Assembly: GCA_009843525.1 (NCBI GenBank)
Contig: VYDH01000033.1
Location: forward strand, 62,001-126,000
Length of the DNA stretch: 64,000 bases
DNA from: Acidimicrobiales bacterium
GTDB taxonomy: Bacteria > Actinomycetota > Acidimicrobiia > Acidimicrobiales > Poriferisodalaceae
Direction: 5' to 3'
The notes under the pieces were generated by a model. It ran no database searches and was not told where the DNA came from. It saw only the letters and a program-made list of their open reading frames with translations. The position numbers and the translations under genes are program-made. This document shows, piece after piece, positions 1 to 64,000 of this stretch (positions are counted from its first letter, which is position 1; every line of letters begins with the position of its first letter).

Positions 1-297
1 CCGTACCGGAAGCCCGCGGCGGTGACGGACGCCCTGGTAGCAGCCGATCTCGATCTTCCGCTTGACGTCCTGGGCGACATCGCGCCGCAGGTCTCCCTCG
101 ACGGCCAGGTTGGCGTCGATGTGGTTGCGGATACGGGCCACCTCGGCATCGGTCAGATCACGCACGCGCGTGCGCTCGGCAATGTTCAGGTCTTCGCAGA
201 TCTGCTGGCTGGCCGAACGACCGATGCCGTAGATGTAGGTGAGCGCGATCTCCACGCGCTTCTCACGCGGTATGTCGACGCCGGCGATTCGGGCCAT
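1..297 (-). CDS. rpsM: 30S ribosomal protein S13 (partial, 3' end off window)
   Basis: The first 99 codons of S13, a head protein of the small subunit that contacts the P-site tRNA and bridges to the 50S. The N-terminus [10 protein letters not shown] and the following helix-two-turn-helix region (TYIYGIGRS) are typical. The ATG lies 18 bases after the rpmJ stop and is preceded by an AGGAG ribosome-binding site, so it is the last visible gene of the ribosomal operon. The C-terminal basic tail lies beyond the left edge. Family assignment is secure. Confidence 0.97.
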
Positions 298-315
298 CGA
301 TACGGAACTCCTGTC

Positions 316-429
316 TCAGCCTTGCCGCTGCTTGTGTCGCGGGTTCTCACAGATCACCCGGATCCGCCCGTGACGGCGGATGACGCGGCATTTGTCGCAG
401 ATCTTCTTGACGCTCGGACGGACTTTCAT
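316..429 (-). CDS. rpmJ: 50S ribosomal protein L36
   Basis: A 37-residue protein starting [14 protein letters not shown], matching the bacterial L36 length and sequence. The zinc-ribbon ligands are visible (C-x2-C near residues 11-14, then a Cys and a His near 27-33), so this is the zinc-binding form. It binds 23S rRNA in the large subunit. It sits directly between adk and rpsM; in most actinobacteria map and infA lie between adk and rpmJ, and neither is here. A strong hairpin and a TATACT element in the upstream spacer may give it its own transcription control. Confidence 0.95.
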
Positions 430-459
430 CGGGTGACCTGCGCTGTAGACGAGCGAGCA

Positions 460-465
460 AGTATA
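460..465 (-). promoter_or_regulatory. candidate -10 element before rpmJ
   Basis: Reading the minus strand, TATACT lies about 30 bases upstream of the rpmJ ATG. No convincing -35 TTG motif sits 16-18 bases further up, and the element differs from the TAGC(C/G)T -10 boxes of other operons here. It could restart transcription below the spacer hairpin, but this is a weak call. Confidence 0.25.
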
Positions 466-469
466 GGGG

Positions 470-560
470 TCACGGTGCCGCCTCGATGGCGGCCGCTGGG
501 CTGTTCGTGCGGCCGCCATGGCCGCCAACAAGAGCTCACGGTGCCGCCTCGATGGCGGCC
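470..560 (-). repeat. adk 3'-end direct repeat flanking a strong hairpin
   Basis: A 25-base sequence covering the last codons and TGA stop of adk (536-560) recurs perfectly at 470-494, offset by 66 bases in the adk-rpmJ spacer. Between the copies is a perfect 11-base inverted repeat, ATGGCGGCCGC at 486-496 against GCGGCCGCCAT at 509-519, with a 12-base loop. There is no T-tract after it, so intrinsic termination is uncertain. It may be an attenuator or processing site, or just a duplication scar. It occupies the place where map and infA usually lie. Confidence 0.7.
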
Positions 561-1096
561 ACGATGCGTCCATGGACCTCGGCGGGGGTTCCGAGGCCGT
601 CCACGGAGACCAGCACTCCCTGGTCAGCGAACAGCTTCCGCAGCGGCGCTGTCTCGGCTTCGTACAGCTCCAGGCGCCGGGAGATCGCCTCCGGCGTGTC
701 GTCGGCCCGGCCCCGCTCCAGCATCCGCTGGGTCACCACCTCGTCGGGCACATCCAGGTCGATCGCCCGGTCCACCGTGTTCGGCGCCAGCAGCGCGAAC
801 AGACCGTCGGCCTGGGCCTCAGTGCGAGGGAAGCCGTCGAGCAGGAAACCGGCAGCGGTATCCGGTTCGGTGAGCCGCTCAGCGACGATGCCCAGGATCA
901 GCTCGTCGCTGACCAGGTCGCCAGCGTCCATCACTGCCTTGGCCTGCTGGCCCAGCTCGGTGCCCGCAGCGACGGCGGCGCGCAGCATGTCGCCCGTCGA
1001 GATGTGGGCGATGCCGTAGCGCTCCACCAGCAGCTCGCACTGGGTGCCCTTGCCAGCTCCCTGTTTGCCCAGGATGACCAGCCGTCGCGTGCTCAT
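536..1096 (-). CDS. adk: adenylate kinase (short form)
   Basis: Catalyses ATP + AMP to 2 ADP in the cytoplasm. The P-loop is at residues 10-18 (GKQGAGKGT; the usual GPPG is replaced by GKQG). The AMP-binding region (ISTGDMLR), the FPRT motif near residue 90 and a short LID (ERGRADDT) without zinc cysteines follow. The length of 186 residues fits the short actinobacterial type. Its ATG overlaps the secY TGA by one base (TGATG), so translation is probably coupled to secY, the usual partner gene. Confidence 0.96.
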
Positions 1097-2424
1097 CAGG
1101 CCAGGAACCCTTCGTAGTTGCGCATCAGCAACTGGCTGTCGACCTGCTTCATCGTCTCCAGCGCCACACCCGAGGCAATCAGGATCGACACACCGCCGAA
1201 TCCAATGGCTGCACCGGCACCGCCGCTGCCCAGAGCATCGAGGTCACTGGTCAGCGACAACAGCACGCTGGGCAGCAGCGCCACCATGGCAATGAACAGA
1301 GCGCCCGGCAGCGTGATGCGGTTCAGCACCTTGGCCAGATACCGCTCGGTCTGCGGCCCGGGCCGGATGCCGGGAATGAAGCCGCCCTGCTTTCGGATGT
1401 TGTCGGCTTGGCGCACCGGGTCGAACGTGATCGCCGTATAGAAGTAGGCGAAGCCCACGATCAGCCCGCCGAAGAACAGGATGTAGGCGATGTTGTCGGG
1501 CTGGGTCAGGTAGTCGTCGACAGCGGTCTGCAGCCAGCCCCAGTTCGCCACATTCGACAGCAGAACCGGCAGGAACAGGATCGAGCTGGCGAAGATCACC
1601 GGGATCACGCCTGACTGGTTGACCTTCAGCGGGATGTAGGTGTTCTGCCCGCCGTAGAGCCTGCGGCCCACCTGCCGACGGGAGAACTGCACCGGGATGC
1701 GACGCTGGCCCTGCTCGATGAAGATGATGGCCACCATCATTCCCGTGGCCACGATGATTGCCGCCGCCAAGTACACCGTGCCTTGCACCGCCAGCAGGCG
1801 GGCCCCGTCGAAGGGGATCGTGGACACGACCGAGGCAAAGATCAGCAGCGACATGCCATTGCCCACGCCGCGCTGGCTGATCAGCTCGCCCATCCACATG
1901 AGCAGCGCCGTGCCCGCCGTCAGCGACAGGATCACCAGCGCCACGCGATTGAACGTGAAGTCGGGGATGACGATGACACCGGCGGTGTTGCCCAAGGCGG
2001 TGCCCTGGCCCCGCCCGAAGATGAACGTGATGCCCGTGGCCTGCACGAAGGCGATGCCCAGCGTCAGGTAGCGGGTGTACTGCGTCAGCTTCCGCTGCCC
2101 TACCGCACCCTGCTGCTGGAGCTGCTCAAAGCGCGGGATCGCGACGGTGAGGATCTGGATGATGATCGACGCCGTGATGTACGGCATGATCCCCAACGCG
2201 AAGATCGCGAAGTTGGTGAGCGCGCCGCCCGAGAACAGGTTCAGCAGCGCCAGCACGCCGCCGGTCGAGCTGGCTTGCTCGCGCAGCGACACGATGGCGT
2301 CGAAGTCGATGCCCGGCACCGGCACCTGGGAGCCCAGCCTGTACGCCGCAATGATGAACAGCGTGAACATGATCTTCCGGCGCAGATCTGCGATCCGGAA
2401 GATGTTGCGCATGTGGCCGAGCAC
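1096..2424 (-). CDS. secY: protein translocase subunit SecY
   Basis: The ten-helix channel subunit of the SecYEG translocon in the cytoplasmic membrane. The N-terminal amphipathic segment (NIFRIADLRRKI), the plug-region motif VPVPGID and the conserved cytoplasmic loop GIRPGPQTERYL are visible. The length of 442 residues is normal. I chose a GTG start (MLGHMRN...) because AGGGG lies 7 bases upstream. The internal ATG four codons in has no ribosome-binding site. It follows rplO by 9 bases, in the standard spc-operon position. Confidence 0.97.
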   Translation of the reverse strand: MLGHMRNIFRIADLRRKIMFTLFIIAAYRLGSQVPVPGIDFDAIVSLREQASSTGGVLALLNLFSGGALTNFAIFALGIMPYITASIIIQILTVAIPRFEQLQQQGAVGQRKLTQYTRYLTLGIAFVQATGITFIFGRGQGTALGNTAGVIVIPDFTFNRVALVILSLTAGTALLMWMGELISQRGVGNGMSLLIFASVVSTIPFDGARLLAVQGTVYLAAAIIVATGMMVAIIFIEQGQRRIPVQFSRRQVGRRLYGGQNTYIPLKVNQSGVIPVIFASSILFLPVLLSNVANWGWLQTAVDDYLTQPDNIAYILFFGGLIVGFAYFYTAITFDPVRQADNIRKQGGFIPGIRPGPQTERYLAKVLNRITLPGALFIAMVALLPSVLLSLTSDLDALGSGGAGAAIGFGGVSILIASGVALETMKQVDSQLLMRNYEGFLA

Positions 2425-2433
2425 GACGAGCCC

Positions 2434-2925
2434 CTAGCGATTGGTGTGCTGGTTGCCCCGGGCGGGTGGCCGGGGGCCGCCGAAGGTGGGCGGCAGGATC
2501 TCGATGCTCCCACCGGCACTCTCGATGGCTGCGCGGGCCGAGCCGGACACGGCGTGGGCTTTCACCGCGACGGATCGGGTGATCTCGCCACGCCCGAGGA
2601 TCTTGACCATGGCACCCTTGGACACCAAGCCGCGGGCCAGAAGCTCGGCGGGCGTGATCTCGTCGAGACCGCAGTCTTCGAGGGTGTCGAGATTGACCGG
2701 CTGATACTCGACACGAAACGGGTTCTTGAAGCCCTTGCGCTTGGGAATGCGGACCTGCAGCGGCAGCTGGCCGCCCTCGTACCAGATGGGAACGGTGCCG
2801 CGGGCGCGAGTGCCCTTGGTGCCGCGGCCTGCTGTCTTGCCGCCCTTGCCGCTGGTGCCGCGCGCTACCCGCCTGCGCTTGCGCTTCGATCCCGGCGGCG
2901 GGGCCAGATCATGCAGTCTCAGCAT
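2434..2925 (-). CDS. rplO: 50S ribosomal protein L15
   Basis: A large-subunit assembly protein of 163 residues. The N-terminus [15 protein letters not shown] and the basic, glycine-rich segment around residues 18-40 (GTSGKGGKTAGRG) are diagnostic. The ATG at 2925 is preceded by a near-perfect AGGAGGT five bases upstream, although it lies inside the end of rpmD, giving a 17-base overlap. The C-terminus runs PPTFGGPRPPARGN, slightly longer than average. Confidence 0.96.
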   Translation of the reverse strand: MLRLHDLAPPPGSKRKRRRVARGTSGKGGKTAGRGTKGTRARGTVPIWYEGGQLPLQVRIPKRKGFKNPFRVEYQPVNLDTLEDCGLDEITPAELLARGLVSKGAMVKILGRGEITRSVAVKAHAVSGSARAAIESAGGSIEILPPTFGGPRPPARGNQHTNR

Positions 2926-3181
2926 CGCTGACCTCCTGAGCTGTGACGGATTCGCCTGCAACATTCTCGACGGCGATCAGATGGCGCACCTTGCGCAGCA
3001 TGCCGCGGATCTCGGGTCGATCCGGCAGGGTATGGCTGCGGCCGATCTTGCCCAGCCCAAGCGCCCGCAGCGCACCGCGCGCCTTGGGCTTCGCCCCGAT
3101 GCCCGATCGGACCTGGGTCACCAGGATCTGGCCGGTGCCGTGCTGACTCGAAATGGGCTGGTTCGAACTCGGCGCGCTCAT
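2909..3181 (-). CDS. rpmD: 50S ribosomal protein L30
   Basis: The L30 core ([10 protein letters not shown] ... [10 protein letters not shown] ... [11 protein letters not shown]) occupies about residues 20-75. At 90 residues the protein is longer than the usual 60, with a polar N-terminal extension and a short acidic tail ([13 protein letters not shown]). Its ATG overlaps the rpsE TGA by four bases and its end overlaps rplO by 17 bases, a tightly coupled trio. Confidence 0.93.
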
Positions 3182-3870
3182 GACGGGGCCCCTGCGGAGG
3201 CATCGCTCAGCTTGCGCGTGCGCTCTGTCTCGCGGTATGCCTCGAGCAGACCGGCGGGGATGCACTCCTCGGGCGACAGCCCGCGCAGCTTGGCCACCTC
3301 GTCAGGACGCTTGAGGGCCGCCAAGCCCGCGATCGTGGCTCGGGCGACGTTGATGTGATTGGAGGAGCCGAGCGACTTGGCCAGCACATCGCTGATGCCT
3401 GCCTCCTCGAGGATCGCCCTGGCGGCGCCGCCGGCAATGACGCCGGTACCGGGCGCCGCCGGCTGCAGCAGCACCTTGCCGGCACCCATCACTCCCAGCA
3501 CGGGATGGACGATGGTGGAGCCGGCCAGAGGGACCTCGAACAGGCTCTTGCGGGCCTCTTCGGTGCCCTTCTGGATCGCCAACGGCACTTCTTTGGCCTT
3601 GCCGTAACCCAGGCCGACCCGGCCCGCGCCGTCGCCGATCACCACGAGTGCGGAGAACGAGAAGCGGCGACCGCCCTTGACCACCTTGGCCACACGGTTG
3701 ATGTCGATGACCCGCGATTCACGCAGACCGTCGTCGCCGCTGTTGCGGGGGTTGTCGAATTGGCGATCGCGCGGGCGACGGCCGCCCCGCTCGCGTTCGT
3801 TGCCGCCGCCGGCTTCATTGCCGCTGCGCGGTTGAGAAGGGCCGGGCTGTGAGGTTGGTGCGTCTGTCAC
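3178..3870 (-). CDS. rpsE: 30S ribosomal protein S5
   Basis: S5 shapes mRNA entry and decoding fidelity. The double-stranded RNA-binding segment ([22 protein letters not shown]) and the second domain ([15 protein letters not shown]) are clear. I place the start at a GTG with GGGAGG upstream. This gives 230 residues with an Arg/Gly/Asn-rich extension of about 50 residues before the core ([14 protein letters not shown]), longer than the roughly 170-200 residue norm. It overlaps rpmD by four bases. Confidence 0.95.
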
Positions 3871-3880
3871 GAGTCCTCCC

Positions 3881-4234
3881 TCAGAACTCCAGGCCGCCCG
3901 CACGGGCAGCATCTGCAAGGGCCGCGACGCGGCCGTGATAGCGGTTCCCGCCCCGGTCGAAGGTGACCGTGGTGGTGCCAGCCGCCTGAGCCCGCTCGGC
4001 GATGAGCCGACCGATCTCGCCGGCGGACGCGATGTTGCCGCCACCGGTCACTCCGGCTTCGCGCGACGACGCAGCAGCCAGTGTGCGGCCTGCGTCGTCG
4101 TCGATGAGTTGGGCGCTGATATGCCGGTTGGACCGGTGCACTGCCAGGCGCGGGCGCGCTGCGGTGCCGGCGATCTTCTTGCGGACGCGACGGCGGCGCC
4201 GATCACGCCGGGCCGCCTTCGTGGGAGCACTCAC
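3881..4234 (-). CDS. rplR: 50S ribosomal protein L18
   Basis: L18 anchors 5S rRNA in the central protuberance. It has 117 residues with an Arg/Lys-rich N-terminus ([12 protein letters not shown]) and the L18 core ([19 protein letters not shown]) ending in the typical [13 protein letters not shown] segment. The GTG start overlaps the rplF TGA as GTGA, so the two genes are translationally coupled. Confidence 0.96.
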
Positions 4235-4812
4235 TTCGCCGCCTTTCCGGCTTTGCGCAGCACGCGCTCGTCGACGTAGCGGATGCCCTTGCCCTTGTAG
4301 GGCTCGGGCTTGCGCAGCGCACGGATGTTGGCCGCGACCTGCCCGACGAGCTGCTTGTCGATGCCCTTCACGATGATGGACGTCTGGTTCGGCACCTCGA
4401 AGCTGATGCCGTCGGGTGCCGTCACCGGCACGGTGTGACTGAATCCCAGCGACAGCTCGAGTGCCGATGACCCGCGGGCTGCTGCGCGGTATCCCACGCC
4501 GACAATCTGCAGTTCCTTGGAGAAGCCCTGCGACACCCCCTGCACCATGTTGGCGACCAGTGCCCGGCTCAGGCCGTGCAGCGACCGCTGCGAGCGGCTG
4601 TCATCGGCGCGCTCCACGACGACCTGGCCGCCGCCTTCCGGGTCGTCGACGCGCACACGGATGCCCGCGGCCAACTCCCGCTGGAGCTCGCCTCCCGGTC
4701 CGCGGACGGTCACCACGTCGCCAGCCACGGAACCGGCGACATCGGGGGCTGGTTCGGCCGTCACCGTCACCCCGTCGGGAATCGAGATGGGCGTCTTGCC
4801 CACGCGTGACAT
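4231..4812 (-). CDS. rplF: 50S ribosomal protein L6
   Basis: L6 lies near the factor-binding site of the 50S. It begins [15 protein letters not shown] and carries the signature [11 protein letters not shown] near its C-terminus. The length of 193 residues is slightly above the usual 178-180 because of an Ala/Gly/Val insertion around residues 20-40. AGGAGG lies 6 bases before the ATG, and the rpsH stop is 9 bases upstream. Confidence 0.97.
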
Positions 4813-4821
4813 CGCCGCCTC

Positions 4822-5226
4822 CTACCAGACGTAACAGAGGATCTCGCCGCCCATGCGGTTGCGGCGAGCTTCGCGATCGGTCATCAGGCCCCGGCTCGTT
4901 GACAGCACGGCTATGCCGAGGCCGCCGAGCACGCGGGGAACCTTGTCGGACTTGGTGTACACCCGCAACCCGGGCTTGGAGATGCGCTGCAGCCCCGAGA
5001 TGGTGCGGTCCCGGTCACCGGTGTACTTCAGGTTGATGGTGAGCGTCCGGGCGGGGCTGTCGGTGCCGTCGCTCACCTGGTAGTCGCTCACGTAGCCCTC
5101 GCGCTTGAGGATCGCCGCCAGGCGCTCCTTCTGCTTGGAGGACGGCATGGCCACCTCATCTTTGAACACCATGTTGGCGTTGCGAATGCGGGTGAGCATG
5201 TCCGCAATGGGGTCGGTCATCGACAT
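4822..5226 (-). CDS. rpsH: 30S ribosomal protein S8
   Basis: An early-assembly 16S-binding protein and, in enterics, the spc-operon repressor. The N-terminus [16 protein letters not shown] and the C-terminal [13 protein letters not shown] ... GGEILCYVW are diagnostic. Two in-frame ATGs are 6 bases apart. I chose the first because GGGAGGT is 6 bases upstream of it. It has 134 residues. Confidence 0.97.
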
Positions 5227-5239
5227 GTGCGCACCTCCC

Positions 5240-5425
5240 TCACCAGCTGGCCTTCGTCACGCCGGGCACCTCGCCGGCATGGACCATCTCTCGCAGGCAC
5301 ACTCGGCACAGCCCGAACTTGCGGTATACCGACCGCGGTCGGCCGCACACGCGGCAGCGCGTGTAGGCGCGCACCTTGAATTTGGGGGTGCGCTGCTGCT
5401 TGTTGACGAGTGCCTTCTTGGCCAT
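5240..5425 (-). CDS. rpsZ: 30S ribosomal protein S14 type Z (zinc form)
   Basis: A 61-residue short S14 with two CxxC pairs (CRVCGRP near residue 24 and CRVC near residue 40), so it is the zinc-binding C+ paralogue usual in actinobacterial spc operons. It starts [11 protein letters not shown]. Any zinc-independent S14 paralogue would be elsewhere in the genome. The ribosome-binding site is weak (AAGG). Confidence 0.96.
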
Positions 5426-5470
5426 CGGTACTGCCTTTGTTGAATAGGGGCCTGGTGAAATAGCCGGGCG

Positions 5471-6106
5471 CTAGGTCGTTGGGTTTTGGCGGAATGGAAA
5501 GCCGAGCGCAACCAGCAGGGCACGTCCGCCCTCGTCGTCGACGGCTGACGTCACGAGGGTGATGTCCATGCCGCGGATCTGGTTGACGCTGTCGTAGTCG
5601 ATCTCGGGAAAGACCAGCTGTTCGGTGAGGCCGAACGTGTAGTTGCCGTGGCCGTCAAAGCTGCGCGGCGAGAGACCCCGGAAGTCGCGGATACGAGGGA
5701 TGGCCAACGACACGAGACGGTCGTAGAACTCCCACATCCGGTCACGGCGCATGGTGACGCGGGCACCGATCGCGTTGCCCTCGCGCAGCTTGAACCCTGC
5801 GATCGACTGCTTCGCCCGGGTGATCGCCGGCCGCTGACCGCAGATGCGGCTGAGGTCGTCGATGGCGCCCTCGAGCAGGCCCCGGTTCGTCAGCGCAGCG
5901 CCGACGCCCATGTTCACGCTGATCTTCGTCAGCGTGGGCACCTGCATCACGTTCGCGAGCCCGAGCTCGTCCCGCAGTTGCGCGCGGACGGTGTCGCGGT
6001 AGAGCACTTTCATCCGGGGCTCGGGCCGCTCGTTGCCGCCGGTGTCGGACGGAGCGAGGGAGGCGGCATCGGTCTGGGCATCGGCCTGGGCCTCGGTCAC
6101 GCTCAT
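5471..6106 (-). CDS. rplE: 50S ribosomal protein L5
   Basis: L5 binds 5S rRNA and contacts P-site tRNA. The core begins at [15 protein letters not shown] and includes [13 protein letters not shown] and the [15 protein letters not shown] segment. The chosen ATG, with GGAGGAG upstream and a four-base overlap with rplX, gives 211 residues. That includes about 35 extra N-terminal residues rich in Ala, Asp, Glu and Thr, an acidic extension not in the usual ~180-residue protein. Confidence 0.96.
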
Positions 6107-6441
6107 GGCAGCTCCTCCCCCGAGACACGGTGGTAACGCACCTTGCGGCCGCCCTCGAAGCGGAAACCGACCCGGCCGGGCTGGCCCGTTCGCGGGCACA
6201 CCACCGACACATTCGACACGTCGATCGGCAGCAGGTAGTCGATGATCTGGCCCTCCTGGTTCTGCTGGGAGGGCTTCTGGTGCTTGTGCCCCACGTTCAC
6301 GCCTTCCACCGTGAGGCGGCGGCGCGCCAGATCCACCGACACGACTTCGCCTTCCCGGCCCTTGTCAGGGCCGGAGATCACGCGCACGGTGTCGCCTTTG
6401 CGGACTCGCAGCCGCGGCAGCTGGTTCTTCTGGCGTGCCAT
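6103..6441 (-). CDS. rplX: 50S ribosomal protein L24
   Basis: An initiator of 50S assembly. The KOW motif is seen at residues 12-30 ([20 protein letters not shown]), followed by [18 protein letters not shown]. It has 112 residues. The ATG follows the rplN stop by 13 bases with GGGGGTG upstream, and its TGA overlaps rplE. Confidence 0.96.
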
Positions 6442-6454
6442 CACGTCACCCCCA

Positions 6455-6823
6455 TCACAGAACTTCCGGGGCGAGCGACACGATGCGCATGAAGCGTTTG
6501 TCGCGCAGCTCGCGGCCGACGGGGCCGAAGATGCGGGTGCCACGCGGCTGGCGGTTGTCGTCGACGAGCACGGCGGCGTTCTCGTCGAAGCGGATATAGC
6601 TGCCGTCGGGGCGCCTGCGCTGCTTGCGCGTGCGCACCACTACGCAGCGCACCACCTCGCCCTTGCGCACGGCAGCGCCCGGGATGGCGTCCTTCACAGT
6701 GGCGATGAACACGTCGCCGATCGAGGCATAGCGCCGACCCGTGCCGCCGAGCACGCGAATGCACAGCACCTCGCGGGCGCCGGAGTTGTCGGCGACTTTG
6801 AGTCGGGACTCTTGCTGGATCAT
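6455..6823 (-). CDS. rplN: 50S ribosomal protein L14
   Basis: It lies at the 30S-50S interface. It begins [16 protein letters not shown] and contains [20 protein letters not shown] and the C-terminal [11 protein letters not shown], all standard. The length of 122 residues is exactly the family norm. It lies 18 bases after rpsQ. Confidence 0.98.
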
Positions 6824-6841
6824 GACCTCGCTGCCTTCACC

Positions 6842-7111
6842 TCATCGGGCCCGTTCGATGATCTCCACCAGGCGCCAGCGCTTGGTCTTCGAGATCGGCC
6901 GGGTTTCCATGACACGCACCCGGTCGCCCGGACGCGTGTCTCCAGCGGGGTCGTGGACGTACAGCTTCTTGGTGCGCTGAACGGTCTTGAAGTAGCGGGG
7001 GTGGCGCACACGCTCGGTCACCGAGACGACCGCCGTGCGGTCCATCTTGGTGGAGGTGACGATGCCCTCGCGCACCTTGCGCCGGTTGCGCTCGACAGTC
7101 TCGGTGCTCAT
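6842..7111 (-). CDS. rpsQ: 30S ribosomal protein S17
   Basis: A primary 16S rRNA binder. The OB-fold core is recognisable (REGIVTSTKMDRTAVVSV ... YFKTVQRTKKLYVHD) with the conserved GDRVRVMETRPISKTKRW. It has 89 residues. The ATG overlaps the rpmC TGA by four bases. Confidence 0.97.
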   Translation of the reverse strand: MSTETVERNRRKVREGIVTSTKMDRTAVVSVTERVRHPRYFKTVQRTKKLYVHDPAGDTRPGDRVRVMETRPISKTKRWRLVEIIERAR

Positions 7112-7431
7112 GACGGATCTCCTGTGGAAGCTGCGCTGCTCGCGGCCGAGCCCTGCTCTGGGTCATCCGACGAGCCGGCAAGATCAGCGGCCGAGCCCTG
7201 CACGGGGCCACCCGATGGGCCCAACAGCACATCGGCGGCTGCAATCTCACGCTCGCGCAGCACGGTGTGAATGCGGGCGATATCGCGCTTGGTGGCGGCC
7301 ACCTGCGCGGAGTTGTCGAGCTGCCCGGTCGCGAATGCGAAACGCAGGTTGAACAGCTCCTTCTTGGCACTGTCCAGTTCGTCGAGCAGCTGATCGTCCG
7401 ACAAGGTCCGGAGCGTCGCGGCCTTCGCCAT
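7108..7431 (-). CDS. rpmC: 50S ribosomal protein L29 with C-terminal extension
   Basis: The two-helix L29 core is residues 1-67 (LRTLSDDQLLDELDSAKKE, LFNLRFAFATGQL). L29 borders the polypeptide exit tunnel. It has 107 residues; after the core comes a Gly/Ser/Ala/Asp tail with an internal 15-residue near-repeat (QGSAAD... and QGSAAS...), which the family normally lacks. The ATG overlaps the rplP stop by one base. Confidence 0.94.
   Translation of the reverse strand: MAKAATLRTLSDDQLLDELDSAKKELFNLRFAFATGQLDNSAQVAATKRDIARIHTVLREREIAAADVLLGPSGGPVQGSAADLAGSSDDPEQGSAASSAASTGDPS
7142..7220 (-). repeat. 45-base near-repeat in the rpmC tail
   Basis: The 15-base GCGGCCGAGCCCTGC (plus strand) at 7142 recurs at 7187, and the following bases are similar (GGTCATCCGA against GCCACCCGAT). 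The offset of 45 bases keeps frame, so it lengthens the L29 tail by one 15-residue unit. It looks like an in-frame tandem duplication within the coding sequence. Confidence 0.6.
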
Positions 7432-7847
7432 CAGATGGCCTCCTCTCGGGAGATCACCCGTGCGCGGATGGGCAGCTTCTGTATGGCGCGTTCCATGGCG
7501 CCCCGGGCCAGCTCGGCGTTCACGCCGCCCAGCTCGAACATCACACGGCCGGGCTTCACCACGGCCACCCACTTCTCCGGATTGCCCTTGCCCGAGCCCA
7601 TGCGGGTCTCCGCAGGCTTTGCGGTCACGGGCTTGTCGGGGAAGATGTTGATCCAGACCTTCCCGCCGCGCTTGACGTGACGGGTCATGGCAATGCGGGC
7701 CGCTTCGATCTGGCGGGCCGTGATCCAGCCGGGCTCCAGCGCCTGGATGCCGTAGTCGCCGAAGTGCACGGCTGTGCCGCCCTTGGTGCGGCCCTTCATG
7801 CGACCGCGATGCGCCTTGCGGTGCTTGACCTTGCGAGGCATCAGCAT
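7431..7847 (-). CDS. rplP: 50S ribosomal protein L16
   Basis: L16 helps position A-site tRNA. It has 138 residues and starts [15 protein letters not shown]. The conserved [22 protein letters not shown] and [15 protein letters not shown] are present, and the Arg in the [12 protein letters not shown] loop is intact. It overlaps rpsC by one base (TGATG). Confidence 0.97.
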
Positions 7848-8734
7848 CAGTCGTCTCCCGGCCTGAAGTTGGGCGTCTGGGACTGATCGCGCGTGGCCCG
7901 CTCGATCTGCTCCTCCTCTTCAAGCAGGCGCTCGAATTCGGGATCGGCCTCGCGCAGCAGCGGGACGGGTTCTTCGGGCAGATCCTCGAGATCGCCCCGG
8001 CGACCGGCCGAGGAGACGACGCCTCCGGGAGGTGCGCCGTCGCCTGACGTCTGGCCAGTGGCCATGGCCGCCTCACGGTGAATGCGCTCGTCGGAGGACA
8101 CCTTGTAGGGAAGGATGTCGCCCTTGTAGAGCCACACCTTCACGCCGATGCGACCCGCCGTGGTGCGGGCTTCGCGGAAGCCGTAGTCGATGTCGGCGCG
8201 CAGTGTGTGCAGCGGCACCCGGCCTTCGCGGTACCACTCGGTGCGTGCCATCTCCGAGCCGCCGAGCCGGCCTGAGCACTGCACCCGGATGCCGAGCGCA
8301 CCGGCCTTCTGGGCGTTCTGCACGGCGCGCTTCATGGCCCGCCGGAAAGCGACGCGGCCAGCGAGCTGATCCGCGACACCCTGAGCGATGAGCGCTGCCT
8401 CGAGCTCGGGCTGCTTGATCTCCTGGATGTTCAACTGGACCTTGGGGTTGCCCGAGATCTTGCCGAGCTTCGTGCGGAGCCGATCGGCCTCGCTCCCCCT
8501 GCGGCCGATGACGATGCCCGGCCGGGCCGTATGCACGTCGACGCGCAGGCGATCCCGGGTTCGCTCCACCTCGATACGGCTGATCGCGGCATGCGGCAGC
8601 TCAGTCCGCAGGAAGTCGCGGATCTTCCAATCCTCGATGAGATAGTCCTGATACTCCTTGTCGGCGTACCAGCGCGACTTCCAGTCGGTGGTGATTCCCA
8701 AGCGGAAGCCGTACGGGTTGACCTTCTGACCCAT
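7847..8734 (-). CDS. rpsC: 30S ribosomal protein S3
   Basis: S3 lines the mRNA entry tunnel. It starts [15 protein letters not shown]. The KH domain signature ([15 protein letters not shown]) is near residue 75 and the C-terminal domain ([31 protein letters not shown]) follows. At 295 residues it exceeds the ~210-275 residue norm through a tail rich in Glu, Asp, Gly and Pro ([19 protein letters not shown]). Confidence 0.96.
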
Positions 8735-8736
8735 GA

Positions 8737-9462
8737 TCAGTTCCGTTCCTCTGGGTCGGCAACGTCTTCTTCGGGGTCGGCAACATCGGCCGTGGCGACA
8801 TCGGCCCTACGAGCACCGTCATCTACCAGGCCGTCAGCATCGGCCTCGCTGGCTGCCTCGTCGTTCGGGTCGGCGGCATCGACCTCGGCAGCAATGGCCT
8901 CGCCGGTGTCGTCGATCGCCGCTTCGGCAGCCTCATCGGCTGTCGCGACGATGTCGTCAGCGTCGTCTGGCGCCGACTCGTCAGCCTCGCCGGTGTCGGT
9001 GGTTGCGCGGCTGGCGGCCACGCGGGCGGCGCGGGCGGCTGCAGCAGTCTGCGAACCCGAAGCGGCCAGCCGGGCCTCGCGCATCTCGAGTTCCTCCGGG
9101 CTGAGCTGCGCCACGATCACCGTGATGTGACTGGTCTGCTTGAAGATGCGCGTGGCCCGGCCCCGTGCCCTCGGGCGCCAGCGCTTGAGCACCGGACCCT
9201 CGTCGGCCCAGCACTCGGCCACATACAGCTCGTCGGCGTCGAGCTGCTCGTTGTTGGTGGCATTGGCCACTGCACTCTCAAGCACCTTGGACACCACCTC
9301 GGCGGCGCCGCGCTCGCAGAAGCGCAGGCGGTCGCGGGCGAGCGCCAAGTCTTCGTCGCGGATGAGGTTGAGCACCACCCGCGCCTTCGACGCGGACAGG
9401 CGTGCGTACTTGTGCGTCGCCTTCGCGCCTGCGATGACGTCGAGGTCGATCAACCCGCTCAT
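8737..9462 (-). CDS. rplV: 50S ribosomal protein L22 with long acidic tail
   Basis: The L22 core is residues 15-125 ([16 protein letters not shown] ... [22 protein letters not shown]). Its beta-hairpin forms part of the exit tunnel. After residue 130 the protein runs on for about 110 residues of Ala, Asp, Glu, Thr and Ser, roughly doubling the normal length to 241. The ATG is preceded by AAGG and overlaps the stop of a 22-codon mini-ORF derived from rpsS (next entry). The tail function is unknown. Confidence 0.94.
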
Positions 9463-9527
9463 CGCCTGCTGCCTTGCTCTCGTCCGGCGCGAGGCTCGAA
9501 CGTCTGCGTTGTGACGAACCCGCTCAT
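9459..9527 (-). repeat. decayed tandem copy of the rpsS 3' end forming a 22-codon mini-ORF
   Basis: Between rpsS and rplV is a 65-base-period duplication. Aligning 9450-9519 with 9515-9584 without gaps gives 52 identities in 70 bases. On the minus strand it opens an ATG overlapping the rpsS stop (ATGA), reads 22 codons ending [14 protein letters not shown] (compare rps[15 protein letters not shown]), and closes with a TGA overlapping the rplV ATG (ATGA). The context AGGCGATGAGCGGGTT occurs at both starts. It may just be a scar, but it preserves unbroken translational coupling. Confidence 0.75.
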
Positions 9528-9802
9528 CGCCTGCCTCCGCGCTCCTGGCCGGCGTGGAACTTGAACGTCCGCGTCGGGGCGAACTCGCCGAGCTTGTGAC
9601 CCACCATCGACTCGGTCACGTACACCGGCAGGTGCTTGCGCCCATCGTGAACCGCGATGGTGTGACCGATCATCTCGGGGATGATCGTGGAGCGCCGGCT
9701 CCACGTCTTGATGACCTTGCGCTCGCCGCTCTCGTTGAGTTCATCCACCTTCGAGAGCAGGTGGTCGTCGACGAACGGGCCCTTCTTGAGACTGCGCGGC
9801 AT
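9524..9802 (-). CDS. rpsS: 30S ribosomal protein S19
   Basis: A head protein of the 30S next to S13. It has 92 residues and starts [15 protein letters not shown]. The [20 protein letters not shown] and [12 protein letters not shown] motifs are intact. It lies 4 bases after rplB with GGAGGT upstream. Its 3' end has been tandemly duplicated into the following spacer. Confidence 0.98.
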
Positions 9803-9806
9803 CGCT

Positions 9807-10643
9807 CTACCTCCGGGACCCGCGCGTCCGGCGGCGGCGGACGATGAGGTCGTTGGACTTGCGGTTCTTGGAGCGGGTGCGGCCTTCGGGCTTGCCCCAC
9901 GGCGACACCGGGTGACGCCCGCCCGACGACTTGCCCTCACCGCCGCCGAGGGGATGGTCGACTGGGTTCATGGCCACGCCGCGGGTCTGGGGCCGTACGC
10001 CCTTGTAACGGTTCCGGCCGGCCTTGCCGATCTTGATGAGGTCGGCCTCGGCGTTGCCCACCGAGCCGATGGTGGCGCGGCAGTCGATCGGCACCCGGCG
10101 CATCTCGGTGGACGGCAGGCGCAAGGTGGCGTACGCACCCTCCTTGGCCACGAGCTGCACGCTGGCGCCGGCCGAACGGGCCATGCGGCCGCCGGCGCCC
10201 GGCTTGAGCTCCACGTTGTGCACGGTGGTTCCGACCGGCACGTACCGCAGCGGCATGGCGTTGCCGACACGCACCTCCGCCTGGGCTCCGTTGGCGAGCT
10301 TGTCGCCCACCTCCAGCCCTGCCGGCGCCAGGATGTAGCGCTTCTCGCCGTCGTGATAGTGCAGCAACGCGATGCGCGCGTTGCGATTGGGGTCGTACTC
10401 GATGGTGGCGACCGTGGCGGGCACACCGTCCTTGTTGCGCCGGAAGTCGACCACCCGGTAGCGCTGCTTGTGACCGCCGCCACGGTGACGAGAGGTCTTG
10501 CGGCCGTGGTTGTTGCGGCCGCCGGTGGAGTGCTGCTTGGCAATGAGCGAGCGCTCGGGCTTGGTCGCGGTGATGTCGGCAAAATCCGAAACCGTCTGGA
10601 ACCTTCGGCCGGGACTGGTCGGCTTGCGTACTCGAATGCCCAT
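9807..10643 (-). CDS. rplB: 50S ribosomal protein L2
   Basis: L2 binds near the peptidyl-transferase centre and bridges to the 30S. It has 278 residues. The N-terminal [18 protein letters not shown] and C-terminal MNPVDHP ... [15 protein letters not shown] are conserved. One oddity: the near-invariant DHPHGGGEG reads DHPLGGGEG, keeping the first His but replacing the second with Leu (codon CTC). The ATG follows the rplW stop by 10 bases. Confidence 0.97.
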
Positions 10644-10653
10644 GACGCCCCGC

Positions 10654-10944
10654 CTAGGAATTGAAGATCTGGATCGAGTCGCCCTCGACGAGGGTGACGA
10701 TGGCCCGTTTGGTGTCCGGCCGCTTGCCGACGGTGTTGTTGCGCCGGTTGCGCCGCTTCTTGCCCTTGCGATTCAGCGTGTTGACCTTGGCGACCTTGAC
10801 GTCGAAGATCTCCTCGACCGCTTGGCGGATCTCTGGCTTGCTTGCAGACGGGTGGACGCGGAACACGTAGATGCCCTCTTCGAGGAAGTCATACGACTTC
10901 TCCGAGATGACAGGAGCGATCAGCACATCGCGGGGATCCTTCAC
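10654..10944 (-). CDS. rplW: 50S ribosomal protein L23
   Basis: L23 is the exit-tunnel docking site for trigger factor and SRP. It has 96 residues: [19 protein letters not shown] at the N-terminus, then [18 protein letters not shown] and [13 protein letters not shown]. The GTG start overlaps the rplD stop as GTGA. Confidence 0.97.
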
Positions 10945-11603
10945 TGGTCATCCCCCTCGCTCGCTGCGCCGTTCGTGGCTGGCCCGGTGCTGGTGGGCAG
11001 CGTGTCGCGGGTGAAGACCAGCCAGTCCGAGCGCAGGATGTCGTAGGCGTTCAGCTCGGCTGCGCTGACCGAGTGCACCGACGGAAGGTTGCGGAAACTG
11101 CGATCGGCCGTCTGGTGTGCCGTGCTGTCGCCCAGAACCAGCAGAACCTGTCCGGAGAGGGACAGGTTCTCGAGCACTGCGATGGCGTCTTTCGTGCGCG
11201 GCTGCGCAAAATTCCACTCGTCAATGACCATGACGCGTTCGCTGCGAGCCCGGTCGCTGAGAGCGGAGCGAAGCGCCAGCCGCACGGTCTTGCGGTTCAC
11301 CTTCTGGCGGTAGTCGCGCGGCTTGGGACCGTGCGCCACGCCGCCGCCGACCCACTGCGGCGACCGGATCGAACCGTGGCGAGCCCGGCCGGTGCCCTTC
11401 TGCCGCCACGGCTTCGCGCCGCCGCCGCGTACCTCGGCACGGGTGAGGGTGCTGTGAGACCCGCTCCGGCGGGCGGCGCGCTGGGCCGTGACGGCCTGGT
11501 GCAGCGCCGCCATGTTCGGCTCGATGCCGAAGATGGCCTCGTCGAGCTCCACGGTGCCGGCAGTGCCGCCGTCGGGGGTGCGAACGTCAAGCGTGAGCGG
11601 CAT
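10941..11603 (-). CDS. rplD: 50S ribosomal protein L4
   Basis: L4 reaches the exit tunnel, and in some bacteria it autoregulates its operon. It has 220 residues. The conserved loop ([33 protein letters not shown]) is at about residues 45-80. The ATG has GAGGT upstream and lies 11 bases after rplC. Confidence 0.97.
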
Positions 11604-11614
11604 CAGAATCGACC

Positions 11615-12289
11615 TCAGACCTCAGCCGATGCTGTGCTGTTTGACGCGCCTTCCGGCGCTTTGACTGCGTTGCGGACGACGACCGTGCCGCCCTTGGGCC
11701 CGGGGACGGAGCCACGCACCAGCAGCAGGCCCCGCTCGGCGTCGGCCTCGACAACAGCGAGGTTGAGCGTGGTGACCTTCTCCCCGCCCATGCGCCCGGC
11801 CATGCGGGTGCCCTTGAACACCCGTGAGGGGGTGGCGCAGGCGCCGATGGCGCCGGGGGCCCGGTGGACCCGGTGCGCGCCATGGCTGGCGCGCTGGCCT
11901 GAGAAGTTGTACCGCTTCATGGTGCCGGCGAAACCCTTGCCCTTGGAGGTGGCTGTCACATCGACAAGCTCTCCGGGACTGAAAAGATCGGCACCCAATT
12001 CGGTGCCGACCGATACTTCGCTCACATCGTCGAGCCGCAGCTCTACGAGCCTCAGGCCAGGGTCGATCCCGGCTCGCTCGTAGTGGCCGTTCGTGGGCTT
12101 GTTGACCTTGCGCGCCTCGCGGTGACCGTAGGTGACCTGCACCGCGGTATAGCCGTCTTGCTCGTTGGTGCGCACCTGGGTGACCCGGCAGTCGTCGACG
12201 CGCAGCACTGTGACCGGGACGACGCGGTTGTCGTCATCCCAGAGCTGTGTCATGCCGACCTTGGTGGCGACAAGCGCCCTGTTGGCCAT
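11615..12289 (-). CDS. rplC: 50S ribosomal protein L3
   Basis: L3 nucleates 50S assembly. It has 224 residues and starts [17 protein letters not shown]. The L3 signature ([18 protein letters not shown] ... [22 protein letters not shown]) is at about residues 105-160. It is the first ribosomal gene after the non-ribosomal insertion, and it has its own leader with a strong hairpin and a candidate promoter rather than following rpsJ as it normally does. The ribosome-binding site is weak (GAGAG). Confidence 0.97.
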
Positions 12290-12353
12290 GTGCGCGTCTC
12301 TCTCGTGCTTTCGCCGTGCATCTCGCTGCCCGCCCAGCGGGCCGCCATGCGAA

Positions 12354-12381
12354 CGCTCCGCACGGCTGTGCCGGCGGAGCG
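12354..12381 (-). promoter_or_regulatory. strong hairpin in the rplC leader
   Basis: CGCTCCGC-A-CGGC, loop TGT, GCCG-GCGGAGCG: 12 base pairs interrupted by one bulged base, about 65 bases upstream of the rplC ATG and inside the predicted 5' leader. A smaller TCCGGC/GCCGGA hairpin is at 12436-12450. No T-tract follows. Because S10-operon leaders are a classic site of L4 feedback, this may be a regulatory leader; that is inference. Confidence 0.45.
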
Positions 12382-12489
12382 GTTCTGGAGGTTGTGCCGA
12401 CCGGTTCCGAACACCCGACCCATTGCGGGGAGGCATCCGGCCTTGCCGGACGTCAGTTCGACGCAGGAAGTCCGCGCCGCGAATGAAGC

Positions 12490-12518
12490 AGGCTACCGAT
12501 CCCCCACGACCGCCCCAA
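12490..12518 (-). promoter_or_regulatory. candidate promoter of the rplC operon
   Basis: TTGGGG at 12518-12513, a 17-base spacer, and TAGCCT at 12495-12490 on the minus strand. The -10 box is identical to those before rpsL and tuf in this window. It lies just downstream of the stop of the small membrane-protein gene, giving a leader of about 190 bases before rplC. Confidence 0.5.
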
Positions 12519-12530
12519 CCTTGCGCCCGT

Positions 12531-12989
12531 TCAACCAGAGGGCTGGGGGCGCCCTCGTTGATAGGCCGCGAACAGCATCACTTCGCTCGCCAGGACCAGG
12601 TGGAATGCCGTCGGCAGGTAGGCAGTGAACCACTTCCCTGCAGCGATGCCCTCGTCGCCGAACGCCCCAGCATCGCCGAGGAGTCCGACTGCCAAACGCG
12701 CCGCCATTGCAGCGAAGTACAGGACGCCGAACCAAGCAACTGGTCGTACCCAGCGCCGCCCGAAGAGGTTCCGGCCAGCTCGCATTCGCAGCGTCGCGGT
12801 TGCGATGATCATCAAGATCACCACTTGGGCCGCGAACAGCGCCGGGAACGGCAGGCTGCTGCCCTGCCAGGCGTCTTGGGAGGGCAGGAAGGCCACGTCC
12901 CACCGGCGCTGTACTGCTTGGCCCGCGACGCGGGCCAGGAATGCCAGGCCGAATACAAGGCTTGCCGCAGCAAATCGGATGTCGCTCAC
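12531..12989 (-). CDS. small integral membrane protein, function unknown
   Basis: A 152-residue protein with four hydrophobic segments (about residues 5-23, 45-65, 80-103 and 123-143), each of membrane-spanning length. I do not recognise the family. The GTG start has GGAGGA upstream and overlaps the stop of the enolase-superfamily gene (GTGA), so it is the last gene of that operon. It lies immediately before the rplC promoter. A role with the upstream enzymes is likely from the coupling, but nothing in the sequence names it. Confidence 0.75.
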
Positions 12990-14116
12990 GTGTCCTCCAG
13001 CGGCACCAGGACGGCTGCGGGATCGAGCCGCAGACCAAGCCCGCCGCCGCTGCGATCAGGCACATCGCGTCCGCGCAGCATTCCCCCGTAGCCCCACATG
13101 ATCGTCCGATCGGTGAGATCACGGGCCAGCAGATGCGTCCCGAAGGCGCCCTCGGCCCCCACAACGGCACCCGGGGCGCTCGCGATCACGGCGAGCGCCG
13201 CCCGGGTGAGCAGGCTCGTCTCTCCCACCTGGCATCCGACGATGACGTCAATGCCGGCGCGCGCGGCAGCAGCCACCACGTCCAGCGACCTGACGATCCC
13301 GCCCATCTTCGACACGCGCACGTTCACGATCCACGCCGACGGCTCCGCCAGCGCTTCGAGCTGCCGGGCGAACCGCAAGCTCTCGTCGGCGATGATCTTC
13401 ACCCGGCATTGCTGCGCGACGCGCATGCACCCGTCGACATCACCCGCCTGCAACGGTTCCTCGACGGCGAATGCGATGTCGCCCAGTGCATCCAAGTGCA
13501 CTGCGCACTGCTCGGGCGTCTCCCAGAGGTTGTTCGCATCGAGGCGAACCGTCGCCGGGCTCGACCCCCGGGAAACGAATGGGACCAGCTTGGCGCGGTC
13601 ACGCCGCAGCGAACCCGAGAGCTTCACCTTGAAGTCGGTGAAGCCCCGAACACGAAAGCCGCGCAGCTGCCATCGGTACAGCAGCAGCGGCATGTCGCCC
13701 AAGACAGCGGTATAGGCCACGTCGCGCGGGCCCGCAGCAACACCCAGCAACTGCTCGATATTGCAGCCGCCCGCCTTTCCCAGCAGGTCGAGGGCGGCAA
13801 GCTCCATCGCGCAGAACGCGGCCGGGTTCTCGTCGATGGCGTCGCTATGGGCGTCGATCCAGGAACGCAAGTCGTCCACGCTCCCGACTTCCGCGCAGAA
13901 CGACGCCGCGTGCTGGCTGACGAAGGCGGCGCAACCCCCGACGGTTTCCCCGGTCACGTACAGCCGTGGGCACCCTTCGCCGTAGCCGATCGTGCCGTCG
14001 TCGCCGTGGGCCGCCACGATGAGGTTCTCGGCGTGGCGGCGGCTGGCAGCGGCATGCCGGAAGACGCGCTTGAACGGCACGGGGAAGGTGAACGTCTTCA
14101 GGCGGTGTATCTGCAC
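12986..14116 (-). CDS. enolase-superfamily enzyme (muconate lactonizing/racemase-like)
   Basis: About 376 residues. The superfamily barrel residues are visible: KVK at 163-165 (catalytic lysine on the second strand), metal ligands Asp in RLDANN (~193), Glu in VEEP (~219) and Asp in ADES (~244), and the opposite lysine in VSKMGG (~270). Two lysines place it in the muconate lactonizing enzyme subgroup, whose members include cycloisomerases, o-succinylbenzoate synthases, dipeptide epimerases and N-acylamino acid racemases. The substrate is not deducible. The GTG start has GAGGT 6 bases upstream, 23 bases after the GH3 stop. The GH3 neighbour suggests an acyl-amino-acid or related substrate (inference). 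Confidence 0.85.
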   Translation of the reverse strand: MQIHRLKTFTFPVPFKRVFRHAAASRRHAENLIVAAHGDDGTIGYGEGCPRLYVTGETVGGCAAFVSQHAASFCAEVGSVDDLRSWIDAHSDAIDENPAAFCAMELAALDLLGKAGGCNIEQLLGVAAGPRDVAYTAVLGDMPLLLYRWQLRGFRVRGFTDFKVKLSGSLRRDRAKLVPFVSRGSSPATVRLDANNLWETPEQCAVHLDALGDIAFAVEEPLQAGDVDGCMRVAQQCRVKIIADESLRFARQLEALAEPSAWIVNVRVSKMGGIVRSLDVVAAAARAGIDVIVGCQVGETSLLTRAALAVIASAPGAVVGAEGAFGTHLLARDLTDRTIMWGYGGMLRGRDVPDRSGGGLGLRLDPAAVLVPLEDT

Positions 14117-14139
14117 GCATGCACCTCGGCCAAGCTCGC

Positions 14140-15849
14140 TCAGGCCGGAGCTGCGAAGTCGTCGAAGCGGAACGAGCAATCGGCGCTGTATTGCAGCCGG
14201 AGGTACTTGAACTGAACGTCGCGCTGACCGTCTGCGACGCGCTGGCGCCTGAATTCATCGCCCGTGCCCGCTGCGAGGAACCGGACGCGCAACGCCGCCA
14301 GCCGGCCACTGGCTCGTTTCTGGTCGTACTCGACATTGGTCTGCCGCAGTGCTTCTTCGACACTGCTTGACAGTGCGCCGGCAAGTTCGACCCCCTGTGG
14401 GCCAGCCGGTGTGCTCGCCAGCTCCACACTGAGCGTGTAGCGGGACTCTGCGACGTCGGCCAGCATGATGAAGAACGGTGCCACCGTGCCGAACTCGGCG
14501 ACCGCGGCGGTCACGGCCGACATCACTTGGAACTCGTAGAGCTTCTCGCCCGTAATGCTCGTGACGCCCTTGCCCTTCTGGACGAACGACAGGACCGGTG
14601 TGCGGTCAACGAAGCCCGTCACCCGCACGATGTCGTTCATGTCGTAGCGGTACAGACCGTCGGCCGTGGTCACGATGACGTAGTAGTCGCGGCCGGCCTC
14701 GAGATCGGCAAGCGTGCAGGTCTGCTCGCCACGGTCGGCATCGTCGGCAGCGGCCTCCCACCCATCGCGTTCTGCGAACTCGAAGAGGTTGTCCTGCAGG
14801 GTCGCGACGCAGGAGCCTTCGATGGGATCGATGTTGACGGTGCCGCTGACCTCGCTGGCGAGATAGCCGAGCTCGAATACCGGGCAGTCGAGTGTCAGCA
14901 TCGGCTGGAGACGCTCGATCGCCAAGCCGCAGCTCCCCCCGGTCCACGTCACGACCGCACGCAGGTCGCTCCAGATGTCGGCATAGGTGAGTCGACCTGC
15001 AGCCTCCAGGCGTCGACCGAGCGCCGCCGCTCGCTTCGGGTCTGCGCGGAGTCCGAGCTGGTCGTCGCGCCCAGGCACGTTGCAGCCAGCGGGCAGCCGC
15101 CCGGCGGCCACTGCGTCGAGCACCACGTCGGCCGAGTCATTGAGCACGTCCATCAGCCGGATGAACGTCGAGGGGTTGGCCGTCGCCATCGTGGTCACGG
15201 AGCCGTCAGCCGCGCCCAGCACCGCCATGGCCAAGTAGCGGGCGTCGTAGTCGGCGATGTCCGACACCGGCGCTGGCAGCACGTACCGGCGCCGCAGGAG
15301 CTTGCCCTGGCTCGCGTACAGCAGCCCTGACGCTGAGCCGTACGGCGTGCCTGCTGGCATGGTGCCCTCGTGCGCGGCACCGGTCACCGCGAACACCTTG
15401 CCGCCAAGCGCGGCGGTGCGCCGCGACAGCGTGTAGGCCGCGAGTCGCTGCAAGCGCTGGATGCGGGCGAGGCCGGCCTTGGTGAGCGGGATGTTCTTCG
15501 GCTCGGCGACAGTGCCGCTGGTCTGGTTGTAATAGACCGGCTGCTCGGCAGTGAGGCACCGCTGGCCGGTGGCTTCCTGCCGCTCGATCGCCTCCCTCAA
15601 GTCTTCGTAGGTCTGCACCGGCACGGCACGGCGGTAGTCCTCGAAGCCGGCGATCGAGCCGAAGCGGTGATCAGTGCCGAACACCGAGCCGGCGTTATCG
15701 GAGAGGATGCGCTGCAGCACCTGATCCTGAACTGCCCGCGGATCGGCGCACGCACGCACGAGCCCGCGGTAGGTGCGCCCGCTGGCCGCGGCCAGCCCGG
15801 CCCGAAGCAGTCGATAGCTGAGGCCGTCGGTCGCCGATCTGCCCGTCAC
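14140..15849 (-). CDS. GH3-family acyl-acid-amido synthetase-like protein
   Basis: A 569-residue member of the GH3 family, adenylating enzymes known in plants for conjugating jasmonate or auxin to amino acids; bacterial members are mostly uncharacterised. Visible landmarks: the N-terminal DNAGSVFGTDHRF block (~51-63), the nucleotide-binding loop YNQTSGTVAEPKN (~107-119), GGSCGLAI, and the YRYDMNDIVRVTGF ... KGKGVTSITGEKLYE segment that binds the adenylate. The GTG start overlaps the stop of the desaturase gene (GTGA). The substrate is unknown; the flanking fatty-acid hydroxylase-type and enolase-superfamily genes suggest a lipid or carboxylate-amino acid conjugate. Confidence 0.88.
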   Translation of the reverse strand: MTGRSATDGLSYRLLRAGLAAASGRTYRGLVRACADPRAVQDQVLQRILSDNAGSVFGTDHRFGSIAGFEDYRRAVPVQTYEDLREAIERQEATGQRCLTAEQPVYYNQTSGTVAEPKNIPLTKAGLARIQRLQRLAAYTLSRRTAALGGKVFAVTGAAHEGTMPAGTPYGSASGLLYASQGKLLRRRYVLPAPVSDIADYDARYLAMAVLGAADGSVTTMATANPSTFIRLMDVLNDSADVVLDAVAAGRLPAGCNVPGRDDQLGLRADPKRAAALGRRLEAAGRLTYADIWSDLRAVVTWTGGSCGLAIERLQPMLTLDCPVFELGYLASEVSGTVNIDPIEGSCVATLQDNLFEFAERDGWEAAADDADRGEQTCTLADLEAGRDYYVIVTTADGLYRYDMNDIVRVTGFVDRTPVLSFVQKGKGVTSITGEKLYEFQVMSAVTAAVAEFGTVAPFFIMLADVAESRYTLSVELASTPAGPQGVELAGALSSSVEEALRQTNVEYDQKRASGRLAALRVRFLAAGTGDEFRRQRVADGQRDVQFKYLRLQYSADCSFRFDDFAAPA

Positions 15850-16811
15850 GACGGCGTCGCCGTTCCGGCTGCTCGCTTGTCGAGTCCTCGAATCAAGGGG
15901 GTGCGCATCTGGGCCAGGAAGCCTGCCGGGTAGTCGCGGTTCAGCAGACCGAGCCGCCCGACCGCCGCGTCGGCGGGAAGGTACCGGGTGCCGAACAGCA
16001 CGTCCCAGATGATGAGGTTGTTGCCGAAGTTGTGATCCGACTCCGCCGGCAGTTCCGAGTGATGCCAGCGGTGCAGTTCCGGTCCGCTGATGAGGTAGTT
16101 GAGCCACCCGAGGCGAACATCGCAGTTGGAGTGCTGGTAGAAGCCGTTCAGCGCGTAGAACACGAAATAGGCCGCGAGCACTTCGCTTCCCACGCCCACC
16201 AGCACAAACGGCAACGCGTCGACGCAGAACTGGACCGCTTTCTCCCCTGGGTGGAAGCGGCCGACGTTCAGCCAGTACAGCCGGTGCGGCGAGTGGTGCA
16301 CGGCGTGCCAGCGCCACATGAAGGCCGAGCCATGGAACGCCCGGTGCAGCCAGTAGCGGAAGAAGTCGGCCACGGCCATCATCAACGCCGCTTGCAGCGC
16401 GACGGGCCAGCCGTGCGGCCACAGGCCCCCGAGGGTCAGGTCGCCCTCGCGCAGCCATCCGGCAAATGCCGCCGTCGCTGCCAGCGAGAGCAGCAGCGGC
16501 AGCACCACTTGGACGGCCACCATGAACGCCACATCGGCTCGCACGTCGGCACCCTGGGGGCGCCATTCGGTGCGGCAGGGCAGAGCGATCTCGTGCAGCG
16601 TGACCAGCCCCGCCCCAACGAGCACGGCGACGTATGACGCCGTCACGGCCGCCATCCCCAGCGACCCTGCGATTGCGTAGATGCCGACTCCCAACAGGAT
16701 CACGGCCGGATACGAGACCCGGACGGCCAACCTGCCGGCTGCGGTAGGCCGCTCCGGGTAGTGGCCCAGATGCTCGGCCTCAATTCGCTCGGGCGGATCG
16801 GCGGCCGTCAT
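15846..16811 (-). CDS. fatty acid hydroxylase / sterol desaturase superfamily membrane protein
   Basis: A 321-residue membrane di-iron oxygenase. The histidine clusters expected of the family are present: HRAFH (156-160), WHAVHH (168-173), QHSN (227-230) and HRWHH (247-251), separated by hydrophobic membrane segments at about 30-75, 95-120 and 195-225. Family members hydroxylate or desaturate acyl chains, carotenoids or sterols at the membrane; the substrate here is unknown. It is the gene before GH3 and overlaps it by four bases. The ribosome-binding site is weak. Confidence 0.88.
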   Translation of the reverse strand: MTAADPPERIEAEHLGHYPERPTAAGRLAVRVSYPAVILLGVGIYAIAGSLGMAAVTASYVAVLVGAGLVTLHEIALPCRTEWRPQGADVRADVAFMVAVQVVLPLLLSLAATAAFAGWLREGDLTLGGLWPHGWPVALQAALMMAVADFFRYWLHRAFHGSAFMWRWHAVHHSPHRLYWLNVGRFHPGEKAVQFCVDALPFVLVGVGSEVLAAYFVFYALNGFYQHSNCDVRLGWLNYLISGPELHRWHHSELPAESDHNFGNNLIIWDVLFGTRYLPADAAVGRLGLLNRDYPAGFLAQMRTPLIRGLDKRAAGTATPS

Positions 16812-16868
16812 GAGCCGAGCCTATGTTTCGGTGCGCTGGAGTCCGATGAAACAGCCGAGCGCGAGCGT

Positions 16869-17894
16869 TCAGTCGCCGAGGCGGACGATGGTGGTGCCGA
16901 CGGTGCGTCCGGCAAGCAGGTCGACGAAGGCGCCGCCCGCAGCATCGAGCCCGTCGTAGGTGACATGGCGAGGCACGAGCGAGCCCGCGTCGATCCACTC
17001 GCGCATCTGGGCGCGGGCCTCCTCGTAGCGGCCGGTGTAAGAGAACACGAGGAAGCCCTGCATGCGCACCTGGTTGTTCACCAGCAAGCCCGGGATGCCT
17101 CGCGGACTGGGATCGGGGCTGGCGGTGTCGTAGGCCGAGACCGCTCCGCAGCACACGATGCGGCCGAACGTGGCCATGCGGAAGAGTGCCGAGCCGAGGA
17201 TCTCGCCGCCCGTGTTGTCGAAGTACACGTCGATGCGGTCGGGCGTGGCGGCGCGGAACTCAGCCCGGAAGTCGGGCGAATGCCGGTTGATCGCCGCGTC
17301 GAAGCCCAGCTCGCCGACCAACAGCGAGCATTTCTCATCCGAGCCGGCTACGCCGACCACCCGGCAACCCTGCGTCTTGGCGATCTGCCCGACGATGTGG
17401 CCCACCGATCCCGCTGCTGCGGACACCACCACGGTCTCGCCCGGTTCGGGGCGCCCGACGTCGAGCAAGCCGAAGTAGGCGGTCAGCCCGTTAGTGCCGA
17501 GTACGCCGAGGTGCAAGGCGGGATCGAGCGCGCCGTCCGCGACGCGCAGCTCGCCGCCGGCCATCACAGCGTGGCGGCGCCAGCCAGTCGCGCCCACGAC
17601 GGTGTCGCCGACGCTGATGCCGTCCGCGTTCGACGCTTCCACGATGCCCGCGCCCATGCCTCGCATCACCACACCGACTTCCGGGGCGCCCGCGTAGCTG
17701 GCGCTGCCCTGCAGGCCGGCTCGCTGTCCCGCGCCGATCGTGATCGCCTGAACCCGCACCAGCACCTCGCCTGGTCCGGGTTCGGCTGCATTATCGGGCC
17801 GCAACGCGAAGTGCTCAGCGCTGAGCGGCCCGTCGGGAGCCTCGGCAAGCACCACGCTGTCCGACACCCGCGCTGTGTTCGTATCTCCAGTCAT
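16869..17894 (-). CDS. MDR-family NADP-dependent oxidoreductase
   Basis: A 341-residue medium-chain reductase without zinc-ligand cysteines, resembling the leukotriene B4 dehydrogenase/CurA type that reduces alkenals and enones. The Rossmann motif AAAGSVGHIVGQIAK is near residue 160, and the N-terminal GroES-like fold includes GPGEVLVRV and the MRGMGAGIV segment. The ATG has GGAG upstream. It is 57 bases upstream of the desaturase gene on the same strand, so it may head that operon, and it is divergent from the coxM-like gene. Confidence 0.85.
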   Translation of the reverse strand: MTGDTNTARVSDSVVLAEAPDGPLSAEHFALRPDNAAEPGPGEVLVRVQAITIGAGQRAGLQGSASYAGAPEVGVVMRGMGAGIVEASNADGISVGDTVVGATGWRRHAVMAGGELRVADGALDPALHLGVLGTNGLTAYFGLLDVGRPEPGETVVVSAAAGSVGHIVGQIAKTQGCRVVGVAGSDEKCSLLVGELGFDAAINRHSPDFRAEFRAATPDRIDVYFDNTGGEILGSALFRMATFGRIVCCGAVSAYDTASPDPSPRGIPGLLVNNQVRMQGFLVFSYTGRYEEARAQMREWIDAGSLVPRHVTYDGLDAAGGAFVDLLAGRTVGTTIVRLGD

Positions 17895-18155
17895 GACCCG
17901 CTCCTCGATTCGTCAACGGATGTCGATGCGGCACCACATGATTGCCGCTCGTCAGCGGCGGTTCTTCGCTCGTTTGCCAGAGGCAGCAGTCACCCGGGAC
18001 ACCGGCGACGATGGCTAACGCGACGAGCACGGCTCAGCGCAACTAACGTCCGCTGCCGTGTGCGCCGTCACCCGCCGGCGGCGCGAGCGACGCAACCGGC
18101 GGGAGACGGTGCGTCGACAGATGATGCAACACCCAACGGATCGGGAGCTATCCGC

Positions 18156-19034
18156 ATGAAATATGCCGCGCCGACCACCATTGACGAGGCGAGGACACTG
18201 CTGGCCGGCGATGCCGGTGCCATCGTGTTCGCAGGCGCAACCGACGTCGTGCCGCAGATGCGCGCCGGGCGGCCTGAGCCGTCGATGGTGATCGACCTCA
18301 AGAAGATCGACCGCCTCATGTCAGTGAGCCTCGACGGCGATACCTGGCAGGTGGGTGCTGCGGCCCCCAGCTCGGCGCTCACGTCCAACGCCGCCTTTGC
18401 TGCCGACTTCCCAGGCCTGACCGAGGCTGCCGGACTGATCGGGTCGGACCAGATCCAGAACCGCTCCAGCCTCGGCGGAAACCTCTGCAACGCCTCCCCC
18501 GCTGCCGACTCCGTGCCTGCCCTCGTCGTGAACGATGCGGTCGCCGTGATCGCAGCCGCTGACGGCGAGCGACGGGTGCCCGTCGCCGACGTGGTGACGG
18601 GGCCCGGCCAGACGTCGCTGGCGCATGACGAGATCGTGGTGTGCTTCGAGCTCGCCCGGCCAGCCGGCGGTACCTCCGATGCCTACCTGCGACTCATCCC
18701 TCGCACCGAGATGGACATCGCCGTGGTGGGTGCCGGCGTCCGGCTCACGCTGGACGACAGCGGCAATGTGAGCGCGGCTGCCGTCGCGCTCGGAGCGGTT
18801 GCGCCCACCGTCGTGCGGGTGCCTGCCGCCGAGGCGGCGCTCGTGGGCAGCAGCCTCGACGACACAGCGCTGGCCGCCGCAGCCGCAGCCGCCAGCGACG
18901 CCTGCAACCCCATAGACGACAAGCGGGGCACGATCAACTACCGGCGCCAGGTTGCCGGCGTGCTCACCCGTCGAGCCGCCGGCATCGCCGCCGACCGGAT
19001 CCGCACACGCAACGGACAGAACGGAGCGTCCTGA
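18156..19034 (+). CDS. FAD-binding subunit of a xanthine dehydrogenase/CO dehydrogenase-family enzyme
   Basis: CoxM-type medium subunit, 292 residues. The FAD-binding motif AGATDVVPQMR (~residues 28-38), the second motif IGSDQIQNRSSLGGNLCNASPAAD (~105-128) and the C-terminal KRGTINYRRQVAGVL identify the family. It passes electrons from the iron-sulfur subunit to an acceptor. GGGAG lies 8 bases before the ATG, and its TGA overlaps the next ATG by one base. The subunit order M-S-L matches cox operons, but the large subunit argues against CO as substrate. Confidence 0.92.
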   Translation: MKYAAPTTIDEARTLLAGDAGAIVFAGATDVVPQMRAGRPEPSMVIDLKKIDRLMSVSLDGDTWQVGAAAPSSALTSNAAFAADFPGLTEAAGLIGSDQIQNRSSLGGNLCNASPAADSVPALVVNDAVAVIAAADGERRVPVADVVTGPGQTSLAHDEIVVCFELARPAGGTSDAYLRLIPRTEMDIAVVGAGVRLTLDDSGNVSAAAVALGAVAPTVVRVPAAEAALVGSSLDDTALAAAAAAASDACNPIDDKRGTINYRRQVAGVLTRRAAGIAADRIRTRNGQNGAS

Positions 19035-19513
19035 TGAGCCGCACCCATGTGAACTGCGAGGTCAACGGCGACGCCGTTGACTTTCTGACCGAAGACGGCG
19101 AATCGCTGCTCAATGCCCTGCGAGACGAGCTGGGCCTGATCGGGGCCAAGGAAGGCTGCGGCACCGGCGACTGCGGTGCCTGCTCGGTCATCATGAACGG
19201 CCGCCTGCAGTGTGCCTGTCTGATCTTCGCCCCCGAGGCCGACGGCGCCGCCATCACCACCTGCGAGGGTCTCGCCAGCGCAGATGAGCTGCACCCGCTG
19301 CAGCAGTGCTTCCTCGAAGGAGCCGCGCTGCAATGCGGCATCTGCACGCCCGGGTTCCTCATCGCCGCCAAGGCACTGCTCGACGAGAACCCCGACCCAA
19401 CCGAGACCGAAGTGCGCTACGCGCTCGCCGGCAACCTGTGCCGCTGCACCGGGTACGACAAGATCGTGCGCTCGGTGCTCGAGGCCGCCGTCCAGATCCG
19501 CACCCCGGCCTGA
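19034..19513 (+). CDS. [2Fe-2S] subunit of a xanthine dehydrogenase/CO dehydrogenase-family enzyme
   Basis: CoxS-type small subunit of 159 residues carrying both clusters of the family: a plant-ferredoxin site (EGCGTGDCGACSV, ~residues 43-55, plus a later Cys) and the C-terminal helical site (CGICTPGF ... NLCRCTGY). It relays electrons between the molybdenum site and FAD. Translation is coupled to the FAD subunit by TGATG. Confidence 0.95.
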   Translation: MSRTHVNCEVNGDAVDFLTEDGESLLNALRDELGLIGAKEGCGTGDCGACSVIMNGRLQCACLIFAPEADGAAITTCEGLASADELHPLQQCFLEGAALQCGICTPGFLIAAKALLDENPDPTETEVRYALAGNLCRCTGYDKIVRSVLEAAVQIRTPA

Positions 19514-19564
19514 TTCACATCGGCTGGCTGAGACTCTCCTGACATCGCACAAGGACACCTGAAC

Positions 19565-21838
19565 ATGAGCACCACTGAAGCGCCCCCAAGCACTGGGACC
19601 AATGGCAATGGAGCGAGCGGGTACCGCTGGGTCGGCACCCGCCCCGTCCGCCACGACGGACTCGACAAGGTCGCCGGCAAGGCCCGCTACGCGGCCGACC
19701 TGAACCTGCCGGGAATGCTGTACGGGCACATCCTGCGCTCGCCGCATCCCCACGCACGGATCGTTTCGATCGACACCTCAGCCGCCGAGGGGATGCCCGG
19801 CGTGAAAGCGGTGGTCACCGGAGCCGACTTCCCCGAAGCACCGCCCAAGGGCGCCACGCGCAACCTGATGTGCACGGTGATCGCCCGCGACACGGTGCTG
19901 TACAGCGGCCATGCCGTGGCTGCGGTGGCAGCGTCCACCCGTCGTGAGGCCAAGGCAGCGGCGGAGGCCATCGAGGTCACCTACGAGCTGCTGCCCCACG
20001 TGCTGAACATCTCCGATGCGATGGCCGACGACGCACCGGTGCTGCACGACAACCTGTTCACGCGCGGCGTCGAGCCGCGGCCCACCGAGCCGTCGAACAT
20101 CGCGGCACGCACGGTGTACGAGCGCGGCGATGTCGAGCAGGGGTTCGCCGAGGCCGACATCGTGATCGAGCGCGAGTTCTCGACCCAGGCAGTGCACCAG
20201 GGCTACATCGAGCCGCACGCCTGCGTGGTCGACTGCGACCAGGAGGGCAAGGCCGTCATCTGGGCTTCGTCGCAGGGCCACTTCATGGTGCGGTCGTCGA
20301 CGGCCACGGTGCTGGGCTGGGATACCTCGCGCATCAAGGTGATCCCGGCCGAGATCGGCGGCGGCTTCGGCGGCAAGACGACGATCTACATCGAGCCGGT
20401 GGCGGCGCTGCTGTCGACGAAATCCGGCCGCCCGGTCAAGATCGTGATGAGCCGTGAGGACGTGTTCCGGGCAACCGGTCCCGCCCCGGGGGCGATCATC
20501 AAGATGAAGGTCGGCGCCCGCGACGACGGCACGATCACCACGGCGAAGGCCTGGCTGGCATACGAGAATGGGGCCTTTCAAGGCATTGCCGCGATGCTCG
20601 GCTGCATGTGCGTCGTATCGGCCTACACCCTCGATCATCTCTATGTGGAGGGCTTCGACGTAGTGCTCAACCGGCCGGTCAACGTGGCCTACCGGGCACC
20701 GTCGGCTCCCGCCGCGGCATTCGCGATGGATTCGATGGTCGACGAGATCGCGGAGCGGGTCGGCATCGACCCGATCGACCTCCGCATCCAGAACTGCCCC
20801 TCGCAGGGCGACCCGACGCCGTACGGACCCAAGTGGCCGATGATCGGCCTGCGCGAGTGCCTCGAAGCGATCCGTGACAGCGATCACTACCAGTCGGAGC
20901 TGCCCGAAGGGCAGGGCCGCGGTGTGGCCAGCGGTTTCTGGTTCAACATCGGCGAGGCGTCGAGTGCCACGGTGAACCTGAACGAGAACGGCACCGCCAC
21001 GGTGATCACCGGCAGCCCCGACATCGGTGGCAGCCGGGCATCGATGGCGCTGATGGCGGCCGAGGAACTGGGCCTCGATGTGCACCTGATCCAACCGGTC
21101 GTGGGCGACACCGAGGTAGTCGGCTTCACCGACGTGACCGAGGGCAGCCGCGCCACGTTCGCGACGGGCATGGCGGTCGTGGAGGCCTGCCGCGATCTCA
21201 AGGAGCAGCTGCGCAAGCGTGCGGCCAAGACCTGGGATTGCGACGTCGAAGAAGTCGAATGGGTCGACGGCTCGGCCGTGCACGGACCTGGCGAGCAGGA
21301 GCCGCTGACGCTGGCCGCCATCACCGGCAATGCGAAGCGCACCGGCGGCCCGCTGGGCGCCACTGCGTCGCTGAATGCCCGGGGCGCCGGCCCGGCCTTC
21401 TCGGTCCAGGTCGCCGACGTGTCCGTCGACCAAGAGACCGGGCGGGTCACCGTCGAGCGCTACACCACCGCGCAGGATGCTGGTACAGCGATTCACCCCA
21501 GCTACGTGGAAGGTCAGATGCAGGGCGGCGTGGTGCAGGGCATCGGCTGGGCGCTCAACGAGGAGTACATCTACTCCGACGATGGCAACCTCGAGAACCC
21601 GGGATTCCTCGACTACCGCATCCCGGTGGCGTCAGATCTGCCCATGATCGAAACCTGCATCGTGGAGGTGCCCAATCCTTCGCATCCTTACGGAGTGCGC
21701 GGCGTCGGCGAGGTGGGCATCGTGCCGCCGCTGCCGGTGATGGCCAACGCCGTGGCCGATGCCACCGGCGTGCGCATCAGCGATCTGCCGCTCTCGCCCC
21801 CGCGAGTGCTGGAAGCGCTGACGGCCGCCGAGAGCTGA
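19565..21838 (+). CDS. molybdopterin-binding large subunit of a xanthine dehydrogenase-family hydroxylase
   Basis: A 757-residue large subunit holding the molybdenum cofactor. Visible: GGGFGGK near residue 264, an active-site loop reading AYRAPSAP near 375, and the catalytic glutamate in GVRGVGEVG near 713. True (form I) CO dehydrogenase has AYxCSFR in that loop and form II has AYRGAGR; this gene has neither, so CO oxidation is unlikely and the substrate (perhaps an N-heterocycle, purine or acyl-CoA aromatic) is unknown. AAGGA precedes the ATG, and it follows coxS by 51 bases. Confidence 0.92.
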   Translation: MSTTEAPPSTGTNGNGASGYRWVGTRPVRHDGLDKVAGKARYAADLNLPGMLYGHILRSPHPHARIVSIDTSAAEGMPGVKAVVTGADFPEAPPKGATRNLMCTVIARDTVLYSGHAVAAVAASTRREAKAAAEAIEVTYELLPHVLNISDAMADDAPVLHDNLFTRGVEPRPTEPSNIAARTVYERGDVEQGFAEADIVIEREFSTQAVHQGYIEPHACVVDCDQEGKAVIWASSQGHFMVRSSTATVLGWDTSRIKVIPAEIGGGFGGKTTIYIEPVAALLSTKSGRPVKIVMSREDVFRATGPAPGAIIKMKVGARDDGTITTAKAWLAYENGAFQGIAAMLGCMCVVSAYTLDHLYVEGFDVVLNRPVNVAYRAPSAPAAAFAMDSMVDEIAERVGIDPIDLRIQNCPSQGDPTPYGPKWPMIGLRECLEAIRDSDHYQSELPEGQGRGVASGFWFNIGEASSATVNLNENGTATVITGSPDIGGSRASMALMAAEELGLDVHLIQPVVGDTEVVGFTDVTEGSRATFATGMAVVEACRDLKEQLRKRAAKTWDCDVEEVEWVDGSAVHGPGEQEPLTLAAITGNAKRTGGPLGATASLNARGAGPAFSVQVADVSVDQETGRVTVERYTTAQDAGTAIHPSYVEGQMQGGVVQGIGWALNEEYIYSDDGNLENPGFLDYRIPVASDLPMIETCIVEVPNPSHPYGVRGVGEVGIVPPLPVMANAVADATGVRISDLPLSPPRVLEALTAAES

Positions 21839-21880
21839 TCGCAACCCGAAGCCGCTGAGGCATTTCGTCGGGGCAACTCG

Positions 21881-22132
21881 ATGGCGGTCGTTCACTTCTC
21901 GACCGACCAGCGCCAGCACACCGGCGGGACACCTGAGGTCACCATCGAAGCGGCGAACGTGCGCGACCTGGTGCGGCAACTCGCAGAACTGTTCCCATCA
22001 CTCAACGCGCACCTCGTCGAGACCTCGTCCACCGCAGTCGCCATCGACGGCGAGATCATCCCCGACCCCTGGCTCGAAGAGCTCACCCCAACGTCAGAGG
22101 TGCATCTAGTCCGCCCGCTCGCGGGCGGATAA
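21881..22132 (+). CDS. MoaD/ThiS-like beta-grasp sulfur carrier protein
   Basis: An 83-residue protein ending in Gly-Gly (RPLAGG), the thiocarboxylated terminus of ubiquitin-fold sulfur carriers such as MoaD and ThiS. The pattern VRDLVRQLAELFP followed by VAIDGEI and a C-terminal EVHLVRP strand fits MoaD. Placed 42 bases after a molybdenum enzyme, it probably supplies the dithiolene sulfur of its molybdopterin (inference). It converges with rpsJ. Confidence 0.8.
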   Translation: MAVVHFSTDQRQHTGGTPEVTIEAANVRDLVRQLAELFPSLNAHLVETSSTAVAIDGEIIPDPWLEELTPTSEVHLVRPLAGG

Positions 22133-22162
22133 GTCAACACAGCGCCCGCTCGCGGGCGGATA
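22111..22162. terminator. tandem duplicate hairpins between convergent moaD-like gene and rpsJ
   Basis: A 20-base palindromic unit is repeated exactly with a 31-base period (22112-22131 and 22143-22162). Each copy forms a CGCCCG/CGGGCG stem (seven pairs in the first) with a CTCG loop. The first copy includes the last codons and stop of the moaD-like gene; the second lies 8 bases beyond the rpsJ stop. No T-tract is present, but a bidirectional terminator or barrier between head-on transcripts is the likeliest role. Confidence 0.55.
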
Positions 22163-22169
22163 GGCGCGG

Positions 22170-22484
22170 CTAGGGCTGGACTTTGAGCTCGATCTCGACG
22201 CCGGCAGGCAGGTCGAGACGCTGGAGCGAGTCGACCGTCTTGTCGGTGGGATCGATCACGTCGATCAGGCGCTTGTGGATGCGCATCTCGAAGTGCTCGC
22301 GCGAGTCCTTGTCCTTATGGGGGGACCGCACAACCGTGTAGCGATGCTTCTCGGTCGGCAGCGGCACCGGGCCCCTCACCTTGGCGTTGGTGCGCAGCAC
22401 CGTCTCGGTGATCTTCTGCGCCGACTGGTCCACGATCTCGTGGTCGTAGGCCTTGAGCCGCATCCGGATCCGAGGTGCTGCCAT
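22170..22484 (-). CDS. rpsJ: 30S ribosomal protein S10 / NusE
   Basis: S10 also serves as the NusB partner in antitermination. It has 104 residues: [18 protein letters not shown] at the N-terminus, then [31 protein letters not shown]. Here it closes the rpsL-rpsG-fusA-tuf series and is followed by hairpins and foreign genes instead of rplC. The weak ribosome-binding site (AGGC) and the 32-base gap to tuf suggest readthrough from tuf. Confidence 0.97.
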
Positions 22485-22516
22485 CTGAGTGCCTGACTGT
22501 TCGCCGGAAACCCGGG

Positions 22517-23701
22517 CTACTGGACGATCTTTGTGACCCGGCCGGCGCCCACAGTGCGCCCGCCCTCACGGATGGCGAAGCGCAAGCCCTCGTCCATCGC
22601 GATCGGGTTGATCAGCTCGACGGTCATCTCGGTGTTGTCGCCCGGCATGCACATCTCGGTGCCCGACGGCAGCTCGACCACACCGGTGATGTCGGTGGTG
22701 CGGAAATAGAACTGCGGGCGGTAGTTCGAGAAGAACGGCTTGTGCCGCCCGCCCTCGTCCTTGGTGAGCACGTAGACCTGCGCCTCGAACTTGGTGTGCG
22801 GGGTGATCGCGCCCTTGCGGGTGCAGACCTGGCCGCGCTCCACCTCGTCCTTGCCGGTGCCACGCAGCAGCAGGCCGACGTTGTCGCCCGCCTGGCCCTG
22901 GTCGAGGATCTTGCGGAACATCTCGACGCCGGTCACCGTGGTGGTCTGCGTGTCGCGGATGCCCACGATCTCGACCTCGTCACCGGAGTTGATGATGCCC
23001 TGCTCGATCTTGCCGGTCACTACGGTGCCGCGGCCGGTGATCGAGAAGACATCCTCGATCGGCATCAGGAACGGGCGCTCGGTGTCGCGCTCGGGCTCGG
23101 GCACGTAGGTGTCGACTGCGTTCATCAGCTCGACGACCTGCTCGGCGGCAGCCGCATCGCCCTCCAGCGCGTTCAGCGCGGAGACGCGAACCACCGGGAC
23201 GTCGTCGCCGGGGAACTCGTACTCGCTGAGCAGCTCGCGTACCTCGAGCTCGACGAGCTCGAGCAGCTCCTCGTCGTCGACCATGTCGACCTTGTTGAGG
23301 GCCACCACGATGTAGGGCACGCCGACCTGGCGGGCGAGCAGCACGTGCTCACGGGTCTGGGGCATCGGGCCGTCAGCCGCGGACACCACCAGGATGGCGC
23401 CGTCCACCTGGGCGGCGCCGGTGATCATGTTCTTGATGTAGTCGGCGTGACCAGGCATGTCGACGTGCGCGTAGTGCCGGTTGGCCGTCTCGTACTCGAC
23501 GTGCGCGATGGAGATCGTGATGCCGCGCTCACGCTCTTCGGGTGCCTTGTCGATCTCGTCGAAGGCCGTCGCCTGGCCGCCGACCTGTTCGGACAGCACG
23601 CGCGTGATGGCTGCCGTCAGTGTCGTCTTGCCGTGGTCGATGTGGCCCATCGTGCCCACGTTGACGTGAGGCTTGGTCCGCTCGAAACGCTCTTTTGCCA
23701 T
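22517..23701 (-). CDS. tuf: translation elongation factor Tu
   Basis: The GTPase that delivers aminoacyl-tRNA. It has 394 residues. G1 (GHIDHGKTT, ~19-27), switch I ([13 protein letters not shown]), G3 ([12 protein letters not shown]), G4 ([11 protein letters not shown]) and G5 (SALNALEG) are all intact. In addition to readthrough from fusA it has its own candidate promoter (TTGGAA-17-TAGCCT) and a leader of about 95 bases. The upstream AAAGGCGGG is a plausible ribosome-binding site. Confidence 0.98.
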
Positions 23702-23800
23702 GTCGTACCCGCCTTTCGGGGTTCTGCTCGCCTATCGGGGGTGAGTGAGGTGCAGGGATGCGTAGTTCTCTTTGGTTTCTTCAAGGTCTTGAACGGTGTG

Positions 23801-23829
23801 AGGCTAGGGATGCCGTGGCCCAGTTCCAA
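23801..23829 (-). promoter_or_regulatory. candidate tuf promoter
   Basis: TTGGAA at 23829-23824, a 17-base spacer, and TAGCCT at 23806-23801 on the minus strand, lying in the 188-base fusA-tuf gap. It has the same -10 box as rpsL and rplC. It would give tuf extra expression over fusA, as expected for the most abundant translation factor. Confidence 0.6.
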
Positions 23830-23889
23830 TGGAAAGGGCCGCATGACCGCGAACGGAAGCCGACTGCGGCCCGCCAGCAGCGGCTCGGG

Positions 23890-25974
<2,085 letters not shown>

Positions 25975-26041
25975 TTCAGCGTTGCCCCAGTTGACCAGAC
26001 ATCTCGATCAGATCGCCAGCGAACCGCTCACCAGCGGATTG

Positions 26042-26512
26042 CTACCAGCGGTAGTGGGCGAAGGCCTTGTTGGCCTCTGCCATGCGGTGCGTGTCTTCAC
26101 GACGCTTGGCAGCCGAGCCGGTGCCGTTGGAGGCATCCATCAGCTCGTTCGCGAGTCGTTCAGACATGGTGCGCTCGCGGCGCTCGCGGGCGAAGCCCAC
26201 GATCCAGCGAATTGCCAGCGCGGTGGCGCGGCGAGGGCGCACCTCGACGGGCACCTGGTACGTGGCACCGCCGACGCGACGGCTCTTCACTTCGACTTGC
26301 GGCCGGGTGTTGTCCACCGCCCGCTTCAGAATCTCGAGCGGCTCGCCGCCTGTCCGCTCGCCGACGAGATCCATCGCTTGGTACACGATGCTCTCGGCCA
26401 GCGAGCGCTTGCCGCGCCGCAGCACCTTGTTGATGAACTGGGTGACCAGCGCGGAGTCGTAGACGGGGTCGGGAGCGATGTCGCGGCGGGGCGCTGCACC
26501 TCGGCGGGGCAC
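26042..26512 (-). CDS. rpsG: 30S ribosomal protein S7
   Basis: A 16S rRNA head nucleator. It has 156 residues: PRRGAAPRR at the N-terminus, then [45 protein letters not shown] and the C-terminal [19 protein letters not shown]. The GTG start follows the rpsL stop by a single base with GGGAG inside the rpsL end. Confidence 0.98.
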
Positions 26513-26513
26513 G

Positions 26514-26885
26514 TCAGGACTCCCGCTTGGCGCCGTAGCGCGAGCGTGCCTGCTGGCGGGAATTCACACCCGAAGCATCCAGCGCACCGCGGATGATCTT
26601 GTAACGGACGCCGGGCAGGTCCTTGACCCGGCCGCCGCGCACCAGCACGATGCTGTGCTCCTGCAGGTTATGGCCCTCGCCCGGGATGTAAGCGGTCACC
26701 TCGACACCGCTGGTGAGGCGCACACGGGCAACCTTGCGCAGGGCCGAGTTCGGCTTCTTCGGCGTGTGCGTGTACACGCGGGTGCAGACCCCGCGCCGCT
26801 GGGGCGAGCCCTTCAACGCCGGCGTGCGCACCTTCGTCGGCTTGGACTTTCGGCCCTTGCGGACCAGCTGCTGGATCGTGGGCAC
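26514..26885 (-). CDS. rpsL: 30S ribosomal protein S12
   Basis: A decoding-centre protein of 123 residues with a GTG start ([11 protein letters not shown]) and GAGGT upstream. The conserved [17 protein letters not shown] and [16 protein letters not shown] loops are wild type, including the lysines where streptomycin-resistance changes usually occur, so no resistance is predicted. It is the first gene after the candidate str promoter. Confidence 0.98.
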
Positions 26886-27022
26886 CAGAACCTCAGTGAG
26901 TTGGGAGACCCCTGCAAGTCGGGGCTGTCAGCGGGACAGGTTGCTAGCGGACAGGTCGACGGGCAGGAGTCGTGCAGATCTGCGCAATGCCCCACCCGGC
27001 AGCGCGCCGAAACCGGCCTTGA

Positions 27023-27051
27023 AGGCTAGGCAGCGCGCCCCAGCACGACAA
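27023..27051 (-). promoter_or_regulatory. candidate promoter of the rpsL-rpsG-fusA operon
   Basis: TTGTCG at 27051-27046, a 17-base spacer, and TAGCCT at 27028-27023 on the minus strand, starting 4 bases after the rpoC stop. The predicted leader of about 130 bases contains short inverted repeats (CTGTC/GACAG and CCCC/GGGG). It is one of five promoters here with a TAGC(C/G)T -10. Confidence 0.6.
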
Positions 27052-27055
27052 CCGC

Positions 27056-30985
<3,930 letters not shown>

Positions 30986-31075
30986 GCGTTGTGTCCGGCC
31001 CTGTGTCTGTTTCGGTGGTGCGAGTTCTTGATGTTTCGGTTGCGCTGCATCGGCTGTGCGGTGTCGCTGCGCTGA

Positions 31076-34738
<3,663 letters not shown>

Positions 34739-34924
34739 CGGACTCTCCTAGTGGTTCAGTTGTTCGGGATGGGTCACCGGCGACTGCCCGCGGCAGGCGA
34801 CGGGGGGCTGGAAGCGCGCGCAGTCGCAGGCGTCCGCAGCAAACAGGGAGCCCACCGCTGGGCCTCGGTGCTGGGGACTGGTGGGTGCGCGAATGGGGAG
34901 GCCACCTGTGCCACGGCGGGGGCA

Positions 34925-34953
34925 ACGCTATCCAGCAACGCTGGGCGCCACAA
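34925..34953 (-). promoter_or_regulatory. candidate rpoB promoter with a palindrome in its spacer
   Basis: TTGTGG at 34953-34948, a 17-base spacer, and TAGCGT at 34930-34925 on the minus strand. The spacer contains a perfect inverted repeat CCAGC-AAC-GCTGG (34932-34944). The transcript would have a leader of about 180 bases before rpoB, in the 253-base gap after rplL, so rpoBC can be controlled separately from rplJL. Confidence 0.55.
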
Positions 34954-34991
34954 CCGCCACACGCGGCATGCGGTGAGAAATGCGCGCGCGT

Positions 34992-35384
34992 CTAGGACAG
35001 TTCGACGCTGGCGCCGACTGCCTCGAGGGCTTCCTTGGCCTTGTCGGCGTCGGCCTTCGGCACGCCTTCGAGCACAGGCTTCGGGGCAGCCTCCACCAGA
35101 TCCTTGGCCTCCTTGAGTCCCAAGCTGGTGAGCGAGCGCACCTCCTTGATGACCTGTACCTTCTTGTCGCCGATCGCGGTCAGCGTGACGGTGACCTCAT
35201 CGGCAGCCTCCTCGGCGGCCTCGCCGTCGGTGTCACCGCCAGCAGCAGCGGCAGCCACCATCATCGGGGCGGCGGCAGCAGCGGTGACGTCGAAGCGCTC
35301 TTCGAACGCCTTCTTCAGCTCGACCAGCTCGAGCACCGTCATGTTGCCGATGGCGTCGAGGATCTCTTCGGTGGACGTGCTCAT
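34992..35384 (-). CDS. rplL: 50S ribosomal protein L7/L12
   Basis: The stalk protein that recruits GTPase factors. It has 130 residues: N-terminal dimerisation helices ([24 protein letters not shown]), an Ala-rich hinge (~residues 35-55) with a short acidic insert, and the globular C-terminal domain ([26 protein letters not shown]). The ATG overlaps the rplJ stop as ATGA, coupling the two stalk proteins. Confidence 0.98.
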
Positions 35385-36115
35385 TGGTTGTTCTCCATAT
35401 CAATTTGGGCTGGATCAGTTTGGACTGGATCAATTTGGGCTGGGTCTGATGTATCGCTGTCGGGGTCGTCTGATGCGGCACCTTCAGGCTCAGGAGCGGC
35501 ATCGTCCGCGGCCGCGCTGGCATCGGCTTGGTCGGCTCGAGCCGCGGGCGCCTCGTCGGAAGCCGGACTGTCCGGCGTCTTGTCGATCAGCGCTTGGACG
35601 AGGCCCGACACTTCACTGATCAGGTTGTTCATCATCGAGGCCAGCGCGATGAGCGGCGCGGAGAACGCGCCGAGCATCTGCGCCATCAGCTCATCGCGCG
35701 ACGGCAGGTCAGCCAAGTCACGCACCTGAGCGTCGCTGAGCAGCGTGCCCGCCAGCACGCCGCCCTTGATGATCAGCGCATCGTGCTCCGCAGCGAACGT
35801 GCGCAGGGCCTGAGCGGCGGCCGAGGGATCTTTGCCGCAGAAAGCGAGCGCCGTCGGACCTAGAAGCAGGTCGAGCGTTCCGGCCGGCGCATCAGCCGAC
35901 AGCGCCCGGCGGACCAGGGTGTTCTTGTAGATCTTGTAGCGGCAGTCGGCATCGATGAGGCGGCCTCGCAGGTCTGCCATCTCTGCCACGTCCAAGCCCC
36001 GGTACTCGGTGAACAGCACTGCCTCGGCATCGTTGAACCGCTGGCGGACCTCGTCCACTACGGCCACCTTGTCGGCCCGTGGCGCGCGCCCCTCAGCCGT
36101 CGTTGCTGTCGCCAT
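35381..36115 (-). CDS. rplJ: 50S ribosomal protein L10 with acidic tail
   Basis: The stalk base that binds L7/L12 dimers. The core is residues 1-175 ([36 protein letters not shown] ... [13 protein letters not shown]). The total of 244 residues is about 70 more than usual. The extra is an Ala/Asp/Glu/Pro-rich tail ending in a five-residue repeat ([15 protein letters not shown]) encoded by a 15-base tandem repeat. AGGAGGT precedes the ATG. Confidence 0.95.
35400..35444 (-). repeat. 15-base triplicate at the 3' end of rplJ
   Basis: Three consecutive 15-base units on the plus strand, TCAATTTGGGCTGGA, TCAGTTTGGACTGGA and TCAATTTGGGCTGGG. They are in frame and encode the [15 protein letters not shown] repeat at the L10 C-terminus, just before the overlap with rplL. 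The unit has far more A and T than the surrounding sequence. Confidence 0.75.
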
Positions 36116-36370
36116 GGTGGGGACCTCCTGTGCTGCGGGGTGTGCGGTGATCGGGCGGTTGGATCGCTCCCGGTCCCAGAACGGGCACCGGTCCGCAGAC
36201 CAGACAGAACCGCCTCCCGACGCAGACGCGCACAGGAAAACCGTCCGCCTCATCAGGCTCGACCCGTGCTGCTCACCCGATACGGGCGAGCCCCTGAACA
36301 TGGTTCAGACGGGGCCGATTTCAGGCCGGAGCCACCGGAGTTCTACGGCGAGCAAGTTGTGGAGTGCCGA
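36116..36370 (-). ncRNA. possible L10 leader RNA
   Basis: A roughly 250-base 5' leader between the candidate rplJ promoter and the rplJ ATG. It contains a CTCGCCCG/CGGGTGAG stem with a TAT loop (36272-36290) and a TGAAC-CAT-GTTCA palindrome next to it. Bacterial rplJL messages often carry an L10-binding leader with this layout. I cannot confirm the kink-turn by eye, so this is a positional and structural inference. Confidence 0.4.
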
Positions 36371-36398
36371 ACGCTACCGGTCGCGCCCGGCGATTCAA
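36371..36398 (-). promoter_or_regulatory. candidate rplJ-rplL promoter
   Basis: TTGAAT at 36398-36393, a 16-base spacer, and TAGCGT at 36376-36371 on the minus strand, 15 bases after the rplA stop. The -10 box is identical to that of the rpoB promoter. Confidence 0.6.
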
Positions 36399-36412
36399 CT
36401 GCCGGCTCAGCC

Positions 36413-37099
36413 TCAGTTGTATGTAGTGGGGTCGATGCGGACGCCTGGGCCCATGGTCGACGACACCACCATCTTGCGCACGTAGCGACCCTTGGCACCA
36501 GCTGGCTTCGCCCGTGCGAGTTCATCCATGACTGCCGCCAGATTGGCGTTCAGGTCCTCAGGGGCGAAGCTCACCTTGCCGATCGCCAGATGCACGTTGC
36601 CGTACCGGTCCGTGCGGTACTCGACTTTGCCGCCCTTGAACTCGCCCACAGCCTTGCCTACATCGGGCGTCACCGTTCCGGACTTCGGATTCGGCATGAG
36701 GCCACGGGGGCCAAGCACCTTGCCCAGACGGCCCACTACGCCCATCATGTCCGGCGTCGCGATCGCCACGTCGAAATCGGTGTATCCAGCTTCGACACGC
36801 TCGGCCAGATCGGCGCCGCCCACGACATCGGCCCCCGCTTCGGATGCTTCGGCCGCTGCGTCACCCTGCGCGAATACCGCAACGCGCACATCACCGCCGG
36901 TGCCCGACGGCAGTGCGACGGTGCCACGCACCATCTGGTCGGCCTTACGTGGGTCGACGCCGAGCCGCACCGACAGATCGACCGATTCGTCGAACTTGGC
37001 CGGTGCCAGCGTCCGCACCATGTCGATGGCCTGGGCAGGCTCGTGCATCATCTGCCGGTCGTACCGTCGGGTCGCCTCGGCGTACTTCTTCCCTGACAT
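36413..37099 (-). CDS. rplA: 50S ribosomal protein L1
   Basis: The L1 stalk protein acting on E-site tRNA. It has 228 residues with the L1 signature ([22 protein letters not shown]) near residue 120 and the conserved [28 protein letters not shown] lies upstream of the ATG. It is 12 bases after rplK, the standard pair. Confidence 0.98.
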
Positions 37100-37111
37100 C
37101 TCGTGTTCTCC

Positions 37112-37567
37112 TCAGCCGGCGACTTCGATGCCCATCGAGCGCGCGGTGCCGATCACCTGCAGCTTGGCGTTCTCAAGATCGCGTGCGTTGAGATCGGGCA
37201 TCTTCGTCGCGGCGATCTCGGCCACCTGGGCCTGGGTGACATGCGCCACGGTCTCGCGGCCGGGATTGTCGGCCGCCTTCTCCAGCCCCGCCGCCTGGCG
37301 CAGCAGCACCGACGTCGGCGGCGTCTTCGTGATGAACGTGAACGACCGGTCTTCGAAGATCGTGATCTCTGCGGGCACGATCGTGCCGCGCTGGCTCTCG
37401 GTCTTGGCGTTGTACTCCTTGCAGAAGTCCATGATCGCGACGCCGTGCGGGCCGAGCGCCGTGCCCACCGGGGGCGCGGGCGATGCCTGCCCGGCCGGGA
37501 TCTGAATCTTCACCACCGCGCTCACCCGCTTGCGGCCCGCAGCGGGTCGTGCCGGGTTGTCTGCCAT
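37112..37567 (-). CDS. rplK: 50S ribosomal protein L11
   Basis: It forms the GTPase-associated centre and the thiostrepton site with 23S rRNA. It has 151 residues. The core starts [22 protein letters not shown] with [12 protein letters not shown] and a C-terminal [32 protein letters not shown]. The proline pair of the N-terminal domain is intact. AAGGAG lies 6 bases before the ATG. Confidence 0.98.
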
Positions 37568-37581
37568 CTGGTGCTCCTTGA

Positions 37582-37645
37582 GTCTGTGCTGCTTGGCCCT
37601 CGCAGGGGCTCGGGTCTGTGCTGAGTCGCCCTCGCAGGGGCTCAG
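37582..37645 (-). repeat. 32-base tandem repeat with hairpins between nusG and rplK
   Basis: Two consecutive 32-base units (37582-37613 and 37614-37645) match at 28 positions. Each includes GCCCTCGCAGGGGC (plus strand), which can fold as a four-pair GCCC/GGGC stem. The second unit overlaps the nusG stop codon, so the repeat again involves a gene end. The role may be spacer structure or simple duplication. Confidence 0.7.
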
Positions 37646-38412
37646 ATCTTTGCGACTTGGACGAAGTCGAGCTCGACGGGGGTCTCGCGGCCGAAGATGT
37701 TCACCAGCACCTTGACCTTCAGCTGCTCCTCGTTGATCTCGATGACCTGACCCTGGAAGTCGGAGAACGGGCCCTCCTTGATGCGCACGCCCTCGTCGAT
37801 CTCGAAGATCATCGACGGCTTGGTGCGGCGCGGCATCTCGGGTCCGTCGTCGGGCTCGGCCAGGAACGCCTCCACCTCCCTGCGGCGCAGGGGTGACGGC
37901 TTGCCGCCCGGACCCGCGTAGCCGGTGACCCCCGGCGTGCTGCGGATCATGTGGTGGGCCTCGTCGCTGGGACGGCAACGGATCAGCAGGTAGCCGGGAA
38001 AGACCTTCTTCTTGGCGACAACCTTGCGGCCACCCTTGAACTCGATCACGTCCTCCATGGGGATGGCGACTTCGAGAATCCGGTCCTCCATGTCGAACGT
38101 GCCGATCCGGGCTTCGAGGTTCTGCTTCACCTTCTTCTCGTAACCCGACTGTGTGTGCACGACAAACCAGCGACCCGGCCGGTCGTACGGCGAGACCCGC
38201 TTGGTCTCCGGCTCGTCAACGGCGAGCAGTTCGTCCTCAGTGAGCACGTCGACGGCGCCGGCCTCATCGGCAGCACCTGCCCCCTCAGTCGCCTCGGCTG
38301 GCTCGGCGCCCGGACCCATCAGGGTGGTCGCCGTCTGGGTGCTCAGCAACCGGCGTGCGGTCGCCATCGGGTCGGTTTCGGGCTCTGCGGGGGTGTCGGT
38401 CAGGTCGCTCAT
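37642..38412 (-). CDS. nusG: transcription elongation/antitermination factor NusG
   Basis: NusG links RNA polymerase to Rho and the ribosome. The NGN domain ([21 protein letters not shown] ... [11 protein letters not shown]) lies at about residues 80-190 and the KOW domain ([19 protein letters not shown]) at about 205-256. It is 256 residues because of an 80-residue Ala/Glu/Asp-rich N-terminal extension, common in actinobacterial NusG. It follows secE by 21 bases. Confidence 0.97.
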
Positions 38413-38433
38413 GTTCGTCAGCTCAGATGCTTG

Positions 38434-38742
38434 TCAGTTCACGTCGAAGAGGCGAAGGACGCCTTCACCCAGAATCCAGTCGAATCCGGCGATCATCGCC
38501 GTCAGTATCACGATGGTGATGAACACGACGACCGAGTAGTTGACGATCTCGGCGCGGGTCGGCCAGATCACCTTCTTCAGCTCGGAGCGGACCTCGCCCA
38601 CGAACTGCGCTGGTCCGGCTCGCTCGGTGGTCGGTGATGCCGGAGCTGCCTGACGCCGCTCGCGCCTTCCGGCAGGCGCGCCGTCAGCCCCCATCTCGCC
38701 CTGACGCTGCAGGTGACGGCGTGTGCGTCGGTTCATGGCCAT
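38434..38742 (-). CDS. secE: preprotein translocase subunit SecE
   Basis: The 102-residue single-span form: a polar N-terminal region with basic clusters, the conserved amphipathic motif ELKKVIWPTRAEIVNYS (~54-70) and one membrane segment (VVVFITIVILTAMIAGF). It is the essential SecY clamp. It lies between tRNA-Trp and nusG, the usual setting, although rpmG is absent from this spot. Confidence 0.97.
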   Translation of the reverse strand: MAMNRRTRRHLQRQGEMGADGAPAGRRERRQAAPASPTTERAGPAQFVGEVRSELKKVIWPTRAEIVNYSVVVFITIVILTAMIAGFDWILGEGVLRLFDVN

Positions 38743-38837
38743 CGGAACTGTCTCCGGCCTCGATTTCTCAGGGACTTGCTGTCGGGGGCTTGGGCATGGT
38801 CAGTCCGCCGGGCTGACGGTCCAAACCGGCGGAATCG

Positions 38838-38911
38838 CAGGGCAGGAGGGACTCGAACCCGCAACCGCCGGTTTTGGAGACCGGTGCTCTACCAAATTGA
38901 GCTACTGCCCT
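38838..38911 (-). tRNA. tRNA-Trp (CCA)
   Basis: A cloverleaf on the minus strand: acceptor AGGGCAG/CTGCCCT with G discriminator, D arm GCTC...GAGC, anticodon loop CTCCAAA (anticodon CCA) and T loop TTCGAGT. The 3' CCA is not encoded. It lies just upstream of secE, probably cotranscribed. Confidence 0.95.
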
Positions 38912-39035
38912 CAGCGTCGGCGCATCGCGTGCGATACGCGGGTGACACTCAGTGCGGGCCTTCTTGGCGAATGTCCGCCGCAACAGGCTACCGGCAGCGA
39001 TCTGGGTCGCGTCCAGAGGTGTCTTGTGAGGAGTC

Positions 39036-39112
39036 TGGTAGCGGGACTGGGACTCGAACCCAGGACCTCACGATTATGAGCCGTGCGCTCTGACCAACTG
39101 AGCTATCCCGCC
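39036..39112 (-). tRNA. tRNA-Met (CAT), elongator type
   Basis: A cloverleaf on the minus strand with acceptor GGCGGGA/TCCCGCT, anticodon loop CTCATAA and an encoded CCA. The anticodon stem CACGG/TCGTG lacks the three G-C pairs of initiator tRNA and the acceptor lacks the unpaired first base, so it is elongator Met. A lysidine tRNA-Ile2 cannot be excluded, because it also has CAT. Confidence 0.9.
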
Positions 39113-39135
39113 TTGCGGGCCGCAGGGTAGCGGCG

Positions 39136-39208
39136 AGCCCCGTGCCGGAATCGAACCGGCGACACCAGCCTTACCATGGCTGTGCTCTGCCTACTGAGCT
39201 AACGGGGC
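39136..39208 (-). tRNA. tRNA-Thr (GGT)
   Basis: A 73-base cloverleaf on the minus strand: acceptor GCCCCGT/ACGGGGC, anticodon stem CAGCC/GGCTG around loop ATGGTAA (anticodon GGT) and T loop TTCGATT. No CCA is encoded. It heads the Thr-Met-Trp-secE-nusG series. Divergent transcription of the acetyltransferase gene starts about 85 bases away. Confidence 0.95.
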
Positions 39209-39280
39209 GACGCTCGTGCGCCATCGCCAGCGATGTGCGCCGAACATTGTGGGGTCCGGAGTGTATCTGCGACCCTTCGG

Positions 39281-39286
39281 TAGCTT
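39281..39286 (+). promoter_or_regulatory. candidate -10 box of a leaderless transcript
   Basis: TAGCTT ends 7 bases before the ATG of the acetyltransferase gene, so transcription would begin at or next to the start codon. No ribosome-binding site is visible there. This fits the leaderless mRNAs common in actinobacteria. No TTG -35 box is seen. Confidence 0.35.
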
Positions 39287-39293
39287 CGCTGCC

Positions 39294-39806
39294 ATGCGAA
39301 CCCGGCTGGCCACGATGGCCGATGCCGATGCGATCGCGGAGATCTACAACCGCGAGGTCACCGACGGCACGGCGACGTTCGACATGGTGCCGCGCACGCC
39401 GACAGAACAGGCCGCCTGGATGGGCGACCACTCGGGCGCCTACCCGTGCATCGTGGCGGTGCCAGACAACGCTGATGCCGAGGTCAGCGGCACGGTGCTG
39501 GGCTGGGCCTGCCTGTCGCCCTACCGCACCCGGCCGGCGTACTCGACCAGCGTCGAGGATTCCATCTACGTGCACCGCGACCACCAGGGACGCGGCGTGG
39601 GCAGCCTGCTGCTCGGCGACTTGGTGGCGCTGGCCGATGAGCACGGCTTTCACGCTGTATTCGCCCGGATCGCCGACGCCGGTGCTGCGTCGGTAGCGCT
39701 GCACGCCAAGCACGGTTTCGAGCTCGTCGGTGTGGAACGGGAGGTGGGACGCAAGTTCGGGCGCTGGCTCGACGTGACGCTTATGCAGCGCCTGCGCCCC
39801 GCCTGA
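39294..39806 (+). CDS. GNAT-family N-acetyltransferase (phosphinothricin acetyltransferase-like)
   Basis: 170 residues. The opening RLATMADADAIAEIYNREVTDGTATFD and the acetyl-CoA loop VHRDHQGRGVGSLLLGDLV (~93-111), then GAASVALHAKHGFELVG, match the PAT/Pat-like branch of GNATs. Members acetylate phosphinothricin, methionine sulfoximine or other amino-compounds; the true substrate is unknown. Probably leaderless. Confidence 0.85.
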   Translation: MRTRLATMADADAIAEIYNREVTDGTATFDMVPRTPTEQAAWMGDHSGAYPCIVAVPDNADAEVSGTVLGWACLSPYRTRPAYSTSVEDSIYVHRDHQGRGVGSLLLGDLVALADEHGFHAVFARIADAGAASVALHAKHGFELVGVEREVGRKFGRWLDVTLMQRLRPA

Positions 39807-39835
39807 ATCGCTCCGTCAGCGGTGCTGTTGGCGAG

Positions 39836-40750
39836 CTAGAAGTGCCAGGGGAACTGCTCGTATTCGGGGTCGCGCTTTTCCAGGAAGGCGTCACGGCCCT
39901 CCGCGGCCTCATCCGTGCCGTAGGCCAGACGGGTGGCCTCGCCGGCGAACACCTGCTGGCCCACCAGGCCGTCGTCGATCAGGTTGAACGCGAACTTGGC
40001 CATGCGCTGTGCCGTGGGTGAACGGGAGACGATTTCGGCCGCCCACTCCAGCGCCACCGACTCCAGCTTGATGTGAGGAACGACTGCGTTCACGTCACCC
40101 ATATCGAAGCGTTCCCAGGCGGTGTAGGTGCGGCCGAGGAAGAAGATCTCGCGGGCCTTCTTCTGGCCGATCTGGCGGGCGAGGTAGGCCGAGCCGAAAC
40201 CCCCGTCGAAGCTGGCCACGTTGGTGTCGGTCTGGCGGAAGCGGGCGTGCTCTTCGGAGGCGATGGTGAGATCGCACACGACATGGAGGCTGTGCCCGCC
40301 GCCGGCCGCCCAGCCGTTCGCCACGCAGATCACCACCTTGGGCATCATGCGGATGAGCCGCTGACACTCCAGGATGTGCAGGCGCCCGGTGCGGGCCGGG
40401 TCGATGTCGTCGGCGGTCTCGCCGTCGGCGTAGCGGTAGCCGTCCTTGCCGCGGATGCGCTGGTCGCCGCCCGAGCAGAACGCCCAGCCGCCGTCGGCTG
40501 GCGCGGGGCCGTTGCCGGTCAGCAGGATGCAGCCCACGTCAGGGGTCTGCCGGGCGTGGTCCAGCGCCCGGTACAGCTCGTCGACGGTGTGCGGGCGAAA
40601 GGCGTTGCGCACATCGGGCCGGTCGAAGGCAATGCGCACCGTGCCGTGCTCGTTGGCGCGGTGGTAGGTGATGTCGGTGAAATCGAACCCGTCGATGTCG
40701 CTCCAGCGCGACGGATCGAAGATGTCCGAGACGTGTGGCAAGAACGGCAT
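39836..40750 (-). CDS. menB: 1,4-dihydroxy-2-naphthoyl-CoA synthase
   Basis: The crotonase-fold enzyme closing the second ring in menaquinone synthesis. It has 304 residues. MenB-specific blocks are clear: FCSGGDQRIRGKDGY (~87-101), MMPKVVICVANGWAAGGGHSLHVVCDLT and SFDGGFGSAYLARQIGQKKAREIFFLGRTY, plus the C-terminal RDPEYEQFPWHF. AGGA is upstream of the ATG. No other men gene is adjacent. The pathway fits an actinobacterial respiratory chain. Confidence 0.95.
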   Translation of the reverse strand: MPFLPHVSDIFDPSRWSDIDGFDFTDITYHRANEHGTVRIAFDRPDVRNAFRPHTVDELYRALDHARQTPDVGCILLTGNGPAPADGGWAFCSGGDQRIRGKDGYRYADGETADDIDPARTGRLHILECQRLIRMMPKVVICVANGWAAGGGHSLHVVCDLTIASEEHARFRQTDTNVASFDGGFGSAYLARQIGQKKAREIFFLGRTYTAWERFDMGDVNAVVPHIKLESVALEWAAEIVSRSPTAQRMAKFAFNLIDDGLVGQQVFAGEATRLAYGTDEAAEGRDAFLEKRDPEYEQFPWHF

Positions 40751-40944
40751 GGGGAATCCTGGGCCGGCAGCGTGAGGACAGGTGGGGGCACGGTATTGGA
40801 TCGAGCCACGGTTCCGGCCGTTGCGCGGCCCGCGGCTGCGCCGGGCGCCAGCGGCCCGGCCCGGCTGCGGGGCTGCGTGCGAGACTGCGAGCCGATCATC
40901 GGGGGACTGTCCCCTGCCCGAGCGCTCACCGAAGGGACGGCGAT

Positions 40945-41823
40945 ATGAAATTCGGACTGAGGTACTGCAACACCGGCAAGTTCGCCATGGACACGGCCCT
41001 CGCGACCGAGCTGGTACAAGCCGGTGAGGCCGCCGGCTTCGAATCTGCGTGGACGGTGGAGCACACGGTCATCCCGTCGGGCTACCAGTCGCAGTACCCG
41101 TACAGCCCTGACGGCAAGATGGCCGGCGGCGTCGAAGACCTGCTGCTGCCCGACCCGCTCATGTGGATGGCCTACATGGCAGGAGTGACGTCCACCATCA
41201 ACTTCGGCACCGGCATCCTGATCGTGCCCCAGCACAGCCCGGTGGTGTGCGCCAAGCAGATCGCCACGCTCGACCACATGTCGGGCGGACGGGTGCTGCT
41301 GGGCATCGGGGTGGGTTGGATGCGCGAGGAGTTCGACGCCATCGGCGTCGGCGATCACTTCGACGACCGGGGGCGGCGCACCGACGAGTACGTGGCCGCC
41401 ATGCGCGAGCTGTGGTCGGCCGAGCGGCCGACCTTCCACGGCGAGTTCGTGAACTTCGACGCGGCGTACTGCCGGCCGCAGCCGGTGAACGGCTCGGTGC
41501 CGATCATCGTGGGCGGCGACTCGAAGGTGGCAGCGCGGCGGGCCGGGCGGCTCGGCGACGGCTACTTCCCCGCCCGGGGCGCGCCGTGGAACCTGATCGA
41601 CCTGGCCCGCCAGACGGCCGCTGAGCACGGCCGCGATCCCGATGCGCTGGAGATCACCGTGCAGCTGCCCGCCGACCTCGAAGAGATTCCAGAGCTGGCA
41701 CGCCGCGGCGTCAGCCGGATCGCGGTACCCGTGTCACCGATGGCCGGGCTGCAGACGGTCATCTCCACGCCCGACGACGCCAGCGCCTGGGCCGACACCA
41801 TCGAGCGCTTCGCCGACCTCTAG
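40945..41823 (+). CDS. LLM-class (F420-dependent type) oxidoreductase
   Basis: A 292-residue luciferase-like TIM barrel: MKFGLRYCNTGKF at the N-terminus, ESAWTVEHTVIPSGY near residue 34, LDHMSGGRVLLGIGVGWMREEFDAIG (~110-135) and VPIIVGGDSKVAARRAGRLGDGYFP. This subgroup generally uses coenzyme F420 in actinobacteria; the substrate is unknown. It is divergent from menB across a 194-base spacer and ends at a large stem-loop. Confidence 0.88.
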   Translation: MKFGLRYCNTGKFAMDTALATELVQAGEAAGFESAWTVEHTVIPSGYQSQYPYSPDGKMAGGVEDLLLPDPLMWMAYMAGVTSTINFGTGILIVPQHSPVVCAKQIATLDHMSGGRVLLGIGVGWMREEFDAIGVGDHFDDRGRRTDEYVAAMRELWSAERPTFHGEFVNFDAAYCRPQPVNGSVPIIVGGDSKVAARRAGRLGDGYFPARGAPWNLIDLARQTAAEHGRDPDALEITVQLPADLEEIPELARRGVSRIAVPVSPMAGLQTVISTPDDASAWADTIERFADL

Positions 41824-41896
41824 CCGCGACGAGCATGCGAAGATCGAACTAAATCGAGACTTATCGAAAGGGCCCGAGAACTACGGAGCGCAACGG

Positions 41897-41945
41897 CGGG
41901 ACGGACCCATTCCAACAACATGAGCCGTGCGCTGGGTCCGCCCCG
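41897..41945. terminator. stem-loop between convergent LLM oxidoreductase and rhodanese genes
   Basis: CGGGACGGACCCA (41897-41909) pairs with TGGGTCCGCCCCG (41933-41945): 13 positions with one G-U/mismatch and a 23-base loop. There is no T-tract in either direction, but its place in a convergent spacer suggests a bidirectional terminator. Confidence 0.5.
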
Positions 41946-41978
41946 CTCGTAGCAGCCAGCGTAGACGCGCCGGGCTTG

Positions 41979-43247
41979 CTAGCAGAAACGGAATTCCGCC
42001 AAGTCGTCGCGGGCGTATTGGTCGGGCAGTGCTACTTCCCAGACCAGGTAAGCCTCCATCGCAGCCTTGGCCACCGCGGCGTCGGTGGGGTCGTAGGGCA
42101 GCGGGGGCTGGCGTGAACGGATCGCGGAGGCAGTCTCGTCGCCGCTCTGAGTGACCAGCTCAGCGTCGCCGGTCCAGCCAGGCTCGAGCACCCACGCGTC
42201 CCAGCCCATCTGGATGAGCCACGACGCGGTCATGGTGGCGCCGATGCCGTCGCCGTCGGCGAGCACCACCCGCGCTCCGCGGGTCACGAGGTATTCGTCG
42301 GTGGCCTGCACGAGCTGACCACCGGGAGCGCCGACCGCACCCGCCAGCTGCCCAGAGGCGAACTCCTCGGGTGTGCGCACGTCCATGAAGTAGGTGGTTC
42401 GACTGCCGTCGGCCAGCCAGTCGTCGAGCGCGGCACGATCGACCGTGCGCACCCCGCAGCGCTGCGCCACCGTCTGGGCTGCCATCGCGGCTTCGGCGCG
42501 ACCGGTGTCACTGGGCTCAGGGGCCAGCTGGTCGCGGCCGTGTTCCAGTTTGAGCCCGGCCAGCTCCCAGCCCATCGTGCCGTCCTTCAGCGCGTACACG
42601 GCATTGGGCAGGCCCGCCGAGCGCAGCGACTGCGCGCCCAGGATGCTGCGGGTCCGGCCCGCGCAATTGACGACCACGGTCGTGCTGTCGTCGATCAGAT
42701 CATGCACCCGCCTCACCAGCTCTCCGCCAGGGCAGGATCGGCCGGTCGGGATGCTCATGCGATTGAACTCCCGGCGGGTGCGCGAGTCCAGCACCACCAG
42801 GTCCCGGCCGTCGGCCAGCCAGCGATCCAACTCGGCGGCGGTCACCTGCGGCGTGCCGAAGTGCTCCTCGACCAGCTCGCCGAACAGCTTCGACGGCACG
42901 TTGATGCCCGAGTACAGCTCGCCGCCCGCGGCCGCCCACGCGTCGATGCCGCCGTCTAGCACCGCCGTGTCGGCGTAGCCGAGCACCGTGAGCTCCAAGG
43001 CGACGGCAGCAGCCTCTCTTCCGCCGTCGTCACAGATCACCACCGACGTGCCCAGCCGTGGGATGCGCGCGGCCACTTCGAGGCCCACATGGCTGAGGGG
43101 CAGATTCGCTGCGTACAGCAAGTGGCGCTGGGTGAACTCGGTGGGCTCGCGGGCATCGATCAGCGCCAGCTCGGTGCCGTCGCCGCGCAGCAGCCCTCGA
43201 TGCCGCTCCATCAACTCGGTTGCCGTGATCGTGGGAACGTCAGCCAT
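41979..43247 (-). CDS. three-domain rhodanese-like sulfurtransferase
   Basis: About 422 residues containing three rhodanese modules. The first two keep the persulfide cysteine in a C-x4-R loop (CDDGGR near 72 and CAGRTR near 196). In the third the loop reads ADGDGIG near 325 with no cysteine, so that domain is probably structural. Rhodaneses move sulfane sulfur between thiosulfate, persulfides and acceptors. I chose the ATG one codon inside the first GTG because AGGGA is 6 bases from it. The upstream gene, on the same strand, is a thiol-dioxygenase-like cupin, suggesting a thiol or persulfide theme. Confidence 0.88.
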   Translation of the reverse strand: MADVPTITATELMERHRGLLRGDGTELALIDAREPTEFTQRHLLYAANLPLSHVGLEVAARIPRLGTSVVICDDGGREAAAVALELTVLGYADTAVLDGGIDAWAAAGGELYSGINVPSKLFGELVEEHFGTPQVTAAELDRWLADGRDLVVLDSRTRREFNRMSIPTGRSCPGGELVRRVHDLIDDSTTVVVNCAGRTRSILGAQSLRSAGLPNAVYALKDGTMGWELAGLKLEHGRDQLAPEPSDTGRAEAAMAAQTVAQRCGVRTVDRAALDDWLADGSRTTYFMDVRTPEEFASGQLAGAVGAPGGQLVQATDEYLVTRGARVVLADGDGIGATMTASWLIQMGWDAWVLEPGWTGDAELVTQSGDETASAIRSRQPPLPYDPTDAAVAKAAMEAYLVWEVALPDQYARDDLAEFRFC

Positions 43248-43390
43248 CACACGTCCCTCGACGCCGGGGCACGAGGATGCGTGGACTCGCGAACCTTCTC
43301 ACAGCGCCGCTCCTTGGCTCCCGCTCTTGTTCCCCATGCTGATGCGATTGGGATCACGGGCCGCTCGGCTCTAGCCGCACCGGTGACAGT

Positions 43391-44023
43391 TCAGGCGGCG
43401 GCCGTTGCTGGGTGGCCCGGGCGGGCTTCGATGATGCTGCTGGAGTCAGCGAACTCCCGCCACTCGCCTTCATCGGCGTTCCAGTACCGGCGACCGGTCA
43501 TGTTCTCCATTGCCAGCCCGTAGCAGTGGAAGTTGGTCGAAGCGCCCTCGATGTGAATCGAGTGCACGTCGTGCCCGAGCATTGCGACGCCGGTGCCGCG
43601 CTCGACCATCTCCTCGCGCTCGACGTGCGGCTCGCCTTCGCCTGCACAGCAGTCGTAGAAGCGGTTCAGCTCCTGGCCGCGCATTCCCACGATGACGGCC
43701 CAAGTGAGGTGCTCATGCGGCGGCGCCGACGTGCCTTCACCGACGCTCTGGACATACAGCGCCAGCGTGCCGTCGTCGTTCTGGGCGAGCCGGTAGTTGT
43801 GCGAGCCGCGCTCGCCGTGAGGGGCCGGGAACTCCGCAGCCGGGAACAGGTGCTCGTGGGTGGCGAGCTCCAGCAGCCGTTCCTTGATGCGGGCGATGCC
43901 GGCCCGGTCGATGCCGCCGTGCTCACGGCCATGCGCATCGATCTTGGCGATGTCGTCCATCGCGTCCGCGACCGCCGCGGCCCGCTCCGAAGCCCTGTTC
44001 GCCGCGGCATCCGATGCACTCAT
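43391..44023 (-). CDS. cysteine dioxygenase-like cupin (thiol dioxygenase)
   Basis: A 210-residue cupin. The three-histidine iron site expected of thiol dioxygenases is visible: PPHEHLTWAV gives two His, and GHDVHSIHIEG gives the third. Family enzymes oxidise cysteine or other thiols (for example 3-mercaptopropionate) to sulfinates with oxygen; which thiol is unknown. GGGAGGAAG lies before the chosen ATG. It is in line with the rhodanese gene 140 bases downstream and with the glutamine synthetase-like gene upstream. Confidence 0.8.
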   Translation of the reverse strand: MSASDAAANRASERAAAVADAMDDIAKIDAHGREHGGIDRAGIARIKERLLELATHEHLFPAAEFPAPHGERGSHNYRLAQNDDGTLALYVQSVGEGTSAPPHEHLTWAVIVGMRGQELNRFYDCCAGEGEPHVEREEMVERGTGVAMLGHDVHSIHIEGASTNFHCYGLAMENMTGRRYWNADEGEWREFADSSSIIEARPGHPATAAA

Positions 44024-44121
44024 GGCTTCCTCCCCCACTTCAGCCTCTCCGCGCATCGTAGGCAATGCCGCTGCCGTAGCAGTGCCGCCTGCCGAAACCG
44101 CTGACGTCGCGGCTTCGACGC

Positions 44122-45501
44122 TCAGAACAGGGTGAGGTACTGGTCGACCTCGCCGACGGTGACGACGCTGTGGTGCGCCAGGAACTCTGCTTTCTTGGTT
44201 TGTACGAAGTAGTCGCGGTAGGGGCCTTCGGCGGTGTCGCCCAGTCCAGCGGCGAGCACTTCGGAGGTCGCCATTTCCTCGGCGGCGTGCAGCAGCGTGG
44301 GCGGCAGCACGGCGATTCCCTTCGCCGCCACGTCTTCGGCAGACATGGCGTGCAGGTTGTCCGTGTTGGGCTCGCCAGGGTCGATGCCGTTGTCGATGCC
44401 GTCAAGCCCGCAGGCGAGGTACGCCGCGAACATCAGGTACGGGTTGGCGGCCCCGTCGCCGAGGCGAATCTCGATCCGGTCGGGCTCGGGGATGCGGATC
44501 ATCTGCGTGCGGTTGTTGCCGCCGTACGCCGCATACGCCGGCGCCCAGGTGGCACCCGAGGTGGGCGCGCCCACCCCCATGCGCTTGTAGGAGTTGACGA
44601 TCGGGCACACCACCGCCACCAGCGAGCGGGCGTGGCGCAGCAGCCCGCCCACGAACTGGTAGGCGAGGTCGCTCAGGCCCAAGCCCTTGGTGTCTGGCCC
44701 GCCGGCCGTGCCACCGATGAACAGCGGATCGTCGGTGTCAGCGGTCCACAGGCTCAGGTGGGTATGCAGCCCGTTGCCGGTCTTGTCGGCGAACGGCTTG
44801 GGCATGAAGGTGGCGTAGCGACCATCGCGCTGGGCCAGCGTGTGCACCATCAGCCGGAACAGGATCAGCCGATCGGCAGTAGTCAGGGCGTCTGAGTACA
44901 GCCAGTTCTGCTCGTACTGGCCGTTGGCGTCCTCGTGGTCGTTGGCGTAGTTGCCCCAGCCCATGGCGTCGAGGTTCTTGGACACCGCTTCGAGGTGCGG
45001 CAGCATCCGGGTGAGGCCCCTGGCGTCGTAGCAGGGCAGGGTCAGGTTGTCGCGGTCGTCGGCCACGGCCAGCGAGCCGTCCTCGTTGCGCACCACCAGC
45101 GAGTACTCGGCCTCCACGCCGCACTTGAGCACCAGGTTGCGCTCAGCGGCTGCCTCCAATGCCCGGCGCAGGATCACCCGCGGCGCATACGGCCACAGCT
45201 CGCCCTCCACGGTGGGATCGCACTGCATGGCAGCCACGTTCGGCTGCCACGGAAGCTGGGTGTACGAGGCAGGATCGGGCAGGGCCAAGATGTCGGGGCT
45301 GGAGGGGTCTTGACCCATCGGGCCGGCGGCGAAACCGGCAAAGCCGGCGCCATCGCGCATCAGCCCGTCCAAGGCGCTGACCGGCACCAGCTTGGCGCAC
45401 GGCTTCCCGTGCATCTCCACGAACATGGCGTAGATGAACTCCACGCCGTCGGCCTCGGTCTTGGCCCGGATTTCTTCGAGTGCGTCAGTCGCGCTGCTCA
45501 T
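44122..45501 (-). CDS. glutamine synthetase family protein, GlnT / gamma-glutamylmethylamide synthetase type
   Basis: 459 residues. The glutamine synthetase folds are clear: FVEMHGKPCAKLVPVS (~27-42), CGVEAEYSL (~127-134, metal glutamates), NGLHTHLSLW (~244-253) and NRTQMIRIPE with GDGAANPYLMFAAYLACGLDG. The N-terminal DGAGFAGFA and LPWQP motifs are those of GlnT/GmaS rather than GlnA. GmaS makes gamma-glutamylmethylamide from glutamate and methylamine; GlnT makes glutamine. Divergence from mgsABC favours a methylamine or other amine role, but this is not proven. Confidence 0.85.
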   Translation of the reverse strand: MSSATDALEEIRAKTEADGVEFIYAMFVEMHGKPCAKLVPVSALDGLMRDGAGFAGFAAGPMGQDPSSPDILALPDPASYTQLPWQPNVAAMQCDPTVEGELWPYAPRVILRRALEAAAERNLVLKCGVEAEYSLVVRNEDGSLAVADDRDNLTLPCYDARGLTRMLPHLEAVSKNLDAMGWGNYANDHEDANGQYEQNWLYSDALTTADRLILFRLMVHTLAQRDGRYATFMPKPFADKTGNGLHTHLSLWTADTDDPLFIGGTAGGPDTKGLGLSDLAYQFVGGLLRHARSLVAVVCPIVNSYKRMGVGAPTSGATWAPAYAAYGGNNRTQMIRIPEPDRIEIRLGDGAANPYLMFAAYLACGLDGIDNGIDPGEPNTDNLHAMSAEDVAAKGIAVLPPTLLHAAEEMATSEVLAAGLGDTAEGPYRDYFVQTKKAEFLAHHSVVTVGEVDQYLTLF

Positions 45502-45687
45502 GATTCGCCCCCCCGGCGTGTTCGGATCGAGGCCGCCAGATCGTCGGCCATGCCCCCGCGCGCACAGTAGTCAACGAAAGCAGACAGCCTGAATGGGATC
45601 CGCAGGCATCTGGCCACAGGAGGCGAAGCGCTACGGTGCGGGAGGCCCGACGGACAGACGTAGGGATCGTGGGGCTGGGGGTGCGCC

Positions 45688-46587
45688 ATGTGCGGGATTG
45701 TGGGCTTGTTCTGCAAGACCGAAACGCACCGGCACGAGCTGGGACGGCTGACCGAAGTCATGCTCGCCGAGATGGGCGACCGCGGACCCGACAGTGCCGG
45801 ATTTGCCGTGTATGACGCTGGCGTTCCCGGTCGCACTCGCATCACCGTGCTGGCCGAAGGGCTCAAGGTGGACTGGGGTCCTGTGGCCGCGGCCCTCGAG
45901 GCGACCTTAGGCGCAGAGGTGACCGTCGCGGCGGTGCATGACCACGCGGTGTTCTCCACCGACGGGGACGGCCGTAGCGCCCGCCAGTGGATCATCGACA
46001 ACGTGGCGGGCGCTACCGTGCTGGCCCAAGGCAACAAGATCGAGATGTTCAAGGCCGTGGGCTACCCAGACCTCGTCGCCGAGCGCTACGACCTGGCATC
46101 GCGCACCGGCACCCATGCGCTGGCGCACACCCGCATGGCCACCGAATCGGCGGTAACCACCAACGGCTCTCACCCGTTCTCCACCGGCTCGGACACCTGC
46201 TTGGTGCACAACGGCTCGCTGTCGAACCACAACCGGCTGCGCCGCCAGCTCGCAGGCCACGGCGAGTCATTCCAGACCGAGAACGACTCCGAGGTCGCCG
46301 CCGGTTACCTGGCCTGGCGGATGCGCTCAGGCGACTCCATCTCGGAGGCATTGGAAGGCGCTCTCGGCGACCTCGACGGCTTCTACACCTTCGCCATCGG
46401 CGTCGCCGACGGGTTCGCCATCCTGCGCGACCCCATTGCCTGCAAGCCTGCAGTGGTGGCCGAGACCGACCACTGGGTCGCCATGTCGTCTGAGTACCGC
46501 GCTATAGCCCGCCTGCCCGGTGCGCTGGATGCCGAGGTTTGGGAGCCGGAGCCGGCTCGCATCTACACCTGGAGCCTCGCGGCGTGA
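45688..46587 (+). CDS. class II glutamine amidotransferase, MgsA/GlxB type
   Basis: A 299-residue Ntn-type amidotransferase. The nucleophile is Cys2 (MCGIVGLF), with GDRGPDSAG near residue 30, HTRMAT and HNGSLSNH loops and the acceptor-region QTENDSEV. As a stand-alone glutaminase domain of the glutamate synthase type it matches MgsA (N-methylglutamate synthase) or GlxB. GGGGTG lies upstream of the ATG. Its stop overlaps the next start as GTGA. Confidence 0.87.
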   Translation: MCGIVGLFCKTETHRHELGRLTEVMLAEMGDRGPDSAGFAVYDAGVPGRTRITVLAEGLKVDWGPVAAALEATLGAEVTVAAVHDHAVFSTDGDGRSARQWIIDNVAGATVLAQGNKIEMFKAVGYPDLVAERYDLASRTGTHALAHTRMATESAVTTNGSHPFSTGSDTCLVHNGSLSNHNRLRRQLAGHGESFQTENDSEVAAGYLAWRMRSGDSISEALEGALGDLDGFYTFAIGVADGFAILRDPIACKPAVVAETDHWVAMSSEYRAIARLPGALDAEVWEPEPARIYTWSLAA

Positions 46588-47315
46588 GCGCAGCGGTGCG
46601 GACGTTCGACCTCGCCGAATCGGCCCGGCGCAAGCTCAATCAGGCACTGCACGAGGCTGCCGACGGCGAATCGTTCGAGGTCATCAACCCACGCGGCGCC
46701 CACGCAGTGGCGTGCGGCATCACCGCCGACATCGATGTGGTGGTGCGGGGTTCGGTGGGCTACTACGGCGCCGGCATGCACCAGCGGGGACGGGTGCTGA
46801 TCGAGGGCAACGCCAGCACCGGGCTCGCTGAGAACATCATGTCGGGCGAGGTACGCATCACCGGCAACGCCACCATGTCGGCCGGCGCCACGGGCTGCGG
46901 CGGCCTGCTGGTGGTGGGCGGCAACGCGGGTGCCCGCTGCGGAATCTCGATGAAGGGCGTCGACATCGTGGTGGGCGGCAACGTCGGCCACATGAGCGCC
47001 TTCATGGCCCAGGCGGGGAACCTGGTGATCTGCGGCGACGCTGCGGCCGATCTGGGCGACTCGATCTACGAGGCGCAGATCTTCGTGCGGGGCGAGGTGG
47101 AGTCGCTCGGCGCTGACTGCGTCGAGAAGGAGATGCGGCCCGAGCATGTCGAGACAGTGGCGGGGCTACTGGCCGCCGCTGGCGAGGCGGCGCACGGGGC
47201 CGACCCCGGCGACTTCCGCCGGTACGGCTCGGCCCGCCGCCTCTACAACTTCACGATCGACGACGTGGACGCCGCTCAGGCAGCGGGGCGGGCCGCAGGC
47301 GGTGACCGCCGGTGA
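46584..47315 (+). CDS. glutamate synthase GXGXG-domain protein, MgsB/GlxC type
   Basis: 243 residues matching the C-terminal beta-helix domain of glutamate synthase, with its recurring Gly-x-Gly turns (VVRGSVGYYGAGM, VRITGNATMSAGATGCGGLLVVGGNAG, IVVGGNVGHM). In the stand-alone MgsABC/GlxBCD enzymes this is the middle subunit. The GTG start is coupled to the upstream amidotransferase and its own stop is coupled to the next GTG. Confidence 0.87.
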   Translation: MSAAVRTFDLAESARRKLNQALHEAADGESFEVINPRGAHAVACGITADIDVVVRGSVGYYGAGMHQRGRVLIEGNASTGLAENIMSGEVRITGNATMSAGATGCGGLLVVGGNAGARCGISMKGVDIVVGGNVGHMSAFMAQAGNLVICGDAAADLGDSIYEAQIFVRGEVESLGADCVEKEMRPEHVETVAGLLAAAGEAAHGADPGDFRRYGSARRLYNFTIDDVDAAQAAGRAAGGDRR

Positions 47316-48697
47316 GCACGACACCGAACGGGTCGCCGGGCGGGACGCCTGCGGGAGACCTCGACCCGCTCGCCGCCGACGACCCCCAGAACTGGCACCT
47401 GCGCGAGTCGTACACGTTCGACCGCAACGTGATCGCCGAGATCCGCAGGGCGGCCAACACCGGCATCTACCGCATCCGCGGCTGGGGCGCCAAGCGCCGG
47501 ATGCCCACGCTCGACGACCTCGTCTTCTTGGGCGCATCGATGTCGCGCTACCCGCTCGAGGGGTACCGCGAAGCGTGCGGCACCGACGTGGTGATCGGCG
47601 AGCATCGCGCTGAGCGACCGGTGCGCCTGCAGATCCCGGTCACGATCGCCGGCATGAGCTTCGGCTCATTGTCGGCGCAAGCCAAAGAAGCACTCGGCCG
47701 GGGGGCGTCAGCCGCCGGAACCTCGACCACCACCGGAGACGGCGGCATGACGATGGAGGAACGCGAGCACTCGTCGGTGCTGGTGTACCAGTACTTGCCG
47801 TCGCGCTACGGCATGAACCCCGACCATCTGCGCATGGCCGACGCCATCGAGGTGGTCGTAGGACAGGGCGCCAAGCCCGGCGGCGGCGGGATGCTGCTCG
47901 GCCAGAAGATCACCGAGCGGGTGGCCGAGATGCGCACGCTGCCCACCGGGATCGACCAGCGCTCGGCCTGCCGCCACCCGGATTGGACCGGGCCCGACGA
48001 TCTCGAGATCAAGATCGGCGAACTGCGCGAGATCACCGACTGGCAGGTGCCGATCTACATCAAGGTCGGTGCGGCCCGCCCCTACTACGACACCGCTCTG
48101 GCGGTAAAAGCCGGGGCGGACGCCGTAGTGGTGGACGGCATGCAGGGCGGCACCGCAGCCACTCAGGACGTGTTCATCGAGCACGTCGGCATCCCGACGA
48201 TCGCTGCCATTCCCGAGGCGGTGCGGGCGCTGCGCGAGCTCGGAGTCCACCGCCGTGAGGTGAAGCTGATTGCCGCTGGCGGTTTCCGATCGGGCGCAGA
48301 CGTGGCCAAGGCGCTGGCGTTGGGCGCCGATGCCGCGTCGATCGGCACTGCTGCGCTGATCGCCATCGGCGACAACGACCCGGCCTACGAAAGCGAGTAC
48401 CGCGAGCTGGGCACCTCGGCCGGCTACTGGGAGGACTTCCAAGCCGGCACCGATCCTGCCGGCATCACCACCCAGGACCCCGAGTTGTCGGCCCGACTCG
48501 ACCCGGTACTGGCGGGGCGACGCCTGGCCAACTACCTGCAGGTGCTCACCATCGAGACCCAGATCCTGGCCCGCGCCAACGGCAAGTCGCACGTGCTGAA
48601 CCTGGAGCCCGAAGACCTGGCCGCGCTCACCGTCGAAGCCGCGGCGATGGCCAAGGTGCCGCTCGCCGGCACCAGCTGGGTGCCTGGCGAGGACTGA
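47312..48697 (+). CDS. FMN-binding glutamate synthase-type subunit, MgsC/GlxD type
   Basis: A 461-residue TIM-barrel synthase domain. FMN-site features: ITIAGMSFGSLSAQAKEALGRGA (~110-132), KPGGGGMLLGQKI, IYIKVGAA, ADAVVVDGMQGGTAA and LIAAGGFRSGADVAKALALGADA. The usual GltB iron-sulfur cysteine cluster is not seen. With MgsA and MgsB it would make N-methylglutamate from glutamate donors and methylamine, or act as an alternative glutamate synthase. The GTG start overlaps the mgsB stop. Confidence 0.88.
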   Translation: MSTTPNGSPGGTPAGDLDPLAADDPQNWHLRESYTFDRNVIAEIRRAANTGIYRIRGWGAKRRMPTLDDLVFLGASMSRYPLEGYREACGTDVVIGEHRAERPVRLQIPVTIAGMSFGSLSAQAKEALGRGASAAGTSTTTGDGGMTMEEREHSSVLVYQYLPSRYGMNPDHLRMADAIEVVVGQGAKPGGGGMLLGQKITERVAEMRTLPTGIDQRSACRHPDWTGPDDLEIKIGELREITDWQVPIYIKVGAARPYYDTALAVKAGADAVVVDGMQGGTAATQDVFIEHVGIPTIAAIPEAVRALRELGVHRREVKLIAAGGFRSGADVAKALALGADAASIGTAALIAIGDNDPAYESEYRELGTSAGYWEDFQAGTDPAGITTQDPELSARLDPVLAGRRLANYLQVLTIETQILARANGKSHVLNLEPEDLAALTVEAAAMAKVPLAGTSWVPGED

Positions 48698-48736
48698 GCT
48701 GCCAGCCGACTGAGCGGCCGATCGGCCGCCAGCGAG

Positions 48737-49513
48737 CTAGCGGCCCTGCCATTGGGGCGGGCGCTTCTCGGCGAATGCCCGCGGCCCTTCGATGTAGTCG
48801 GCACTCTGGTTCATGGCCCGCACGGCCTCGTAGCGGCCCTCATGTGCAGCTTGAACGCTGGCCTCGTTCAGACCCTGCATTGCTGCCTGCTTCGTCGCCC
48901 GGATGGACATCGGCGAGCACTCGAGGATCATCTCGGCCCAGCGGCGGGCACATGCGAGTGCCTCGCCCTGGGGGACCACCTCGGCGACGATGCCCATCTC
49001 CTTGGCCTCAGCGGCGGGTACGTGACGGCCGGTCAGCATCATGCTCATCGCGCGCTTCAACCCGATGTGGCGGGGCAGGCGATGGACGCCGCCCGCCAGT
49101 GCGGCGAGCCCCACCTTGGGCTCGGGCAGCGCGAGCAGCGCATTCTCCGAAGCCACGATGATGTCGCAGGCCAGTGCGATCTCGAATCCGCCGCCCATCG
49201 CCACGCCGTTCACGGCCGCGATGACGGGCTTGTCGAGATCCCAGCGCGAGGTCAGCCCGCCGAAGCCCGACGACGGCATCGCCGAACGATCGCCGCCCTC
49301 GGCCTGGTATCGCAGGTCGTTGCCCGCCGAGAAGGCACGGTCGCCTTCCCCGGTCACGATCGCGACCCACAGCTCCGGATCGTTCTGGAATTCGTCGAAC
49401 AGGTCCGACATCTCGGCATTGCCCGGCGGGTGCAGCGCATTCATGCGCTCCGGCCGGTTGATCGTCACGACGAACAGGTGCCCGTCGCGCTCCGCATAAC
49501 AAAACTCACCCAT
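48737..49513 (-). CDS. enoyl-CoA hydratase/isomerase family protein
   Basis: 258 residues of crotonase fold. The oxyanion-hole segments FSAGNDLRYQ (~60-69) and GVAMGGGFEIALACD (~105-119) and the second glutamate in LPEPKVGLAAL (~133) support hydratase chemistry. The C-terminal EGPRAFAEKRPPQWQGR is typical of beta-oxidation or degradation members. The start is close to and divergent from the SulP transporter gene. Confidence 0.9.
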   Translation of the reverse strand: MGEFCYAERDGHLFVVTINRPERMNALHPPGNAEMSDLFDEFQNDPELWVAIVTGEGDRAFSAGNDLRYQAEGGDRSAMPSSGFGGLTSRWDLDKPVIAAVNGVAMGGGFEIALACDIIVASENALLALPEPKVGLAALAGGVHRLPRHIGLKRAMSMMLTGRHVPAAEAKEMGIVAEVVPQGEALACARRWAEMILECSPMSIRATKQAAMQGLNEASVQAAHEGRYEAVRAMNQSADYIEGPRAFAEKRPPQWQGR

Positions 49514-49571
49514 GCCGGCCGAACCTAGTGGTCAGGCCGCTGTTTCGCTTAGTGTCTCTCGGGGGCGGGTG

Positions 49572-51224
49572 ATGCAAGCTCGGCGGTACGACCTGCACGC
49601 GCTGCGCGGTGACATCTTCGGCGGTGTCACTACGGCGGTAGTCGGCCTGCCTGTCGCGCTCGCCTTCGGAGTGGCCTCGGGGCTCGGCGCAATGGCCGGG
49701 CTGTACGGCGCCATCGCGCTGGGATTCTTCGCCGCCGTGTTCGGGGGGACTCGTTCGCAGATCTCGGGACCCACCGGACCCATGGCCGTGGCCATGGCTG
49801 TGGTCATCACAGAACACGCGTCGACGCTTCAAGAAGCACTCACGGTCGTCGTGATGGCCGGGGTGATCCAGGCACTGCTGGGCGTACTGCGATTCGGCCG
49901 CTTCGTGTCCTACACGCCGTACTCGGTGATCTCGGGGTTCATGTCGGGCGTCGGCATCATCATCATCATCCTGCAGACGCTGCCGGCCCTGGGCGTGGAG
50001 AGCGCTGGCGGCGGCCCGCTCGACGTGATGCGCGCCTGGCCAGACGCGATCTTGAATCTGAACGCCGGCGCGGTGGCCATCGCCGTCGTCAGCTTGGGTG
50101 TGTGCATCTTCTGGCCCGCCCGTCTGCATCGCTGGTTCCCCGCGACGCTGGCCGCCCTCGCCGTGGGGACACTCATGGGGGTGCTGTTCCTGGGCGATGC
50201 ACCGGTCATCGGCGAAGTGCCCTCCGGCCTGCCAGAGCTCCAGCAACCGGTGCTGTCGTTGGGCGTCCTGGCGGGAGCGGTGCAGCCCGCCATCACACTC
50301 GCACTGCTGGGAGCGGTCGACAGCCTGCTGACATCGCTGATCGCCGACTCGATGACGCGCACGCGGCACAGCCCCAACCAGGAGCTCATCGGCCAGGGTC
50401 TGGGCAACATCGCCGCAGGTCTGGTGGGCGGGCTGCCCGGGGCCGGTGCCACCGTGGGCACCGTGGTGAACATCCGGGCCGGCGGCAGCACCCGGGTGTC
50501 GGGCGCGCTGCGCGCTCTGGTGCTGCTGGCCATCGTGCTGGGAGCGGGGAGCTATGTCGAGTCGGTGCCGCTCGCTGCGCTGGCCGGCATCTTGCTGAAG
50601 GTCGGCTGGGACATCGTGGACTGGCGCTTCTTGAAACGGATGCACCGGGTGCAGCGCGAGCACCTGATGATCATGGGCATCACGATGGTGCTGACGGTGG
50701 TGCTCGACCTCATCACCGCCGTGGCGATCGGGCTCATCGTGGCGGCCATGTCGGCTGCTCGCCAGTTCGAACGGCTCCAGCTCGACGCCGTCGTGTCGGT
50801 GCCGCTGCTTGACCGGGTCTTCCTAGGGGAAGACGCCGAGGCCGGCGACGCCGATGAGGTCGCAGCCGGCGGGTTCTCTGCACGGGTCGGGCTGGTGTCG
50901 CTGCGAGGCACGTTCACCGTGGCCTCGTCGAAGAGCCTCATCGACATTCTCGGCACGGACATCGCAGAGCACGAGGTGGTGATCATCGACTTCACCGACA
51001 CGGTGTACATCGACGACAGCGCGGCAATGCTGGTGGAGTACCTCATCGACACCGCCGTGGAGAGCAACACCGAAGTGATCGTGATGGGCCTCGGCGGCCC
51101 GCCGGCAACCAGCCTGCGCGCGCTGAACGCGCTGGACAAGGTGCCGACAAACCGATTCGTGCCGACGCTGGACAAGGCTCGTGCGGCTGCCCGGATTCTG
51201 CTGAAGCTGCCCGAGCCGAGCTGA
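49572..51224 (+). CDS. SulP-family anion transporter with C-terminal STAS domain
   Basis: About 550 residues. A hydrophobic domain of roughly ten or more membrane segments contains the SulP signature GGTRSQISGPTGPMAVAM (~56-73) and the STGSNP-like TGAVGxxxx region equivalent (GLPGAGATVGTVVNIRAGG). A cytoplasmic STAS domain (SLRGTFTVASSKSL ... VVIIDFTDTVYIDDSAA) follows from about residue 445. SulP members move sulfate, bicarbonate or other anions; the QISGPTGPM segment resembles BicA-type bicarbonate carriers. I chose the ATG with GGGGCGGG upstream. Confidence 0.9.
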   Translation: MQARRYDLHALRGDIFGGVTTAVVGLPVALAFGVASGLGAMAGLYGAIALGFFAAVFGGTRSQISGPTGPMAVAMAVVITEHASTLQEALTVVVMAGVIQALLGVLRFGRFVSYTPYSVISGFMSGVGIIIIILQTLPALGVESAGGGPLDVMRAWPDAILNLNAGAVAIAVVSLGVCIFWPARLHRWFPATLAALAVGTLMGVLFLGDAPVIGEVPSGLPELQQPVLSLGVLAGAVQPAITLALLGAVDSLLTSLIADSMTRTRHSPNQELIGQGLGNIAAGLVGGLPGAGATVGTVVNIRAGGSTRVSGALRALVLLAIVLGAGSYVESVPLAALAGILLKVGWDIVDWRFLKRMHRVQREHLMIMGITMVLTVVLDLITAVAIGLIVAAMSAARQFERLQLDAVVSVPLLDRVFLGEDAEAGDADEVAAGGFSARVGLVSLRGTFTVASSKSLIDILGTDIAEHEVVIIDFTDTVYIDDSAAMLVEYLIDTAVESNTEVIVMGLGGPPATSLRALNALDKVPTNRFVPTLDKARAAARILLKLPEPS

Positions 51225-51263
51225 ACCGGGGCTGAACCGGCCCGCGGCGGCCGCGGGGCCTGC

Positions 51264-51839
51264 TCAGTCGGCGGGCGAATAGATGGGGTGCGTCCCGAAC
51301 TGGTTCTTGGCGACGGGGGTGCCGGTCTCGGCGAAGTACGCCGTGCCGCGCACGACCGAGTCGAGGTAGGAGGGCAGCGGCCGACGGATCATGTGCTCAG
51401 CGTAATGCTCCCGCTCGGCGGCCGGCACATCGTCGCGCAGCAACGCCACGACCTTGATGCTGAAGTCGCTGCGGGGGCCTTGGTCGTCGATGCGCCAACG
51501 CACCAGCGCGGTGCGTGCCTCGGGCGGGCCGAGCACCAGGTCGTAGCCGACGCCGTCGAACCAGTTGCAGAACTCTCGCTGGTAGTGGACGCCGCTGTAG
51601 TAGTAGACGTGGTCACGGCTGCGAGCCTCGTCCCACACATTCACCTCGTTGCGCTCGCAGAACGGGTGAATGTCGGTGAGGTTGCCGGCCGGGCTGATGG
51701 CCTCCCAGACATCGGAGGGCGGTGCCGCGACGGCAGCCCTGGCGATGATCGGCTCCATCATCTCGTACCCGGCGCCGGCGTGTGCCGTCACGAGTGCCTC
51801 GTCAGATGGCATCAGGCCGCTGATGATCGCTTCGTCCAT
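51264..51839 (-). CDS. SRPBCC-like protein of unknown function
   Basis: 191 residues. From residue 27 on (MMEPIIARAAVAAPPSDVWEAISPAGNLTDIHPF) the pattern looks like a START/SRPBCC ligand-binding fold, with WFDGVGYDLVLG and RTALVRWRIDDQG in the middle strands. An internal ATG at 51761 is an alternative start, since the first ATG has no ribosome-binding site. No specific role can be read. Confidence 0.65.
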   Translation of the reverse strand: MDEAIISGLMPSDEALVTAHAGAGYEMMEPIIARAAVAAPPSDVWEAISPAGNLTDIHPFCERNEVNVWDEARSRDHVYYYSGVHYQREFCNWFDGVGYDLVLGPPEARTALVRWRIDDQGPRSDFSIKVVALLRDDVPAAEREHYAEHMIRRPLPSYLDSVVRGTAYFAETGTPVAKNQFGTHPIYSPAD

Positions 51840-51917
51840 GGCGTCATTGTGGCCGTTGCAGGCGAGCGTCCGGGTCAGGAATCGGCTCGCCGGGCCCGCA
51901 CCAATCCCGCTGGCGGT

Positions 51918-52607
51918 CTATGTCTTGCCGAAATGCGGATTGCGGAACAGCTGCAGCCAAGTGCGACCGAGCCTTATTTGGTGGGGCAGGTTCTTGTTTC
52001 TGCCCGGCGTGAAGTCGTTGAGGGCACGGCCGTTGGTGAGCCGGACGCTGTAGGACGGCGGGCAGGTGTCGAAGCACGCGTCGGCCCACCACGAGATGTG
52101 ATAGCGGGCGTTGCGCTCGTGCATGTGCTTGTTCTTGCACCGCATCGCCTCGTCTGCCGACCCGTCGGCTGCGCCGTCGGTCGAGACCGCTTCGTCGTCG
52201 TTCGCGGCGAAGTCCTTGATGCACGTCATCACCCGGATGGGCAACCGGAACTGGAAGCTGCCCGCGCTGTCGGTCCGCCAAGCGCCGCTGTCCGCGCCGG
52301 TCCCGAACGTCATCGTCTCGGGCTTGGCGATGCGGGTCCACGCCTCGGGGGCGTCGGGGTCCTTCGTGCCGACAAGGCGCTGCTGGGTGACCGCCACGAA
52401 AACCGGCATCCCCTCGATCAAGTTCGTGACGGTGTGAAAATTGCGATTCGGCTGCTTCCCGTAGAAGAAGATGGTGCAGTAGTATATGTTGGCGTCCGTA
52501 AGCGCCACGCATTCGATGCTCGTCAGCTCGTAGTCGTTGGCCTTGGGACCGGTCTGGGCTTGGGCCGGGGCTGTGGGCAGCGCCCACAGCATCGACAGGG
52601 CCGCCAC
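51918..52607 (-). CDS. secreted protein of unknown function, 5' end interrupted at a poly-G tract
   Basis: The intact frame opens at a GTG and begins with only the hydrophobic core and cleavage site of a signal peptide (AALSMLWALPTAPAQA), lacking a charged n-region and a ribosome-binding site. Upstream, past an 11-base G tract, an ATG at 52692 with AAGGTGA before it starts MFDVKQIR; removing one G from the tract joins the frames and supplies an Arg-rich n-region (PRRNRRPRNLVR). The mature part has six or more cysteines (EC, YC, TC, RC, DAC, DTC), suggesting disulfides. I do not recognise the family. Confidence 0.7.
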   Translation of the reverse strand: MAALSMLWALPTAPAQAQTGPKANDYELTSIECVALTDANIYYCTIFFYGKQPNRNFHTVTNLIEGMPVFVAVTQQRLVGTKDPDAPEAWTRIAKPETMTFGTGADSGAWRTDSAGSFQFRLPIRVMTCIKDFAANDDEAVSTDGAADGSADEAMRCKNKHMHERNARYHISWWADACFDTCPPSYSVRLTNGRALNDFTPGRNKNLPHQIRLGRTWLQLFRNPHFGKT

Positions 52608-52657
52608 GGCGACGACAGCACGGACTAGGTTCCGCGGTCGCCTATTGCGCCGAGGTA

Positions 52658-52668
52658 CCCCCCCCCCC
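52658..52668 (-). repeat. 11-base poly-G (minus strand) in the 5' end of the secreted-protein gene
   Basis: Eleven consecutive C on the plus strand. With 11 the upstream ATG frame stops at a TAG 17 codons in; with 10 or 13 it would read through into the signal peptide. This is either a phase-variation tract or a homopolymer length error. Confidence 0.85.
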
Positions 52669-52930
52669 GCGGATCTGCTTCACATCGAACATCACGATCA
52701 CCTTCACTCTCGACGCGCCGCACCGACCCGGCCCAGACGCGCTCCTAACGTAGCCATGCTACCTCGGGTGTCGGCGCAGCAAGGCCGCACAGGCTCTTGG
52801 GCAGCCGAGCCTTGGCGTGGCTGCCGACAGCCGGAGCTGCGGGCGGCACCAGCAGAAAACGCCACGGGTTGCCCGTACGGCGTGGTCTAGGTTCGCCCGA
52901 AGCACCATCCGCACCGCCCGCTCAGGCAGC

Positions 52931-53158
52931 TCAGGCGGTCCGCGGCCAGACCACCGGGTAGCGATCGAGCTCCATGGTGGCGCCCGGTGCAAGCCCGTCG
53001 ACATGCAGCACCTGCGCTGTGCCGATGCGCGGGTCGTAACGAACGTCGGTGCCGATGTAACGGGCGCCGTAGCCCCGGCGCGCCCGGCCCCGATTCGAGT
53101 TGCCTTGCGAACCGTGCAGGATCATCGCCCAGAAGGCGACGGTGGACTCGCAGTTGTG
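52931..53158 (-). pseudogene. 3' remnant of a phytanoyl-CoA dioxygenase family gene
   Basis: The last ~75 codons read STVAFWAMILHGSQGNSNRG followed by RARRGYGARYIGTDVRYDPR, the C-terminal strands of PhyH-type Fe(II)/2-oxoglutarate oxygenases with the distal iron His and the 2-oxoglutarate Arg. Nothing recognisable continues upstream; the sequence there belongs to a MaoC-like gene on the other strand. The remaining ~200 N-terminal residues, including the HxD motif, are missing, so this is a truncated relic. Confidence 0.65.
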
Positions 53159-53669
53159 CGCCGTAGGGGCTCGGGTTGGCCATCTCGTCGGCCACGCCGC
53201 CGCGCAGACGCCCCGGCCGCACCGGGGCTGGACGTTCGACGAGCAGCCGGTCGGCAAGCGCTGGAGCACGAGCCGACGGACCATCACCGAGACGGATCTG
53301 GTGGTGTACGCCACCCAGTTCGGGTTCGCCGAGGGGCTCTTCCTGGATGCCACAGCGGCCGAGCGCGCCGGCTACAGCGGACGTCTCGTGCCCGGCAGCC
53401 TGGTGATGTCGCTGGCGGAGGGGCTGGTCATCAGCGGCGGCGCGATTGTCGGCACTGGCGTGGCTTACCTGGGTGCAACCGTCGAGGTGAAGGGCCCGAC
53501 GTTCGTCGGTGACACGCTGCAGGTAGTGGCCGAGGTGACCGCAGCCCGCCTCACGTCACGGGGAGACCGAGGCATCGTGACCACCCGCAACGAGGTCTTC
53601 AACCAGCACGCCAGCCTCGTGATGGTCTACTCCCCCACCCGCATGGTCCTCTGCCGCCACGCCGACTAG
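53142..53669 (+). CDS. MaoC-like hot-dog domain protein, 5' end uncertain
   Basis: From RGWTFDEQPVGKRWSTSRRTITETDLV onward this is a MaoC/R-hydratase fold, with GRLVPGSLVMSLAEGL and VEVKGPTFVGDTLQVVAEV typical of the family. The catalytic D-x-N-P-x-H motif is absent (the site reads FGFAEGLFLD), so hydratase activity is doubtful. No ATG lies near the expected start; the nearest in-frame GTG (53142) falls inside the antisense dioxygenase relic, suggesting that both genes were cut at this junction. Confidence 0.6.
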   Translation: MDSQLCAVGARVGHLVGHAAAQTPRPHRGWTFDEQPVGKRWSTSRRTITETDLVVYATQFGFAEGLFLDATAAERAGYSGRLVPGSLVMSLAEGLVISGGAIVGTGVAYLGATVEVKGPTFVGDTLQVVAEVTAARLTSRGDRGIVTTRNEVFNQHASLVMVYSPTRMVLCRHAD

Positions 53670-53681
53670 CGCCGCGCGGCC

Positions 53682-53969
53682 TTAGCCCTGCAGGACCAGC
53701 CGATCGCTGAGTTCATGATCCTCAGCCGCTTCCCGCGCGACGCGCTGAAGCGATGGTGAGAGGCCTTGGAGAACGAGACGGTCACAGTGTCGACGCACGA
53801 GTGCCTCCAACACCAGCTCGTCGACGAAGGAAATCGTGTAGACGATCCCCGGCTCGAATTGGACGGTGAGCGATGCACCAGTGAGATCGTCCGGTAGTCC
53901 ACCCGATTCGAGGAGTTCACGCGGAAGTTCGCGTCCGCCGATAGTGGCGGGGGCTGTCAGCGTGTCCAT
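53682..53969 (-). CDS. small STAS-like protein (DUF4325-like)
   Basis: 95 residues. The segment LTVQFEPGIVYTISFVDELVLEALVRRHCDRLVLQGLS resembles a STAS-type fold with the SFVDEL turn seen in DUF4325 proteins, which are often encoded beside GHKL ATPases. GAGGAG precedes the ATG. It lies 30 bases after the ATPase gene on the same strand, so the two are probably an operon. The assignment is by pattern only. Confidence 0.5.
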   Translation of the reverse strand: MDTLTAPATIGGRELPRELLESGGLPDDLTGASLTVQFEPGIVYTISFVDELVLEALVRRHCDRLVLQGLSPSLQRVAREAAEDHELSDRLVLQG

Positions 53970-53999
53970 GACTGCTGCTCCTCGATCGCTAGAGAGTAC

Positions 54000-54854
54000 T
54001 TAGCAGGGCAGCCAGCCCGATACCAGCGTGCCGACCAGCTCGTCAACATTCGCCGGATGTGCCGAGAACCCGTCGTTATTCTGGTCAGCGCCAAAGCTGA
54101 CAGCCGCTGTTCCAGATCTGATCGTTACGTCTCCACCGGAGCTGACCGCCCGCACGAGCAGATTGGGCAATCCAATTCCTCGGACCCGGCCCCGGACGGA
54201 AGTCACGCGCCGCTGAGCTGCGGCCACGATGGCGGAACTGTCATCCTCGCACTCGTGGACCGTCCCGATAAGGGATCTCCGGATACCGATGCCACCGTCA
54301 GCGACAGCAAAGTGAAGCGCTCGTCGGGGATACTGAAGCACCTGCGCGGCGAGGAATCCGTAGCCGACTCGCGCGTGAGCGAGGCAGTTATCCGCCAATT
54401 CCCATACAGCTTGCGTGAGCGCATCTTCGACTTCGAACGCCAGCGATTCCCCTTGGCAACGGCGCTGCACGAGATTCACAAGTTGCCCCGCCTCAAGGTT
54501 GCTCCGGAATCGAGTCAGCTCGCACAGCTGGTCGGAGCGGTCGTGGTGCCGGACGTAAGGGAGGCCTGTCGTCGTCACGCCCGCGTCAGCCAGCGCTCTA
54601 CCGAGCAGCATTCGACTCGCATATCTGCGCACGTCATCCGAATATGGCGCTACGACCGTCGTCGAGTTCCCGTGCCTTTCATAGTGGGCCGCCGCGACCG
54701 CGGCGACAGTCACGAGTGTTGAGGGTTTCATGAAGCGAACTTCGGACAAGTTCAATGTCAATGCACTATCGCTCTCACCTGAAGCGTCGACAAGCGACTG
54801 TGTCTCGGGTCTGGACTTGAAGCGCAGCTCCATGGTGAGTGCGAAGCTAGCCAT
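54000..54854 (-). CDS. GHKL-type ATPase-domain protein
   Basis: About 284 residues (a GTG 12 codons earlier is an alternative start). The N-terminal half has a STAS-like strand (LTLNLSEVRFMKPSTLVTVAA). The C-terminal half carries GHKL boxes: N box WELADNCLAHA (~150-160), G1 VADGGIGI (~184-191) and G2 RGIGLPNL (~225-232). There is no histidine phosphoacceptor or transmitter domain, so it resembles anti-sigma/SpoIIAB-like or stand-alone GHKL proteins. G+C is visibly lower than in its neighbours (28 of 60 bases in the line at 54721 against 44 of 60 at 55681), which suggests transfer. Confidence 0.65.
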   Translation of the reverse strand: MASFALTMELRFKSRPETQSLVDASGESDSALTLNLSEVRFMKPSTLVTVAAVAAAHYERHGNSTTVVAPYSDDVRRYASRMLLGRALADAGVTTTGLPYVRHHDRSDQLCELTRFRSNLEAGQLVNLVQRRCQGESLAFEVEDALTQAVWELADNCLAHARVGYGFLAAQVLQYPRRALHFAVADGGIGIRRSLIGTVHECEDDSSAIVAAAQRRVTSVRGRVRGIGLPNLLVRAVSSGGDVTIRSGTAAVSFGADQNNDGFSAHPANVDELVGTLVSGWLPC

Positions 54855-54967
54855 TGCGTCGCGGCACGTCCCAAGGATTTTCGAGATCACGAGGTCGTGC
54901 GGGCTGTCGGACCTTGCGGCTGGGCTGTACGGTCGGCGGGATTCTCGGATCAGGTGCGGGAGGCGTG

Positions 54968-55744
54968 ATGAGCAGGTTCACGGGACGGGTGGCGATCGTG
55001 ACGGGGGCGGCGGGCGGGATCGGGCTGGCTGCGTGTGAGCGATTCGCGTCCGAGGGGGCGACGGTGGTGGCGGTGGACTTGGCCACCACCGACTTGGGCG
55101 CGGCGGTGGCGGCGGCTGAGTCTGCAGGCGGCGAGGCGCTGGCCGTCGGCGCCGATGTGACCAAGTCCGACGAGGTGGCCGGCTATGTGCAGGCGGCCAT
55201 GGACAACTTCGGCCGGGTGGACGTGCTGTTCAACAACGCCGGCATCGAAGGCACCTACTTCCCGATGGTCGACTATCCCGAAGAGGACTTCGATCAGGTC
55301 ATCGCGGTGAACGTGCGCGGCGTGTGGTTGGGCATCAAATACGCCGCGCCGGCGATGATCGCCGGCGGGGGCGGCGCCATCGTCAATACGGCGTCGGTGG
55401 CCGGCCTGTTCGGTTCACGGGGCATCTCGCCGTACTCGGCCAGCAAGCACGCCGTGGCCGGTCTCACCAAGTCCGCCGCCCTCGAGCTGGCCACATCCGG
55501 GGTGCGGGTCAACGCCGTGTGCCCATCGCCGATCGAGACGCGCATGATGCGCTCGCTCGAGACGTTCATCGGCGGCGAGAACGCCGACGACGTCCGCAAG
55601 GGAATGGCTGAACGGATTCCCGCGCAGCGCTACGGCGAGCCCCACGAGGTCGCCGCGCTCGTCGCATTCCTGGCCTCCGACGACGCCAGCTACATCACCG
55701 GCGGCCTCTACCCCATCGACGGCGGCTTCAGCGCCGGCCGCTGA
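54968..55744 (+). CDS. short-chain dehydrogenase/reductase
   Basis: A 258-residue SDR. The cofactor motif TGAAGGIG is at residues 11-18, NNAGIEG near 87, the catalytic serine in NTASVAG (~142), YSASK (Tyr/Lys, ~157) and the C-terminal YITGGLYPIDGGFSAGR. GGGAGG precedes the ATG. This classical layout covers many alcohol/ketone substrates, so the substrate is not deducible. The gene converges with tRNA-Tyr 7 bases beyond its stop. Confidence 0.92.
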   Translation: MSRFTGRVAIVTGAAGGIGLAACERFASEGATVVAVDLATTDLGAAVAAAESAGGEALAVGADVTKSDEVAGYVQAAMDNFGRVDVLFNNAGIEGTYFPMVDYPEEDFDQVIAVNVRGVWLGIKYAAPAMIAGGGGAIVNTASVAGLFGSRGISPYSASKHAVAGLTKSAALELATSGVRVNAVCPSPIETRMMRSLETFIGGENADDVRKGMAERIPAQRYGEPHEVAALVAFLASDDASYITGGLYPIDGGFSAGR

Positions 55745-55751
55745 CGGGTGC

Positions 55752-55836
55752 TGGTGGGCCGGGGAGGATTCGAACCTCCGTAGGCGTAGCCGACGGGTTT
55801 ACAGCCCGCTCCCTTTGTCCGCTCGGGCACCGACCC
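55752..55836 (-). tRNA. tRNA-Tyr (GTA)
   Basis: An 85-base cloverleaf on the minus strand with a long variable arm, acceptor GGGTCGG/CCGGCCC (one G-T pair), anticodon loop CTGTAAA (GTA), T loop TTCGAAT and an encoded CCA. Confidence 0.95.
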
Positions 55837-55926
55837 CAGAGGTGGGCAGGCTACCGGTGCACGTGGCGCCGACTGCATGGTCGAGTGCCCTGCAAGTTCC
55901 AGAGTCCGGGGCCAGATTCGGCTCGC

Positions 55927-55932
55927 TAGCTT
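55927..55932 (+). promoter_or_regulatory. candidate -10 box of a leaderless yajQ transcript
   Basis: TAGCTT ends 6 bases before the yajQ ATG and no ribosome-binding site is seen, the same layout as before the acetyltransferase gene at 39294. No TTG -35 is evident. Confidence 0.35.
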
Positions 55933-55938
55933 GCGGCT

Positions 55939-56427
55939 ATGGCTTCATTCGATGTTGTCTCCAAGGTGGACCTGCAGGAGATCCGCAACGCGGTGGATCA
56001 GGCGTCCCGTGAGATCGCCAACCGCTACGACTTCCGCAACACGGGCAGTGCCGTGGAGCTGGGCGAGGGCGCCATCAACATGCGGTCGAGCACCGAGGAT
56101 CGGCTTGCAGCGATGCGCCAGGTGCTGGAAGAAAAGCTCGTGCGCCGCCAAGTCAGCCTGAAGGCCGTCCACTACGGCAACGTCGAGGAGGCCTCGGGCG
56201 GCTCAGTGCGCCAGGCCGCTGCCCTGCAAGCGGGCATCTCGTCGGACCGGGCCCGCGACCTGAACAAGTTCATCAAGGGTCTCGGCATCAAGGGCGTGCA
56301 ATCGCAGACGCAAGGCGACCAGCTGCGGGTGATGTCGAAGAAGCGTGACGACTTGCAGGCCGTCATCGCCGAGCTCAAGGAAGGCGACTTCGACGTTCCC
56401 CTGCAGTTCGAGAACTTCCGCGACTGA
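55939..56427 (+). CDS. YajQ-family nucleotide-binding protein
   Basis: 162 residues, full length. MASFDVVSKVDLQEIRNAVDQA at the start, RYDFRNTGSAVEL, and the C-terminal KGLGIKGVQSQTQGDQLRVMSKKRDDLQAVIA are the YajQ hallmarks. Some family members bind cyclic di-GMP and act as regulators; the role here is not known. It is flanked by tRNA-Tyr and htpX. Confidence 0.93.
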   Translation: MASFDVVSKVDLQEIRNAVDQASREIANRYDFRNTGSAVELGEGAINMRSSTEDRLAAMRQVLEEKLVRRQVSLKAVHYGNVEEASGGSVRQAAALQAGISSDRARDLNKFIKGLGIKGVQSQTQGDQLRVMSKKRDDLQAVIAELKEGDFDVPLQFENFRD

Positions 56428-56448
56428 ACCCCCGGTACAGATCCCCGG

Positions 56449-57303
56449 CTAGATCGCTTCCTGCCAGGTGCCGTCGCGGAGGCGGCGGATGCGCTCTTCC
56501 ATCGGCGGGTGGGTGGTGAACAGGCCCTTGAAGCCCATCCGGCGGCTAGCCAACGGGTTGGCGATGTACATCTGGGCCTGATTGGGGTCGGCCAGGCTGG
56601 GGACCGTCTTGGAGGCCACGTCGAGCTTCTCGAGCGCCCGGGCCAGCGGCTCGCCGTCGCTGATCATGCGCGCCGCGGTGCGGTCGGCCTGGTACTCGCG
56701 GCTGCGGCTGATGGCCATCTGCAGCAGCATCGCGGCGATCGGCGCCAGGATGATGAGCAGAATCTCGCCGAACGGGTTGCGGTCGTTGTCACGCCCTCCG
56801 CCCCCGAAGATCAGGGCGAACTGCGCCATGCGGGCGGCGAAGGTGATGGCCGTGGCCACAGCAGCCGCGACGGAGCCGATGAGGATGTCCCGGTTGCGGA
56901 TATGGGCGAGCTCGTGCGCCAGCACGCCACGGATCTCGTACCAGCTGAGGTTCCGGATGAGCCCCTCGGTGACGCAGACCGCGGCATTCTTCGGATTGCG
57001 GCCGGTAGCGAAGGCATTGGGCTGCGGGTCGGGCGAGACGTACAGTCGCGGCATCGGCATGTCCGACAGCGTGGTGAGCTCACCCATGATCCGCCAGTAC
57101 TCAGGGAGCTGATGCGGCTGGACTTCCTGGGCACGGGCGGAGCGGATGGCCAGCTTGTCGCTGAACCAGTAGCTGCCGCCCACCATGACCAGGGCGATGA
57201 CGACGGCGATCGTGAGGCCGCCCTGGCCCCAGAAGCTGCCGATCCACAGGATGAGGCCGGCGAGGCCAGCCAGGAGAACAGTGGTCTTGGCCGTGTTGCG
57301 CAC
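56449..57303 (-). CDS. htpX: HtpX-type membrane zinc metalloprotease
   Basis: A quality-control protease of the cytoplasmic membrane. The zinc motif HELAH is near residue 130 with the third ligand in SREYQAD near 205. Two N-terminal membrane segments (VLLAGLAGLILWIGSF, LTIAVVIALVMVGGSYWF) and two central ones follow, ending in HPPMEERIRRL. I chose the GTG giving VRNTAKTT, because GAGG lies 9 bases upstream and family proteins begin this way; a GTG four codons earlier is the alternative. Confidence 0.93.
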   Translation of the reverse strand: MRNTAKTTVLLAGLAGLILWIGSFWGQGGLTIAVVIALVMVGGSYWFSDKLAIRSARAQEVQPHQLPEYWRIMGELTTLSDMPMPRLYVSPDPQPNAFATGRNPKNAAVCVTEGLIRNLSWYEIRGVLAHELAHIRNRDILIGSVAAAVATAITFAARMAQFALIFGGGGRDNDRNPFGEILLIILAPIAAMLLQMAISRSREYQADRTAARMISDGEPLARALEKLDVASKTVPSLADPNQAQMYIANPLASRRMGFKGLFTTHPPMEERIRRLRDGTWQEAI

Positions 57304-57359
57304 GTCGGGCTGCACCTCGTTTCGGTTGGTGTGTTGCGGACGCTGTGCGGTTGCGGTTC

Positions 57360-57388
57360 AGGCTAATGACGGCAGTCCGCCGCTCAGG
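57360..57388 (-). promoter_or_regulatory. candidate htpX promoter
   Basis: TAGCCT at 57365-57360 on the minus strand, the same -10 box as the ribosomal promoters, with a weak -35 (CTGAGC) about 16 bases upstream. The leader would be roughly 50 bases. Confidence 0.35.
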
Positions 57389-57454
57389 CGCGGGATAGGT
57401 CGCGACGGCGCGACGGTGCTGGTGCGGCTGTGCCTGAGTCTGCGCGCTCGGTGT

Positions 57455-58564
57455 TCAGTTCTTGGCGTCGACGAGGCGCCAATCATCCGAGCCCGGGCTG
57501 TAGCGGCCGCGGAAGTCGGGATCGAAGGCCGCAGCCAGCTCGGCGGCCTTGCCGATGGATGAGCGGTAGGCGTCGATGATGGCGTCCTCGGCCTCGTAGT
57601 CGAACGGATCCTGCATGCGGCGTTCCTTGGTGCTGCCGCGCCGGACCGGGTTCTCGACCAGCCAGCGCGCTGTGAGGCCGACGGCTTCGACCACGCCGAC
57701 CTTGTCGCGGTAGCCCAGCTCGGCGATCATCAGGTCGGGCGACATGGCTCGGTGCAGCGATTCCTCTTCGCCGAGGAAGGGCCGGGCAGGCGTGGCGAGC
57801 TCGCCAGGCAGGTTCACGATGTCCAGCTCGACATCGAGGGCCGCAGCGATCACTTGAATCGTCTGTCTTGCCGTCAGGGTGTGCTCGTCGCTGATGTTGT
57901 AGGCCTTGCCGGCGGCAGCCTCGGGATGGTCGGCGGCGAGCGTGAGCGCATGACCGGCATTGGGGCCGTACGCCGCAGCGCGCAGCGTGAGGCCCCCGTC
58001 GGCCACGATGATCCGGCGACGGCCGTCGATGATGCGGCGCACGATGAGCCACTCGCGCGGGTTGATCTGGCCGGGTCCGTAGATGAGCGGGTAGCGGAAG
58101 ATCGTGGCGTCGGGGTGGTGTTCGAACAGGGTGTCTTCGGTGGCGACGATCTTCGCCACCTTGTCGTTGGCGTCGTTGACAGCACGTTCGGCAGACTCCC
58201 GCAGCGGTGTGAGCAGCCCGCGTGGCCAGTTCTCGGCCGGCCGGGCGTAGCCCCGGTAGACGGGAATGCCGCCGACGGCGATGAATTGGCCACAGCGCCC
58301 CACGAAGTACGGCGCCAGGTCGCGCAGCCGCCCGTACATGGCGTACACGACATCGAACGTGGCATTCCCGAGCGCCTCTTCCACTTCGTTGATGCGGAAC
58401 GGGTTGGTGTGGATGTGGGGGACTTCGGACTCAGGCGGGAGGGTGTCGACCTCGTGGCGCCCGGTATGCAGGACCGTGATGTCGTAGCCGCGCTCGAACA
58501 GCCCGTTCACCACGCCGGGCCCAGTCGGCCCCGTGCCGCCAATCACCAACGCTGTACGAGTCAC
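57455..58564 (-). CDS. NAD-dependent epimerase/dehydratase-like protein
   Basis: 369 residues of extended-SDR type. The Rossmann motif VIGGTGPTGPGVV is at residues 7-19, FIAVGGIPVYRGYA takes the place of the usual catalytic Ser/Thr segment, and FRYPLIYGPGQINPREW is the typical YGPG block. The Tyr-x3-Lys pair is not obvious, so the enzymatic activity is uncertain. The start is GTG. Confidence 0.8.
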   Translation of the reverse strand: MTRTALVIGGTGPTGPGVVNGLFERGYDITVLHTGRHEVDTLPPESEVPHIHTNPFRINEVEEALGNATFDVVYAMYGRLRDLAPYFVGRCGQFIAVGGIPVYRGYARPAENWPRGLLTPLRESAERAVNDANDKVAKIVATEDTLFEHHPDATIFRYPLIYGPGQINPREWLIVRRIIDGRRRIIVADGGLTLRAAAYGPNAGHALTLAADHPEAAAGKAYNISDEHTLTARQTIQVIAAALDVELDIVNLPGELATPARPFLGEEESLHRAMSPDLMIAELGYRDKVGVVEAVGLTARWLVENPVRRGSTKERRMQDPFDYEAEDAIIDAYRSSIGKAAELAAAFDPDFRGRYSPGSDDWRLVDAKN

Positions 58565-58602
58565 CGGCTCATGCTGTCAGGTCCGGAGTCATCACGGTGG
58601 GG

Positions 58603-59142
58603 CTAGTGGGGGTGGTAGCCGCTGTCGATGTAGAGAGTGGGCAGGTCGAGGTCGCGGTACATGCGGACGTTGCGCATGTCGTCGTCGATGGCGAGGCGTG
58701 GTGTGTAACCGCACTCCAGCAGCGCTTGGGTCTGCTCGCCTTTGAACAGCGGCGATGGCTGGAAGTCGCCCATCGGGCGCATGATGAGCAGGTCCCAGCG
58801 GACCTTGTGCTTGACGAGCCAGTCGAGGGTTGCGCCCGACACCCAGGTCGGCCGGGAGGTGAGGGCCACCACCACCAGCTCGGGATTCAGCAGCACGAGC
58901 AGCTCGAAGACCTCGTCGAGCACGTCGTCGTCGCCCACGTCGGCGAAGAACGAGTCCCAGTCGCGCCAAGGCCCGTCGAGGTGGTGCTGGCGGTGAGAGG
59001 CATCGGCGAGCACGCCGTCGATGTCGACGATCACGCAGTCGCCCGGCGGCACCGGCCCATCCCGCCACCACCAGTACGCCGGCCAATCGCCCTCGGAAAC
59101 CGACGCGGCAAGGGTTCGCCTGTGCCCCGGGCACTTCGCCAT
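58603..59142 (-). CDS. HAD-superfamily phosphatase-like protein
   Basis: 179 residues. Motif I VIVDIDGVLAD is near residues 37-47, motif II ALTSRPTW near 95, a candidate lysine in LFKGEQTQ and the acidic motif LAIDDDMRN near 155, similar to the phosphatase domain of polynucleotide kinases. It begins 7 bases after the acs stop, so it is probably cotranslated with acs. The substrate is unknown. Confidence 0.8.
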   Translation of the reverse strand: MAKCPGHRRTLAASVSEGDWPAYWWWRDGPVPPGDCVIVDIDGVLADASHRQHHLDGPWRDWDSFFADVGDDDVLDEVFELLVLLNPELVVVALTSRPTWVSGATLDWLVKHKVRWDLLIMRPMGDFQPSPLFKGEQTQALLECGYTPRLAIDDDMRNVRMYRDLDLPTLYIDSGYHPH

Positions 59143-59149
59143 GTCCAGC

Positions 59150-61171
59150 TCAGTCTTCGCTGGGGGCTTCGGCTGCGCGGGTGCGGATCTCCTCCACCAC
59201 GCCTGCATCAGCCAGCGTGGTGGTGTCGCCAAGCTGGCGTCCTTCGGCAACGTCACGCAGCAATCGCCGCATGATCTTGCCCGAGCGGGTCTTGGGCAGG
59301 TCGGGCACCAGCACCACCGCCTTGGGCCGGGCGATCGCTCCGAGCTTGGCGGAAACGTGCTGGCGCACTTCCTCGCGCAGCGCGTCGGTGGCGTCGTGGC
59401 CGCCACGCAGGATCACGTAGCCCACGATGGCCTGACCGGTGGTGGCATCGGTGGCGCCCACCACTGCTGCTTCGGCTACCGACGGGTGGTCGACCAGAGC
59501 CGACTCCACCTCAGTTGTCGAGATGCGGTGGCCCGACACGTTCATCACATCGTCGACCCGGCCGAGCAGCCACAGGTAGCCGTCATCGTCGAGCTTGGCG
59601 CCGTCGCCGGCGAAGTAGCGGCCCTCATACGTGCTCCAGTAGGTCTCGCGGTAGCGCTCGGGGTCGCCCCAGATGCCCCGCAGCATCGACGGCCACGGCT
59701 CGGTGATGGTCAGGTAGCCACCGCCCCGTTCAACCTGGTTGCCGGCATCATCCACCAGCTCCACCGAGATGCCCGGCAGCGCGTGGGTTGCCGAGCCGGG
59801 CTTGGTGGTGGTGACACCCGGCAGCGGGGTGATCATGTGGCCGCCGGTCTCGGTCTGCCACCAAGTGTCCACGATGGGGCACGTGCCGCCGCCGATGTGG
59901 GTGTGGTACCACATCCACGCCTCGGGGTTGATTGGCTCGCCGACCGTGCCGAGCACCCGCAGGCTGGACAGGTCGTGCCGCTCCACCTCGACCGCACCCC
60001 ACTTCATGAACGTGCGGATGGCCGTGGGGGCCGTGTAGAGCTGCGTCACGCCGTAGCGCTCGATGATGTCCCACAGCCGGTCCTTTGGCCAGCTCGCTCT
60101 GTCTTGTGTGCCTGCGCCGCCGCGGAACTCTGGGCGGGGGGTGTCGGGCGTGCCCTCGTACATGACCGACGAGGCGCCGTTGGCGAGCGGCCCGTACACG
60201 ATGTAGCTGTGGCCGGTCACCCAGCCGATGTCGGCCGCGCACCAGAAGACATCGACGTCGGGCTTGAGGTCGAACACGTAGCGGTGCGTGAACGCCACCT
60301 GGGTGAGATAGCCCCCGGTGGTGTGCATGATGCCCTTGGGCTTGGCCGTGGTGCCCGAGGTGTACAGCAGGTACAGCAGGTCTTCGGAGTCCATGTGCTC
60401 GGGCGGGCAATCGGCGGCGGCTGTGGGGCCCTCCATCAGGTCGTGGTACCAGTGGTCGACGCTGTCGTTCCACGACACGTCCTGACCGGTGCGCCGCACG
60501 ACGACCACGTTCTCGATGGTGGTGGTGGCCGCCACTGAGGCATCAGCGGTGTCCTTCAGCCCGAACGGCTCGCCGCGCCGGTAGCCGCCGTCGGCGGTGA
60601 TGAGCAGCTTGGCTGACGCGTCGTCGATGCGGTCCGACAGCGAATCGGCCGAGAATCCGCCGAACACCACCGAGTGCGCCGCACCGATGCGGGCGCAGGC
60701 CAGCATGGCGACCGGCAGCTCGGGGATCATCGGCATGTAGATGCACACCCGATCGCCACGCTCGACGCCGAGGCCCTTCAGCACGTTGGCGAACTTGCAC
60801 ACCTCGTCGAGCAGGTCGGCATAGGTGATCGTGCGGGTGTCGCCGGGCTCGCCTTCCCACCAGTAGGCCACTTTGTCGCCGCGGCCAGCCTCGACGTGGC
60901 GGTCGAGGCAGTTGTACGACACGTTGAGCGTGCCGCCCAAGAACCACTTCGCGAACGGCAGATCCCATTCGAGCACCGTGTGGAAATCAGTGAACCACGA
61001 AACGTGCTCACGGGCCTGCCGAGCCCAGAACGCCAGCCGGTCGGCGGCCGCCTCGTCGTAGAGCGACCGGTCGGCGGCGAGGGCGGCCGATGCGAATTCG
61101 GCGGCGGGCTCGAAGACGCGGTCCTCGACGTAGTAGTCCTCGATCGTCGCCTCGGCGCTCGTGTCAGTCAT
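59150..61171 (-). CDS. acs: acetyl-CoA synthetase
   Basis: Activates acetate with ATP and CoA. It has 673 residues. Landmarks: [17 protein letters not shown] near 80, the ATP loop [11 protein letters not shown] near 268, [13 protein letters not shown] near 410, [13 protein letters not shown] near 510, and the acetylatable lysine in [12 protein letters not shown] near 630, where acetylation inactivates the enzyme in many bacteria. AGGAA precedes the ATG. The HAD gene follows in the same operon. Confidence 0.95.
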
Positions 61172-61261
61172 CAGAGTTCCTGTCTCGTCGTGCTGCCGGT
61201 GTACATGTGCGGATCGGACCGGCGTCGCGTGCGAAGCCCGATCCTGCTCAGCCAGATTCGC

Positions 61262-61279
61262 AGAGTAGTGGGCGCCCAC
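61262..61279 (-). promoter_or_regulatory. palindrome next to a -10-like box upstream of acs
   Basis: GTGGGCGCCCAC (61268-61279) is a perfect 12-base palindrome; on the minus strand TACTCT (61267-61262) follows directly. A -35-like TGAGAC is about 17 bases above. The layout suggests an operator overlapping the acs promoter, about 90 bases before the start. Confidence 0.35.
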
Positions 61280-61328
61280 TCAGCGTCTCACGGGCGTGCC
61301 GGCTCGAGAGCAGTGCCGCTGCCAGCCC

Positions 61329-62351
61329 TCAGCCGACGTGCCATTCGGCGGCCCAGAAGGCGCCCATGCCGTCGGGGTCGATGAGCGCCGCTGCTTCGTC
61401 GAGCAGCGTCCGGGCGGCAAGCGTCTCGGCCGTCGGGTTGGATCGGCTTTGTTGCCAGCGCGCCCGCGCCTCCGCTGTCATGGATTCGATACCGGACCCA
61501 ATGAGCCAATCGGCTTGGGTGTTCAACGTCGCACCGGGCGGCAGCTGGTCGAAGGCCACGTCGCAGGTGATATCCGCGGTGCCTGGCGCATGCAGCGGGT
61601 TCTGTCCACGGCGTTGGGACCGGTAGGTGCGCAGCCATTCGCTCTGCGGACGCTGTGCCAGCTCGGTGGTGCGTCGCACGCCGTAGTCGAACACCAGCAG
61701 CCGGCCTCGCTCGAGCGATCGCAGCGCCCGGCGGACCCAGACCGCTGCCTTCAGCTGCAGTGGCACGCGCGCACCTGGTGCGGCGTCCGGGGCCAACATC
61801 TCGGCCATCGCCGTCGCATCGGCTGGCGCAGGCGTCAACACCTCTGAGCTGTCCCCCGGTGAGACGTGCACCTCTCGCCAGCCGGTCGTAGAACGTTCGA
61901 GCAGTCGGAACGGCAGGTTGTCGAGCAGCTCGTTGGCGAGCACGGCGCCCACGAAAGGGCCATCGGGAAGATCCGGCGCTGCGCGGACGGGCTGGGACTC
62001 GCCGATTGCCTCCAGCGCCTCGGCGCGCTGGCGCGTCACGCGCTCGACCATCACGTACCGCAGTGCTTCGCTGCACGTCTCGACGTGCGCGAGCACATCG
62101 CTGCACAGCGTCCCGCGACCAGCGCCGCCCTCGACCACAACGAACGGGTCCGGCCGTCCCAGGTCGTCCCATGTGCGATCCAGGTATCGGGCGACGCACT
62201 GGGCGAACAGCGCGCCCAGCTCGACCGATGTGGCGAAGTCTCCGCCCCGAGCCGCCGGCCGCCCCCCGCGCACGTAGAAGCCGGAAGGGCCGTAGAGCGC
62301 CTCGTCCATGAATTCGTCGAAGCGGCGGATGTCAGGCATGGGGCTGGACAC
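61329..62351 (-). CDS. MidA/NDUFAF7-family SAM-dependent methyltransferase
   Basis: A 340-residue class I methyltransferase of the DUF185 type: DEFMDEALYGPSGFYVRG at the start, FVVVEGGAGRGTLCSDVL (~71-88, SAM loop), FVGAVLANELLDNLPFRLL (~133-151) and LLVFDYGVRRTTEL. The eukaryotic homologue NDUFAF7 methylates an arginine of a complex I core subunit during assembly. Its place 24 bases after nuoN supports the same role here (inference). The start is GTG. Confidence 0.85.
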   Translation of the reverse strand: MSSPMPDIRRFDEFMDEALYGPSGFYVRGGRPAARGGDFATSVELGALFAQCVARYLDRTWDDLGRPDPFVVVEGGAGRGTLCSDVLAHVETCSEALRYVMVERVTRQRAEALEAIGESQPVRAAPDLPDGPFVGAVLANELLDNLPFRLLERSTTGWREVHVSPGDSSEVLTPAPADATAMAEMLAPDAAPGARVPLQLKAAVWVRRALRSLERGRLLVFDYGVRRTTELAQRPQSEWLRTYRSQRRGQNPLHAPGTADITCDVAFDQLPPGATLNTQADWLIGSGIESMTAEARARWQQSRSNPTAETLAARTLLDEAAALIDPDGMGAFWAAEWHVG

Positions 62352-62375
62352 CGGGACCGTGCGCCCCGCCAGTGC

Positions 62376-64000
62376 TCAGCCGCCGAAGTGGAACGATGCG
62401 ACGTCGCCGAAGTGGCTCACCAGACCCGGGAAGACGCCGAGCGCCAGCGTGGCAATTGCCGTGATCGCCAGCGCCGCTGCCAATGCCCCGGTCATGGGAA
62501 TCTTGCCCGGAGTGAAGCGCACCATCGTGGCCTGACGGGTTTCGGTGGCCAACCACGCGTCGCCGTGCTCGTCCTGCTCGGCGGTCGCATCGGCCGAGCC
62601 GACCGCTTCGTCAAGATCGATCTCGTCGTCGCCTCCGGAATCGACCCCCAGCGCCACCGTCTCGGGCACCGGCTGGAACCACATCTGCACCAGCACCCGG
62701 GCGTAGTAGCCGAACGCAACCACTGCGTTCACCGCCACGATGACGGCGAGCACCCAGCCAGCGGGCGTGCTCGCATCGGCCAGCGCCCGGAAGATCACGA
62801 ACTTGGCGAACCAGCCGCCCGCCGGCGGTATGCCGGCCAGCGCCGCCAGGAACAGCGTCATCAGCACCGTCATGCCGGGCGCATAGCTGAACAGCCCGCC
62901 GTAGCTCGAGATCTCGCCTGAGCGGGTGCGCCGTGACACCGCCAGCACCACGCTGAACGCCCCCAGATTCATGAAGGCGTAGATGATGGCGTAGACGATG
63001 ATCGCCTCGTACGCGCTGGGCAGCACGTTGGTGGTGATGTCGGTGCCAGGGACGGTCCAGGCATCGCCCTCGAACGCCACGGCGAAGGGCACCAGCATGA
63101 AGCCGCCCTGCGCCACGCCCGAGTAGGCCAGCATCCGCACGATGTTCGTTTGGCGCAGCGCGATCAGGTTGCCCACGGTCATCGTCACCGCGGCCAGCAC
63201 CCAGAAGAACGGCTGCACGACGTCGGCGGCACCCTCGAAGGCCACGAACACCAGCGCCAGCAGCGCCACCAGGCCTGCCGCCTTCGACGCCACCGACAGG
63301 AACGCCGTGACCGGCGTGGGAGCACCCTCGTAGGTGTCGGGCGCCCACGTGTGGAACGGCACGGCCGACACCTTGAACGCGAAGCCGATCAGCACGAACA
63401 GGATCGCCACGATGACGATCGGGCTCGCGCCGTCGCCCGTCAGCGCGGCGGCAATGGTGCCGAAATCAGTGTCGCCGGCCACGCCGAACACCAGCGACAT
63501 GCCGTACAGCATCACCGCCGAGGCGAACACCCCCATCAGGTAGTACTTCAGGCCGGCCTCATTGGAACGGGGCCCGCCCTTGCGCCACGCCGCCAGCATG
63601 TACGCCGGGATCGACAGCAGCTCCAGCGCCACGAACACGCTCACCAGATCGCGCGAGCTGGCCATCATCACCATGCCCAGCAGCGAGGTCAGCAGCAGTG
63701 TGTAGTACTCGTTCTCGTAGTAGTCGCCCTCGCGCACGTAGTCGACCGACATCAGCACCACCAGGTACCCGGCCAGGATGAACAGCGCCTTGAGCACCAG
63801 CGAGAAGTCGTCGACGACGTAGGCCCCGCCGAACATGGGCCGCTCGGCGCCGTCGGCTGCCAGGGTCAGGATCGGCACCAGCGTGACCAGCAGGCCGACG
63901 CCGGTCAGCGTGGGCATGATCCGCTTGGCCTTGTCGTCGAACGCGATGTCGGCGACGGTCACCAGCGTGCCGACGGCCAGCAGGGTCAACTCGGGCGCGA
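62376..64000 (-). CDS. nuoN: NADH-quinone oxidoreductase subunit N (partial, 5' end off window)
   Basis: An antiporter-like membrane arm subunit of complex I. About 540 residues are visible with many membrane segments. Conserved blocks: VFVALELLSIPAYMLAAW, EAGLKYYLMGVFASAVMLYG, AFKVSAVPFHTWAPDTYEGAPTPVTAFLSVASK and FLAALAGIPPAGGWFAKF. The lysine in FKVSAVPFH is intact. A polar Asp/Glu-rich insertion lies near the C-terminus. The start is beyond the right edge, so this is the end of a nuo operon. Confidence 0.95.
   Translation of the reverse strand, partial: APELTLLAVGTLVTVADIAFDDKAKRIMPTLTGVGLLVTLVPILTLAADGAERPMFGGAYVVDDFSLVLKALFILAGYLVVLMSVDYVREGDYYENEYYTLLLTSLLGMVMMASSRDLVSVFVALELLSIPAYMLAAWRKGGPRSNEAGLKYYLMGVFASAVMLYGMSLVFGVAGDTDFGTIAAALTGDGASPIVIVAILFVLIGFAFKVSAVPFHTWAPDTYEGAPTPVTAFLSVASKAAGLVALLALVFVAFEGAADVVQPFFWVLAAVTMTVGNLIALRQTNIVRMLAYSGVAQGGFMLVPFAVAFEGDAWTVPGTDITTNVLPSAYEAIIVYAIIYAFMNLGAFSVVLAVSRRTRSGEISSYGGLFSYAPGMTVLMTLFLAALAGIPPAGGWFAKFVIFRALADASTPAGWVLAVIVAVNAVVAFGYYARVLVQMWFQPVPETVALGVDSGGDDEIDLDEAVGSADATAEQDEHGDAWLATETRQATMVRFTPGKIPMTGALAAALAITAIATLALGVFPGLVSHFGDVASFHFGG

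Follow-up and report, generated by a model that had tools for sequence, protein, structure and literature searches.

A conserved gene cassette joining GH3-like, fatty-acid-hydroxylase-like, enolase-superfamily and membrane proteins, and the lipo-amino acid it may make

Four genes in the window (the whole 64,000-nucleotide stretch of Acidimicrobiales DNA analysed), FAH, GH3, ENO and MEM, form one conserved unit. The product of this cassette is probably, though by no means surely, an N-acyl amino acid in modified form (aminolipid or lipo-amino acid), with GH3 joining the parts, FAH oxidising and ENO acting on the alpha-carbon. An operon of these four genes had been proposed in the initial annotation and was borne out, as the neighbourhoods of homologues kept the four genes, with synteny in several phyla and joint presence and absence. 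No paper on this gene combination was found in a literature search that covered titles, the openings of abstracts and few subscription journals.

Conservation and limits of the cassette

Table 1. Positions of the cassette genes and their neighbours in the window
Feature	Description	Coordinates	Strand	Details
MDR	reductase-like neighbour	17894-16869	minus	341 aa; ADH_N_2 73.2 and ADH_zinc_N 71.9 bits (Pfam)
FAH	membrane fatty-acid-hydroxylase-fold enzyme, OlsE-like	16811-15846	minus	321 aa; first cassette gene
GH3	ATP-dependent acyl-acid amido synthetase-like, OlsH-like	15849-14140	minus	GTG start, 569 aa
ENO	enolase superfamily (MLE-type)	14116-12986	minus	GTG start, 376 aa
MEM	small membrane protein, no named family	12989-12531	minus	GTG start, 152 aa
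rplC leader	right-hand junction	12290..12530	minus	likeness to G005 MDR-rplC interval

We fetched 78 GH3 loci and graded them by GH3 identity (at least 36%, 41 loci; 25-36%, 24 loci; below 25%, 13 loci). When GH3 was at least 36% identical, ENO lay directly downstream in 41 of 41 loci and FAH directly upstream in 39, the two misses beginning at a contig end. At 25-36% identity ENO was found in 5 of 24 loci, there upstream, and FAH in none; below 25% both were absent (0/13). MEM was present in 30 of the 38 loci whose GH3 was at least 45% identical, and some of the eight loci lacking it were cut by contig ends. Six of 22 GH3-bearing gammaproteobacterial relatives gave no ENO match (E <= 1e-30), and the GH3 of all six was at most 33% identical. 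Homologues with neighbourhoods devoid of the four genes had been named beforehand as grounds for refuting the operon; the check did not refute it.

The ordered block of FAH with GH3 and ENO recurred in several phyla. Some carriers were marine sponge symbionts, and nearly all named carriers were metagenome-assembled genomes (MAGs). Within the window's genus the cassette was present whole or not at all, occurring in 9 of 11 genomes, and among 99 relatives the matches to GH3, ENO (at least 79%) and FAH (at least 82%) fell in exactly the same nine genomes. A natural FAH-GH3 fusion was seen in two contigs, L045 (857 aa) and L046 (5' end lost at the contig edge).

The tight or coupled junctions described earlier were confirmed. 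FAH and GH3 have GTGA at 15846-15849 in common, 23 bases separate GH3 from ENO with GAGGTG preceding the ENO start, and ENO and MEM have GTGA at 12986-12989 in common. With gene starts chosen by an in-house ORF caller, FAH and GH3 overlapped in 29 of 36 fetched loci (fusion L046 excluded), and the 4-base ENO/MEM overlap was found in all 21 loci having MEM after ENO.

MDR, 57 bases before FAH, had been put forward as a pathway partner. In sister genome G005, however, a clean empty site without the cassette retained MDR beside rplC. The rplC leader directly follows MDR there, and the window's rplC leader was 91.7% identical to the G005 MDR-rplC interval over 230 aligned bases. MDR was therefore placed outside the unit and rejected as a cassette member; it is a genus backbone gene, although the interval first delimited takes it in.

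The encoded proteins

GH3 matched the GH3 family (PF03321) with 166.4 bits against a curated Pfam cut-off of 23.6, and its middle and C-terminal domains were also matched (PF23571, PF23572). Its best NCBIfam match was OlsH (NF052613) at 87.6 bits, below the equivalog cut-off of 620, which was reached in none of ten other GH3-bearing genomes. FAH matched FA_hydroxylase (PF04116) with 102.9 bits against a Pfam cut-off of 31. Its best NCBIfam match was OlsE (NF052566) at 164.8 bits, below the equivalog cut-off of 475, as were the scores of L020 (179.2) and fusion L045 (191.1). That GH3 and FAH lie far under these equivalog cut-offs was counted against our best explanation. In an alignment of 42 GH3 proteins, from which fused, short and five distant members had been removed beforehand, T110-S111-G112, S332-E333 and Y400-R401-Y402 were kept in all 42 and T113 in 41. 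H156, H160, H169, H172, H173, H247, H250 and H251 were kept in 36 of 36 aligned FAH members (L046 and L053 removed beforehand).

Work published in 2025 described OlsH, a GH3 enzyme of bacterial origin that forms N-acyl-ornithine when given free fatty acid, ATP and Mg (PMC12493201). The three nucleotide-binding motifs described in that paper were present in the window GH3 as TSGT...K, SE and GLYRYDMND. The OlsH-OlsI(-OlsG) pathway of Singulisphaera acidiphila likewise combines a GH3 protein, conserved nucleotide motifs and an operon with lipid genes (PMC12493201). It makes an N-acyl amino acid through its GH3 enzyme and, by analogy, the cassette GH3 may catalyse the same reaction; the cassette, however, has FAH, ENO and MEM in place of OlsG and OlsI. 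OlsE is said to hydroxylate ornithine lipid, on the head group according to the title of the paper cited for it (PMC11631085). FAH has the FA_hydroxylase fold and histidine motifs in common with OlsE but, besides its lower score, differs in sharing an operon with, or being fused to, a GH3 enzyme. The acyl-amino-acid type of product suggested in the initial annotation was strengthened by OlsH and OlsE being the best NCBIfam matches.

MEM yielded no Pfam match for the window protein, and across 22 members any single family was matched by two at most. Its structure model (mean pLDDT 88.3) had four long helices, and a fold search of the PDB returned 114 matches at E <= 10 and none at E <= 0.001.

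ENO matched MR_MLE_C (PF13378) with 88.9 bits. K163, K165, D193, E219, D244 and R267 were kept in 45 of 45 aligned members, and R26 and R51 were invariant. In the structure model (mean pLDDT 88.2) R267 ended strand 262-267. The nearest folds included entries whose titles name enzymes acting on N-acyl amino acids, on dipeptides and on muconates, and their ranking did not tell racemases from cycloisomerases. ENO shares its fold, the strand-2 KxK and the three metal ligands with dipeptide epimerases and N-acyl/N-succinyl amino acid racemases (3jva, 1jpm, 2p88 and others). However, the second catalytic lysine on strand 6 was absent: R267 aligned with K268 of 1jpm, and the position was Lys in five PDB relatives and Arg in 45 of 45 cassette ENO proteins. 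The strand-8 DxD, which holds the dipeptide's amino group in dipeptide epimerases, was likewise absent from the window ENO, which has GxE instead. Position 322 was Glu in all 45 cassette members and Asp in 4 of 34 members of the wider Arg-type set. Compared with muconate and chloromuconate cycloisomerases, ENO is set apart by the strand-6 Arg and its GH3 setting. Because R267 replaces the strand-6 lysine, plain dipeptide epimerisation is unlikely. Judged from its residues by the strand-6 lysine test, ENO is not a canonical dipeptide epimerase, and the earlier idea of an N-acylamino-acid racemase or dipeptide epimerase of the ordinary kind was not supported; R267 makes racemisation by ENO uncertain.

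Arg-type ENO adjoined GH3 in all 16 cases examined, but it belonged mostly to one lineage, so that the Arg-GH3 link partly reflects shared descent and the counts are not independent events. The Arg-type ENO of G880 (L233/L257) had no GH3 within about 8 kb. Another, L200/L264, ended at a contig edge. Relative to known GH3 lipid work, ENO is the new element, and R267 is a marker associated with linkage to GH3. Among the papers listed in literature searches, no open one was directly useful on a racemase residue or on OlsE, and PMC3605383 contained none of the active-site words sought.

Proposed reactions and alternatives

We infer every substrate, the order of the steps and the product as follows. 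By analogy with OlsH and plant GH3 enzymes, GH3 would use ATP to activate a fatty acid and couple the activated acid to an amino acid at the amino group. FAH would then hydroxylate the conjugate, with either the acyl chain or, as for OlsE, the head group as its site. The carboxylate of the conjugate would be bound on the metal ion of ENO and the alpha-proton taken by the strand-2 lysines, after which ENO would either put a proton back from the opposite side to yield a D-configured lipo-amino acid, or eliminate or cyclise. At a guess, MEM may assist at the membrane as an anchor, a flippase or a partner of FAH. No PF13444 protein was present in any of 11 genomes searched, all with Arg-type ENO beside GH3, which was counted in favour of this scheme; PF13444 is the family that includes OlsB. 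As the four genes lack a second acyltransferase, a two-chain product resembling ornithine lipid is not implied.

The reaction of ENO could be read in two ways. It is possible, if doubtful, that ENO is a Lys/Arg two-base epimerase in which R267 acts as the second lysine, and the product would be an N-acyl-D-amino acid lipid. Arginine is a poor general base, which speaks against this. The five PDB relatives all have Lys, and a Lys/Lys pair is what racemases in ENO's group rely on (PMC8142540). That ENO works as a single-base lyase or cyclase is rather unlikely; in that case FAH would hydroxylate first, and loss of water or ring closure would then give a dehydro- or lactone-bearing lipo-amino acid. 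Here K163 and K165 of strand 2 are the only usual bases left in ENO, and dehydratases and cycloisomerases belong to the enolase superfamily. Also counted in favour, FAH comes with the cassette and a PF14518 iron-enzyme-like protein with the distant ENO-GH3 pairs L054, L055, L060 and L229-L231. However, the distant pairs L050 and L051 have no such enzyme directly beside ENO, and a hydroxylated substrate is not directly evidenced.

An OlsH/OlsE-type ornithine-lipid pathway, in which N-acyl-ornithine is hydroxylated on its head group and ENO is an accessory, is decidedly unlikely. GH3 and FAH find their best NCBIfam matches in OlsH and OlsE, both of which match the fused L045 protein, but the scores are far under the equivalog cut-offs and the window genes match neither an alpha/beta-hydrolase (OlsI type) nor a methyltransferase (OlsG type) family. 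Enolase goes unmentioned in the OlsH paper, as do epimerase, racemase and hydroxylase in its main text (PMC12493201), and the invariant R26 and R51 of ENO could equally fit an acidic group. A PotABCD-like transporter set precedes FAH in one clade (L033, L034, L036, L037, L038, L041 and L044) and was counted for this pathway. As a general cassette partner the transporter was rejected: molybdate-type ABC genes stand before FAH in L048, and in L022 the genes there come from the same clusters, indicating that the PotABCD-like set is lineage-specific, so that the substrate was not inferred from it. It is highly improbable that FAH is related to sterol enzymes and that the genes are loosely clustered without forming a common pathway. 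The FAH fold family does include sterol desaturases, which was counted in favour. Bacteria associated with Ircinia are also reported to make sterols (PMC9531527). However, the gene order is fixed in several phyla, FAH and GH3 occur fused, the genes are present or absent together, and OlsE, not a sterol enzyme, is the best FAH match.

For the modified N-acyl amino acid that we prefer as product, we tentatively suggest a class of lipo-amino acid not yet described, oxidised and D-configured, dehydro- or lactone-bearing, made by the four-gene cassette in several phyla including some sponge symbionts, with an ENO subfamily that swapped its second catalytic Lys for Arg in connection with its GH3 partner. 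The 2025 work tied one bacterial GH3 enzyme to lipid synthesis, leaving open what other GH3 proteins do in bacteria. The cassette gives a second kind of bacterial GH3 a defined setting, in which synteny and fusion show its coupling to tailoring enzymes. With its Lys-to-Arg swap, ENO allows the choice between racemisation and elimination in the enolase superfamily to be tested cleanly. The product, if real, would represent a lipid shared by unrelated bacteria, among them several sponge symbionts.

Gene organisation of the cassette and its conservation across bacteria

All reading frames, starts and junctions proposed in the initial annotation were found in the window sequence. FAH (fatty-acid-hydroxylase fold), GH3 (amide synthetase-like) and ENO (enolase superfamily) were assigned to families by Pfam and NCBIfam. 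The top NCBIfam matches of FAH and GH3 were OlsE (ornithine lipid hydroxylase) and OlsH (lyso-ornithine lipid synthetase), respectively, both far under the equivalog cut-off. MEM, a conserved membrane protein with four long helices, received no family from Pfam or NCBIfam and had no usable match.

Coordinates of the window genes and of loci with a second GH3 architecture
Feature	Position	Strand	Remarks
MDR	17894-16869	minus	first in order of transcription; 57 bases before FAH
FAH	16811-15846	minus	GTGA overlap with GH3
GH3	15849-14140	minus	23 bases before ENO; GAGGTG precedes ENO start
ENO	14116-12986	minus	GTGA overlap with MEM
MEM	12989-12531	minus	241 bases, then rplC
rplC	start taken as 12289		3' of MEM
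PF14518-ENO-GH3	L054 6188-9731; L055 2008-6495; L060; L229-L231		

A scan with GH3 peptide patterns, one genome per GTDB species, gave 78 loci; the scan favours close relatives and may omit records from the window's own genome. Neighbours were called in all 78 by tblastn with the window proteins. When GH3 identity was at least 45%, ENO lay directly downstream in 38/38 loci and FAH directly upstream in 37/38, the exception (L069) beginning at a contig end. At 36-45% identity, ENO was present in 3/3 and FAH in 2/3, and the exception (L049) again began at a contig end. At 25-36%, tblastn placed ENO directly upstream in five of 24 loci and detected FAH in none; below 25% (n = 13), it detected neither. 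MEM was found in 30 of the 38 loci with at least 45% identity: after ENO in 21, before FAH in four and heading a PotABCD-like transporter set in five. The 4-base ENO/MEM overlap was present in 21/21 loci with MEM after ENO. By record title, the FAH-GH3-ENO order occurred in Acidimicrobiia, Gamma- and Alphaproteobacteria, Chloroflexi, Binatia, Gemmatimonadetes and a 'Deltaproteobacteria' bin. MAGs account for nearly all carriers, and foreign contigs can be present in such bins. In a Gemmatimonadetes bin (L045), FAH and GH3 were fused in a single 857-residue frame, with nearly full-length matches to FA_hydroxylase and to each of the three GH3 domains, and the same fusion, truncated by the contig start, occurred in L046, providing independent evidence that FAH and GH3 act together. 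FAH, GH3, ENO and MEM are one unit.

Of the 41 loci in which GH3 identity was at least 36%, five carried jk18x names, a MAG prefix that occurs in the available text of an Ircinia sponge study (PMC9531527); p16x names were absent from its main text. Nine more had the prefixes RHO, IRC, COS or CAR, agreeing by initials only with four sponge genera in the accessible part of PMC8163846.

In a second architecture, a PF14518 haem-oxygenase-like iron enzyme was followed by ENO and then GH3, in bins including the titles Polyangium, Tanganyikabacteria and delta proteobacterium; a 2-oxoacid-dehydrogenase-acyltransferase-like gene followed GH3 in L055 and L060. At L052 (9689-17617) and L064 (7973-15886), the open frame immediately after GH3 was very large (~2640 residues) and extended beyond the locus end.

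Distribution within the genus

GH3 was present in nine of 99 relatives of the window genome, and the same nine carried ENO (identity at least 79%; in G001, at a contig end, residues 1-84 only) and FAH (at least 82%). Additional ENO matches were found in G053 and G069 (33-34% identity), and weaker FAH-family matches (at most 36%) in 10 other genomes. All nine carriers belonged to the window's genus (11 genomes), of which G005 and G007 lacked GH3, ENO and FAH. The gene order in G005 was rpsJ, MoaD-coxLSM, MDR, rplC, and the interval past the MDR stop matched the window MEM-rplC interval at 91.7% identity across 230 bases, showing that the four genes, minus MDR, are cleanly present or absent. The initial annotation had suggested that the neighbouring MDR could act with these genes by reducing an enone; such a partnership was not supported, since MDR is kept in G005 where the cassette is absent. 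In G007, other genes occupied the site, which may be an insertion hot spot. G005 and G007 grouped with the carrier G003 in a small tree, indicating that the cassette was lost or regained inside the genus. The GH3 tree, midpoint-rooted and built on 50 rows, had several long branches; in it, the window and Actinomycetota rows formed one supported group adjoining Pseudomonadota rows, which is compatible with transfer but no proof of it.

The G007 site (L148, 1723-7896) held two genes, one with a PIN domain and one with a nucleotidyltransferase domain, next to which the 3' end of MDR recurs as a second, partial copy. In G002 (L151, 3220-12625), coxM and FAH were separated by ~10 kb of different cargo, which encodes a ROK-family protein and a YhfX/alanine-racemase-like protein, among others, and lacks MDR. 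The S10 ribosomal operon is split in the window's genus (window 12289-22466): rpsJ (match at 22182-22466) is separated from rplC (from 12289) by ~9.9 kb that contain the cassette, MDR, coxLSM-like genes and a MoaD-like gene; the MoaD and coxLSM names are readings of the sequence, not family assignments. In G014 (L149), from another genus of the family, rpsJ adjoins rplC.

Active-site residues of ENO and linkage to GH3

ENO was compared by alignment with dipeptide epimerases and related enzymes of solved structure, and within a 45-member set (the window and 44 from GH3 loci). The strand-2 KxK (K163, K165) and each of the metal ligands D193, E219 and D244 were kept in 45/45, as in those enzymes. 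On strand 6, all 45 had R267 where 1jpm has K268 (in NIKLMK), the lysine that serves as catalytic base. In the AlphaFold model, strand 262-267 ends at R267. Dipeptide epimerases carry a DxD motif on strand 8, whereas the window ENO has GxE. Judged by these residues, ENO is an atypical member of the enolase superfamily. Racemases of this kind employ a Lys/Lys pair, according to the part of PMC8142540 available, and R267 argues against a textbook two-lysine racemase.

The strand-6 arginine goes with GH3 linkage. Among 146 gammaproteobacterial relatives of G101, 21 ENO matches were found in 20 genomes; GH3 adjoined 16/16 with Arg and, within 1.5-kb flanks, 0/5 with Lys. The further matches in G053 and G069 also had Lys, and neither genome had a GH3 match. 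A wider survey drew its best 30 loci from each of two sets, 290 relatives of G107 and 396 genomes from the window's phylum; these loci comprised 13 with Arg (including the window, L055's own locus and L229, which appears the same as L060), 44 with Lys and three with another residue. GH3 adjoined 10 of these 13; with longer flanks, the remaining three had GH3 ~3.5 kb off, a contig edge, and, in G880, no GH3 within ~8 kb. L259, a further match among the G107 relatives, had Arg with GH3 adjoining. No GH3 was found within 1.5-kb flanks of the 47 best-30 loci lacking Arg. H21, R26, R51 and R267 were kept in 34/34 Arg-type rows of a wider ENO alignment. The sole visible exception within the Arg-type lineage was L198/L232, nested beside cassette ENOs in the ENO tree: the strand-6 pair was swapped (K267...R270 versus R267/K270), R26 and R51 were retained, H21 was replaced by Gln, and no GH3 lay within ~6 kb. 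Most Arg-type rows belong to a single lineage, so these counts are of sequences, not independent events.

Proposed chemistry

GH3 enzymes adenylate an acid and then pass it to an amine; by analogy, the product of the cassette GH3 would be an N-acyl amino acid. ENO is placed after GH3 because such a product would offer the carboxylate and alpha-hydrogen required by MLE-type enzymes, and its step could be epimerisation or elimination/cyclisation. PF13444, the family that includes OlsB, was found in 0/11 genomes searched (10 with FAH-GH3-ENO; G107 with ENO-GH3 only) and in 2/14 control genomes. In the available text of PMC12493201, OlsH uses free fatty acids and ornithine, and its authors suggest that homologues outside planctomycetes may take other amino acids. 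For OlsE, the available part of PMC11631085 describes hydroxylation of ornithine lipid, at C4 of the head group according to the title of a paper cited there. The four-gene cassette is real, conserved and patchily distributed. It probably encodes a new version of lipo-amino-acid synthesis based on GH3, in which the partner from the enolase superfamily is atypical and the product is putative.
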